A stretch of 39,155 bases of DNA from Rhodothermales bacterium. Its GTDB lineage: Bacteria > Bacteroidota > Rhodothermia > Rhodothermales > UBA10348. Each line of letters begins with the position of its first letter. The first letter of the stretch is position 1. The stretch lies in assembly GCA_040221055.1 (NCBI GenBank), contig JAVJVN010000021.1:1-39155 (forward strand). Direction: 5' to 3'. Of the stretch, positions 1-39,155 are shown piece after piece. The position numbers and the translations under genes were made by a program. A model generated the notes under the pieces. It did not search any database. It was not told the origin of the DNA and worked only from the letters and a program-made list of their open reading frames with translations.

Positions 1-136
1 GGGCCTTTCTCCTGCCCCCCGCCCCACATTCGTTTCAGGCAGGTTGAGCCGCCTGACAGGGGCCGTCTCGTCCAAAAACACATGAAGCAAAACTCTCGGA
101 TCCCCCGTATGTTGGGCCCACTCTCACTCCGAGCGC

Positions 137-1414
137 ATGTCCAATTCCAATGACCTCCTGAGGCGCGACCGGTCTCATCCCAATCTCATCCTGTTCGCGT
201 TGTGGCTGATGGTCTTCTCAGCCAGCAGCCAGGTCATCATCATCGCGCCCATCCTGCCCCGCATCGGGGAAGCGCTGAACATTGCGGAATCCCTCCAGGG
301 CTGGCTCATCACCTCCTATGCCGTTGCGCTGAGTGTTTTCGCGCTCATCGTGGGGCCCATATCGGACAAGGTGGGGCGCCGGAAAGTCCTGATTGCCGGG
401 TGTGCCTCCATGGCCGTGGCCCTCTGGCTGCATGCCGTGGCCGACAGTTTCTTTTCCCTCCTGGTCGTGCGCGCAGCCGCGGGTGCCGCCGGCGGCATGT
501 TGAGCGGTGCGGCGGTTTCGTATGTCGGGGATTACTTCCCCTACAACAAGCGGGGCTGGGCCAACGGATGGGTCATGAGCGGCGTCGCGTTCGGGCAGAT
601 CATCGGGATTCCGGTGGGTACCGTCCTCGCGGACCAATTCGGATTCCGGGCGGCGTTCCTGATGTTCGCGGGCAGCATGACGTTGACCACGTTGCTTATA
701 TGGGGTTTCGTACCCCAACCGGATGTGGAGCGGGACACCGGGCGATTGACGCTGGCCAAGGCCATTGCCACGTACCGGGAATTGCTGTCCCGGAGGGTAG
801 TCGTATCGGCCTCGGCGACGTACTTCCTGATGTTTTTCTCCATCGGTCTTTACGTGATCTATCTGCCCACCTGGCTTGAGCAGACGCTGGAAGTGTCCGG
901 AACCGCCATTGCCTCGTTGTTCTTCGTGGGTGGCGTTGCGACCGTTATTGCTGGCCCGGCTGCCGGCAAGCTTTCGGACCGGATTGGTCGCAAGCCCCTG
1001 ATTGTCGGCTCCTGTCTGGGATTGGCCGTGGCCATGATCCTGACCACGTACGTCATCACCTCCATGTGGGTGGCGTACATCCTGTTCGGCGGGACCATGA
1101 TCATGATTGCCATGCGCATGAGCCCATTGCAGAGCCTGATGACGGCGCTCGTGGAAGACCGGCGCAGGGGGGCCCTGCTCAGTCTGGCGGTCTCCATTGG
1201 CCAGGTCGGGATCGGAATCGGCGGGGCGGTTGCCGGGATGGCGTACACCCGGTACGGCTACATCAGCAACACCATGGTCGGTGCGGTATCCATCCTGGGC
1301 ATGGCGTGGCTGGTCCAGCGTGCGCTGCCGGAGCCGAAGGAAGACGATTTCAAGCCCAAAGGCGAAGCGGCCGATCCGGAAGGTGCCGAACCGGCCGCTG
1401 CCCGGGTAGTCTGA
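137..1414 (+). CDS. MFS transporter (12-TM efflux-type permease)
   Basis: This 425-aa protein is almost entirely hydrophobic and has the layout of a 12-helix major facilitator superfamily permease of the inner membrane. The family's motif A is visible twice: a GPISDKVGRRK stretch in the first half (about residues 73-83) and GKLSDRIGRK after the central loop, so both six-helix halves are present. The tail of about 30 residues is charged and cytoplasmic-looking. The ATG at 137 begins a short polar N-terminus just before the first helix. The gene converges on rho with only 10 bp between the two stop codons. Drug or sugar-efflux permeases are the closest general match, but the substrate cannot be read from the sequence. 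Confidence 0.9.
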   Translation: MSNSNDLLRRDRSHPNLILFALWLMVFSASSQVIIIAPILPRIGEALNIAESLQGWLITSYAVALSVFALIVGPISDKVGRRKVLIAGCASMAVALWLHAVADSFFSLLVVRAAAGAAGGMLSGAAVSYVGDYFPYNKRGWANGWVMSGVAFGQIIGIPVGTVLADQFGFRAAFLMFAGSMTLTTLLIWGFVPQPDVERDTGRLTLAKAIATYRELLSRRVVVSASATYFLMFFSIGLYVIYLPTWLEQTLEVSGTAIASLFFVGGVATVIAGPAAGKLSDRIGRKPLIVGSCLGLAVAMILTTYVITSMWVAYILFGGTMIMIAMRMSPLQSLMTALVEDRRRGALLSLAVSIGQVGIGIGGAVAGMAYTRYGYISNTMVGAVSILGMAWLVQRALPEPKEDDFKPKGEAADPEGAEPAAARVV

Positions 1415-1424
1415 CGAGTCCTGT

Positions 1425-3518
1425 CTAGGAATTCATTACCACGAGGAACTCGTCGTTCTTCTTCGTGCCGCGCATCTTGTCGAGCAGCCAGCTCATGGCA
1501 TCGACCGGCGCCATGTCCGCAAGCATCTTCCGGAGAATCCAGATCCGCTGCAGCTTGGCTTCCGGTATGAGCAGTTCTTCGCGGCGTGTGCCCGACTTGA
1601 CCACATGGATGGCCGGGAAAATGCGTCGGTTGGCCAGTTCGCGGTCCAGCACGATTTCCGAGTTGCCGGTGCCCTTGAATTCCTCGAAGATGACCTCGTC
1701 CATACGGCTTCCGGTATCGATGAGGGCTGTGCCGATGATGGTCAGCGATCCGCCCTCTTCAATATTCCGGGCGGCGCCGAAGAACCGCTTCGGTCCGCGC
1801 AGGGCGCCCGCTTCCATACCGCCCGACATGGTCTTGCCGGTGTTGGGCGCGCAGGCGTTGGCCGCACGCGCCAGACGGGTGATGGAGTCGAGCAGGATGA
1901 CCACGTCCTTGCCGGCCTCAACCAGACGCTTGGCCTTGTTGAGCACGATTTCGGCCACTTCAATGTGCCGTTCCGGTTCCTGGTCGAAGGTCGATGCGAT
2001 GACCTCGGCGTCCACGTGCCGGCGCATGTCCGTCACTTCCTCCGGCCGCTCGTCCACCAAGAGGATGATGAGCACACATTCCGGATGATTCGTCGTGATG
2101 GCGTTGGCAATCTTCTGCAGGATGATGGTCTTGCCCGTCTTGGGCTGCGCCACGATGAGGGCACGCTGGCCCTTTCCGATGGGCGAGAAGAGGTCCATGA
2201 TGCGCGTGGTGTACTCACCCGGCAACGTTTCGAGGTTCAACTGCTCTTCCGGATAGTACGGCGTGAGGTAGTCGAAGCTCGGGCGCTCGTCCAGTTCACC
2301 CGGCACGCGGCCGTTGATGTTGTTGACCTGGATGAGTGCGAAATACCGCTCGCCTTCCTTGGGCGGGCGGACTTCGCCGTCCACCGTATCGCCCATCCGG
2401 AGCGAGAATTTCTTGATCTGCGAGGGCGACACGTAGATATCGTCCGGGCTGGGCAGGTAGTTGTACTCGGCGCTGCGCATGAAGCCGTATCCGTCGGGCA
2501 GGATTTCCAGGACGCCGATCTTGTTGATCATGGCGGCCAGGTCGACCTCGCTCGGGTCGTATTCCTGCATGTAGGGCGGGGCCTCGGCGTAAACGCGCTG
2601 ATGCCGTTCCTCCCGGCTCTCGCGGTTGCGGCCACCCTGGTCGCGGTCACGGTCACGGCCGCGGTTGCGACCCCGGTTCCGGCGATCATCGTCGCGCTGG
2701 TTGCCGCGATTGTCGTTGCGGTCACGGTCGCGGTTTCCGCCGCCACTGCCCGAGTCGTCGCGACGGCTGCTGCGGTTGTCGTTTCCACCACGGTTGTCGT
2801 TGGCGCTGCCGCGGTTGTCATCCCGGCCGCGGCTCTCATTGCGGGTATCGTTTCCACCACGGTTGTCGTTGCGGTTGTCGCGTCCGCGACCGCGTCCACG
2901 CCCCCGGCCCCGGCCACGCCGGTCATTCTGGTCGGACGAGCCCTGAGAACCCTGGTTTTGATTCTGGCTGTCGCCCTGACTCTGGCGCTGACTCTGGTTC
3001 TGGTTCGAATCGTTCCGGTCCTGGCTTCCGCCCCGGTCGTCGCCTTGACTGCGTGCGTCGTCGCTGCGGCCCCGGTCTTCATTTCCGGAAGTGGCAGAAG
3101 AAGAGGAGGAGTCCTTGTCTCCCCGGCGGCGTCCCCGGCCGCGCTTTTCGTCGCGGGAATCACTGCGGGAATCACTGCGGGAGCTGTCGCGGGAGTCGTC
3201 ACGGGATTTTTCAGACCCCGAATCCTGCGACTTGGCATCGGCCTCTTTCGATCCGCGGCCCCGCTTGGGCCGGGACTCCTTGTCGGGGCGGGAGGACTTT
3301 TCGCGCTGGCTCTTCGGAAGCGACTCGCTGTCGCGGGGCTGGGCTTCCTGGTCTTCGTCGCTGCGCTTGGCGCGTCCGGCCAGTTTTTCGGCGCGGGCTT
3401 CGAGAATGGCGTAAATCAGGTCCTGTTTGCGCAGGTTGGACATGCCGCCAAGGTTCATTTTCTTGGCAATATCCTTCAGCTCAGGAAGCTTCTTGTCCTG
3501 CAACTCGGCAATATTCAT
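1425..3518 (-). CDS. rho: Transcription termination factor Rho with large disordered N-terminal insertion
   Basis: Hexameric RNA-dependent ATPase that ends transcription. The protein is 697 aa against roughly 420 for E. coli Rho. Order: a Rho N-terminal SAP-like helical domain (residues 1-45), a very low-complexity insertion rich in Arg, Asp, Asn, Gly, Ser and Gln (about 48-310), the cold-shock RNA-binding domain (about 325-400, with YGFMRS), then the ATPase core. Core motifs visible are the P-loop PKTGKT, the [13 protein letters not shown] segment, the Walker B strand [14 protein letters not shown], the Q-loop region [15 protein letters not shown] and a C-terminal SGTRREELL. Bacteroidota Rho proteins are known to carry long disordered insertions. 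The DNA of the insertion is repetitive, with a 24-bp exact repeat at 2779-2802 and 2848-2871. The family assignment is secure. Confidence 0.97.
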
Positions 3519-3858
3519 AGTGTGTCTGGAGAGGTGACCATCGGGCAGATGTAGATGTGCCCAGGGCGTACGTGGACTGCAATCAGGGTGCAGACAGGGT
3601 CAGGGTAAAGGAACGGTTGTGGTTTCGTCGGCAGACAGGGGGTCTACGGGCGGCACAAGACGGGGCCCTCAAAAGGAAATATCGCCCTGGATAGGAAATC
3701 GATGGGGATATCGGGCCCGAGCGGGTAATGAATTCAAACCCCGCAACCGTCTGAATATAACCCATAACGGAATGAAATCCAGAAGGATGCCTTCGTCACG
3801 CAAAAACAAGCAGAATTCCGGGCGTATTTACGGACCGGGTGGTCGTCCTGCGGTCCAT
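3519..3858. other. 340-bp intergenic region upstream of rho
   Basis: No ORF of convincing composition on either strand. The stretch is the leader and promoter region of rho (minus strand) and lies downstream of folC. A weak inverted repeat, GCGGG at about 3718 paired with CCCGC at about 3740, was looked at as a possible tRNA T-arm but has no acceptor or anticodon stems around it. Nothing else is assignable by eye. Rho leaders are often autoregulated in other bacteria, but no specific element can be shown here. Confidence 0.5.
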
Positions 3859-5076
3859 TTACTCGTCCAGAACAGCATCGAGGGCCGCGGCTGCAACGTC
3901 ATGCGATCCGATGAACAGCGCATTCCGGCCCTCCCTGCGTGCGCGCTGAACCGCGTGGGCTACCGATGGGAGCGGTTCTGCCCGCAGTGCCAAATCCGAT
4001 GCCAGTGCCTCTGCACTCCGTCCTCGGCTTCCTTGGGTCGGCACCGTCCAGACCGCGTCGACACCGAATTCTGCCAGGACGCGACCCACGCCGGCAGCGT
4101 CCTTGTCGCCCAACATGCCGATGACGACCGTGTACGCGTGCGGGCCGTCCATGGCTGCCAAACCTGCCAACGCGGTGGCAATGGCCTCCGGATTGTGTCC
4201 GATGTCCACCACGAATCGGGGCCGTTCGGACAGGACTTCCAGCCGGGCGCGCAGGCCGGACAATGCGCGGACGGAGGCCAATCCCTCGCGGACCGCCGGC
4301 GCGTGCGGGTCCAGGGCTTGCATGAGCGCGAGCGCAACGCGGGCATTGCCGCGTTGGTGGGCACCGGGCAGGTCCACGATCACATCGTCCGGAAGGGCCA
4401 CGCCCGGCGCATGGATGACGTCAGCTCCGATGGTGCGGGCCACATCTTCGATGGCACGGAGGGCTTCGGCGGGCATTGCGCCCACGATCAGCGGGCGTCC
4501 GGGCTTCGCGATGCCGGCTTTTTCGCGCGCAATATCCGGGAGCGTGTGCCCCAGGAGGTCCATGTGGTCGAACCCGATGCTCACGATGGCCGAAGCCTCG
4601 GCGTCCAGGATGTTGGTGGCATCGAGCCGGCCGCCGAGCCCGACTTCCACCACGGCTACATCCACCCCTTCGTGCGCAAACCAGGCGAGGGAAAACGCGA
4701 CGGTGGCCTCGAAAAAGCTCGGGGAAATCCGGTCCAGGTCCTCCGCGTGCCGCTCGGCCATGGCGTCAAGCCATTCCGCAGGGGCCGCACGGCCGTCCAC
4801 CCGCATCCGTTCGGTAATGTGCCGCAAGTGCGGCGACGTGTGCAATCCGGCACGGTGGCCCGATGCCGTCAGGAGCGCACTCAGCATGGCCGCGACCGAA
4901 CCCTTGCCGTTCGTGCCGGCAACCAGCACGGTGCGGAACGTCCGCTCCGGGTGGCCGAGGGCGTCGAGCAGGGCGGCTATCCGGTCGAATCCCGGCTTGA
5001 GCGCCACGCTGCCGTCCGTGGCGAATCTGGGCAGTGCCAGCAGACGGTCTGTTCCGGTCGCAGCGCGGGGGTTCAT
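3859..5076 (-). CDS. folC: Bifunctional folylpolyglutamate synthase/dihydrofolate synthase
   Basis: Mur-ligase-type ATP-dependent enzyme that adds glutamate to dihydropteroate and to folates in the cytoplasm. With the ATG at 5076 the protein is 405 aa, normal for FolC. Visible signatures are the ATP loop GTNGKGS at residues 54-60, the SPHLRHITERMRVDG segment, VEVGLGGRLDATN and the following IGFDHMDLLG. A longer reading from 5196 adds 40 Arg/Pro-rich residues that run through tsaE in another frame. The ATG at 5076 overlaps the tsaE stop as ATGA, the usual sign of translational coupling, and fixes the start. It is the downstream member of a tsaE-folC pair. Confidence 0.95.
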   Translation of the reverse strand: MNPRAATGTDRLLALPRFATDGSVALKPGFDRIAALLDALGHPERTFRTVLVAGTNGKGSVAAMLSALLTASGHRAGLHTSPHLRHITERMRVDGRAAPAEWLDAMAERHAEDLDRISPSFFEATVAFSLAWFAHEGVDVAVVEVGLGGRLDATNILDAEASAIVSIGFDHMDLLGHTLPDIAREKAGIAKPGRPLIVGAMPAEALRAIEDVARTIGADVIHAPGVALPDDVIVDLPGAHQRGNARVALALMQALDPHAPAVREGLASVRALSGLRARLEVLSERPRFVVDIGHNPEAIATALAGLAAMDGPHAYTVVIGMLGDKDAAGVGRVLAEFGVDAVWTVPTQGSRGRSAEALASDLALRAEPLPSVAHAVQRARREGRNALFIGSHDVAAAALDAVLDE

Positions 5077-5540
5077 GGCGCGTCCGGGTCCGCCCCGTCC
5101 TCCAGCCAGGTCAGCGTGCGATGGTCGCCGCTGGCGTGGGCTATCCGCACGACATGCGTCCCTTCGGGGAGCAGGCCCCGGGCGCGCTCCGGCCACTCCA
5201 CCAGACAGATTCCGTCGCCCAGGAAATAATCCTCCAGACCGGCACGACGGGCATCGGCCTCGTCTTCCAGTCGGTACAAATCAATGTGGTACACCGGAAT
5301 ACGAGCTTCGTACTCGTGAGCGATCGTGAAGGTCGGACTGGACACATCGCCAGCGTCACCGCCGAGCCCCTCCACCACGCCCGCCACGAACTGGGTCTTC
5401 CCGGCGCCCAGGTCCCCCTCGAGCGCAACCACATCACCGGGCTCCAGGAGCACTGCGAACGCGGCGCCGAGCGCCCGCGTGTCGGAGGCGGAGTCGGACG
5501 CGGCCGAACGGGTCCGGGTGGGGAAGGGCAGGGCATTCAC
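5073..5540 (-). CDS. tsaE: tRNA threonylcarbamoyladenosine biosynthesis ATPase TsaE
   Basis: 155-aa P-loop protein of the t6A37 tRNA-modification complex; it acts with TsaB and TsaD in the cytoplasm. The sequence shows the Walker A motif GDLGAGKT at residues 42-49, the conserved SSPTFTIAHEYE segment and the HIDLYRLEDE motif, in the usual TsaE order and length. The start is a GTG at 5540; no in-frame ATG lies near. Its stop overlaps folC as ATGA. The 79 bp between porX and this gene contain a 13-bp direct repeat. Confidence 0.95.
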   Translation of the reverse strand: MNALPFPTRTRSAASDSASDTRALGAAFAVLLEPGDVVALEGDLGAGKTQFVAGVVEGLGGDAGDVSSPTFTIAHEYEARIPVYHIDLYRLEDEADARRAGLEDYFLGDGICLVEWPERARGLLPEGTHVVRIAHASGDHRTLTWLEDGADPDAP

Positions 5541-5552
5541 GGGAAAAAACCA

Positions 5553-5598
5553 GGTTCAGGATTTCGGGCGGCGCACCAAGGCCGCGGTTCAGGATTTC
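5553..5598. repeat. 13-bp direct repeat in the porX-tsaE gap
   Basis: GGTTCAGGATTTC occurs exactly at 5553-5565 and again at 5586-5598, 33 bp apart, in the short space between the porX stop and the tsaE start. The copies are separated by GC-rich sequence. It may be a small tandem duplication; no function is evident. Confidence 0.6.
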
Positions 5599-5619
5599 AG
5601 TCGGCTTGCGACGGCCGAG

Positions 5620-7185
5620 TCAAGACTTGGGTCGGAGCGTGATCACCGGCAGCAACATCTCCTCGAGCGATACCCCGCCGTGCTGCATGGTGTCCTTGTA
5701 CTTGTTGACGTAGTAATTGTAATTCGTAGGGTATACGAAATAGTAGTTTTCCTTCGCGATGATGTAGTTCGTCTGCGCATTTTCCCGGGGCAGCCCGTAC
5801 GTCTCGGGGTCTTTCACGAAAATGGCGTGGCGCCCGTCGCATTTCAGATTGCGGCCATACTTGTAGCGGAGCGCCGTGGACGTTTCGCGGTCCCCGATGG
5901 CCTTGGTCGGTTTCAGGCTGCGGACAATGCCGTGGTCGGTCGTGATGACAATGGTGCAGTCCTCCTCGGCCAGTTGCTGGAAGGCCTGGAACAGCCAGGA
6001 GTGCTCGAACCACGTGCGCGTAAGCGCCCGGTAGGCCCGTTCGTCGGGGGCCAGTTCCTTCAGCACGTCCGAATCGGAGCGGCTGTGGGCCAGGATGTCC
6101 ACGAAATTGACGACCACCGCGCTGAGATCGCTCTGCAGCAGATCATGCACGGACGTCAGGAATTCACGCCCGTCCTGCGAGGAAATCACCTTCCGGTAGG
6201 ACACCCGGTCCGTACGGTGGCGTCGCTTCAACTGATCGACCAGGAACTCCTCCTCGTTCCGGTTGCGACTGTGCTCATCGTCCTCGCCGTCGGCCCAGAT
6301 CCGGGGGTATTTCGCAGCCAGATCCACCGGCAACAACCCCGAGAAGATGGCATTCCGCGAGAACGGAGTGGCCGTCGGCAGGATGCCGTAATGGAATTTT
6401 TTCTCCATTGAGAAGAGTGGTGACAGCAACCGCTCGAACTCCAGCCACTGATCGTAGCGCATACAGTCGATCACGAAGAAAATGACCGGCCGTTTACCCG
6501 TCATGCGGGGCAGCACGAATGTGGGTACGATTTCGTGGGACAGGACGGGCCGATCTTTTCCGGCGGCCAGGTTCTTGTTGCCAATCCAGTCCGGGTAAAC
6601 GGACTCTATCCAACTGGAAAAAACGCGGTTGGACTCGGCATACTGGTCTTCCAGCACCTGCCGGACCCCCTCATCGGAGCCCAACTCCAGATCGTACCGC
6701 AGCAGCTTCTCGTACAGCTCCACCCACTCCTCGTGGTCCAGATCGCCCGCGAGCGCGGCCGTGATTTCGCCGAACGACTGCAGATAGGACTGCGATGCGC
6801 GCTCCGTCTGCAGACGGGCATGATCCAGCAGCCGCTTGCACGTCAGGAGTACCTGCGACGGGTTCACGGGCTTCGTGAGGTAGTCCGAAATCTTGCCCCC
6901 GAGGGCCTCCTCCATTATCCGCTCCTCCTCGCTTTTGGTCACCATCACGACCGGCACGTTCGGGGCGATCGCCTTGATTTCATCGAGTGCATCGAGCCCG
7001 CCGCGGCCCGGCATCTGCTCGTCCAACAGGACGACGTCGAAGGGGCGCTCGCGCATCTTCTCGATGGCATCCAGCCCGTTGGTTACGCTCGTGACCTCGT
7101 ATCCCTTGGATTCCAGGAAGAGGATGTGGGGCTTGAGGAGATCGATTTCGTCATCCGCCCAGAGGATTCGTGAAGGACCGGCCAT
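5620..7185 (-). CDS. porX: PorX-type response regulator with PglZ phosphatase domain
   Basis: 521-aa two-domain protein. Residues 1-120 form a receiver domain with the acidic pair D11-D12, phospho-acceptor Asp55 in VVLLDEQMPG and Lys104 in YLTKPVNPSQ. The rest is a PglZ/alkaline-phosphatase-superfamily domain, with FVIDCMRYDQW, the NFVDILAHSRSD segment and a TTDHG motif that would bind metal. In Bacteroidota this architecture is PorX, partner of the PorY kinase, which controls type IX secretion and hydrolyses oligonucleotides. The gene's presence agrees with the T9SS sorting tail on the protein at 23910-26045. The ATG at 7185 starts directly before the receiver fold. Confidence 0.93.
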   Translation of the reverse strand: MAGPSRILWADDEIDLLKPHILFLESKGYEVTSVTNGLDAIEKMRERPFDVVLLDEQMPGRGGLDALDEIKAIAPNVPVVMVTKSEEERIMEEALGGKISDYLTKPVNPSQVLLTCKRLLDHARLQTERASQSYLQSFGEITAALAGDLDHEEWVELYEKLLRYDLELGSDEGVRQVLEDQYAESNRVFSSWIESVYPDWIGNKNLAAGKDRPVLSHEIVPTFVLPRMTGKRPVIFFVIDCMRYDQWLEFERLLSPLFSMEKKFHYGILPTATPFSRNAIFSGLLPVDLAAKYPRIWADGEDDEHSRNRNEEEFLVDQLKRRHRTDRVSYRKVISSQDGREFLTSVHDLLQSDLSAVVVNFVDILAHSRSDSDVLKELAPDERAYRALTRTWFEHSWLFQAFQQLAEEDCTIVITTDHGIVRSLKPTKAIGDRETSTALRYKYGRNLKCDGRHAIFVKDPETYGLPRENAQTNYIIAKENYYFVYPTNYNYYVNKYKDTMQHGGVSLEEMLLPVITLRPKS

Positions 7186-7388
7186 CGTTGTTCAATCAGT
7201 GAAGTTGGGAAAAACGGTAGCGGTTGGGCGGGACGGGGCTCCGGATGGGTTCAGGGGATGCGCGTGCAAGGCGTTCAGCAGCTTCCTGTTACCCGGTTCC
7301 GCGCGCAAAGGTTCACCGGCACACCGGTAAACAAGATGCGCCGAGGGTCGTTCAACCCGTCAGTGCACACCTATTCCACCCCGAGACC

Positions 7389-7892
7389 ATGAAAGACCGC
7401 ATACTTGCCGCCGTAAACGATCAGATCCAGGCCGAATTCCAGTCCGCCTGGTACTACCTGGCCATGTCGGCCCGCTTCGAGGAGATCAAGATGCCCGGAG
7501 CCGCGTCGTGGATGCGCATGCAGTGGGAAGAAGAGACGGCGCACGCCATGAAGCTGTTCGACCACCTGGTCCGGCGCGGCGCATCGCCGAAGCTGTCGGC
7601 CCTCGACGAGCCGAAGGTCATCTTTACGACGCCCATGGAGGCCTTCGAGAAGGTGCTCAAGCACGAGCAGCACGTCACGAAACTCATCCATGACCTGTAC
7701 GAAGTGGCCGTGGACGAGCGCGACTACGCCCTGCAGACACTCCTGCACTGGTTCATCGACGAGCAGGTGGAAGAGGAGGAGGCCGCCGAGGCCATCATTG
7801 ACAGCCTCCGCCTGGCCGGCGATTCCGGACAGGGTTTGCTCATGATTGACCGCGAGCTCGGATCCCGCTCGCCCGGCGCATCGGAAGCCTGA
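7389..7892 (+). CDS. ftnA: Ferritin (non-haem, FtnA-like)
   Basis: Iron-storage protein of 167 aa expected to assemble into a 24-subunit cytoplasmic shell. The four-helix ferritin sequence is clear: QIQAEFQSAWYYLAM with metal ligand Glu16, then the EEETAHAMKLF helix with Glu49 and His52 of the ferroxidase site, and WFIDEQVEEEEAA on the last helix. An upstream in-frame reading adds 55 non-ferritin residues, so the ATG at 7389 is preferred. No haem-ligand Met typical of bacterioferritin stands out. The gene is monocistronic and divergent from porX, with about 200 bp of leader in which no Fur box could be recognised by eye. Confidence 0.94.
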   Translation: MKDRILAAVNDQIQAEFQSAWYYLAMSARFEEIKMPGAASWMRMQWEEETAHAMKLFDHLVRRGASPKLSALDEPKVIFTTPMEAFEKVLKHEQHVTKLIHDLYEVAVDERDYALQTLLHWFIDEQVEEEEAAEAIIDSLRLAGDSGQGLLMIDRELGSRSPGASEA

Positions 7893-7913
7893 GCCGGTCG
7901 GAGGCCTGATTTT

Positions 7914-7982
7914 TCAACCATCCGTGTGAAGAGACGGTGCATTTGCTCGCGCATCAACCATATGGTTGAAACAAATGGTTGA
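7914..7982. promoter_or_regulatory. Palindromic operator for the TetR regulator (three half-site groups)
   Basis: TCAACCATATGGTTGA at 7954-7969 is a perfect 16-bp palindrome. An extra left half-site TCAACCAT lies at 7914-7921 and an extra right half-site ATGGTTGA at 7975-7982, running up to the regulator's first codons. TetR proteins usually bind such short palindromes next to their own gene, so this should be the autoregulatory operator that also controls the efflux genes. The binding itself is inference. Confidence 0.75.
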
Positions 7983-8002
7983 CCCTCGCGATAGGCCGCC
8001 GC

Positions 8003-8632
8003 ATGGGAAACGAAACCACACAGGCGGAACAGGCCATCTTCGATGCGGCCCTCACCGAGTTCGCGGCGCGCGGCAAGGACGGCGCGCGCATGCAGGACAT
8101 TGCGGACCGGGCGGGCATGAACAAGGCCATGCTGCACTACTACTACCGCTCCAAGGACAAACTTTATGAGGCCGTGCTGGCCCACGTCCTGGGCGGGTTC
8201 ATGGGGGAGGTGTCCTCGTCCATGGATATCGATGCGCCCTTTCCGGAGCAGCTCCGGACCATGATTGCCACGTACACGCGCATGCACTACCGGCAGCCGG
8301 ACGTGTGCAAGTTGTGGCTGCACGAGAACCTGAACGGCGCCCCCGTGGCGCGCGACCTGCTGGCCAACCGGGGCGGCGCCTTCAATGCGCCCCGCAAGGC
8401 CTTTGCCTGGATTGAGGCCGCCGTCGAGCGCGGCGACATCCGTCCGGTGGATCCGCTCCAGTTCATGTTCACGTTCATCGGGGCGGTTGTGATTTTCCTG
8501 ATTTCCCGTTCCACGCTCTCGCTCTACCGCCCGGACCTGCTGGACCCCGATCCGGTCGTGCGCGAGCAGCTCATTGAGGAACGGATTGACCACCTTTTCA
8601 ACCTCTTCTACCATGGATTGCAACCCAGGTAA
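8003..8632 (+). CDS. TetR-family transcriptional regulator of the RND efflux operon
   Basis: 209 aa from the ATG at 8003 (a TTG at 7979 would add eight residues but would lie inside the operator). The N-terminus is a TetR helix-turn-helix: EQAIFDAALTEFAARG, then ARMQDIADRAGMNKAMLHYYYRSKDKLYEAVL. The C-terminal ligand/dimer domain is divergent, as is normal. It is the first gene of the efflux run, overlaps the next gene by 20 bp and sits behind a strong palindrome, so it most likely represses the operon until a toxic compound binds. The inducer is unknown. Confidence 0.9.
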   Translation: MGNETTQAEQAIFDAALTEFAARGKDGARMQDIADRAGMNKAMLHYYYRSKDKLYEAVLAHVLGGFMGEVSSSMDIDAPFPEQLRTMIATYTRMHYRQPDVCKLWLHENLNGAPVARDLLANRGGAFNAPRKAFAWIEAAVERGDIRPVDPLQFMFTFIGAVVIFLISRSTLSLYRPDLLDPDPVVREQLIEERIDHLFNLFYHGLQPR

Positions 8633-10124
8633 ACGGATAAGAGCGGGGCTTGTGTTTTCCGGGATGATTTTTCTCGGGGGATGCGCGGCGATGCCCTCGC
8701 TCACGCCCACCGCCGAGCCACCCCCATCACTGCCCGAGGCTTTCGATGCGCCGAGCGGCACCCTACAAGGTGAGGCTGCAGGTATTGCCGCCAATTCGGA
8801 GGCTGAACGGGCCTCTGTCCGCTGGTGGGATGCGCTCGGCGATGAGGGTCTCTCGGCCGTTGTCGACTCGGCCTTGGCCGCCAACCTGGATCTCCGGATG
8901 GCCGCCGAACGCGTGCTCGAAGTCCAGAACCAGTTCCGCATGGCCCGGTCGGCCCGGCTGCCCGGTGTGCAGGGCAGTGTGGAGGGAGGGCGCCAGAACA
9001 CGCCCACCAATACGGGGGCCACGGGACGCTTCTCCGAATCCATTCCGGGTTTTCCGGACCGCTTCGACGTGACCAACTGGTCGGCATCGCTCGGCCTGGC
9101 GTGGGAGCTGGACGTATGGGGCCGGGTACGGGCTTCGAGCGAGGCCGCCAAGGCCCAGTGGGTCGCGACGCTGGCAGACGCCGAGGCCGTCCGGATGGGC
9201 GTGATATCGGAAGCCATCGGGACGTGGGCGCGCCTCCGGGATCTGGATGCGCAGAATGCCCTGGCTGACAGCCAGTTGGGACTGCTCGAGGAGCGGGCCG
9301 GGCTGACGCGCTCGCGCTACGAGCGCGGGCTTATTACCAGTTTCGAGTACTACGCCGTGCAACAGGCCCTGGATGACGCGCGCGCAGCCCGGCCCGCCCT
9401 GCGGACCGCCAAGTACGACGCGGCGTCCCGGTTGGGGCTGCTGATGGGTGGCGCTGGAGCGCCGGACTGGGCGGAGGGCCTGACGGCCGAAGCCACGCCC
9501 ACCGCCGAGTCCGCTCTGGCCCTGCCCGCAGTGCTCCCGTCGGAGCTGCTACTCCGCCGGCCCGACCTCCTGGCGTCGGCGGCGCGGCTGGAAGCGGCCC
9601 GTCAACAGGTAGGGGTGGCCCGCGCCGACCAATTCCCACGCTTTTCCCTGACGGCCTCCGCCGGTACGCAGAGCAGTGAACTGGCGGACCTGGTGCAGAC
9701 GTCGCAGCGGTTCTGGCTGTTCGGTGGATCGCTCACCGGACCGGTATTCCAGAGCGGCGCACGTCGCGCGGCCGCCCGGGCCGCATGGAACCGGTACGAA
9801 CAGGCCGCGCTGGCCCATGAGAAAGCCGTTTTGACGGCCTTCCGCGAGGTATCGGTGGCGCTGCGGACCCTGGAAGCCGAGCACGAGCGGCTGGACGCCG
9901 CCCTGGCTGCGGCCGGGAATGCGCGCGCATCCCACGAACTCCAACTGGACCGCTATGTGCGCGGGGTGGGTCCGTATGTGGCCCTCCTCGACGCGCATCT
10001 GAACAAAGTCCGGGCCGAAGCGGCCCTCTCGGCAGCCCGCCGCGACGTGCTTCTGGCCCGGCTCACCCTGCATCGCGCCCTGGGCGGCGCCTGGACCGTA
10101 ACATCCCAACAGGAAGCATCATGA
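8613..10124 (+). CDS. Outer-membrane efflux lipoprotein (TolC/OprM/NodT family)
   Basis: 503-aa exit duct of a tripartite pump. The start at 8613 gives a lipoprotein signal: a basic N-region, a hydrophobic stretch and the lipobox LGGC with Cys24 as the lipidated residue. The mature part has the two OEP repeats of long amphipathic helices, with the conserved SLGLAWELDVWGRVRASSEAAKA near the middle of the first half and ELLLRRPDLLASAARLEAARQQVGVARADQFPRFSLTAS opening the second. These match NodT/OprM-type factors. The start lies inside the tetR gene and the stop overlaps the adaptor gene as ATGA, so the products should be coupled. Confidence 0.94.
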   Translation: MDCNPGKRIRAGLVFSGMIFLGGCAAMPSLTPTAEPPPSLPEAFDAPSGTLQGEAAGIAANSEAERASVRWWDALGDEGLSAVVDSALAANLDLRMAAERVLEVQNQFRMARSARLPGVQGSVEGGRQNTPTNTGATGRFSESIPGFPDRFDVTNWSASLGLAWELDVWGRVRASSEAAKAQWVATLADAEAVRMGVISEAIGTWARLRDLDAQNALADSQLGLLEERAGLTRSRYERGLITSFEYYAVQQALDDARAARPALRTAKYDAASRLGLLMGGAGAPDWAEGLTAEATPTAESALALPAVLPSELLLRRPDLLASAARLEAARQQVGVARADQFPRFSLTASAGTQSSELADLVQTSQRFWLFGGSLTGPVFQSGARRAAARAAWNRYEQAALAHEKAVLTAFREVSVALRTLEAEHERLDAALAAAGNARASHELQLDRYVRGVGPYVALLDAHLNKVRAEAALSAARRDVLLARLTLHRALGGAWTVTSQQEAS

Positions 10125-11290
10125 ATGTACCCTCTTTCCTGAAAGGCCTCGGCATCCTCGCCATCGGCGTGATCGGCCTGATCCTCTTCATTGTCATGCG
10201 GCCTGATCCGGCCACCGAAGAACCCGCCGAATTCGCACCGGTCGTGGAATTCCTCACCGCCGAGCCCACCTCGGACGCGGTATACCTCCAGGCCACCGGG
10301 TCGGTCGCGGCCCGGCGGGACGTAGCGCTGGCCGCTGAAGTCCCCGGGACCGTGGTGTGGACGCACCCGTCCTTCGCCGCCGGCGGCGCCTTCCGCGCGG
10401 GCGATGTGCTCATTCGCCTGGACAGCACCGACTTCCGGAATGCGGTGGTCATGGCGGAGGCCGAGCTCACCCAGCGCACCTTCGAGGCCCTCCTGGCCGC
10501 CGAGGAGGCCGAGATTGCCCGTGCCGACTGGGAGCGCCTGGTGGCCCGCAACGCCGACGTGGAAGCCCCGGAGGACACCGAATTGGGATCGCTGCTGTTC
10601 CGGGAGCCGCAGCTGAAACTGGCTGAAGCCGCCCGCCGGGCCGCGCAGGCCCGACTGGAAGATGCCCGCAAACGGTTGTCGCGCAGCGTCATCCGGGCGC
10701 CGTTCGAGGGGCGCATCCGCCAGGCGAACGTGAATCTCGGGTCCTATGTGGCCCCCGGCATGGTGGTGGCTACCTACTTCAGCACCGACGTGGCCGAGAT
10801 CAGCGTTCCGGTGTCCGCCCGGGACGTGGCGCTCTTCGACAACCTGGACGGCCTCGTGCGCGACCGGGCGCCCGCCACGGTGCGCAGCGGCGCCGCCGAG
10901 TGGCCGGCCCGCGTGGTCCGCACGTCCGGGGCCATCAATCCCCAGACGCGCATGATGGACATCGTCCTGTCCGTGGACCGGCCCTACGCCACCACGCCGC
11001 CGCTGCGTGTGGGTACGTTCGTGGATGTGGCCATTCCGGCCCGCACTCCGGACGCCTGGTATCGTCTGCCGGTGGAGCTGCTGCGTGAGGACGGCACCGT
11101 CTGGTTGTTCGAGGACGGTACGTTGCGCATTCGAAGCGTCCAGGTCCTGACCGAACAGGACGGCCACGCGGTCGTCACGGGCGGCCTGTCGCCCGGTGAT
11201 CGCATCATCCGGACGAACCTGGCCGTGGTCACCGACGGGATGTCGGTCCGGACCACCGACTCCGCATCCACTCCGAATACGGAAAACTGA
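10121..11290 (+). CDS. RND efflux periplasmic adaptor (membrane fusion protein)
   Basis: 389-aa HlyD/AcrA-type adaptor linking the inner-membrane pump to the outer-membrane duct. An N-terminal membrane anchor (about residues 8-26) precedes a biotinyl-lipoyl half motif (AARRDVALAAEVPGTV), a helical hairpin of about 90 residues rich in Ala, Glu and Arg, the second lipoyl half (SVIRAPFEGRIRQANVNLGSYVAPG) and beta-barrel and membrane-proximal domains. It overlaps the preceding stop as ATGA and lies 9 bp before the pump gene. No lipobox is seen, so it is probably anchored by its N-terminal helix. Confidence 0.93.
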   Translation: MNVPSFLKGLGILAIGVIGLILFIVMRPDPATEEPAEFAPVVEFLTAEPTSDAVYLQATGSVAARRDVALAAEVPGTVVWTHPSFAAGGAFRAGDVLIRLDSTDFRNAVVMAEAELTQRTFEALLAAEEAEIARADWERLVARNADVEAPEDTELGSLLFREPQLKLAEAARRAAQARLEDARKRLSRSVIRAPFEGRIRQANVNLGSYVAPGMVVATYFSTDVAEISVPVSARDVALFDNLDGLVRDRAPATVRSGAAEWPARVVRTSGAINPQTRMMDIVLSVDRPYATTPPLRVGTFVDVAIPARTPDAWYRLPVELLREDGTVWLFEDGTLRIRSVQVLTEQDGHAVVTGGLSPGDRIIRTNLAVVTDGMSVRTTDSASTPNTEN

Positions 11291-11299
11291 GGCAAAACC

Positions 11300-14200
11300 A
11301 TGAATGGACCAGTTTCGGAAGAGCCGGAGGCCAAGGGACCCATCGCATGGATGGCCCGGAACTCCGTGGCCGCCAACCTGCTCATGTTGTTCCTGGTGCT
11401 GGTGGGCTTCATCAGCGTATCGAGCATCGTGCAGGAAGTGTTTCCCGAGGCGAGCCTGGACACCATTGAGGTGCGCGTGGCGTGGCCGGGCGCATCCCCC
11501 TCGGAAATCGAGGACGGGATTATCCTGCGCGTCGAGGAGCAGCTCGAGGGCATTGAGGGCATCAAGCGGATATCGGCCATTGCGGCTGAGAACGTCGGCA
11601 TCGTGAACGTGCAGCTGCGCCTGGGTGCCGACGCCTCGCGGGTGCTGGACGACGTGAAGGCCGAGGTCGACCGGATTACCACGTTCCCGGTGGATGCCGA
11701 GGAGCCGCAGATCCAGGAAATGACCACCCGCCGGCAGGCCATCCAGTTGGCGCTTTATGGCGATGCCTCCGAGCGCACGCTCAAGGAGCTGGCCGCGCGC
11801 ATGAAGGACGACCTGGGAGCGACGGCCGGGATTTCCTACATCAGCATCACGGGCGTCCGGGACTACGAAATCGCCATCGAGGTGCCCGAGCAGAACCTGC
11901 GCGCCTACGGACTGTCGCTCGACGCTGTGACCATGGCCGTGCGCCGGGGCAGTCTGGACCTCCCCGGCGGGGCCATCGAGACGAGCAATGAGGAAATCCT
12001 GGTCCGGACGACGGGCCAGAACTATACCGCCCGCGACTTCCGGGACATCATCGTGCTGGCGCGACCCGACGGATCGACGGTCCGCCTGGGGGACATCGCG
12101 CTGGTCCGGGACGGGTTCGAGGAGTCGGACCTGATAACCCGGTTCGACGGGCAGCCGGCCGCCCTCATGTCCATCTACCGGACCGCCGATGAGCGCGTGC
12201 TGGATATCGTGGAAGCGGTCTACGCCTATGTGGAAACGGCACCCCTGCCCTCCGGCGTGGACGTGGCCATCTGGCAGGATGAAGCCAAGTTGCTCAAGAG
12301 CCGTTACGAGCTCATGCTCAAGAACGGCGCCATGGGGCTCATCCTGGTCATCCTGGCGCTCGGTCTGTTCATGAACTCGCGTCTGGCCTTCTGGGTGTCG
12401 GCCGGCATTTTCATCTCGTTCCTCGGGACATTCGCCGTCATGCTCATGCTGGGGGCGTCCATCAACCTGATTTCACTGGTGGCCTTCATCCTGGCGCTCG
12501 GGATTGTGGTGGACGATGCGATCGTCATCGGCGAGAACGTGTTTGCCGAGCAGGAGGCGGGGCGGAGCCCGGTGGATGCGGCGGTCGTGGGATCGACCCG
12601 TCTGGCGCGGCCCGTGACGTTCGCCGTGCTCACCACCATTGCGGCCTTTTCGCCCCTCTTGTTCATTCCGGGGGTCATCGGCAAGTTCATGCAGCAGCTG
12701 CCCGTGGTCATCATCACGGTGCTGGCCATTTCGCTCGTGGAGTCGCTCTTCATCCTGCCCGCCCACCTGTCGCACGTGAAAGCGCTCCGGACGGCCGGCA
12801 AGAAAGGCGTGGGTGGCGCCATAGACCGGGTACAGAATCGCGTGTCCGACTTCCTGAACTGGAATGTGGAAAACCTGCTGGTGCCCACGCTGCATTTCGT
12901 GACGCGGAACTGGGGACTCGTCATCCTGGGCGGCATCACGACGGTGCTCCTGAGCATCGGGCTCGTGGCCGGGGGTCTGGTGAACTTCGTGTTCTTCCCG
13001 GACATCGAGGGCGAGAACGTGATTGCCCGGATTGAAATGAAGGAAGGCACGCAGGCCGAGCAGACCCAGGCCGTGGCCGCCATCGTGGAGCAAAAGGGCC
13101 GCGAAGTCATTGAGCGCATGCAGGAGGAGTTGCCCGAGTCACATCCCGCGTTGGCCAAGCACGTGTTTTCCGTCGTGGGCACCCAGCCCTCCATTGCCAA
13201 CGCGCCGGGCGGGGCCGGGACCGGCCTGACCGAGCCGACGAAAGCCGAAGTCAATTTCGAACTCCTGGAGTCCGAGAACCGGGACATTCCGGCGGCGCGC
13301 ATTGAAAGCGCCTGGCGGGAGGCGGCAGCCGACATTCCGGGCGTGAAGTCGGTGGCGTTCCAGTCCTCCATCTTCACGCTCGGCAAGGCCATCCAGATTG
13401 AGGCCTCGGCGGCGGATGCCGATGTCCTGAACGCTGCCGTGGACGACCTGAAGCGGGAAATCGCCCGCTTTTCGGGCACAGTGGAAATCCAGGACGATCG
13501 CCAGCTCGGCAAGCGCGAAATCCAGTTGAAACTGAAGCCAGCCGCCCGCACGCTGGGGGTCACGCTGGAGGACCTGGCGCGGCAGACGCGCGCCGCCCTG
13601 TACGGCAACGAGGCCCTGCGCGTGCAGCGCGGACGCGACGACATCAAGGTCATGGTCCGCCTCCCGGCCGATGAACGGGATGCCGTGTCCGACCTGGACC
13701 GGCTGCGCATCCGCACGGCCGATGGACGCGAGATCCCCTTCCATGAGGTCGCCGAGGCCACCATGGGATACGGTTCCTCCATCATCAACCGCCGCGACCG
13801 CCGCCGCGTGGTCACCGTGACGGCTGACGTGGACGCCGAAGTCGTGGCCGCGGGCGACGTGCTGACCGCGCTCGAAGCCGACGTGCTCCCCCGCCTGCGC
13901 CGCGACTACCCGGGGTTCCGGGCCTCCTTCGAGGGCGAGCAGCGGGAGCAGGCCGACGCCGTGGACGCCATCAAGCGCGGTTTCCTGATTGCGCTGTTCG
14001 TGATCTTCGCGCTCCTGGCCATTCCGTTCAAGTCCTACACCCAGCCGCTCATCATCATGGCCGCCATTCCGTTCGGGGTCATCGGGGCCGTCCTGGGCCA
14101 CCTCATCATGGGGCTGGACGTGGGCATCCTGAGCCTGTTCGGTATTGTGGGACTTTCGGGGGTCGCGGTGAACAACTCGCTCGTGCTCATCGACTATATC

Positions 14201-14518
14201 AATACGGCCCGCGCCAACGGGGCGACCGTCGAGGAGGCCATCGTGACGGCATCGAAGGCCCGCTTCCGGCCCATCCTGCTGACGTCCATGACCACGTTCC
14301 TGGGCGTGTTGCCACTCATCCTGGAGCGCAGTCTGCAGGCGCAGTTCCTCATACCCATCGCGGCGAGCCTCGGATTCGGTATCTTGTTCGCGACGTTCAT
14401 CATCCTCGTCCTCGTGCCGGCCCTCGTGCTGCTGGAGGACCGCATCCGGAGCTTTTTTACACGTGATACTGAAGAACGGGCACCTGTCCCTGCCGACCGA
14501 CCCCAACACGCTGTTTGA
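11300..14518 (+). CDS. RND-family efflux pump, inner-membrane transporter (AcrB/HAE type)
   Basis: 1072-aa proton-driven transporter, full length for the family. It shows a first transmembrane helix near residues 20-38, a large periplasmic porter domain, a bundle of helices carrying the ALGIVVDDAIVIGENVF motif with proton-relay Asp405 and Asp406, a second periplasmic domain and a second helical bundle (FGIVGLSGVAVNNSLVLIDYIN, then RFRPILLTSMTTFLGVLPL). It is the last gene of the tetR-duct-adaptor-pump set and overlaps trmB by 56 bp. The substrate cannot be read from the sequence; the absence of His-rich or Met-rich metal sites argues mildly for an organic compound rather than a heavy metal. 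Confidence 0.95.
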   Translation: MNGPVSEEPEAKGPIAWMARNSVAANLLMLFLVLVGFISVSSIVQEVFPEASLDTIEVRVAWPGASPSEIEDGIILRVEEQLEGIEGIKRISAIAAENVGIVNVQLRLGADASRVLDDVKAEVDRITTFPVDAEEPQIQEMTTRRQAIQLALYGDASERTLKELAARMKDDLGATAGISYISITGVRDYEIAIEVPEQNLRAYGLSLDAVTMAVRRGSLDLPGGAIETSNEEILVRTTGQNYTARDFRDIIVLARPDGSTVRLGDIALVRDGFEESDLITRFDGQPAALMSIYRTADERVLDIVEAVYAYVETAPLPSGVDVAIWQDEAKLLKSRYELMLKNGAMGLILVILALGLFMNSRLAFWVSAGIFISFLGTFAVMLMLGASINLISLVAFILALGIVVDDAIVIGENVFAEQEAGRSPVDAAVVGSTRLARPVTFAVLTTIAAFSPLLFIPGVIGKFMQQLPVVIITVLAISLVESLFILPAHLSHVKALRTAGKKGVGGAIDRVQNRVSDFLNWNVENLLVPTLHFVTRNWGLVILGGITTVLLSIGLVAGGLVNFVFFPDIEGENVIARIEMKEGTQAEQTQAVAAIVEQKGREVIERMQEELPESHPALAKHVFSVVGTQPSIANAPGGAGTGLTEPTKAEVNFELLESENRDIPAARIESAWREAAADIPGVKSVAFQSSIFTLGKAIQIEASAADADVLNAAVDDLKREIARFSGTVEIQDDRQLGKREIQLKLKPAARTLGVTLEDLARQTRAALYGNEALRVQRGRDDIKVMVRLPADERDAVSDLDRLRIRTADGREIPFHEVAEATMGYGSSIINRRDRRRVVTVTADVDAEVVAAGDVLTALEADVLPRLRRDYPGFRASFEGEQREQADAVDAIKRGFLIALFVIFALLAIPFKSYTQPLIIMAAIPFGVIGAVLGHLIMGLDVGILSLFGIVGLSGVAVNNSLVLIDYINTARANGATVEEAIVTASKARFRPILLTSMTTFLGVLPLILERSLQAQFLIPIAASLGFGILFATFIILVLVPALVLLEDRIRSFFTRDTEERAPVPADRPQHAV

Positions 14519-15404
14519 CCGGGCCGCGCCGCTGGTCCTGGAAGTGGGTTTCGGTGACGGAAGATTCCTCGCGCACCTCGGTGCCGCCCACCCCGAGTGG
14601 AACCTGCTCGGCGCCGAAGTGTCGCTGGGCTCGGTCTGGCGTGCCTTCCGACGGATGCGCCGCGAACGGATTTACCACGTCCGGCTGTACAAAGGAAGCG
14701 CACAATTCATTGTGCGCGATGCCCTTCCGGCTGCGAGCATCCACCGCATATACGTCAACTTCCCGGACCCCTGGCCGCGCAAAAAGCACCTGGGCAACCG
14801 GCTCCTGCAAACCGAATTCTTCCGGCTCGTATCCACCCGTCTGGAGGACGGCGGGGACCTGCAGCTGACCACCGACCATCCCGAGTATTTCGGGTGGGCG
14901 GTCGAGAACGGCCGGGAAAGCGGCTGCTTCGACATCGCCGAGGGTGAGCCGCCTCCGGCCACCCTCCAGACCAAGTACGCCCTCAAGTGGCGCGCCCAGG
15001 ACAAACCCATTTACCACGTCCGGTTCCAGTTGCGCGAGCGCGCCGAACCGCATCCGAATCTGCTTACCGCCCAACCCATGCAGCACGCCATGCTCACCGG
15101 TTCCCTGGACCGGGTTACCACGTTTTCCAAACAGGTCCATCCATTCGACGGTGGCCATGTCATTGTGCTGGAAGCCTTCCGCGGCCTCGCCGAGGACACC
15201 ATGCTGTTCCGCGTCGTGACCGAAGAGCCCGATCTGCGCCAGGAACTGTTGGTCCAGGCCTGGCAGCGCGAGGAGAACGGCGTGTTTGTCAGCCTGCAAC
15301 CCTTCGGCGAACCCCTCGCCACCCGCGGCGTCCGCGAAGCCGTCCGCGCCGTCGCCGACTGGCTGGTTTCGCAGGGCCTCGAGCTGAAGGAGGCGTGGAT
15401 TTAA
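14463..15404 (+). CDS. trmB: tRNA (guanine-N7)-methyltransferase TrmB
   Basis: SAM-dependent enzyme that makes m7G46 in tRNA. The SAM site LVLEVGFGDGRFLAHLG is close to the N-terminus and the family signature FPDPWPRKKHLGNRLLQTEFF follows, then LEDGGDLQLTTDH. At 313 aa it is longer than common TrmB (about 220-240 aa); the extra C-terminal 100 residues, beginning near PNLLTAQPMQH, are not recognised and may be a lineage-specific domain. The start is a GTG at 14463 inside the end of the pump gene; no later start keeps the SAM motif with a plausible N-terminus. It is probably co-transcribed with the efflux operon by position only. Confidence 0.9.
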   Translation: MILKNGHLSLPTDPNTLFDRAAPLVLEVGFGDGRFLAHLGAAHPEWNLLGAEVSLGSVWRAFRRMRRERIYHVRLYKGSAQFIVRDALPAASIHRIYVNFPDPWPRKKHLGNRLLQTEFFRLVSTRLEDGGDLQLTTDHPEYFGWAVENGRESGCFDIAEGEPPPATLQTKYALKWRAQDKPIYHVRFQLRERAEPHPNLLTAQPMQHAMLTGSLDRVTTFSKQVHPFDGGHVIVLEAFRGLAEDTMLFRVVTEEPDLRQELLVQAWQREENGVFVSLQPFGEPLATRGVREAVRAVADWLVSQGLELKEAWI

Positions 15405-15413
15405 GCGAACGTG

Positions 15414-16415
15414 TCAGTCAGATGCCAGCCACTCGCTGAGCGCTGCGTTGCCGTTTATACCCAGGCGGTGGAGTTCATCGTGATGAACGTTGCATAGCGT
15501 GATCAAGTTGTCCGCAACGTTTTCACCACCATCAACGTGGTGCTCAATGTGATGCAGTTCCAGAAGCGTTCGAGGATCGCCCGGCATCATATTTCCCGGG
15601 TTCCAGCCACAGCGCTGGCAGCTGAACTTGTCTCGCTCAAGAACGGTTACACGGATCGGGTCTGAAATCACCCGGTCATGCTCAGGGAGTTGTCGGTCGG
15701 CCTCAAGGACATAAATTCCGACCGGGAGATCAGGACGACCACTGTTGCGCGTCGATACTGGCCAGCCAAGCTCCGTACGCAGCTCCCGCGTACGCCGCGC
15801 CCACTCCGTAGCGCCTTTGGCCACATACCTCAACTCTTCTCCAGTAACTGGTATTCCGACATTTTGCCGCAGGTAAGAGAGCAGGCGGTCGCGAACGGAC
15901 GTTTTTTGCTTTCGAACTGAATTGGCCAAATTCCATCTGTGAGCGGCGTCACGGTCCTGGTCTCCCAACAAGATATAGTCATCAACGACCATCGCCTCGA
16001 TGGTCTCCAGCAGTCCCTTGTCCAGCTCATGTTGCCCGTTTCCAGCGTAGTGTTCCTGCTGAATCATTTCTTTGGCCGTCGTGCCCGAAAAAATCGGCCA
16101 CCCCATCTCAACGCGCAGTTCCCGGACACGTCTGGCGTATTCCGATATGCCAGACACTACACCGATCTCGTCTCCAGCAATGGCTGTCGCAGGGAATCGT
16201 TGGAGATAATTGAGGATTCTATCTCGGGCTCCACCGAACGAATCGACTCGAGGGAGTGAAGCACCCAAGTCGCGCATGAGATGGACTGCGGGAATCAGTG
16301 CACAAACTTGCTCGCGAATGTTCTCGCGTTCAAGAAGCTGCTCAAAGTCGGTAAGGAGTGCCACCAATTCAGCCCGGATGGACTCCGGCTCCCCAATGCG
16401 TGTTCGTCGCGCCAT
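15414..16415 (-). CDS. HNH endonuclease with duplicated DNA-binding-like module, probable restriction enzyme
   Basis: 333 aa. The C-terminal part (about 255-320) is an HNH nuclease: CQRCGW zinc-type cysteines, then LLELHHIEHHVDGGENVADNLITLCNVHHDELH. The rest contains the same module twice, at about residues 64-109 and 175-222: each has RDR(I/L)L-x-YL, then G(D/E)E(I/L), then an ARR...REL R-x-E-(M/L)GWP ending. This looks like a duplicated small winged-helix or similar DNA-binding unit. The gene follows a C5-cytosine methyltransferase by 18 bp on the same strand, the usual order of a type II restriction-modification pair, so a restriction role is likely. Its base composition is visibly lower in GC than the neighbours, a sign of transfer. 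The recognition site is unknown. Confidence 0.82.
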   Translation of the reverse strand: MARRTRIGEPESIRAELVALLTDFEQLLERENIREQVCALIPAVHLMRDLGASLPRVDSFGGARDRILNYLQRFPATAIAGDEIGVVSGISEYARRVRELRVEMGWPIFSGTTAKEMIQQEHYAGNGQHELDKGLLETIEAMVVDDYILLGDQDRDAAHRWNLANSVRKQKTSVRDRLLSYLRQNVGIPVTGEELRYVAKGATEWARRTRELRTELGWPVSTRNSGRPDLPVGIYVLEADRQLPEHDRVISDPIRVTVLERDKFSCQRCGWNPGNMMPGDPRTLLELHHIEHHVDGGENVADNLITLCNVHHDELHRLGINGNAALSEWLASD

Positions 16416-16433
16416 AAATTCAAGGAAATCGGG

Positions 16434-17591
16434 TCAGGCCAAAGAGGTTGCGACATCATGCACGGCAACCTCCCACATCAACTTTTCATCACCAGTCAAC
16501 AGTGCATGGACAGAGCGGGCAATCGCACGAGCGAGCCCTGGAGGAACGGCATTTCCGATCTGTCGAGCAATTTCAATCTTGCTACCCACGAATACAAAAT
16601 CATCCGGGAACGATTGTAGTCGTGCAGCCTCCCGGTGGGTTATCGGACGGTGTTGATCAGGATGCAAATAGCGTCCTTTCTCAGGTTTGAAAAATTCGGT
16701 TCGGATAGTAACGGAGGGCCGGTTCCACCACAATCGTCCGAACAAGTCCGTTCCTCCAGACTTCTTCCGGATCCAACATTGGGGAGTGATCTCAGGGGCG
16801 TTTTTTTGAAGGTCGAAACGATTTCCACCCGGGGGAACTGCTTTATAACGAAGCATGCTCTTGTCTGTCGGGTTCCTGCCAAAGTGCAGATCCAGTGGAC
16901 CTGACATGTTTCGGATCTCCGTTCCTTCTGGAGCCGGCAGGTCCGCGATAGCAGAATGGACATCCCTCCAGGGATAAGGATTTTCCACGTACTCGTCGAA
17001 CAAGATCGCTGAAGAATCCAGACGGAGATTGTTGTAGTGCGTTCTTTTAGGTGGGAATGCGTCAGCCGCGTTCGCCGTTCGGGATCCGACGATAAAGGTG
17101 CGGTACCGCTCCTGAGGTACACCGTAGTCAGCAGCGCACAAGACAGCGGCACTGACATTGAAACCGAGATCTTCAGCAGCCCGCTTGATGTCGTGGAATT
17201 CTGCAGAGCTCAGGAGCTGCCGTACGTTCTCCATGACAAAAACCTTGGCCCCTACACGGTCCACAATTTCCATATACGGCCGCCAAAGCTGCTTTCGCGG
17301 ATCGGCCGCTCGCTTCTTGTTCAACAGGCTGAAGCCCTGGCAAGGTGGGCCACCGATTACAACATCCGCGTCTGGTAATTGGAGACCGTCGTCAAGAAGT
17401 GAAAGGATGTCGCCCGATGTGCAATGAGGTCCAAAATTGGCGTTATACGTTGCCGCAGCATCATCGTTGAAATCATTCGCCCACACGGGGTCAAAAATGC
17501 GGTTTCCATGCTCATCCACCATATCGGCGAAGCCGAGAGTGAGGCCCCCCGCTCCAGCAAACAGGTCTATCAGTCGAAATGGCTGTTGCAT
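16434..17591 (-). CDS. DNA (cytosine-5) methyltransferase
   Basis: 385-aa type II modification methylase of the Dcm/HhaI family. Conserved motifs appear in order: motif I LIDLFAGAGGLTLGF near the N-terminus, motif IV GGPPCQGFS with catalytic Cys84, motif VI (MENVRQL), motif VIII (QERYRTF), a target-recognition region around the CWIRKKSGG segment, and motifs IX-X ending QIGNAVPPGLARAIA. A longer reading starts at 17708 but adds 39 residues of no family character; Met at 17591 places FRLIDLF at the usual distance. With the HNH gene 18 bp downstream it forms a compact restriction-modification unit. Confidence 0.94.
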   Translation of the reverse strand: MQQPFRLIDLFAGAGGLTLGFADMVDEHGNRIFDPVWANDFNDDAAATYNANFGPHCTSGDILSLLDDGLQLPDADVVIGGPPCQGFSLLNKKRAADPRKQLWRPYMEIVDRVGAKVFVMENVRQLLSSAEFHDIKRAAEDLGFNVSAAVLCAADYGVPQERYRTFIVGSRTANAADAFPPKRTHYNNLRLDSSAILFDEYVENPYPWRDVHSAIADLPAPEGTEIRNMSGPLDLHFGRNPTDKSMLRYKAVPPGGNRFDLQKNAPEITPQCWIRKKSGGTDLFGRLWWNRPSVTIRTEFFKPEKGRYLHPDQHRPITHREAARLQSFPDDFVFVGSKIEIARQIGNAVPPGLARAIARSVHALLTGDEKLMWEVAVHDVATSLA

Positions 17592-17646
17592 GAACGAAAG
17601 GAGTGATCTGATGAGTTGAGTGTGTGACGAAGTATTGAGATTGCCG

Positions 17647-17886
17647 TTACTGGCGTTGCCTATCCGACATCCCGTTCTCGATGTCTTCCTTTGCGAGACG
17701 CATGTCACGGTTTGTCATTCCCAGATCCCGCAGTAAGGACTCGGCGGGAGAGAGCGGAACGTAGAAATCCTTCCGCGCCGATCCACTTATATCAAAACGC
17801 CGAAAAATGCGATCGAGTATGTACCAGAATGAACAGACTTGCTGTCGAATGTACGCTTTCACTGTCTGGGCTTTTTCAAATTCCAA
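17647..17886 (-). CDS. Small hypothetical protein with DUF1127-like C-terminal motif
   Basis: 79 aa, read from a TTG at 17886 because no in-frame ATG exists upstream of the first stop. Codon use is natural and the second half, PLSPAESLLRDLGMTNRDMRLAKEDIE, resembles the short LS..LLRDIGLTR.D motif of DUF1127 proteins. The first half is basic and aromatic. It starts 7 bp after the stop of the preceding small ORF, so the two may be one transcript leading into the methyltransferase. Function unknown; a role in regulating the restriction system is possible but nothing in the sequence shows it. Confidence 0.4.
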   Translation of the reverse strand: MEFEKAQTVKAYIRQQVCSFWYILDRIFRRFDISGSARKDFYVPLSPAESLLRDLGMTNRDMRLAKEDIENGMSDRQRQ

Positions 17887-17892
17887 TTGACA

Positions 17893-18144
17893 TCATTCTC
17901 GTTCTCGGCGTCCAGTCTCAATCGCCGACATCATGAACCGACCGACACCCTCGAACGCGTGTTCCATGCCTTGTGCTGTGGACGGCGGCGGCAGCAAATC
18001 ATCAACCGTTCGCTCTGATGCGTCTGGTGAGAACAGGCCGACGAAACCGTCCATTTTGGCTCTGAGCCAACTCATTTTGCGAAGCCATGAGGGGGTCATG
18101 TGACGGCCCGATCCAATAACTGTGTTGTTCAGGGTATGGGGCAT
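17893..18144 (-). CDS. Small hypothetical protein
   Basis: 83 aa from an ATG at 18144. Contains a Trp/Lys/Arg-rich stretch (SWLRKMSWLRAKMDGFVGLF), an acidic and proline-rich middle (DDLLPPPS) and a charged end. No family recognised. It is followed at once by the 79-aa ORF in the same direction, and the local GC content is lower than in the flanking housekeeping genes. It could be a real small gene of the transferred block or chance coding. Confidence 0.35.
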   Translation of the reverse strand: MPHTLNNTVIGSGRHMTPSWLRKMSWLRAKMDGFVGLFSPDASERTVDDLLPPPSTAQGMEHAFEGVGRFMMSAIETGRRERE

Positions 18145-18211
18145 AACAGGAAAGAAGGGCTAGTGGTTTCCTGAATGACCCCCGACTACGCCGAACGTAA
18201 CCTGAGGCGTC

Positions 18212-18700
18212 TTATCCCCGTCGGGTCCGCCAGGGGCTGAAGGCGCCCATTTTTTCTTCGCCGGTGCCGCTGCCCGCCTGACCGTTCCGCGACAGACCGG
18301 ACCCGGCCGCCGAGCCGGCTCCGTTGCCGGCGGCTTTCTGTTGCTGCGCGAAGAACACGGCGCCCACGGCGAGCGCCTCTTCAAGCGAGGCCGTAGCCCC
18401 GTCTCCTGCGGATTTCCCACGCATGGGCGCCCCCTCCAACAACCGCTCGGGCGTGAAGTGCTGGTCCACAAAGTGCGTGGAGAACACCCCGCTGGTGAAG
18501 GCCTCGTGCTCCATGACGAAGTGGCAGAACGGAATGGTGGTCTGCACGCCCGCGATGTCGTATTCCTCCAAGGCGCGGCGCATCCGCCGTATGGCGTCTC
18601 GGCGCGTGCGGCCCCACTTGACCAGTTTCGAATTCATCACAAATAGGCACTTCACCGCCTTCCTCCACGCCAGCATCAAGACGGACGCCCAAACGGTATG
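18212..18700 (-). pseudogene. Frameshifted partial copy of the accC 3' end
   Basis: A translated stretch from [16 protein letters not shown] to [14 protein letters not shown] matches the intact biotin carboxylase at 20524-22065 in 60 of 64 positions. Upstream, the match continues in another frame ([15 protein letters not shown]), because about 8 bases present in accC are missing near 18640. Similarity fades beyond about 18690. The end after PERL differs from accC (a longer Gly/Ala/Ser tail ending TRRG) but keeps the same general shape. No biotin carboxylase catalytic domain is present, so it cannot be functional as an enzyme. Both copies point the same way and flank the LytTR and CPBP-like genes. 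Confidence 0.88.
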
Positions 18701-18708
18701 GCGTACAG

Positions 18709-19689
18709 TCAAGCCTCGCGACGATGCTCTTGGGGTGCCGAATTGCGCGTGGCCAGATTCTCCTTCAACCAACGCACTCGTCCCCTCGGCACGACATGCG
18801 TGGTGTTGTCCGGGTCGGACATCCGGACGATATACTTGCCGTTCTCCCAGTGGGACCATCCACTTATATGATCAATGTTCACGATGGTTGAGCGATTGAT
18901 CCGCACAAAACCGGGGATCTGCAGGTCGTCAAGCATGGAAATGGATTTGGGAACAACGACGGATTCCTCTTTGCAGGTGGCGTTGCATACCCGGCCGTGA
19001 ACCGTAATCCAATAAACATCCGTCGTCGCAACGCGGGCGTCCAGCCCGTTGCGAGTTGCTGGCAGGTAGCCTTGCCGAAGGGATTCCTTCTGACGCCGAT
19101 GCTGGGCAATCAAATCAAGCGTAACGCGCGTTGCGACGGCGAATGCACCAAGAGGAACCAATATGGCAGCATACACGAGGTACACACGCGGGTCCAGTGC
19201 ATACAGGGACACGAAACTGGACGCATCCGGTCGTGGACCGAATCCGGATACCATGCGGATGCCGAACCGAAGCGTCTGGGAGATGGGCGTAATGAGAATC
19301 GCTGCACCAATCAGAATCGGTAGGAGGGATAATCCATATGCAATCAGTCCCCGACCGGTCGGCTCGACATGGTCCAATCCGAAACGGCTGGCAGACCGCC
19401 GGAGCAGGACAATGAATCCGGCAAGCGTAAAGGCTTCCACCAGAAGCTGATCCACCAGAATGGTCGTCACCACGCGCCACACTCCCAGGTCGTCCATTCG
19501 CCAGTCGCCCTGACCCAGTCCAACACCGACCGCGTAATAGCCAAGAAGGCCAACAAGCGTCAGTCCACCGATAACACGCCAATCAGACAGATATTCGAGC
19601 TGAATTGGGAGGTTAGTGTTGTCTGTCCTGGGCACATGTTGTCGACTGGTGTTCTGGTGTTGTCGATTCATGTCGTGGAGTGAAGCCAT
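18709..19689 (-). CDS. Membrane-anchored LytTR-family transcriptional regulator
   Basis: 326 aa from the ATG at 19689 (other possible starts: TTG 19728, ATG 19671). Four hydrophobic segments span about residues 35-190, followed by a charged linker and a C-terminal LytTR DNA-binding domain: DVYWITVHGRVCNATCKEESVVVPKSISMLDDL, then FVRINRSTIVNIDHISGW, then the strand-rich end. There is no receiver domain, so the signal presumably enters through the membrane part. It is divergent from a multi-spanning CPBP-like protein with 62 bp between starts, an arrangement suggesting a regulator and its target. It ends next to the accC fragment. Confidence 0.85.
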   Translation of the reverse strand: MASLHDMNRQHQNTSRQHVPRTDNTNLPIQLEYLSDWRVIGGLTLVGLLGYYAVGVGLGQGDWRMDDLGVWRVVTTILVDQLLVEAFTLAGFIVLLRRSASRFGLDHVEPTGRGLIAYGLSLLPILIGAAILITPISQTLRFGIRMVSGFGPRPDASSFVSLYALDPRVYLVYAAILVPLGAFAVATRVTLDLIAQHRRQKESLRQGYLPATRNGLDARVATTDVYWITVHGRVCNATCKEESVVVPKSISMLDDLQIPGFVRINRSTIVNIDHISGWSHWENGKYIVRMSDPDNTTHVVPRGRVRWLKENLATRNSAPQEHRREA

Positions 19690-19751
19690 GCGCCAATAAC
19701 GGTGTAGGCAGTAATAGATTCTAGTCAATCACCCATGATATCACCGTGAAG

Positions 19752-20495
19752 ATGAGCCACTACCATGCCATTTCGATTTGCTATTTCCTGTCCACAATCG
19801 TGGTGGTAAGCTTCTACCGGTATCAACACCATCGCGCGATCTGGCCCGAGACGGACAGGGACATGTCCCGGCCGGGCAAGTCCTTTCTGCTCCTGTTGCT
19901 TTCCGTCCCGCTGGTGCTTGGTATTGGTCAGCTCTATATGCTCGGGTGGCTTCTACCCGAAACGGGCCCGCTGTACATCGTAAGCATACCGGTAAACCAG
20001 ATTCTCATTTTCTCGCCGTTGCTCCTGATGATTGCGCTCAGAAACGAGGGCTGGCATTCCGTTTTTCTTCCGTCTGGAAACCGATGGGGTCGCGCGATTT
20101 TCGGCCTCTGTGTGGCGACGATGGCGGTTGCCGTCTATGCCATCGCACGTACGGAGATTTCCGTGAATCAAGCATTCGAGACCGTTTTCCTGCCGGGAAA
20201 CATGGTTCATGTCGCGCAGGTGGCCTTGGAAGACATTGCCATTGCCGGCCTGTTCTTCCGTTTGCGGGCATGGATTGGCCGCGTGCCTGCAATTGGCATC
20301 ATCGCTGGGCTGTTTGCGATTGCGCACATTCCCGCCATGCTGGCATCGGGTGTTTCAGTGGATGACATGGCGTCGTTGATCATCGATACAGCAATCGGGA
20401 CCGTTGTTCTGGTGGGATTGGACCAAACCCATGACATAATTTGGGTCATTCCACTGCACTATGTAATGGATGTTCTACAGTTCGCAAATCCGTGA
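19752..20495 (+). CDS. Multi-pass membrane protein, CPBP (Abi) protease-like, degenerate
   Basis: 247 aa with seven to eight hydrophobic segments; a GTG at 19746 would add two residues. The second half has features of CPBP intramembrane metalloproteases: an acidic pair E160-D161 with an Arg ten residues on (LEDIAIAGLFFR), FAIAH matching the FxxxH motif, and HYVMD near the end matching HxxxD. The first motif is not the canonical EExxxR, so activity is uncertain. Divergent from the LytTR regulator; CPBP proteins are often linked to peptide-signal or bacteriocin-immunity loci. Function here is inferred from that pairing only. Confidence 0.55.
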   Translation: MSHYHAISICYFLSTIVVVSFYRYQHHRAIWPETDRDMSRPGKSFLLLLLSVPLVLGIGQLYMLGWLLPETGPLYIVSIPVNQILIFSPLLLMIALRNEGWHSVFLPSGNRWGRAIFGLCVATMAVAVYAIARTEISVNQAFETVFLPGNMVHVAQVALEDIAIAGLFFRLRAWIGRVPAIGIIAGLFAIAHIPAMLASGVSVDDMASLIIDTAIGTVVLVGLDQTHDIIWVIPLHYVMDVLQFANP

Positions 20496-20523
20496 TCCGT
20501 CAACGGGTTTCTCGGATAACTGG

Positions 20524-22065
20524 TTACCGCCGCCGCACGTGCCACAGGCTGAACCCGTTTCCGGTCGATGCATCGGCGGGCGCCGGTGCTCCCTTTTCGG
20601 CTTCTCGGCGCTCTGCGAACATGGCTGCGGCGGCGGCAAGAGCTTCCGTGAGAGTGGGGTCGTCGGCGAACAACCGCTCGGGCGTGAAGTGCTGGTCCAC
20701 GAAGTGCGTGGAGAACGCCCCGCTGGTGAAGGCCTCGTGCTCCATCACGAAGTGGCAGAACGGAATGGTGGTCGGCACGCCCGCAATGTCATATTCCTCG
20801 AGGGCGCGGCGCATCCGCCGTATGGCGTCTCGGCGCGTGGGGCCCCAGGTGACGAGCTTCGAAATCATCGGATCGTAATAGATGGGCACTTCGCCGCCTT
20901 CTTCGACGCCCGCATCGACCCGGACCCCGAATCCGCCCGGCATGAAATGCCTCAGGAGCGGCCCGGGGCTCGGCAAGAACCCGGTCGCGGGGTCTTCAGC
21001 GTAGACGCGGCACTCAATGGAATGGCCGTGGATGTGCAGATCGTCCTGCGTATATCCAAGATGCTCGCCCTCGGCAATCCGGATCTGCTCGGCGACGAGG
21101 TCGAGGCCCGTAATCTGCTCCGTCACCGGGTGCTCGACCTGCAGCCGCGTGTTCATTTCCATGAAGTAGTAGTTCAGGTCGGCATCGACCAGGAATTCCA
21201 CGGTGCCGGCCCCGACATATCCGCAGGAACGCGCCGCCTCGACCGCCGAGCGCCCCATGCGCTCGCGCAATTCCGGGGTCAGCACCGACGACGGCGCCTC
21301 CTCGACCACCTTCTGGTGGCGGCGCTGGATGGAGCATTCGCGCTCGAACAGATGCACGATGTGGCCGTGCGTATCGGCCAGGACCTGGAATTCAATGTGG
21401 CGCGGCTCATCGATGTACTTCTCAATGAATACGCGGCCGTCCCCGAACGCGCTGGCGGCTTCGCGCTGCGCGGCCTCCATGGACGAGCGGAACGCCTTGG
21501 CTTCGCGCACAATACGCATCCCCTTGCCGCCGCCCCCCGCTGCTGCCTTTATGAGCACCGGATACCCGATGTCCCCCGCAATCCGTTCGGCTTCGGCCAG
21601 ATCATCGATCGCATCCACCGTACCCGGCGCCATCGGGACACCGGCCTTCTCCATGATGGCGCGGGCGGCCGTCTTGTCGCCCATGGACTGGATGGCCCCC
21701 GTGGGCGGGCCAATGAAGATGATGCCTTCCTTCTCGCAGGCCTCGGCAAAGGCGGCATTCTCGGACAGGAATCCGTATCCGGGATGCACCGCGTCGGCGC
21801 CCGTTTTCCGGGCCACCTCCAGGATGCGGTCCACGCGCAGGTAGGAGTCACTGGATGCGGCGCTGCCCACCGGCCACGCTTCATCCGCCATCCGGACGTG
21901 GAGCGCGGTGGCGTCGGGCTCGCTGTACACCGCGACGGTCGAAATGCCCAATTCGCGGCACGTCCGCATGACGCGGACGGCGATTTCCCCCCGGTTGGCC
22001 ACCAATACCTTGCGGATGGTCCGGACCTTCCCGGCGGGCTCTGTCGTTTCAGTTGAATGTGTCAT
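20524..22065 (-). CDS. accC: Biotin carboxylase subunit of an acyl-CoA carboxylase
   Basis: 513-aa ATP-grasp enzyme that carboxylates biotin on the carrier protein, the first half-reaction of acetyl- or propionyl-CoA carboxylase. Signatures in order: [32 protein letters not shown], the ATP loop [47 protein letters not shown] and the BC C-terminal domain with [13 protein letters not shown]. No biotinyl (MKM) domain follows, so it is a stand-alone BC. The ATG at 22065 is chosen over an upstream reading at 22107, which would run into the divergent dnaJ gene; only 34 bp separate the two starts. Its 3' end is duplicated at 18212-18700. Confidence 0.94.
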
Positions 22066-22099
22066 AATTGTTCGTAAAGGTACGTTTCCGCACCCCATC

Positions 22100-23017
22100 A
22101 TGTCCAAGACCGTCGATTTTTACAGTGTACTCGGCGTCGGGGAAGATGCCCCGGCCGATGCCATAAAAAAGGCTTACCGAGACCTGGCCCGGAAGCATCA
22201 TCCAGACCGGAATCCTGACAATCCGGCCGCCGAGGAGCGTTTCAAGGAAGTCCAGCAGGCCTACGAAGTCCTGGGCGACGCGAAGAAACGCAAGAAGTAC
22301 GACCAGATGCGCCGCAATCCGCTCGGCGGTGGGGACGGCCGCGGGGTCGATATCAACGATATTTTCGAGCAGTTCTTCGGCGGGCGCCAGGGCGGTGGCG
22401 GTTTTCAGGGCGGTGGGGGGTTCTCGACGCGCACCGGGCGGCCAGGCGGTTTCCCCGGCGGCGGCGGCCCCGGCGGATTCCAGACCGATCCCTTCGGGGC
22501 GCAGGCTCGACCGACCCCGCCCGATCCCGACCTGAAACGCACCGTGAAACTGTCGTTCGACCGCATGATGAAGGGCGGCGAGGCCACCTTTACCCTCGAC
22601 GGCGAGCGCGTATCCGTGCCCTTCCCGCCCGGCGTCAAGGACGGCTATCGCGTCCGGCTCAAGGGCAAGGGCCAGCGCATGGGCCCGACGCGCGGCGATC
22701 TCTATGTCACGTTCCGTACGTCCGACGAGGGCCGGTTCCGCCGTGACGGTGACGACGTGCACACGACATTGGATGTGGATGCGCTCGATGCGGTGGTCGG
22801 CGCCACACTCAGCGTCGCCGCCCCGGGGGGTCAGACCGTCAAGCTGACCATCCCTCCCGGCACCCAGCACGGCGAAAAACTGCGGATACGCGGCATGGGC
22901 ATTCCCAAGTCGGCCACCGGCGTCTCCCGCGGCGACCTGCTCGTGGAAGTCCGCCTGGTCGTTCCCACGACCCTCACCGAGGCCCAGCTGGACGCCATCC
23001 GGAAGGTGAAGGGATAA
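22100..23017 (+). CDS. cbpA: DnaJ/CbpA-type co-chaperone without zinc finger
   Basis: 305-aa Hsp40 (class B). The J domain occupies residues 5-70 with the HPD tripeptide at 34-36, followed by a glycine- and phenylalanine-rich linker (about 75-145), then two C-terminal substrate-binding beta domains ([20 protein letters not shown], then [43 protein letters not shown]). The CXXCXGXG zinc repeats of DnaJ are absent, as in CbpA. It stimulates DnaK ATPase in the cytoplasm. Starts at the ATG at 22100; divergent from accC and ending one base before the stop of the convergent M23 gene. Confidence 0.92.
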
Positions 23018-23860
23018 TCAGTGCCCCACGCGGTCGCGCTGCCGGAGGGACTCGCCGGCCGTGCCGTTCTCGAACGTCACCGGAATCGACACCATCCCCT
23101 CCGTGGAGTCGGCCACAAGGACGTTGAAGTGGAGGTGCTGGATATTGGTGAACCCGGTCAGTCCGGCCCGTCCGAGGGGCTGGCCCCGACCCACGGAATC
23201 CCCGACGGCCACGAAGCTGCCCCCGGGGAGCAGGTGGACGTACTGGGTCACCACACCGGAATGGGGATGATACACCGTGATGTAATTGGCGTACGGGCGG
23301 TACTTGGGGTCGTCCCCGCCCACATCGTAGCCCTCGATGACGCCCACTACCCAGCCGTCATCGGCCGCCGAAATGGTGTCCCCCTCGGCCAGATTGAAAT
23401 CCAGCGCATACCGGGAATAGGCGCTGGTGTGGGAGAAGGATCCTTCATAGCCCTGGATGACTTCATAGGACCGGCCCCGCGGAAACGGCCACGCCAACGG
23501 GACCGGACGGACGGGCGTGTCCAGGCTTCCGAAGGTGAACGAGAAGGAGAGGTTGCTGCGGACCTTCGCGCTGTCGAGGCCGGCAACATCAAGGGCCACA
23601 ACCGTTTCTGACGACGGCTCCAACACCAGGCGGGTTCGCACGCGTTCGTCAACGTCCGATTCCTTGGACGATACTTCAATCCGCGTTGGAATCGGGGCCG
23701 GATTCGTGAACGTGATGAAGAGGGAATCGCCCCGCACTGCGGTCGATGCGCGCAGGTCGGTCTGACGCAGCGTCGCGTCCGGCAAGCGCTCGCACGAGGC
23801 ACCCAGCACGGCGCATACCACCAGCGCTGGAATCAGAAGGAACGTCAGGCGATTCGGCAT
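23018..23860 (-). CDS. M23-family (LytM-type) peptidase domain lipoprotein
   Basis: 280 aa. An export signal with a Cys at residue 23 (LGASC) suggests a lipoprotein, although the lipobox is not ideal. Residues 24-120 are a beta-rich region of unknown family. The C-terminal half is an M23 fold: SHTSAYSRYALDFNLAEGDTISAADDGWVVGV, a YITVYHPHSGVVTQYVHL strand, GDSVGRGQPLGRAGLTG, and HLHFNV with the HxH zinc ligands. M23 enzymes cut peptidoglycan cross-links; some members are inactive activators. Ligands look kept, so activity is plausible. The ATG at 23860 gives the better signal peptide than the one at 23875. Confidence 0.85.
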   Translation of the reverse strand: MPNRLTFLLIPALVVCAVLGASCERLPDATLRQTDLRASTAVRGDSLFITFTNPAPIPTRIEVSSKESDVDERVRTRLVLEPSSETVVALDVAGLDSAKVRSNLSFSFTFGSLDTPVRPVPLAWPFPRGRSYEVIQGYEGSFSHTSAYSRYALDFNLAEGDTISAADDGWVVGVIEGYDVGGDDPKYRPYANYITVYHPHSGVVTQYVHLLPGGSFVAVGDSVGRGQPLGRAGLTGFTNIQHLHFNVLVADSTEGMVSIPVTFENGTAGESLRQRDRVGH

Positions 23861-23909
23861 GGCGAAACTCAGCATTCAGATCGGCGCTCGGCGGCCGATA
23901 CTCCAATGT

Positions 23910-26045
23910 ATGACACATCGGCCCTCATTTGTGCAATTTCGCTGTTTGGCGATCTGGCTGCTGCTCGCGTGGGCGGGCGCGCCGCACGCGTACGCGCAGA
24001 CGGATTTCTGGCGCCCCGTGGATGGGCCGTACGGCGGCGTGAGCGTGACGGACATCGTCAAGCATGACGATGCGGTGGTCGCGGCCACTTCCTCCGGTGC
24101 CTTCCGCTCCGAGGATGGGGGCTTGACATGGGCGAGCGCGTCCAGTGGATTCGCCCAGCCGGACGTGCGCGACCTGCATGTCTCGGACGACGGGACGCTC
24201 TACGCGGCCACATTCGGTGACGGGCTGTACCGCTGGGATTCAGGCGCCGGCGCCTGGATACGCCAGTCCCTCCCCGCCACCTTCCTGACCGCCATCACGC
24301 AAACACATTCCGGCCGATTCGTCGTGGCCACCAATGCCGGTGTCCGGATTTCGGACGATGCGGAGCAATGGCAAACCGTCAGCCTGGACGGCATCCAGGC
24401 GGTTCCGGCGGTACTCTCTGCCAGCGATACCCACGTGTTTGTGGGTACATCCGTGGGCGTTTTCCGATCCGCCGATGACGGCCTGACCTGGACCTATGCC
24501 TCGTTCGGCATGCTGGAATTCGATGTCCGGTCGCTGGCCGTGAACGCCGACGGTCACGTGTTCGCCGGAACGACGCCGAAGAACAATCAATGCGCCGTCT
24601 ACCGGTCCCGCGGCAGCGGCAACCTGTGGACGTGCATCCAACCCATTTCCGACCCCGTCGTGGCGCGCGCCCTCGCCGTGGGCAGCGACGGCCGCCTCAT
24701 GCTGGGCGGCTACCGCACGGTCCAGTCCTCCACCGACGAGGGATCGACGTGGCGCACCCGCACGGCCGCCCCGACCACCATCCAGGCCCTCGCCGAAATC
24801 GAGCCGGGCGTGTGGCTGGCCGGATCGGCGGGCGCCGGCCTGGTTCGCTCGGAAGACGAAGGCTTTTCGTGGGCGGTCTCGAACGACGGGCTCTTCAGCC
24901 CGGTCCGCGATGTTCTCCTGCACGACGGCCGCGTGTATGCGGCCACCAGTGGCGGCATTTTCGTGACCAGCGACCACGGCGCATCGTGGGACCGCGTGCG
25001 CCCGGAAACGCCCCTCATCCAGGACGTTCGGAAACTGGCGGTAAGCGCCGAAGGGCATCTCCTGGCCGGAACGGCCGCGGGACTGTGGCGCCTGGCCCTG
25101 ACCGATGCGCATGGCGGCACCGTTGACGACTCCGAATGGGAGCTGCTCGGCCCGCAGGGACGGCCGCGGATTGGCGCGCTGGCCATCGGTCCGGAAGGCG
25201 CCATATATGTCGGATTCCATTCCGGCGTGCAGATTTTCGGCGGGTCATCGTGGACCCCCATGTACATCCAGGGCGACGACGGGGCGTACCGGGATGTCAC
25301 GTCCCTGGCCGTGCTGGACGACGGCTCCGTAATTGCCGGCGCCGCGTGGGATTCCTGGCGCCTGGAGCCCGGATCGACCACGTGGTCCCTCATGTCCACA
25401 TCGACCCTCGCCTGGTTCGACTTCCAGAGCATAGCCGCGCGCGACGGGCGCATCCTCATCGGGACGCGCTTTTCCGGCGTCCTCGAATCCACCGACGGCG
25501 GTCGCAACTGGCGCACCGCGGCCCCCGGCCTGAACGGCCAGGAAGACGTGCAGACCATTGCGTTCGACCGGTTCGGCAACCCGTTCATCGGCACCTTCGG
25601 CTCGGGCGTCTACCAATTGCATCCGTTCACGCGTCAGTGGACGCCCGCCAACACGGGCCTCGGCGGCCACCTCCGCATCCGCGCCATCGCCTTCGATGAC
25701 ACCGGCATCGGCTGGGTCGGCACCATGGACGGCGGCCTCTACGCACACGGCATAACGAGCGTGCATGTGGAAGAAGATGATGCGCCGCCCACCGCCCCGC
25801 TGACCCCGCGCACACCAGCGCTCGCAGTGTACCCGAACCCCACAGCAGGCCGCGCAACCGTAACCTGGGATGCGCCGCTGCCCTCGCCCGAACGGCTGCA
25901 GGTTTTCGATCTGTTGGGCAGGCAGGTCGCCGATGTGGCCGTCTCCGCAGGTGACCTCACCGCCGAGCTCTCAACCGACACCTGGCCGCGCGGCGTGTAT
26001 GTCGTCCGGATGTCCGGCCAGACCGTTCTGCTGACGCGGCTCTGA
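23910..26045 (+). CDS. Secreted Asp-box beta-propeller with type A T9SS sorting domain
   Basis: 711 aa. A signal peptide ends near AYAQTDF. The body repeats a beta-propeller unit with at least six Asp-box motifs of the form S-x-D-x-G-x-x-W (SEDGGLTW, SADDGLTW, STDEGSTW, SEDEGFSW, SDHGASW, STDGGRNW), as in sialidase/YCF48/sortilin-type propellers; the number suggests two propellers. The last 75 residues (AVYPNPTAGRATVTW, then LLGRQVADV, then PRGVYVVRM) are a Por secretion-system C-terminal sorting domain, so the protein should leave the cell through the type IX system and be surface attached or released. Start at 23910 chosen because it begins the signal peptide. Ligand or enzyme activity unknown. 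Confidence 0.92.
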   Translation: MTHRPSFVQFRCLAIWLLLAWAGAPHAYAQTDFWRPVDGPYGGVSVTDIVKHDDAVVAATSSGAFRSEDGGLTWASASSGFAQPDVRDLHVSDDGTLYAATFGDGLYRWDSGAGAWIRQSLPATFLTAITQTHSGRFVVATNAGVRISDDAEQWQTVSLDGIQAVPAVLSASDTHVFVGTSVGVFRSADDGLTWTYASFGMLEFDVRSLAVNADGHVFAGTTPKNNQCAVYRSRGSGNLWTCIQPISDPVVARALAVGSDGRLMLGGYRTVQSSTDEGSTWRTRTAAPTTIQALAEIEPGVWLAGSAGAGLVRSEDEGFSWAVSNDGLFSPVRDVLLHDGRVYAATSGGIFVTSDHGASWDRVRPETPLIQDVRKLAVSAEGHLLAGTAAGLWRLALTDAHGGTVDDSEWELLGPQGRPRIGALAIGPEGAIYVGFHSGVQIFGGSSWTPMYIQGDDGAYRDVTSLAVLDDGSVIAGAAWDSWRLEPGSTTWSLMSTSTLAWFDFQSIAARDGRILIGTRFSGVLESTDGGRNWRTAAPGLNGQEDVQTIAFDRFGNPFIGTFGSGVYQLHPFTRQWTPANTGLGGHLRIRAIAFDDTGIGWVGTMDGGLYAHGITSVHVEEDDAPPTAPLTPRTPALAVYPNPTAGRATVTWDAPLPSPERLQVFDLLGRQVADVAVSAGDLTAELSTDTWPRGVYVVRMSGQTVLLTRL

Positions 26046-26371
26046 GCCTTGCAGGTTGCGTCTTGGTCGGTTGCGGTTGGATTTCGCGATCGTGGTTTTC
26101 GCGTACCTGAAGGCGCAGGAGAGCGAGCGCAACGAAGGCCTCCGGTTTGAATGGAAACTTGGGCTCACGAAACGGTTAAGCACAAGAAGCCCGATTTGGC
26201 ACCGTCCCGACGGCGGTGAAGGAGGCGGTCAACTCAATTTCAAGCGTAGACGATTGCAAACGACTGCACGTGGATGCCATTCGCGCTGAATCCATGGACG
26301 ACTTCGTTGGGAAGCTCGGCGTTTGAGGCATGTGCCCCGGTTGGTGCGGAGCGGGGCTCCCTCTGAGATGC

Positions 26372-26836
26372 AGGCTCAGCCTGTGAAATCCGAAGCCCTG
26401 CTTTCACGGCCCGTTTTTTGGCGCGAAACAAGTGTGAAGCGGGCTGATTCGGCCAAAATCACAATTATTGGCCCGGCCTCAGTTCCGAACCTGGCTCGAA
26501 ATCCCTGCAACCTGGCGCGATTTCCGTGGAAATTGGCGCGTATGGGCTCATTTGTGGCGTGCTATTCCATCTATGTGGCGCGCTTTCCTGTGCCGGGTTT
26601 TCGCGCCACAATACGTGATCTGCGCGGCAGTTTTACGGGTATGCGCGCCACCGACGCTCCGATTCGCGCCAGTCATAAGGAGTATCGCGCCACGATTTGA
26701 AGGGCTCGTTTTTGGGAAAGTCGCGCTGACGTATCAGAAACGGCTGAAATGGCGCACGTGACCGGCCACAATTGGGTTTTCGCGCCATTTCACACGTGGG
26801 ACATGCAGGGTATCCCCATCGGAAGGCTCAGCCTGT
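26372..26836. repeat. 13-bp direct repeats flanking the octamer array
   Basis: AGGCTCAGCCTGT occurs at 26372-26384 and 26824-26836 in the same orientation; the core is itself nearly palindromic (AGGCT/AGCCT). The two copies bracket the 21-bp-spaced array almost symmetrically. They could mark the ends of a small mobile or structural element, or be leftovers of terminator-like hairpins. Exact repeat is seen; meaning is unknown. Confidence 0.6.
26492..26692. repeat. Array of ten TGGCGCGA-like octamers at exact 21-bp steps, two facing blocks
   Basis: Plus-orientation octamers start at 26492 (TGGCTCGA), 26513 (TGGCGCGA), 26534 (TGGCGCGT), 26555 (TGGCGTGC) and 26576 (TGGCGCGC). Minus-orientation octamers start at 26601 (TCGCGCCA), 26622 (GCGCGGCA), 26643 (GCGCGCCA), 26664 (TCGCGCCA) and 26685 (TCGCGCCA). 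Within each block every step is exactly 21 bp; between the blocks it is 25 bp. The 13-bp spacers share no sequence. Single outlying copies are at 26419, 26721, 26750 and 26780. Two helical turns per step would place all sites on one face of the DNA. Confidence 0.85.
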
Positions 26837-26865
26837 TCCTCGTGTCACCGTTCCGCCCGACGAGC

Positions 26866-27426
26866 CTACACCCGCAGCAGCCCACGGAAGCCCCGCGCCG
26901 CGTAGTACGACTCGGCGCCGTTGTGGTAAATGAACACCCGGCCGAATCGGCGATCCCCGAACAGCGCACCGCCGAGCTCCCGCACTTCCTTTTGCGTCGC
27001 GATCCAGCTGGACGTCTTCCAGTCCAGCTCTACAACCCGTTGCAGCGCATGGTATTGCTCCTCGGTCAGCAGCTCGATTCCCATGTCCCGTGCTGTCCCC
27101 ACCGCCGAGCCCCCCGGCTTGTTCTTCTTGCGCGATGCGAGCGCCTCGGGATCGAAGCACAGGCTCCGCCGACCGTCCGGGCTCTCCGGCGAACAGTCGC
27201 AGAACAGGATTTCACCTTTGGCCACCTTCACGCCGAGCAGGTCCGCGCCTATAACGTCTGGCTCGCCGCCTGACCGCTCCATTTCGCTGAGCGCGCGCAG
27301 CTTTGCCGGCGCATCGACCAGTCGTTTTTCCACGACCGACCACGCCACATCCTTGTGGCGCTCCATGTGCTGCTCGAATCGGTTCTTGAGGGTGTGAAGG
27401 AGGGCTTTCGTGTCGGATTGGTTCAT
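26866..27426 (-). CDS. DUF4256 family protein
   Basis: 186-aa protein matching the DUF4256 pattern from end to end: an N-terminal helix (LLHTLKNRFEQHMERHKD), GGEPDVIG, FCDCSPESPDGRRSLCFD, GIELLTEEQYHALQ, the DWKTSSWIATQKEVRELGGALFGDRR block and the strongly conserved end VFIYHNGAESYYAARGFRGLLRV. The biochemical function of the family is not known. It is a single gene between the repeat array and the HigB-like module. Length is normal for the family and the start ATG at 27426 fits. Confidence 0.88.
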   Translation of the reverse strand: MNQSDTKALLHTLKNRFEQHMERHKDVAWSVVEKRLVDAPAKLRALSEMERSGGEPDVIGADLLGVKVAKGEILFCDCSPESPDGRRSLCFDPEALASRKKNKPGGSAVGTARDMGIELLTEEQYHALQRVVELDWKTSSWIATQKEVRELGGALFGDRRFGRVFIYHNGAESYYAARGFRGLLRV

Positions 27427-27532
27427 GCCGCGAGTCTGTCAGCGTGGTTATGCTGGACAATGTACGGAGTCAAGTGATTCAACAGGAGATGCTCGCGCGG
27501 AACCAACCCGCCCCGCGCGACTTCTAAGATGA

Positions 27533-27558
27533 TAACGAAAAACGTTAACGATATTAAC
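27533..27558. promoter_or_regulatory. Paired inverted repeats upstream of the higBA-like module
   Basis: TAACG-AAAAA-CGTTA (27533-27547) and GTTAA-CGATA-TTAAC (27544-27558) overlap each other just before the toxin start at 27570. Both have 5-bp arms and a 5-bp spacer, the usual size for an Xre/HigA dimer site. They are probably the autoregulatory operator of the module; this is inference from position and symmetry. Confidence 0.6.
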
Positions 27559-27569
27559 CGTCCGCGTTA

Positions 27570-27902
27570 TTGGACATTTCCTTCAAGACAAGCAAGCTGA
27601 GGAAGCTCTGTAACGATTCCGCGACGGCAACCAAGCGACTCGGCCCACAGCAGGCGCGCAAGCTCCGAAACCGCCTGGACGACTTGCGGGCGGCTCGGAA
27701 TCTGGAAACGCTCCGACATTTCCCCGGGCGCCTGCATGAGCTGACAGGTGATAAACAGGGAGTACTTTCCCTGGACCTGGTTCATCCGGAGCGGTTGTTG
27801 TTTGTCCCGACAGAACCCATCCCGCGGAAACAGGACGGCGGATTGGACTGGACACGCATAGAGGCGATTGAAATCATATCAATCGAGGATACACATGGAT
27901 AG
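27570..27902 (+). CDS. higB: HigB/RelE-superfamily toxin
   Basis: 110 aa starting at a TTG at 27570. The sequence has the small basic RelE-fold pattern: FKTSKLRKLCND, two helices rich in Arg and Leu (ARKLRNRLDDLRAARNLETLRHFP), GRLHELTGDKQGVLSLDLVHPERLLF and a final strand EAIEIISIED. RelE/HigB toxins cut mRNA on the ribosome. It overlaps the next gene, an Xre protein, by 8 bp in toxin-first order as in higBA. The residues of the active site are not conserved enough to confirm cleavage activity from sequence. Confidence 0.8.
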   Translation: MDISFKTSKLRKLCNDSATATKRLGPQQARKLRNRLDDLRAARNLETLRHFPGRLHELTGDKQGVLSLDLVHPERLLFVPTEPIPRKQDGGLDWTRIEAIEIISIEDTHG

Positions 27903-28980
27903 GCACACCACAAATCAGTATCAACCGGACTCGGTATCTCCTCCCGGCGATACGCTACGTGACATCCTTGAGGAGCGTCACATCAGCCAAGCGGATCTGG
28001 CGTTGCGCATGGGCCGCCCCAAGAAGACCATCAGCGAGATCATGAACGGGAAGGCGCCTGTCACCCACGAAACGGCGCTGCAGCTGGAGCTGGTGCTGGG
28101 CGTGTCCGCCGAGTTCTGGAATATGCGCGAAACGCACTACCGGGAGTTCCTTGCCCGGACGGATCAGGAGGCCGAACTGGCCGCCCACCGGGACTGGGCG
28201 AGGAATTTTCCGAGCAAGCAAATGGCCGATCTGGGATTCATCCCCAAGGTCAAAGAACCCGAAGACGAGGTGCGTTATCTCCTGCGGTTCTTTGGTGTGA
28301 GCTCCCCGGCACAGTGGGAGGAGGTTAACAACAAATACGAGGTGGCCTTCCGCAAATCGACCTCCGTTCAAGCCAACCCATATGCACTCAGCGCGTGGCT
28401 GCGTGCCGGTCAGGTGGAGGCCGAATCCATGCGACTCGGCGACTACGACGTGGAGGCGTTCAAGGATTGCCTGACGGCTGCTCGCGCGCTGACCACGGAA
28501 AATCCGGAGACGTTCCAGCCCGCACTGAAGACTTCATGCGCAGCCGCCGGCGTTGGTGTGGCGTTCGTACCGCAACTTCCGAAGTCCGCCGTGAGCGGTG
28601 CGACGCGGTGGTTGAGTCCGGATCAGGCACTCATCCAGTTGTCCCTTCGCTACAAAACCAACGATCATCTCTGGTTCACGTTCTTCCATGAAGCCGCCCA
28701 TGTGCTGCTCCATGGAAAGCGCCAGATATTCCTGGAAAATGGGGCTTCAGACGATGAGTTTGAAAAGGAAGCCGACAGGTGGGCAGCGGACTTCTTGATT
28801 CCCCGGCCCGCGTTTGATGAGATGTCCCGTTGGTCCCGGTACTCCACCGACAACATTGTCGGCATGGCCCGCGAACTCGGCATTGCACCCGGGATCATCG
28901 TCGGACGTCTCCAGCACGAAGGGCGGCTGCCTTACACGCATCTGAACAAGTTGAAGGTGCGTCTCAGGTGGTCTTCCTAA
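27895..28980 (+). CDS. higA: HigA-type Xre antitoxin fused to ImmA/IrrE zinc-peptidase domain
   Basis: 361 aa from the ATG at 27895. Residues 16-75 are a HigA-type helix-turn-helix (GDTLRDILEERHISQADLALRMGRPKKTISEIMNGKAPVTHETALQLELVLG). The C-terminal half is an ImmA/IrrE metallopeptidase-like domain with the HEXXH motif H265-EAA-H269 and the following DEFEKEADRWAADFLIP. The pair with the upstream RelE-like toxin forms a type II toxin-antitoxin module, the zinc domain giving a possible route to regulated cleavage. The stop codon lies inside a 35-bp perfect palindrome. A longer reading from 27868 is less likely. Confidence 0.87.
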   Translation: MDRHTTNQYQPDSVSPPGDTLRDILEERHISQADLALRMGRPKKTISEIMNGKAPVTHETALQLELVLGVSAEFWNMRETHYREFLARTDQEAELAAHRDWARNFPSKQMADLGFIPKVKEPEDEVRYLLRFFGVSSPAQWEEVNNKYEVAFRKSTSVQANPYALSAWLRAGQVEAESMRLGDYDVEAFKDCLTAARALTTENPETFQPALKTSCAAAGVGVAFVPQLPKSAVSGATRWLSPDQALIQLSLRYKTNDHLWFTFFHEAAHVLLHGKRQIFLENGASDDEFEKEADRWAADFLIPRPAFDEMSRWSRYSTDNIVGMARELGIAPGIIVGRLQHEGRLPYTHLNKLKVRLRWSS

Positions 28981-29008
28981 ATGTAACCTGCCAGGTTACA
29001 TTTAGGAA
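28974..29008. repeat. 35-bp perfect palindrome over the higA stop codon
   Basis: Arms TTCCTAAATGTAACCTG (28974-28990) and CAGGTTACATTTAGGAA (28992-29008) are exact reverse complements around one C. The higA stop TAA sits inside the left arm. No run of T follows on either strand, so it is not a standard intrinsic terminator. It may be a binding site for a dimeric regulator, a hairpin protecting the mRNA end, or a recombination site. Confidence 0.9.
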
Positions 29009-29088
29009 AAGGGCAATTCGGCGTGACAAAAGGCAACATCAGGGGTGTTTGGCCGTCTTGCGGTACAGCAACCAAACCGCTGACTTTC

Positions 29089-30879
29089 ATGTCTATTCCT
29101 CGTCACGCCCTGTCGTCCTTCTCCTCCCTCTCCCGGCTCGTCTCTGTTTTCTTTTCTTCGGCGGCACTGTGTTTCGGGGTCCTGATTGCAGGGTCGGCTG
29201 TCTTGTCGCCAATCCAGGTCCAAGCACAGGGCGCGACTTCTCCGCAGGCCGTCTTGCAGCAGGCCAACCAGATGATCTTCCAGGGCCGGGCGGCGGAGGC
29301 CATCACGGCGCTCGAGTCCCTGACGGAAAGCCAGCCGCAGCTGGTTCCGGCGTGGGCGACGCTCGGCCGCGCCTACAGCGCGGCCGAGCGGTATGACGAA
29401 GCCGCCCACGCCTACGAGCGCGCGCACGAGCTATCCGGCGGCGCACCCGGTCTGGCCTTGCCGTTGGGCTCGGCGGTCGCGATGACGGGGAACGTGGACC
29501 GGGCTTTCGAACTCCTGCGCGAAGCGGAGCGGTCCGGCCGGGTGGACATCACGTCGGTGGGCGGGATGCCGGGCGCAGCGGTGCTCAGCGCCGATCCCCG
29601 CTGGGCGGAGCTCATGCCGTCGGCCGAGGAATTTGCGCATCCGTTCGTGGAGCCCATGGATATCCTCCTGGATGTCCACGGCGAAACCCAGGGTGACGTG
29701 TTCGGATGGATTGCCCGCCGGATTGGTGATGTAGACGGCGACGGCGTGGCGGACTTCACCACCAACTCCAATGGACTGGCTCAAGCCGATGACGCCTCGT
29801 CCGGCGCAGTATCTGGATCCGGTTCAATGCGCGGCCGGGTCTATACCTATTCCTCCCGGACGGGCGAGCTCCTGTGGTCCGCGACGGGTACGGCCGACGG
29901 CGGCCGTCTGGGTATGGGCATTGAAGCGGCCGGCGACGTGAACGCGGATGGCATCCCCGACGTGGTGGCGGGCGCGCCCTTCGCGGGCGAAGTGTTCGTG
30001 TGGTCGGGCAGCGACGGCACGCAACTGCATCATTTCAAGCCGGAGAATGCGCCCGGTCGCTTCGGATCCTCGGTCCGCGGCGTGGGCGACATCAATGGCG
30101 ACGGATACGGCGACATCGTGGTCGGCGAACCGGGTGGCGGCAATGCGCCCGGCCGCGCGCACGTGTTCTCGGGGCAGGACGGCAGCCTGCTCATGTTGCT
30201 CATGGGATCGCAGCCGGGCGACCAGTTCGGCTCCACGGTGCACGGGGGCACCAACGCATCGGAAGCCTGGATCCTGGTGGGCGCGCCCGGTCACCAGGGC
30301 GGCGGGCTGGCGTATCTCTACAAAGGCGTTGGCAGCTCACCTGCATTCGTACTCCGGCCCGATGCGGGCGCCGGGCGCTTCGGCGGCATGTTCATGTCCG
30401 TGGTCGGTGACGTGAACGCGGACGGCACGCCGGACCTGTACGTGGCGGACTGGGCGGACAGCAGCACGGCGCAGGGCGTCGGCAAGATCTACGTGTTCTC
30501 GGGGGTGGACGGCTCGGTGCTCCTGCGCAAGGCGGGTGAGGCGGCGGGCGACGGATTCGGGATCGGGGTGGCCGATACGGGCGACGTCAACGGCGATGGC
30601 CACGACGATCTGCTGGTCGGGGCCTGGCAGCACGCATCGGCCGCAGTGAGTGGGGGCAAACTGTATCTGCTGTCCGGGAAGGACGGCGAGTTGCTCGCAT
30701 CGGTCACGGGAAATGTCCCCGGCGAAACCCTCGGATTCGACACCACGCATGTGGGCGACGTGGACGGCGACGGGCACACCGACTTCCTGGTCACCTCCGC
30801 CTACAGCGCCGTGAACGGCTACCGCAGCGGCCGCGTCTTCATCCTGTCGGGGGCGTCGTTCCGGGACCTCAGTCAGTGA
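29089..30879 (+). CDS. Secreted TPR and FG-GAP (integrin-alpha-like) repeat protein
   Basis: 596 aa. Signal peptide to about residue 47 (ending VQAQG). Residues 50-115 contain two TPR-type helix pairs (LQQANQMIFQGRAAEAITALESL, WATLGRAYSAAERYDEAAHAYERAHEL). From about 200 on, FG-GAP beta-propeller repeats each carry a calcium-loop motif: DVDGDGVADF, DVNADGIPDV, DINGDGYGDI, DVNADGTPDL, DVNGDGHDDL, DVDGDGHTDF. No T9SS tail is present at the end, so the export route beyond Sec is not indicated. Probably periplasmic or surface located; partner unknown. Its last 7 bp overlap the convergent vapC gene. Confidence 0.88.
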   Translation: MSIPRHALSSFSSLSRLVSVFFSSAALCFGVLIAGSAVLSPIQVQAQGATSPQAVLQQANQMIFQGRAAEAITALESLTESQPQLVPAWATLGRAYSAAERYDEAAHAYERAHELSGGAPGLALPLGSAVAMTGNVDRAFELLREAERSGRVDITSVGGMPGAAVLSADPRWAELMPSAEEFAHPFVEPMDILLDVHGETQGDVFGWIARRIGDVDGDGVADFTTNSNGLAQADDASSGAVSGSGSMRGRVYTYSSRTGELLWSATGTADGGRLGMGIEAAGDVNADGIPDVVAGAPFAGEVFVWSGSDGTQLHHFKPENAPGRFGSSVRGVGDINGDGYGDIVVGEPGGGNAPGRAHVFSGQDGSLLMLLMGSQPGDQFGSTVHGGTNASEAWILVGAPGHQGGGLAYLYKGVGSSPAFVLRPDAGAGRFGGMFMSVVGDVNADGTPDLYVADWADSSTAQGVGKIYVFSGVDGSVLLRKAGEAAGDGFGIGVADTGDVNGDGHDDLLVGAWQHASAAVSGGKLYLLSGKDGELLASVTGNVPGETLGFDTTHVGDVDGDGHTDFLVTSAYSAVNGYRSGRVFILSGASFRDLSQ

Positions 30880-31274
30880 TCGGCAGACCAGGACTTCAGC
30901 CCGAAACGTTGTACAAACGGCTGGAAATCCCGGTCTGAATACAACAAGGGGAACCCGTTTTCAATACAGAATCCCGCGATGATGACATCGGCGGTCTTCC
31001 GGATGGTGATGCCCTTCTTGCGAAGCATCCGGAAGTAATTCGCGCATTGAACAGCGCGCGATGCGCCGAGCATGTCGAATGTGGTCAGTGACGCCAACCG
31101 GCTCTTGGTTTTTCTGTAGTCCGTATCCGAGCGAATGCCTTGCAGGATTTCAACCAGGATGATGTCGCCGATTCCTACCGGCTCAACTCCCAGGATGGAT
31201 TCCAGCACATCGCACTCCCTGGTTGGGCGGCCGTTGAAGAAATCGACCCAGACGCTGGTATCTACAATGATCAT
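30873..31274 (-). CDS. vapC: VapC-type PIN-domain toxin
   Basis: 133-aa PIN ribonuclease. The acidic residues of the fold are in place: Asp5 in IIVDTSVWVDFF, Glu42 in ILVEILQG, Asp96 in KTADVIIAGFC and Asp114 in YSDRDF. Such enzymes cut tRNA or rRNA and are held by their antitoxin. The start overlaps the antitoxin stop as ATGA. The 3' end overlaps the FG-GAP gene by 7 bp in convergent orientation. Confidence 0.93.
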   Translation of the reverse strand: MIIVDTSVWVDFFNGRPTRECDVLESILGVEPVGIGDIILVEILQGIRSDTDYRKTKSRLASLTTFDMLGASRAVQCANYFRMLRKKGITIRKTADVIIAGFCIENGFPLLYSDRDFQPFVQRFGLKSWSADH

Positions 31275-31465
31275 GCGTCGGTTCGTAGTTCATCCAGGTC
31301 GCCGTCCCACGAGACCTGCCCACGGAGCGACTTGATCTTGGCCTGCTCGCCAAGTCGCACGAGTGTTTGCAGTCCCAGCTCTACGGCTTCACGTTTCGTC
31401 TTGAGACCAGTGATTTTCAGGGCTTTTTGCATGAGTCTGTCGTCAATGACGATGTTGGTTCGCAT
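31271..31465 (-). CDS. vapB: VapB-type antitoxin
   Basis: 64 aa of the type II antitoxin class with an N-terminal ribbon-helix-helix-like stretch MRTNIVIDDRLMQKALKITGLKTKREAVELGLQTLVRLGEQAKI (VapB/DUF2191 style), followed by a C-terminal toxin-binding tail SLRGQVSWDGDLDELR. ATGA overlap with vapC. A long dyad lies 13 bp upstream of the start, on which a VapB dimer would bind. Confidence 0.9.
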   Translation of the reverse strand: MRTNIVIDDRLMQKALKITGLKTKREAVELGLQTLVRLGEQAKIKSLRGQVSWDGDLDELRTDA

Positions 31466-31477
31466 GGTCGTCTCGAT

Positions 31478-31503
31478 GTGTATGACTTAACAAAATCATA
31501 CAC
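31478..31503. promoter_or_regulatory. Operator dyad upstream of vapBC
   Basis: GTGTATGA at 31478-31485 and TCATACAC at 31496-31503 are perfect inverted arms with a 10-bp spacer, and the match continues with TCGA/TCGA if one base is skipped. It lies just before the vapB start (31465). Probably bound by VapB-VapC for autorepression. Confidence 0.7.
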
Positions 31504-31545
31504 ACTCGAACTCAATCGGGTTTCCGCGCCGGCTCGAATCCCGCC

Positions 31546-31701
31546 TTACTCGGCCAGTTTGCCGTAAAGCTCCCTGTTCTTGGCCAGGATGCGAGCGGCG
31601 ATTTCGTCGAAATCACCCTCCACAGTCAGCTTCTGCTCGGCCGCCAACTCCTTGAGCCGCAGAAGAGTATCGTCGGAGATAGGGACGTGTAGTGTGGTCA
31701 T
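31546..31701 (-). CDS. Orphan small antitoxin-like protein
   Basis: 51 aa, read from the ATG at 31701 to TAA at 31546: MTTLHVPISDDTLLRLKELA, then an acidic stretch, then EIAARILAKNRELYGKLAE. The N-terminal strand plus helix resembles a ribbon-helix-helix antitoxin of the FitA/VapB kind. No toxin gene follows: the next gene in that direction is vapB. It may be the remnant of a lost module or act with one of the neighbouring toxins. Small size limits certainty. Confidence 0.55.
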   Translation of the reverse strand: MTTLHVPISDDTLLRLKELAAEQKLTVEGDFDEIAARILAKNRELYGKLAE

Positions 31702-31795
31702 GATGCGAATTTAACGTTCCTGTGCCGTCTGGTTTCCGACAAGGGGCTTGACACATTCCGCCCGGTCCGAGTGCAAACGCGGAACCCAGCCGGAA

Positions 31796-31806
31796 TACAA
31801 AATGTA
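31796..31806. promoter_or_regulatory. Possible AbrB/Phd operator, short inverted repeat
   Basis: TACA-AAA-TGTA lies 31 bp before the AbrB-like start in an AT-rich stretch that contrasts with the surrounding GC-rich DNA. A TTGACA hexamer is present at 31749-31754. Short and only suggestive. Confidence 0.35.
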
Positions 31807-31837
31807 CTTACGTTTGTTATAACTTTTGAGTCCCGCC

Positions 31838-32065
31838 ATGCAGAAGCAGACAACCATCCGAAAGATTGGAAACTCGCTTGGAACCACCCTTCCCAAGGAC
31901 CTGCTTGATCGTGCGCATCTGAAGGAGGGAGACAAGGTACGTATCGTAGAAACACCCGAAGGGCTGCTGATTTCGCCCTACGATCCGGATTTTGAGCGTG
32001 CGATGGATGCGTACACAGAGGGTGCGGCATCTTACAGAAATGCGCTGCGTGAACTCTCGAAATGA
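31838..32065 (+). CDS. AbrB/MazE-family antitoxin
   Basis: 75 aa from the ATG at 31838. It has the AbrB swapped-hairpin pattern TTIRKIGNSLGTTLPKDLLDRAHLKEGDKVRIVETPEGLLISPYD, followed by a C-terminal helix with ERAMDAYTEGAASYRNALREL that would wrap the toxin. The stop overlaps the doc-like gene as ATGA, the normal antitoxin-toxin coupling. A TTG at 31826 in frame is less likely. Confidence 0.88.
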   Translation: MQKQTTIRKIGNSLGTTLPKDLLDRAHLKEGDKVRIVETPEGLLISPYDPDFERAMDAYTEGAASYRNALRELSK

Positions 32066-32463
32066 CAGGCAGGGGTAACAAGGGGGAACCCAAATGGCTT
32101 ACCCGCGCCATGGTCGACGTATTCCAGATCGATCTGATCAGGCAGCATGGTGGGTCGCCAAGGGTGCGCGATGGCGGCCTGATCGATTCTGCGCTGGCGC
32201 GCCCACTGAATCGATTTGCCTACGAAGCAGACGCGGACTTGATTGATTTGGCGGCATCCTATGCCGTCGGACTGGCGAAGAATCATGGCTACATCGACGG
32301 CAACAAGCGCGTAGCCTTTATGGCCATGTACGTATTTCTCAGGATCAACGGCATTCGGCTTGTTGCTCCTGAACCGGACGCCGTCCGTGTCATGCTTGAT
32401 GTCGCTACCGGAGCACTGGACGAGCGGACATTGGCTGCGTGGCTACGGGAAAACGTCGATTGA
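32062..32463 (+). CDS. doc: Doc/Fic-family toxin
   Basis: 133-aa Doc-type protein. The Fic motif is seen as HGYIDGNKRVA (His75 to Arg83), close to the canonical Doc HxFxDANKR; a Tyr replaces the usual Phe. Before it is GGLIDSALARP and a helix DLAASYAVGLAKN. Doc proteins phosphorylate elongation factor Tu and stop translation. The AbrB-like antitoxin is immediately upstream. It is the last gene of the toxin-antitoxin cluster before the SAM riboswitch. Confidence 0.92.
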   Translation: MTGRGNKGEPKWLTRAMVDVFQIDLIRQHGGSPRVRDGGLIDSALARPLNRFAYEADADLIDLAASYAVGLAKNHGYIDGNKRVAFMAMYVFLRINGIRLVAPEPDAVRVMLDVATGALDERTLAAWLRENVD

Positions 32464-32516
32464 GCGCCATTTCAGGCTGTTTGCTTTTTTCAGTCTGGTC
32501 GCCGTATAATTGCCAC

Positions 32517-32693
32517 ACTTCCATAAAGAACGACCGAGGGACTGGCCCTGTGACGTCGTAGCAACCGGGTTCCGCAAAACGGAACTGCCTTGGTGCTAAA
32601 TCCTGCTCGAAGCGAAGCTCGAGGATGATGGGAGGAGGACGGCAGCCCATCGGGCAGCCGGTGCACCCTCCCCACTATCCGGGAGGGTTTTTT
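32517..32693 (+). ncRNA. SAM-I (S-box) riboswitch with intrinsic-terminator expression platform
   Basis: The core strings GAGGGACTGGCCCTGTGA, GCAACC and GGTGCTAAATCCTGC match the SAM-I consensus. Helices can be drawn: P1 CTTCCAT (32518-32524) with ATGGGAG (32628-32634), P2 ACGAC/GTCGT, P3 with the GTTCCG/CGGAAC hairpin, and P4 ATCC...GGAT enclosing CTCGA/TCGAG. The 3' strand of P1 (GGGAGG) can instead pair with the terminator's left arm, giving an antiterminator. It precedes the methionine genes, so high SAM should stop their transcription. Confidence 0.95.
32665..32693 (+). terminator. Intrinsic terminator of the SAM riboswitch
   Basis: ACCCTCCC (32665-32672), an 8-nt loop, GGGAGGGT (32681-32688), then a T run to 32693: a strong rho-independent hairpin inside the leader. 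Its left arm is complementary to the P1 3' strand, consistent with SAM-dependent switching. Confidence 0.93.
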
Positions 32694-32813
32694 CGTTTTC
32701 GGGGATGATGGGAGCTGTGGGTCGGCCCAGCCGCCCCGTGGTTCCGGCACCGGGAAGCGGTGGCTGCGCATCGAGCGGGAAAGGTTTTTCGGCCAAACCG
32801 AACCCGAACCGAC

Positions 32814-34046
32814 ATGAAGCTCCAGACCCGACTCGCACTCGCCGGACAAGAAACCGATGGCGCCTACCGCAGCGTGGTGCCGCCCATCTACCAGTCGGCG
32901 ATTTTCAAGTTCGAGAATCCCGATACGAAGCCCGCCTACGACTATTCCCGCAGCGGAAACCCCGGGCGGAATGCCCTGGAAGTGGTCCTGGCCGACCTGG
33001 AAGGCGGCGCCGGGGCGGTGGCCACATCGAGCGGCATGTCGGCGGTCACGACCGTTCTGGGCCTGTACAATGCCGACGCCCACATCCTGTGTTCGCACGA
33101 CTGTTACGGCGGTACGGAGCGCCTGCTCACCGTCTGGGCGCGGCAGGGCCGGCTGAAGGTATCGTTCGTGGATCTGACCGATGTCCGGGCCCTTGAAGCC
33201 GCCATCCGGCCCGACACCAAGGCCATCTGGGCCGAAACCCCGTCGAATCCGCTGCTGCGGATAATTGACCTGGCCGCGGTGAGCGCGGTGGCGAAGCGGC
33301 ACGACCTCGAACTCATTGTGGACAACACGTTTCTGTCGCCGCTCTTCCAGCGGCCGTTCGAGCATGGCGCGGACCTGATAGTACACTCGACGACGAAGTA
33401 TCTGAACGGCCACTCGGACATCGTAGGCGGTGCGGTGGTGGCGAGGACGGAGGAGCGGGCGGCGGATATCCGGTTCACGTCAAATGCACTCGGTTTGACC
33501 GCCGCCCCATTCGACAGTTGGTTACTGGTTCGCGGCCTGAAAACGCTCCCCCTCCGGCTCAAGCAGCACGAAGAGAATGCCTTCGCGGTGGCGCGCTTCC
33601 TGGCCGGGCATGACGCGGTCGATGAGGTGTTCTACCCGGGCCTCGAAACCCATGTGGGCCATGACATTGCGCGCAAACAGCAGTCCGGGTTCGGAGGCAT
33701 TGTGAGCTTCCGTCTGAAGGGCACGGGGGACGATGTGCGCCGCGTGTTGGGCGCCACGCGCGTGTTTGCGCTGGCCGAAAGCCTGGGCGGCGTGGAATCG
33801 CTCATCGAGCAGCCCGCGACCATGAGCCACGCCTCCATGCGGCCCGAGCAGCGCGCCGAAGCGGGCATCACCGAACAGATCATCCGCCTGTCTGTGGGGA
33901 TTGAGGATCCATCGGACCTGCTCGCCGACCTGGAGTTGGCGCTCAGCCGGGTCTGCACGGCACAGCCAGCACACGCGCCCAATGGTGTGAAAACGGAGGC
34001 TCCGAAAACAAACGGGGTAAAACGCAGCGCAGGGGTCCCGGTCTGA
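32814..34046 (+). CDS. metB: MetB/MetZ-type PLP enzyme (cystathionine gamma-synthase-like)
   Basis: 410-aa Cys/Met-metabolism PLP enzyme. Seen: VVPPIYQSAIFKF, YSRSGNPGRNALEVVLADLEGGAGAVATSSGMSAV, SHDCYGGTERL, the AETPSNPLLRIIDL and VDNTFLSPLFQRP segments and the PLP lysine Lys195 in HSTTKYLNGHSDIVGG. With metX directly downstream the likely substrate is O-acetylhomoserine, giving cystathionine from cysteine or homocysteine from sulfide; sequence alone does not decide between MetB and MetY/MetZ activity. First gene after the SAM riboswitch. The Met at 32814 is preferred to an upstream in-frame reading from 32760. The tail after about residue 385 is unusual and Lys/Pro-rich. Confidence 0.88.
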   Translation: MKLQTRLALAGQETDGAYRSVVPPIYQSAIFKFENPDTKPAYDYSRSGNPGRNALEVVLADLEGGAGAVATSSGMSAVTTVLGLYNADAHILCSHDCYGGTERLLTVWARQGRLKVSFVDLTDVRALEAAIRPDTKAIWAETPSNPLLRIIDLAAVSAVAKRHDLELIVDNTFLSPLFQRPFEHGADLIVHSTTKYLNGHSDIVGGAVVARTEERAADIRFTSNALGLTAAPFDSWLLVRGLKTLPLRLKQHEENAFAVARFLAGHDAVDEVFYPGLETHVGHDIARKQQSGFGGIVSFRLKGTGDDVRRVLGATRVFALAESLGGVESLIEQPATMSHASMRPEQRAEAGITEQIIRLSVGIEDPSDLLADLELALSRVCTAQPAHAPNGVKTEAPKTNGVKRSAGVPV

Positions 34047-34047
34047 G

Positions 34048-35151
34048 ATGAGTACGCTCCAGTCAAAAACTGTAAATCCCCGGCTCAGCCCGCCCCGGCA
34101 CGTATTCTTTGCCGGAGATGTCACCCTCGAGAGTGGGCGGACGCTGAAGGGCGTCGAAGTGGCGTACGAGACGTGGGGCCGGCTGAACGATGCCAAGGAC
34201 AACGCGATTGTGGTTTGCCATTCGCTGACGGGTGACAGCCACGTGCCGACGTGGTGGCCGGGGCTCATCGGGAGCGGCGCGCCGATTGATACGGACCGGT
34301 ATTTCGTGGTGTGCGCCAATATGCTCGGATCGTGCTACGGCACGACGGGGCCGTCCAGCACGAATCCGGAAACAGGCCGCCCGTACCGCGCGGACTTTCC
34401 CGTGCCCACCATCCGGGACGGCGTGCGCTTGCATCGGCGGCTCCTGGACTGGCTCGGCGTTCGGCGCGTGCACGCCGCTATTGGGGGCTCGCTCGGCGGC
34501 ATGCAGGTCCTGGAGTGGGGCTTCGAAACGGCCGGGTCCGAGCAGAACGAGCCCTACGTCCAACACCTCATCCCCGTAGCGACGTCGGGGCGGCATTCGG
34601 CGTGGTGCATTGCGTGGAGCGAGAGCCAGCGGCAGGCCATTTATGCCGATCCGGCGTGGAACGGCGGGAATTACAGCGCGGCGCATCCGCCGCGGCAGGG
34701 CCTGGGTGCTGCGCGCATGATGGCCATGTTGTCGTATCGGACACAAGCATCGTTTGAAACCCGGTTCGGGACGGATACGGCGACGGTGCAGTCCTATCTG
34801 CATCATCAGGGGAAAAAACTGGTGGACCGGTTCGATGCGAACAGCTACGTGCGCCTGAGCGAATCGGCCAACACGCACGATGTGGCGCGGGGGCGGGGCG
34901 AATACGATGCGGTGCTCGCCAGCCTCACGCAGCCGACGCTCGTGGTGGGCGTGGATTCGGATGTGTTGTTTCCGCTGCGCGAACAGGAAGAACTGGCGCG
35001 GATCATGCCGCATGCCGATCTTGCCATTATTGAATCGGAGCACGGCCACGACGGCTTCCTGCTCGAAACCCCGCAATTGGGCGCCCTCCTCCGGGATTGG
35101 CTCCACACGTTTGAACCGAACATCGAAGAAGCATCATGCATATTGACCTGA
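34048..35151 (+). CDS. metX: Homoserine O-acetyltransferase
   Basis: 367-aa alpha/beta-hydrolase-fold acyltransferase that activates homoserine with acetyl-CoA for methionine synthesis. Signature features: VAYETWGRLN, the CHSLTGDSH segment, DTDRYFVVCANMLGSCYGTTGPSS, nucleophile Ser148 in GGSLGGMQVLEW, then the acidic residue in VGVDSDVLFP and the His of SEHGHDGFL. These match MetX rather than serine acetyltransferase-type paralogs. The start ATG comes two bases after the stop of the upstream gene; 16 bp of its 3' end overlap the SDR gene. Confidence 0.95.
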   Translation: MSTLQSKTVNPRLSPPRHVFFAGDVTLESGRTLKGVEVAYETWGRLNDAKDNAIVVCHSLTGDSHVPTWWPGLIGSGAPIDTDRYFVVCANMLGSCYGTTGPSSTNPETGRPYRADFPVPTIRDGVRLHRRLLDWLGVRRVHAAIGGSLGGMQVLEWGFETAGSEQNEPYVQHLIPVATSGRHSAWCIAWSESQRQAIYADPAWNGGNYSAAHPPRQGLGAARMMAMLSYRTQASFETRFGTDTATVQSYLHHQGKKLVDRFDANSYVRLSESANTHDVARGRGEYDAVLASLTQPTLVVGVDSDVLFPLREQEELARIMPHADLAIIESEHGHDGFLLETPQLGALLRDWLHTFEPNIEEASCILT

Positions 35152-35900
35152 CCGACCAGACCATCCTCGTTACCGGCGCAAGCCGCGGAATAGGCGCTGA
35201 AATCACGCGCCAGTTGCACGCCAGCGGTGCCCATGTGGCCCTGCATTACGGTCGTTCGGAAGATGAGGCGCGTGCGCTGGCCAAGGAACTCGGTGACGGC
35301 CGCGTGACGCTGTTCCGCGCCGATCTGGCCGATGCGACAGAAGCAGACTCCCTGTTCGAAGCCGTGGTCGGCGAACTGGGTCCGATCGCGGCGCTCGTGA
35401 ACAACGCTGGCGTGGCCATCGAATCGGAGCTCGATACATCGACCGAGGAATGGGTCCGCACGTGGGACCTGACGCACGACGTGAACCTGCGCGCGAGTGG
35501 CATCCTGTGCCGCGCGGCCATCCAGCACTGGTTGGGAAGCGGAGCCGGCGGGCGCATCATCAACATCGCATCCCGCGCCGCCTTCCGGGGCGATACGAAG
35601 GACTACATTGCCTATGCCGCATCGAAAGGGGGCATGGTGTCCATGACGCGCTCCATTGCGCGCGCCTGGGGCAAGCAGGGGATTGTGGCCTTCACGATCG
35701 CCCCCGGATGGGTCATGACGGACATGGCCAAGCAGTTCATTGCCCAGAACGGCGAGGACGTGGTGCTGCGCGAACTGGCCCTGGCCGAGCTCACCCAGCC
35801 CAAGGACGTCGCCCCGACCGTGGTTTTCCTGGCCAGCGGCCTCTCGGACCACGCCACCGGGTGTACCATAGACATCAACGCGGGGAGTTATGTCCACTGA
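35136..35900 (+). CDS. Short-chain dehydrogenase/reductase (FabG-like)
   Basis: 254-aa Rossmann-fold NAD(P)-dependent oxidoreductase. The nucleotide loop GASRGIGAEI, the NNAG motif (LVNNAGVA), catalytic Ser146 (NIASRAAF) and Tyr160-x3-Lys164 (YAASK) are present, and the end ATGCTIDINAGSYVH is FabG-like. Most such proteins reduce 3-oxoacyl groups, but its position between metX and the aspartate kinase, with overlaps on both sides, ties it to the methionine operon. Its substrate there is unknown. A homoserine dehydrogenase is missing from the operon; whether this SDR takes that place is only a conjecture. Confidence 0.85.
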   Translation: MHIDLTDQTILVTGASRGIGAEITRQLHASGAHVALHYGRSEDEARALAKELGDGRVTLFRADLADATEADSLFEAVVGELGPIAALVNNAGVAIESELDTSTEEWVRTWDLTHDVNLRASGILCRAAIQHWLGSGAGGRIINIASRAAFRGDTKDYIAYAASKGGMVSMTRSIARAWGKQGIVAFTIAPGWVMTDMAKQFIAQNGEDVVLRELALAELTQPKDVAPTVVFLASGLSDHATGCTIDINAGSYVH

Positions 35901-36954
35901 CGCACTGTTTTCCGGCCATTCGCCGCCGAAGGTCGTGAAGTTCGGCGGGACGAGCGTTGGATCGCCGGCCGCGCTCGAGCAATTGTTGACCATCGTGGCC
36001 GGCGAATCCGATCCGCCGGTCGTGGTCGTGTCCGCGCTCTCCGGCGTCACGAACGCACTGGAAGGGTTGATTGATGCGGTATTGGATGATGCGCAACACG
36101 ACCCTCAAAATGACACGCCATCCGTCGGCATTCCACTGGGGCAGGCTGTCGCCGCGGGGGTGAATGGGCTCTGCTCGCGCCACCTGGACCTCGCCCGGGC
36201 CGTCCTGCCCGCCGATGCGCTCCGCCAATACGAACAAATCCTGCGCATTGTACTCGGCCGCCTGGAGTTACGGCTGGCTGAGATGATCGCCCTCGGCTCT
36301 GCCCGCGCTCTCGCCGCCCCTGACGCGGCCTCGGATCGGGACGCCGTGCTGTCGGTCGGCGAGCGGCTTTCGGCACCCTTGGTTTCCCTGGCGCTCGGCA
36401 CGCGTGGAGTCCCCTCCACGTGGGTCGACTCGCGCCGCCTCATCCTCACCGATGACTCCCACGGCGCGGCCGTCGTGGACCTCGCTGCCACGGGTGTCGC
36501 CGTCCGCGCGTGGTATGCATCGCTCGCGCCCGGTACTGTGCCGATCGTGACGGGCTACATTGGCCGATCGATCAACGGGCGGACAACGACGCTGGGCCGA
36601 GGCGGAAGTGATTACAGTGCCGCGCTGGTTGCCGAGGCCCTTTCCGCCCGCAAGCTCGACCGATGGACCGATGTGGACGGCATCCACACTGCCAATCCGC
36701 GCCTGGATCCCTCGGCCCGCCGTTTTTCCTTCCTCCTGGCGGAAGATGCCAGCACCTGGAACGCCGCCAAGGCCCTCGGTATGCACGAGCAAGCCTTCGA
36801 CCCCGTGGTCCGCGGGTGCATTCCCGTGCATGTCCGCAGCACACTCCACCCCCACGGCGACGGCACCCTCATCCTCCCACGCGCCCTCCCCGACCGCATT
36901 GGCCGCGACGCCCACCTCCTGAAGCACGGCACGCCCGTTGCCGCGACGCCATGA
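35890..36954 (+). CDS. lysC: Aspartate kinase catalytic domain without ACT regulatory domains
   Basis: 354 aa. The amino-acid-kinase fold is complete: VVKFGGTSVGS near the N-terminus, VVVSALSGVTN, the SVGERLSAPL segment, VTGYIGRS, TTTLGRGGSDYSAALVAEAL, the WTDVDGIHTANPRLDP motif, and IPVHVRSTLHPHGDGTLI. The protein ends soon after, at the point where the two ACT domains of ordinary aspartokinases begin, so feedback inhibition by lysine, threonine or methionine through ACT is not expected. The start overlaps the SDR stop by 11 bp; the stop overlaps asd as ATGA. Catalyses the first step from aspartate; control is presumably at the riboswitch. Confidence 0.9.
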   Translation: MSTDALFSGHSPPKVVKFGGTSVGSPAALEQLLTIVAGESDPPVVVVSALSGVTNALEGLIDAVLDDAQHDPQNDTPSVGIPLGQAVAAGVNGLCSRHLDLARAVLPADALRQYEQILRIVLGRLELRLAEMIALGSARALAAPDAASDRDAVLSVGERLSAPLVSLALGTRGVPSTWVDSRRLILTDDSHGAAVVDLAATGVAVRAWYASLAPGTVPIVTGYIGRSINGRTTTLGRGGSDYSAALVAEALSARKLDRWTDVDGIHTANPRLDPSARRFSFLLAEDASTWNAAKALGMHEQAFDPVVRGCIPVHVRSTLHPHGDGTLILPRALPDRIGRDAHLLKHGTPVAATP

Positions 36955-38081
36955 AGCCGAAACTCCGCGTGTGTATCCTCGGGGCTACCGGCGCCGTCGG
37001 CCAGCGTTTCATCGAACTCCTGGAGCACCACCCCTGGTTCGAAGTCACGGCCGTTGCCGCTTCCGAACGCAGCGCCGGCCGCGCCTACCGCGACGCCGTC
37101 AACTGGCTGGGCCACCACCCCATCCCGCCCGCCGTCGCCGACCTGACGGTCGGCACCTGCGTGCCGCCAGCGGACTCAGTCCCAAGCGACCGAACCGCAC
37201 ATTCGCGCCCGTTCGATCTGGTTTTTTCCGGCCTCGATGCCTCCGTAGCCGGCGAAGTTGAAGCCGCCTTTGCCGCCGCCGGATACCCGGTCATCTCGAA
37301 CGCCAAGAACCACCGGATGCACCCCGACGTGCCTCTCCTCATCCCCGAGGTAAATCCCGAGCACCTCGCGCTCATCGAGCAGCAGCGCTGGGGTCCCACA
37401 GACACTCCCGGTTCTGATTCCGGCTCAGGTCCGAAAGGATTCATTGTTACCAACCCAAACTGCGCTACCGTGGGCTTGGTCATGGCCCTCAAGCCCCTGC
37501 ACGATGCGTTCGGTGTTGAATCAGTCCTTGTCACGACCATGCAGGCCATATCCGGTGCAGGCTACCCCGGCGTCCCGGCCCTCGATATCCTCGGCAACAT
37601 CATCCCCCACATCGGCGGCGAGGAAGACAAGCTGGAAACCGAACCCCTGAAGATTCTCGGCGACCTGTCTGACCCCCAATCAATCACGCCAGCAAAATTT
37701 GCCGTCAGCGCCAGCGCAAACCGTGTCCCTGTTGTGGATGGTCACCTGGAGAGCGTATCGGTGCGGCTCACCGGCTCACCATCCCCCGGCGCCGTCGCTG
37801 AAGCCCTGCGTAACTGGACCGCGCCGGACGTCGTCCGCGGCCTGCCCTCGTCTCCCGAGAAGGCCCTCGAAGTGTTCGACGACCCTTCCTTCCCGCAACC
37901 GGCGCGCCACGTCGGCCTCGGCAACGGCATGACCGTCTCCGTCGGGAAGATCCGCGCCTGCCCAGTCCTCGGAATCAAGTTCAACGTATTGTCGCACAAT
38001 ACTATACGCGGAGCAGCTGGTGGTGCTGTCCTCAACGCCGAACTGCTTGTGGAGGAGAAGACGGTCTCGGCTACGGTCTGA
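36951..38081 (+). CDS. asd: Aspartate-semialdehyde dehydrogenase (archaeal/fungal-type)
   Basis: 376 aa; NADPH-dependent enzyme making aspartate semialdehyde from aspartyl phosphate. NAD-site ILGATGAVGQRFIELL, SNAKNHRMHPDVPLLIPEVNPEHL, catalytic Cys171 in NPNCATVG, GYPGVPALDILGNIIPHIGGEEDKLETE and the SASANRVPVVDGHLESV substrate segment follow the archaeal/fungal (Hom2-like) branch rather than E. coli Asd. It starts at 36951 (ATGA overlap with the kinase); a longer in-frame reading upstream lies within the kinase gene. Last gene of the SAM-controlled operon. The next 223 bp (38082-38304) hold no gene or evident terminator. Confidence 0.93.
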   Translation: MKPKLRVCILGATGAVGQRFIELLEHHPWFEVTAVAASERSAGRAYRDAVNWLGHHPIPPAVADLTVGTCVPPADSVPSDRTAHSRPFDLVFSGLDASVAGEVEAAFAAAGYPVISNAKNHRMHPDVPLLIPEVNPEHLALIEQQRWGPTDTPGSDSGSGPKGFIVTNPNCATVGLVMALKPLHDAFGVESVLVTTMQAISGAGYPGVPALDILGNIIPHIGGEEDKLETEPLKILGDLSDPQSITPAKFAVSASANRVPVVDGHLESVSVRLTGSPSPGAVAEALRNWTAPDVVRGLPSSPEKALEVFDDPSFPQPARHVGLGNGMTVSVGKIRACPVLGIKFNVLSHNTIRGAAGGAVLNAELLVEEKTVSATV

Positions 38082-38304
38082 TAGAAGAAGGATGTTCGTT
38101 GAGATCAATCCCAGACGTGCACGGCGTTGAACGCGCCTAGGTGGATTGATCCTAAGGGCAATATCATGGCATACTATGTGGGTCGATCTTGCGTTAACTG
38201 CATGATCCACTTATTCTTACCCGAATTCGCCATGTGACTACGTGGACCATATGGCCCCAAGGCCTGCTGTAGATTGATAGGTTATTTGCCTATAGACGAC
38301 CGCA

Positions 38305-39075
38305 ATGAAACCAAACAGTTCGAGAGTGAAGAAATGGAAGCGATGGCTCGACAAAAGCGTCGTTGAGGTCGGTCGATTGCGCACATTCATCGAGGTTCGT
38401 CGCGATTTTATGGCCGTTGTCGACCAGAGCCCCATCAAGAATAGGAAGGACGCATTCTGGACCTTTATAGGATTCGCAATGGTCGACGAACTCGTGATTC
38501 GCGCCGTACGGATATGCGAGCGTCAGGGACGTGGAGAAAAACGCGTTCATTCACTACGCGCGCTCCTTGAGGAATGCGCGGAGTACTACGGATATTTTAC
38601 GCGGAAGCGATTCGTCGGAAGAGTACATCCTCCGAAAGAGGAGAATGACGATCTGGATACCGAAGGGCCGCACCCGGTTTCGGCCCGCTACGAATTTGAC
38701 ACAAGAAACTATGTGTTTGATTCTGTCGTCGGCGCTGGTAAGAGCGGCCTTTCTAAGGGGGAGATCGACGTTGACATTGCTCGTCTCGACGCGGCGATCG
38801 ACGAACTGCAGAAGTTTAGAAATAAGTTCATCGCTCACAACGACTTCAGAAGAGGGACTCGAAAGGCGCCGAGCTTGTCGAAGATCCCTGATTCCGTCGA
38901 GGTCATATCACAGATCACGCGAAAGTACTATCAGCTTATCACGCGGAATGATATTGCCTTGGGGAGTTACATATTCCACACGGATATCACGCAGCTGTTC
39001 GACCAAGCATGGATCCTAAGCTGTGCGATTCTGACGTACGGACACAAAAAACCCGTTGGGCTAAGTTGCATATAA
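38305..39075 (+). CDS. HEPN-like protein (AbiU2-type candidate)
   Basis: 256 aa, lower in GC than the operon before it. Mostly helical; near the C-terminal half it has LQKFRNKFIAHNDFRR, whose RNKFIAH is an R-x5-H motif typical of HEPN ribonucleases, and the arrangement resembles AbiU2-type HEPN proteins linked to phage abortive infection. An NTase partner is not seen next to it. The final residues KKPVGLSCI are encoded by the left arm of the inverted repeat at 39040-39133, so the natural end of the protein may have been altered. Family assignment by motif only. Confidence 0.55.
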   Translation: MKPNSSRVKKWKRWLDKSVVEVGRLRTFIEVRRDFMAVVDQSPIKNRKDAFWTFIGFAMVDELVIRAVRICERQGRGEKRVHSLRALLEECAEYYGYFTRKRFVGRVHPPKEENDDLDTEGPHPVSARYEFDTRNYVFDSVVGAGKSGLSKGEIDVDIARLDAAIDELQKFRNKFIAHNDFRRGTRKAPSLSKIPDSVEVISQITRKYYQLITRNDIALGSYIFHTDITQLFDQAWILSCAILTYGHKKPVGLSCI

Positions 39076-39133
39076 TTGGTATCTTGATGGTGCGAACAAA
39101 CAAGTTCCATGCAACACCCAACGGGTTATGTCC
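39040..39133. mobile_element. Inverted repeat, possible insertion-sequence end (partial, runs off window)
   Basis: Left arm: GGACA, then AACCCGTTGGG (39050-39060), then GTTGCAT (39065-39071). Right arm: ATGCAAC (39109-39115), CCCAACGGGTT (39117-39127), then TGTCC (39129-39133). The arms are reverse complements apart from small gaps and enclose about 37 bp. A stem like this in front of an ATG is common at the end of some insertion sequences, where it limits read-through translation. The other end is outside the window, so this remains a candidate. Confidence 0.45.
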
Positions 39134-39155
39134 AATATCCGGAACAGCACCGACA
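39128..39155 (+). CDS. Possible start of a truncated ORF (transposase?)
   Basis: An ATG at 39128, inside the right arm of the inverted repeat, opens a frame MSNIRNSTD that continues to the window edge. Too short to identify. Its position after the hairpin fits the start of a transposase gene, but this is inference. Confidence 0.25.

Follow-up and report, generated by a model that had tools for sequence, protein, structure and literature searches.

CRISPR arrays are built of near-identical direct repeats of ~24 to 47 bp in one orientation, with regular spacing and unrelated spacers. In iteron origins and ParR/parC-type centromeres, short sites about two helical turns apart nucleate a protein array, and iterons, like some centromeres, typically have phased direct repeats at this distance.

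At transposon ends, changed spacing of transposase sites acts with ~10-bp periodicity, i.e., that of the helical pitch (PMC10201428), and Tn7-like end arrays bound toxin-antitoxin and defense cargo (PMC8649781). BrickBuilt, a MITE of Porphyromonas gingivalis (Bacteroidota), is dispersed and intergenic, has an inner series of 23-nt units, and is mostly fixed in place (PMC4596501).

Here, we describe an array in a 39,155-nucleotide stretch of DNA from a Rhodothermales bacterium (contig JAVJVN010000021.1); this whole stretch is referred to as the window. The array resembles CRISPR in its regular spacing and unrelated spacers but consists of a 7-bp word with 14-bp gaps, inverted halves, and a helical phase that continues outside the array. 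Since the word is 7 bp long and occurs in two orientations, a CRISPR array was rejected, in agreement with the initial annotation of this DNA. Unlike iterons and parC, the locus has inverted arms and several chromosomal copies, and no initiator or partition gene was seen nearby. It shares with Tn7-like and CAST ends (PMC10201428, PMC8649781) inverted arrays of short words toward two borders, with spacing tied to helical pitch and, in some cases, toxin-antitoxin (PIN) and defense genes between or beside the arms. Compared with those ends, the sites here are more numerous and regular (5 to 6 per arm), the arms are near-symmetric and mostly without cargo, the copies are strongly diverged, and neither a target duplication nor a transposase was found. 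Like BrickBuilt, the element is dispersed and intergenic, with inner units that span about two turns and combine conserved with variable parts, whereas BrickBuilt, in its excerpted description, carries tandem direct repeats between a leader and a tail, IS5-like terminal inverted repeats, and some target duplications, and those excerpts do not describe the facing arms that are present here (PMC4596501).

RESULTS

Structure of the array

Positions 26492 to 26692 of the window contain five forward and five reverse TGGCGCG-type words, all in steps of 21 bp and with unrelated spacers. The ten octamers with an exact 21-bp period that the initial annotation had reported were all recovered at their expected starts. 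The structure is larger than these ten words and consists of the following features.

26371..26384, + strand: left bounding 14-mer, CAGGCTCAGCCTGT; the homology between the C14 and C15 copies of this genome (see below) starts at this motif on the left
26419..26426, + strand: left-arm outlying word, TGGCGCGA, at a distance of 73 bp from the array (~7 x 10.5 bp)
26492..26583, + strand: left arm, five inward-pointing words starting at 26492 (TGGCTCGA), 26513, 26534, 26555, and 26576, in 21-bp steps
26584..26600, no strand: centre, the 17 bp separating the inner octamers; its length differs among copies
26601..26692, - strand: right arm, five inward-pointing words starting at 26601, 26622 (one mismatch), 26643, 26664, and 26685, in 21-bp steps
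26780..26787, - strand: right-arm outlying word, TCGCGCCA, at a distance of 95 bp from the array (~9 x 10.5 bp)
26823..26836, + strand: right bounding 14-mer, AAGGCTCAGCCTGT, in the same orientation as the left 14-mer

When steps of 20 to 22 bp were allowed, a chain scan of the 39-kb window returned only the two five-word chains. Dinucleotide shuffles of the window (n = 25) yielded a mean of 0.08 chains of at least three words and none of at least four, and mononucleotide shuffles with a strict 21-bp step (n = 20) yielded 0.05 chains of at least three words.

Mean pairwise identity among 128 units of the genus, a set that leaves aside the arms of the related genus g5 and five arms excluded by eye as coding-like or atypical (G2C34_R, G20_R, G20_L, G17, and G7b), was 0.82 for letters 1 to 7 of the word, a value that is partly by construction since the arrays were found by the word. 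The phase and spacer results are free of this dependence, and spacer identity was 0.28, where composition predicts 0.25, which bears out the earlier claim that the spacers are unrelated. Three arms (99a_R, 99b_L, and 99b_R) had been lengthened by eye to six words by way of a three-mismatch word, and a scan for at least four words does not report 99a_R or 99b_L. Letter 8 was A in 0.37 and C in 0.34 of the 128 units; the octamers proposed as the repeated unit are thus present, but their conserved part is the heptamer TGGCGCG, with the eighth letter hardly conserved. In four homologous arm pairs, identity was 132/154 in the words versus 201/308 in the spacers (Fisher P = 2e-6). The pattern fits selection on sites, putatively protein bound, that lie on a single face of the DNA duplex.

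Outlying words, helical phase, and bounding motifs

An extra word was found outside the array in 19 of 24 arms, 63 to 126 bp out (at 63, 73, 83 to 84, 95 to 96, 105, 116, or 126 bp). Among the other five arms, C18_R and G3C102_R have no outlying word, G3C20_R and G1C22_L reach the contig end, and G1C64_R is ambiguous. The outlying words fall on the helical grid, which is a new addition to the first observation: they lie at multiples of ~10.5 bp with R = 0.94 in 17 arms represented by one chosen word each, a value matched by 0 of 200,000 random sets. For this test, one outlying word was chosen per arm where there were several, three g5 arms were left out, and the tandem-duplicate c arms were removed from the 19 to give 17. 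When all 36 outlying words with at most one mismatch were used, R was 0.51 (P = 1e-5), and the 16 exact words gave R = 0.85. Of the periods tried, 10.75 bp produced an R of 0.959 for all 19 arms, slightly above that of 10.5 bp (0.944).

In the g5 element G007:C40, a two-armed 5+5 array with steps of 20 and 21 bp, the two step lengths alternate, so the phase is kept. Both this alternation and the 10.5-bp grid are as required for duplex DNA that is read from a single face. Helically phased site spacing and inverted arrays of one word toward both borders, seen here as two inward arms with an outlying word in most, are likewise features of Tn7- and Mu-type transposon ends. Between the two arms, a common phase was not clear (P = 0.05; P = 0.11 without the duplicate value).

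The four units in the genome that contains the window have 8 ends, and 7 of these carry a motif like AAGGCTSAGCCTGT (at most three mismatches); it is weak at the right end of C18 (three mismatches) and absent from the right end of C14. At no more than one mismatch, the 14-mer pattern has 8 occurrences genome-wide versus 13 for a reversed control pattern, a total not above control, and 5 of the 8 adjoin the four arrays.

Separately, the 14-mer also terminates a second repeat with dispersed copies. This repeat is ~165 bp long, is bounded by AAGGCTGAGCCTGT...AAGGCTCAGCCTGC, and contains a hairpin-like GCAGGCTCATCCTT...AAAGATGAGCCTGC in its interior. It has many copies in genome G003 (>20 BLAST matches), including C69:13002-13167, C89:7634-7811, and C59:22547-22722, and a copy in G002 (C54:49957-50121).

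Recurrence and dispersal

Four 5+5 arrays are present in the genome that contains the window (G000; 3.32 Mb in 22 contigs).

C21: the array of the window
C14:384651-384888
C15:49819-50019
C18:170697-171055

Two of the three other genomes of the genus, G003 and G001 (Bacteroidetes bacterium CG12_big_fil_rev_8_21_14_0_65_60_17), also have arrays, mostly with 5 to 6 words per arm. In genus g5 of the same family, arrays occur in G007, G017, and G020, all of which have one-direction arrays, i.e., single arms. The spaced-motif search of the genome and its relatives that the initial annotation had recommended thus returned further arrays with unrelated spacers. Its reading would have lost ground if this array had been the only one or if the spacers had been conserved as protein; other arrays exist, and the spacers are not so conserved.

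No array was found with a three-word pattern in G002 (same genus, ~94% complete). The pattern has 12 matches there, of which 11 have three mismatches; the remaining one has two and lies inside a 1,956-amino-acid reading frame. None of the matches inspected resembles a two-armed array. G013 (genus g5, 100% complete) had zero matches to the same pattern. Among the matches listed for 60 relatives, short one-direction chains occur in other families, e.g., in G036, G037, and G055.

A wider genome scan matched at least 119 stretches, 80 of which were listed, including the G001:C87 arm itself (L157). Apart from this arm, no two-armed array with unrelated spacers was present among the matches listed, with two partial exceptions: a weak array of 4+3 words in Lysobacter soli (L158), with a spacer identity of 0.48 to 0.49, and L184, in which two chains are present but overlap. 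One-direction chains of at least four words, again among the matches listed, were seen in L126, L144, L146, L150, L168, L181, L189, L226, L240, L312, L327, and L342. A viral-contig scan gave 32 matches, none with a two-armed array of at least four words per arm, and plasmid and phage records gave zero matches to the array. At L267:4811-5080 (G020:C72), upstream of a DEAD-box helicase gene, one-direction TGGCGTGATT-like words in ~20-bp steps are separated by partly similar spacers.

The C14 and C15 copies are 70 to 85% alike in aligned blocks and lie at unrelated loci, the neighbors being DUF2461 and UvrC genes at C14 versus a propeller gene and a metallophosphoesterase gene at C15. Their likeness starts at the left-hand 14-mer and, on the right, 17 bp past the place of the 14-mer. 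As in a MITE, a discrete short unit without a gene of its own is found at several places, with borders that are inexact by these 17 bp on one side. In G000, the shared unit extends ~50 bp past the outlying words, and in the G003 and G001 arms, shared sequence mostly starts no more than ~18 bp from the outlying word. A further ~90 bp is common to the tandem pair b_R/c_R. The four G000 copies are strongly diverged, their words nonetheless being kept, and no near-identical siblings were found among the G000 copies compared. Target-site duplications were detected in 0 of 7 elements at the outlying words and in 0 of 3 at the 14-mers, and the 5- to 6-mers shared in the window and C15 have inconsistent offsets.

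Genomic setting

In the window, the unit lies between a propeller-like secreted gene (23859-26045, + strand) and a DUF4256 gene (26866-27426, - strand), next to which is a HigB/HigA-like toxin-antitoxin pair (27570-28980). The second protein of this pair (HTH plus IrrE-like domain) also matches PADLOC PD-Lambda-2_B. Elsewhere in the window, positions 32518 to 32634 match a SAM riboswitch aptamer (71 bits).

The array of the window is absent from the matching locus in three of three relatives: G002 has ~130 bp between the flanking genes, G001 has a shorter stretch with a HigA-like gene, and G003 has other genes. Similarly, the C15 array is absent from both relatives whose compared stretch spans the place. 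In its own genome, the C15 locus has ~3.6 kb between conserved sides (M28 peptidase, propeller gene, and then the array), versus 0.1 to 0.3 kb in G001, where both sides are kept, and ~1.9 kb of other sequence in G003.

In G003:C99, arms (the right one degenerate) bracket a 6.9-kb island where G001 has 612 bp. The island contains UPF0175, DUF433, DUF5615, PIN, and DUF4143 genes plus unnamed genes, two of which look HEPN-like by eye and have no Pfam match. It lies between two PAPS-reductase-family neighborhoods, which by reading of the sequence are cysD and epimerase/cysH. Part of the island is present in G002 without the arms. A gene pair is duplicated within the island (L089:4808-5691 and 6536-7326), nearly identical by eye and without a Pfam match.

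Elsewhere, an arm in G001:C87 lies between atpC and a HEC-01-like/type I methyltransferase island, and other arrays adjoin genes for UDP-glucose dehydrogenase, GDP-mannose dehydratase, epimerase, sulfotransferase, or glycosyltransferase. The same neighbors recur in two species: a GFO/IDH oxidoreductase and PhoU in G000 and G003, and a NusG-like gene, sulfotransferase, and glycosyltransferase in G001 and G003. By manual gene picks, all four G000 arrays are intergenic, and three lie between convergent genes. Arrays are often found at the edges of variable gene segments. Proteins that look winged-helix by reading of their sequences are encoded near the arrays in G000:C18 (L084:7348-7896, - strand) and G003:C99 (L090:5044-5610, - strand); the two are 36% identical over 180 amino acids and have no family match above the cutoff.

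DISCUSSION

The phased words in duplex DNA, their two-armed symmetry, their dispersal, and their gain or loss at matching loci are all direct observations, for which our leading, still tentative explanation is that the array forms the core of an old DNA element of this bacterial family, non-autonomous and dispersed, with a symmetric, helically phased putative protein-docking platform resembling the arrays at transposon ends. A sequence-specific protein would read TGGCGCG and align on a single DNA face in each arm, and the inverted arms would be joined in a symmetric nucleoprotein complex, like the transposase-binding arrays at Tn7-type or Mu-type ends. Such a complex may serve DNA movement or joining, a role that would account for the element's dispersal and patchy distribution and for its location at the edges of variable segments. 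The present copies are probably old and not moving now.

No recombinase was identified among 12 island open reading frames scanned, in which L089:8763-9245 has a sub-threshold match to a resolvase helix-turn-helix, and no transposase linked to the arrays was found. Mu-transpos_C (PF09299) was detected in 0 of 17 family genomes in a search run without a positive control, and rve matches were present in 12 of the 17, with none in G001, which has arrays. Since no target duplication or transposase was seen and the words are kept in diverged copies, membership in Tn7 or Mu is not claimed. Retention of the words in diverged copies instead favors a role in place and thus counts against a mobile element, as do the single arms of genus g5, the lack of clear mutual phase between arms, the part of the C99 island that G002 has without arms, and unit borders that differ between G000 (~50 bp) and several G003/G001 pairs (~18 bp).

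The main alternative is a docking platform for a chromosomal protein, maintained by the host through selection after an old dispersal, that would act in island boundary formation or silencing, anchoring, segregation, or domain organization. We regard this as a serious possibility, almost as likely as the mobile element. The preference for words over spacers in the four homologous arm pairs, the lack of near-identical siblings among the compared G000 copies, the arrays near the same genes in two species, and the intergenic position of the G000 arrays, mostly between convergent genes, are all consistent with it. Nevertheless, the copies are few and variable, the word conservation is partly by construction, and the absence of arrays by pattern from G002 and G013 and from the loci matching the window and C15 argues against such a platform and against an essential chromosome role. 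For the initial annotation, which had proposed phased binding sites on one DNA face, this means that the phasing, the non-coding character, and the recurrence with unrelated spacers stand, whereas none of the specific roles that it suggested for them (nucleoid, partition, or origin site) is demonstrated.

The remaining explanations fare less well. If the facing words paired in an imperfect long stem, the element would act as a folded single strand, either RNA or an attC/REP-like DNA hairpin. All four elements folded did beat their shuffles (z = -3.0 for the window, -6.3 for C15, -3.6 for C14, and -3.3 for G003:C46), and likeness between the arms is slightly higher for matched spacers than for unmatched ones (0.320 versus 0.276; P = 0.026), mainly owing to C15 and G003:C46, with a similar signal when pairing including G-U was scored (P = 0.018). 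However, such a stem can be obtained from the facing words alone, and the small spacer resemblance would equally suit arms that arose by inverted duplication. Departures from the word are uncompensated (2 same-letter double departures versus 3.0 expected), outlying words lie at unequal left and right distances yet on the 10.5-bp duplex grid, single arms exist, and no Rfam family matched at the array at gathering score. A folded strand is accordingly improbable, and a selected RNA hairpin in particular is unlikely. Even less probable is a relic of a plasmid or integrative element, in the form of an iteron-type origin or centromere array: the phased repeats about two turns apart would suit it, but the arms are inverted and several copies are chromosomal, no rep or par gene was found among the neighboring proteins scanned, and neither the plasmid and phage records nor the viral-contig matches provided a counterpart. 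The heptad-repeat peptide that the initial annotation had offered as its alternative can effectively be excluded. Its frame, 26323 to 26700, is open in the window, but the inner-word offset between arms is 32 in the window versus 32, 69, 190, 188, 211, 192, and 84 in seven copies, which is not constant modulo 3, and the equivalent forward frame is interrupted by 1 to 4 stops in all six further copies tested, so the copies encode no common peptide. The 20- and 21-bp steps in g5 and the unrelated spacers, which are not conserved as protein, likewise speak against it.

A more specific, and in our view doubtful, proposal is that the arrays are boundary elements on which a dedicated protein would form a one-faced filament along the facing arms and so mark, insulate, or silence the adjacent variable segments, with their toxin-antitoxin, defense, and polysaccharide genes. 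Such a role might be comparable to that of insulators in animal chromosomes.

From sequence alone, sites in the window can be seen to be held on one helix face at twelve places over ~370 bp, while the intervening DNA is unrelated among copies. The element offers a ready bait for a putative DNA-binding protein of bacteria that have been little studied, and its position is often a junction between core genes and variable gene segments. Both possible outcomes, a new kind of mobile-element platform or a platform for bacterial chromosome boundaries, would be informative.
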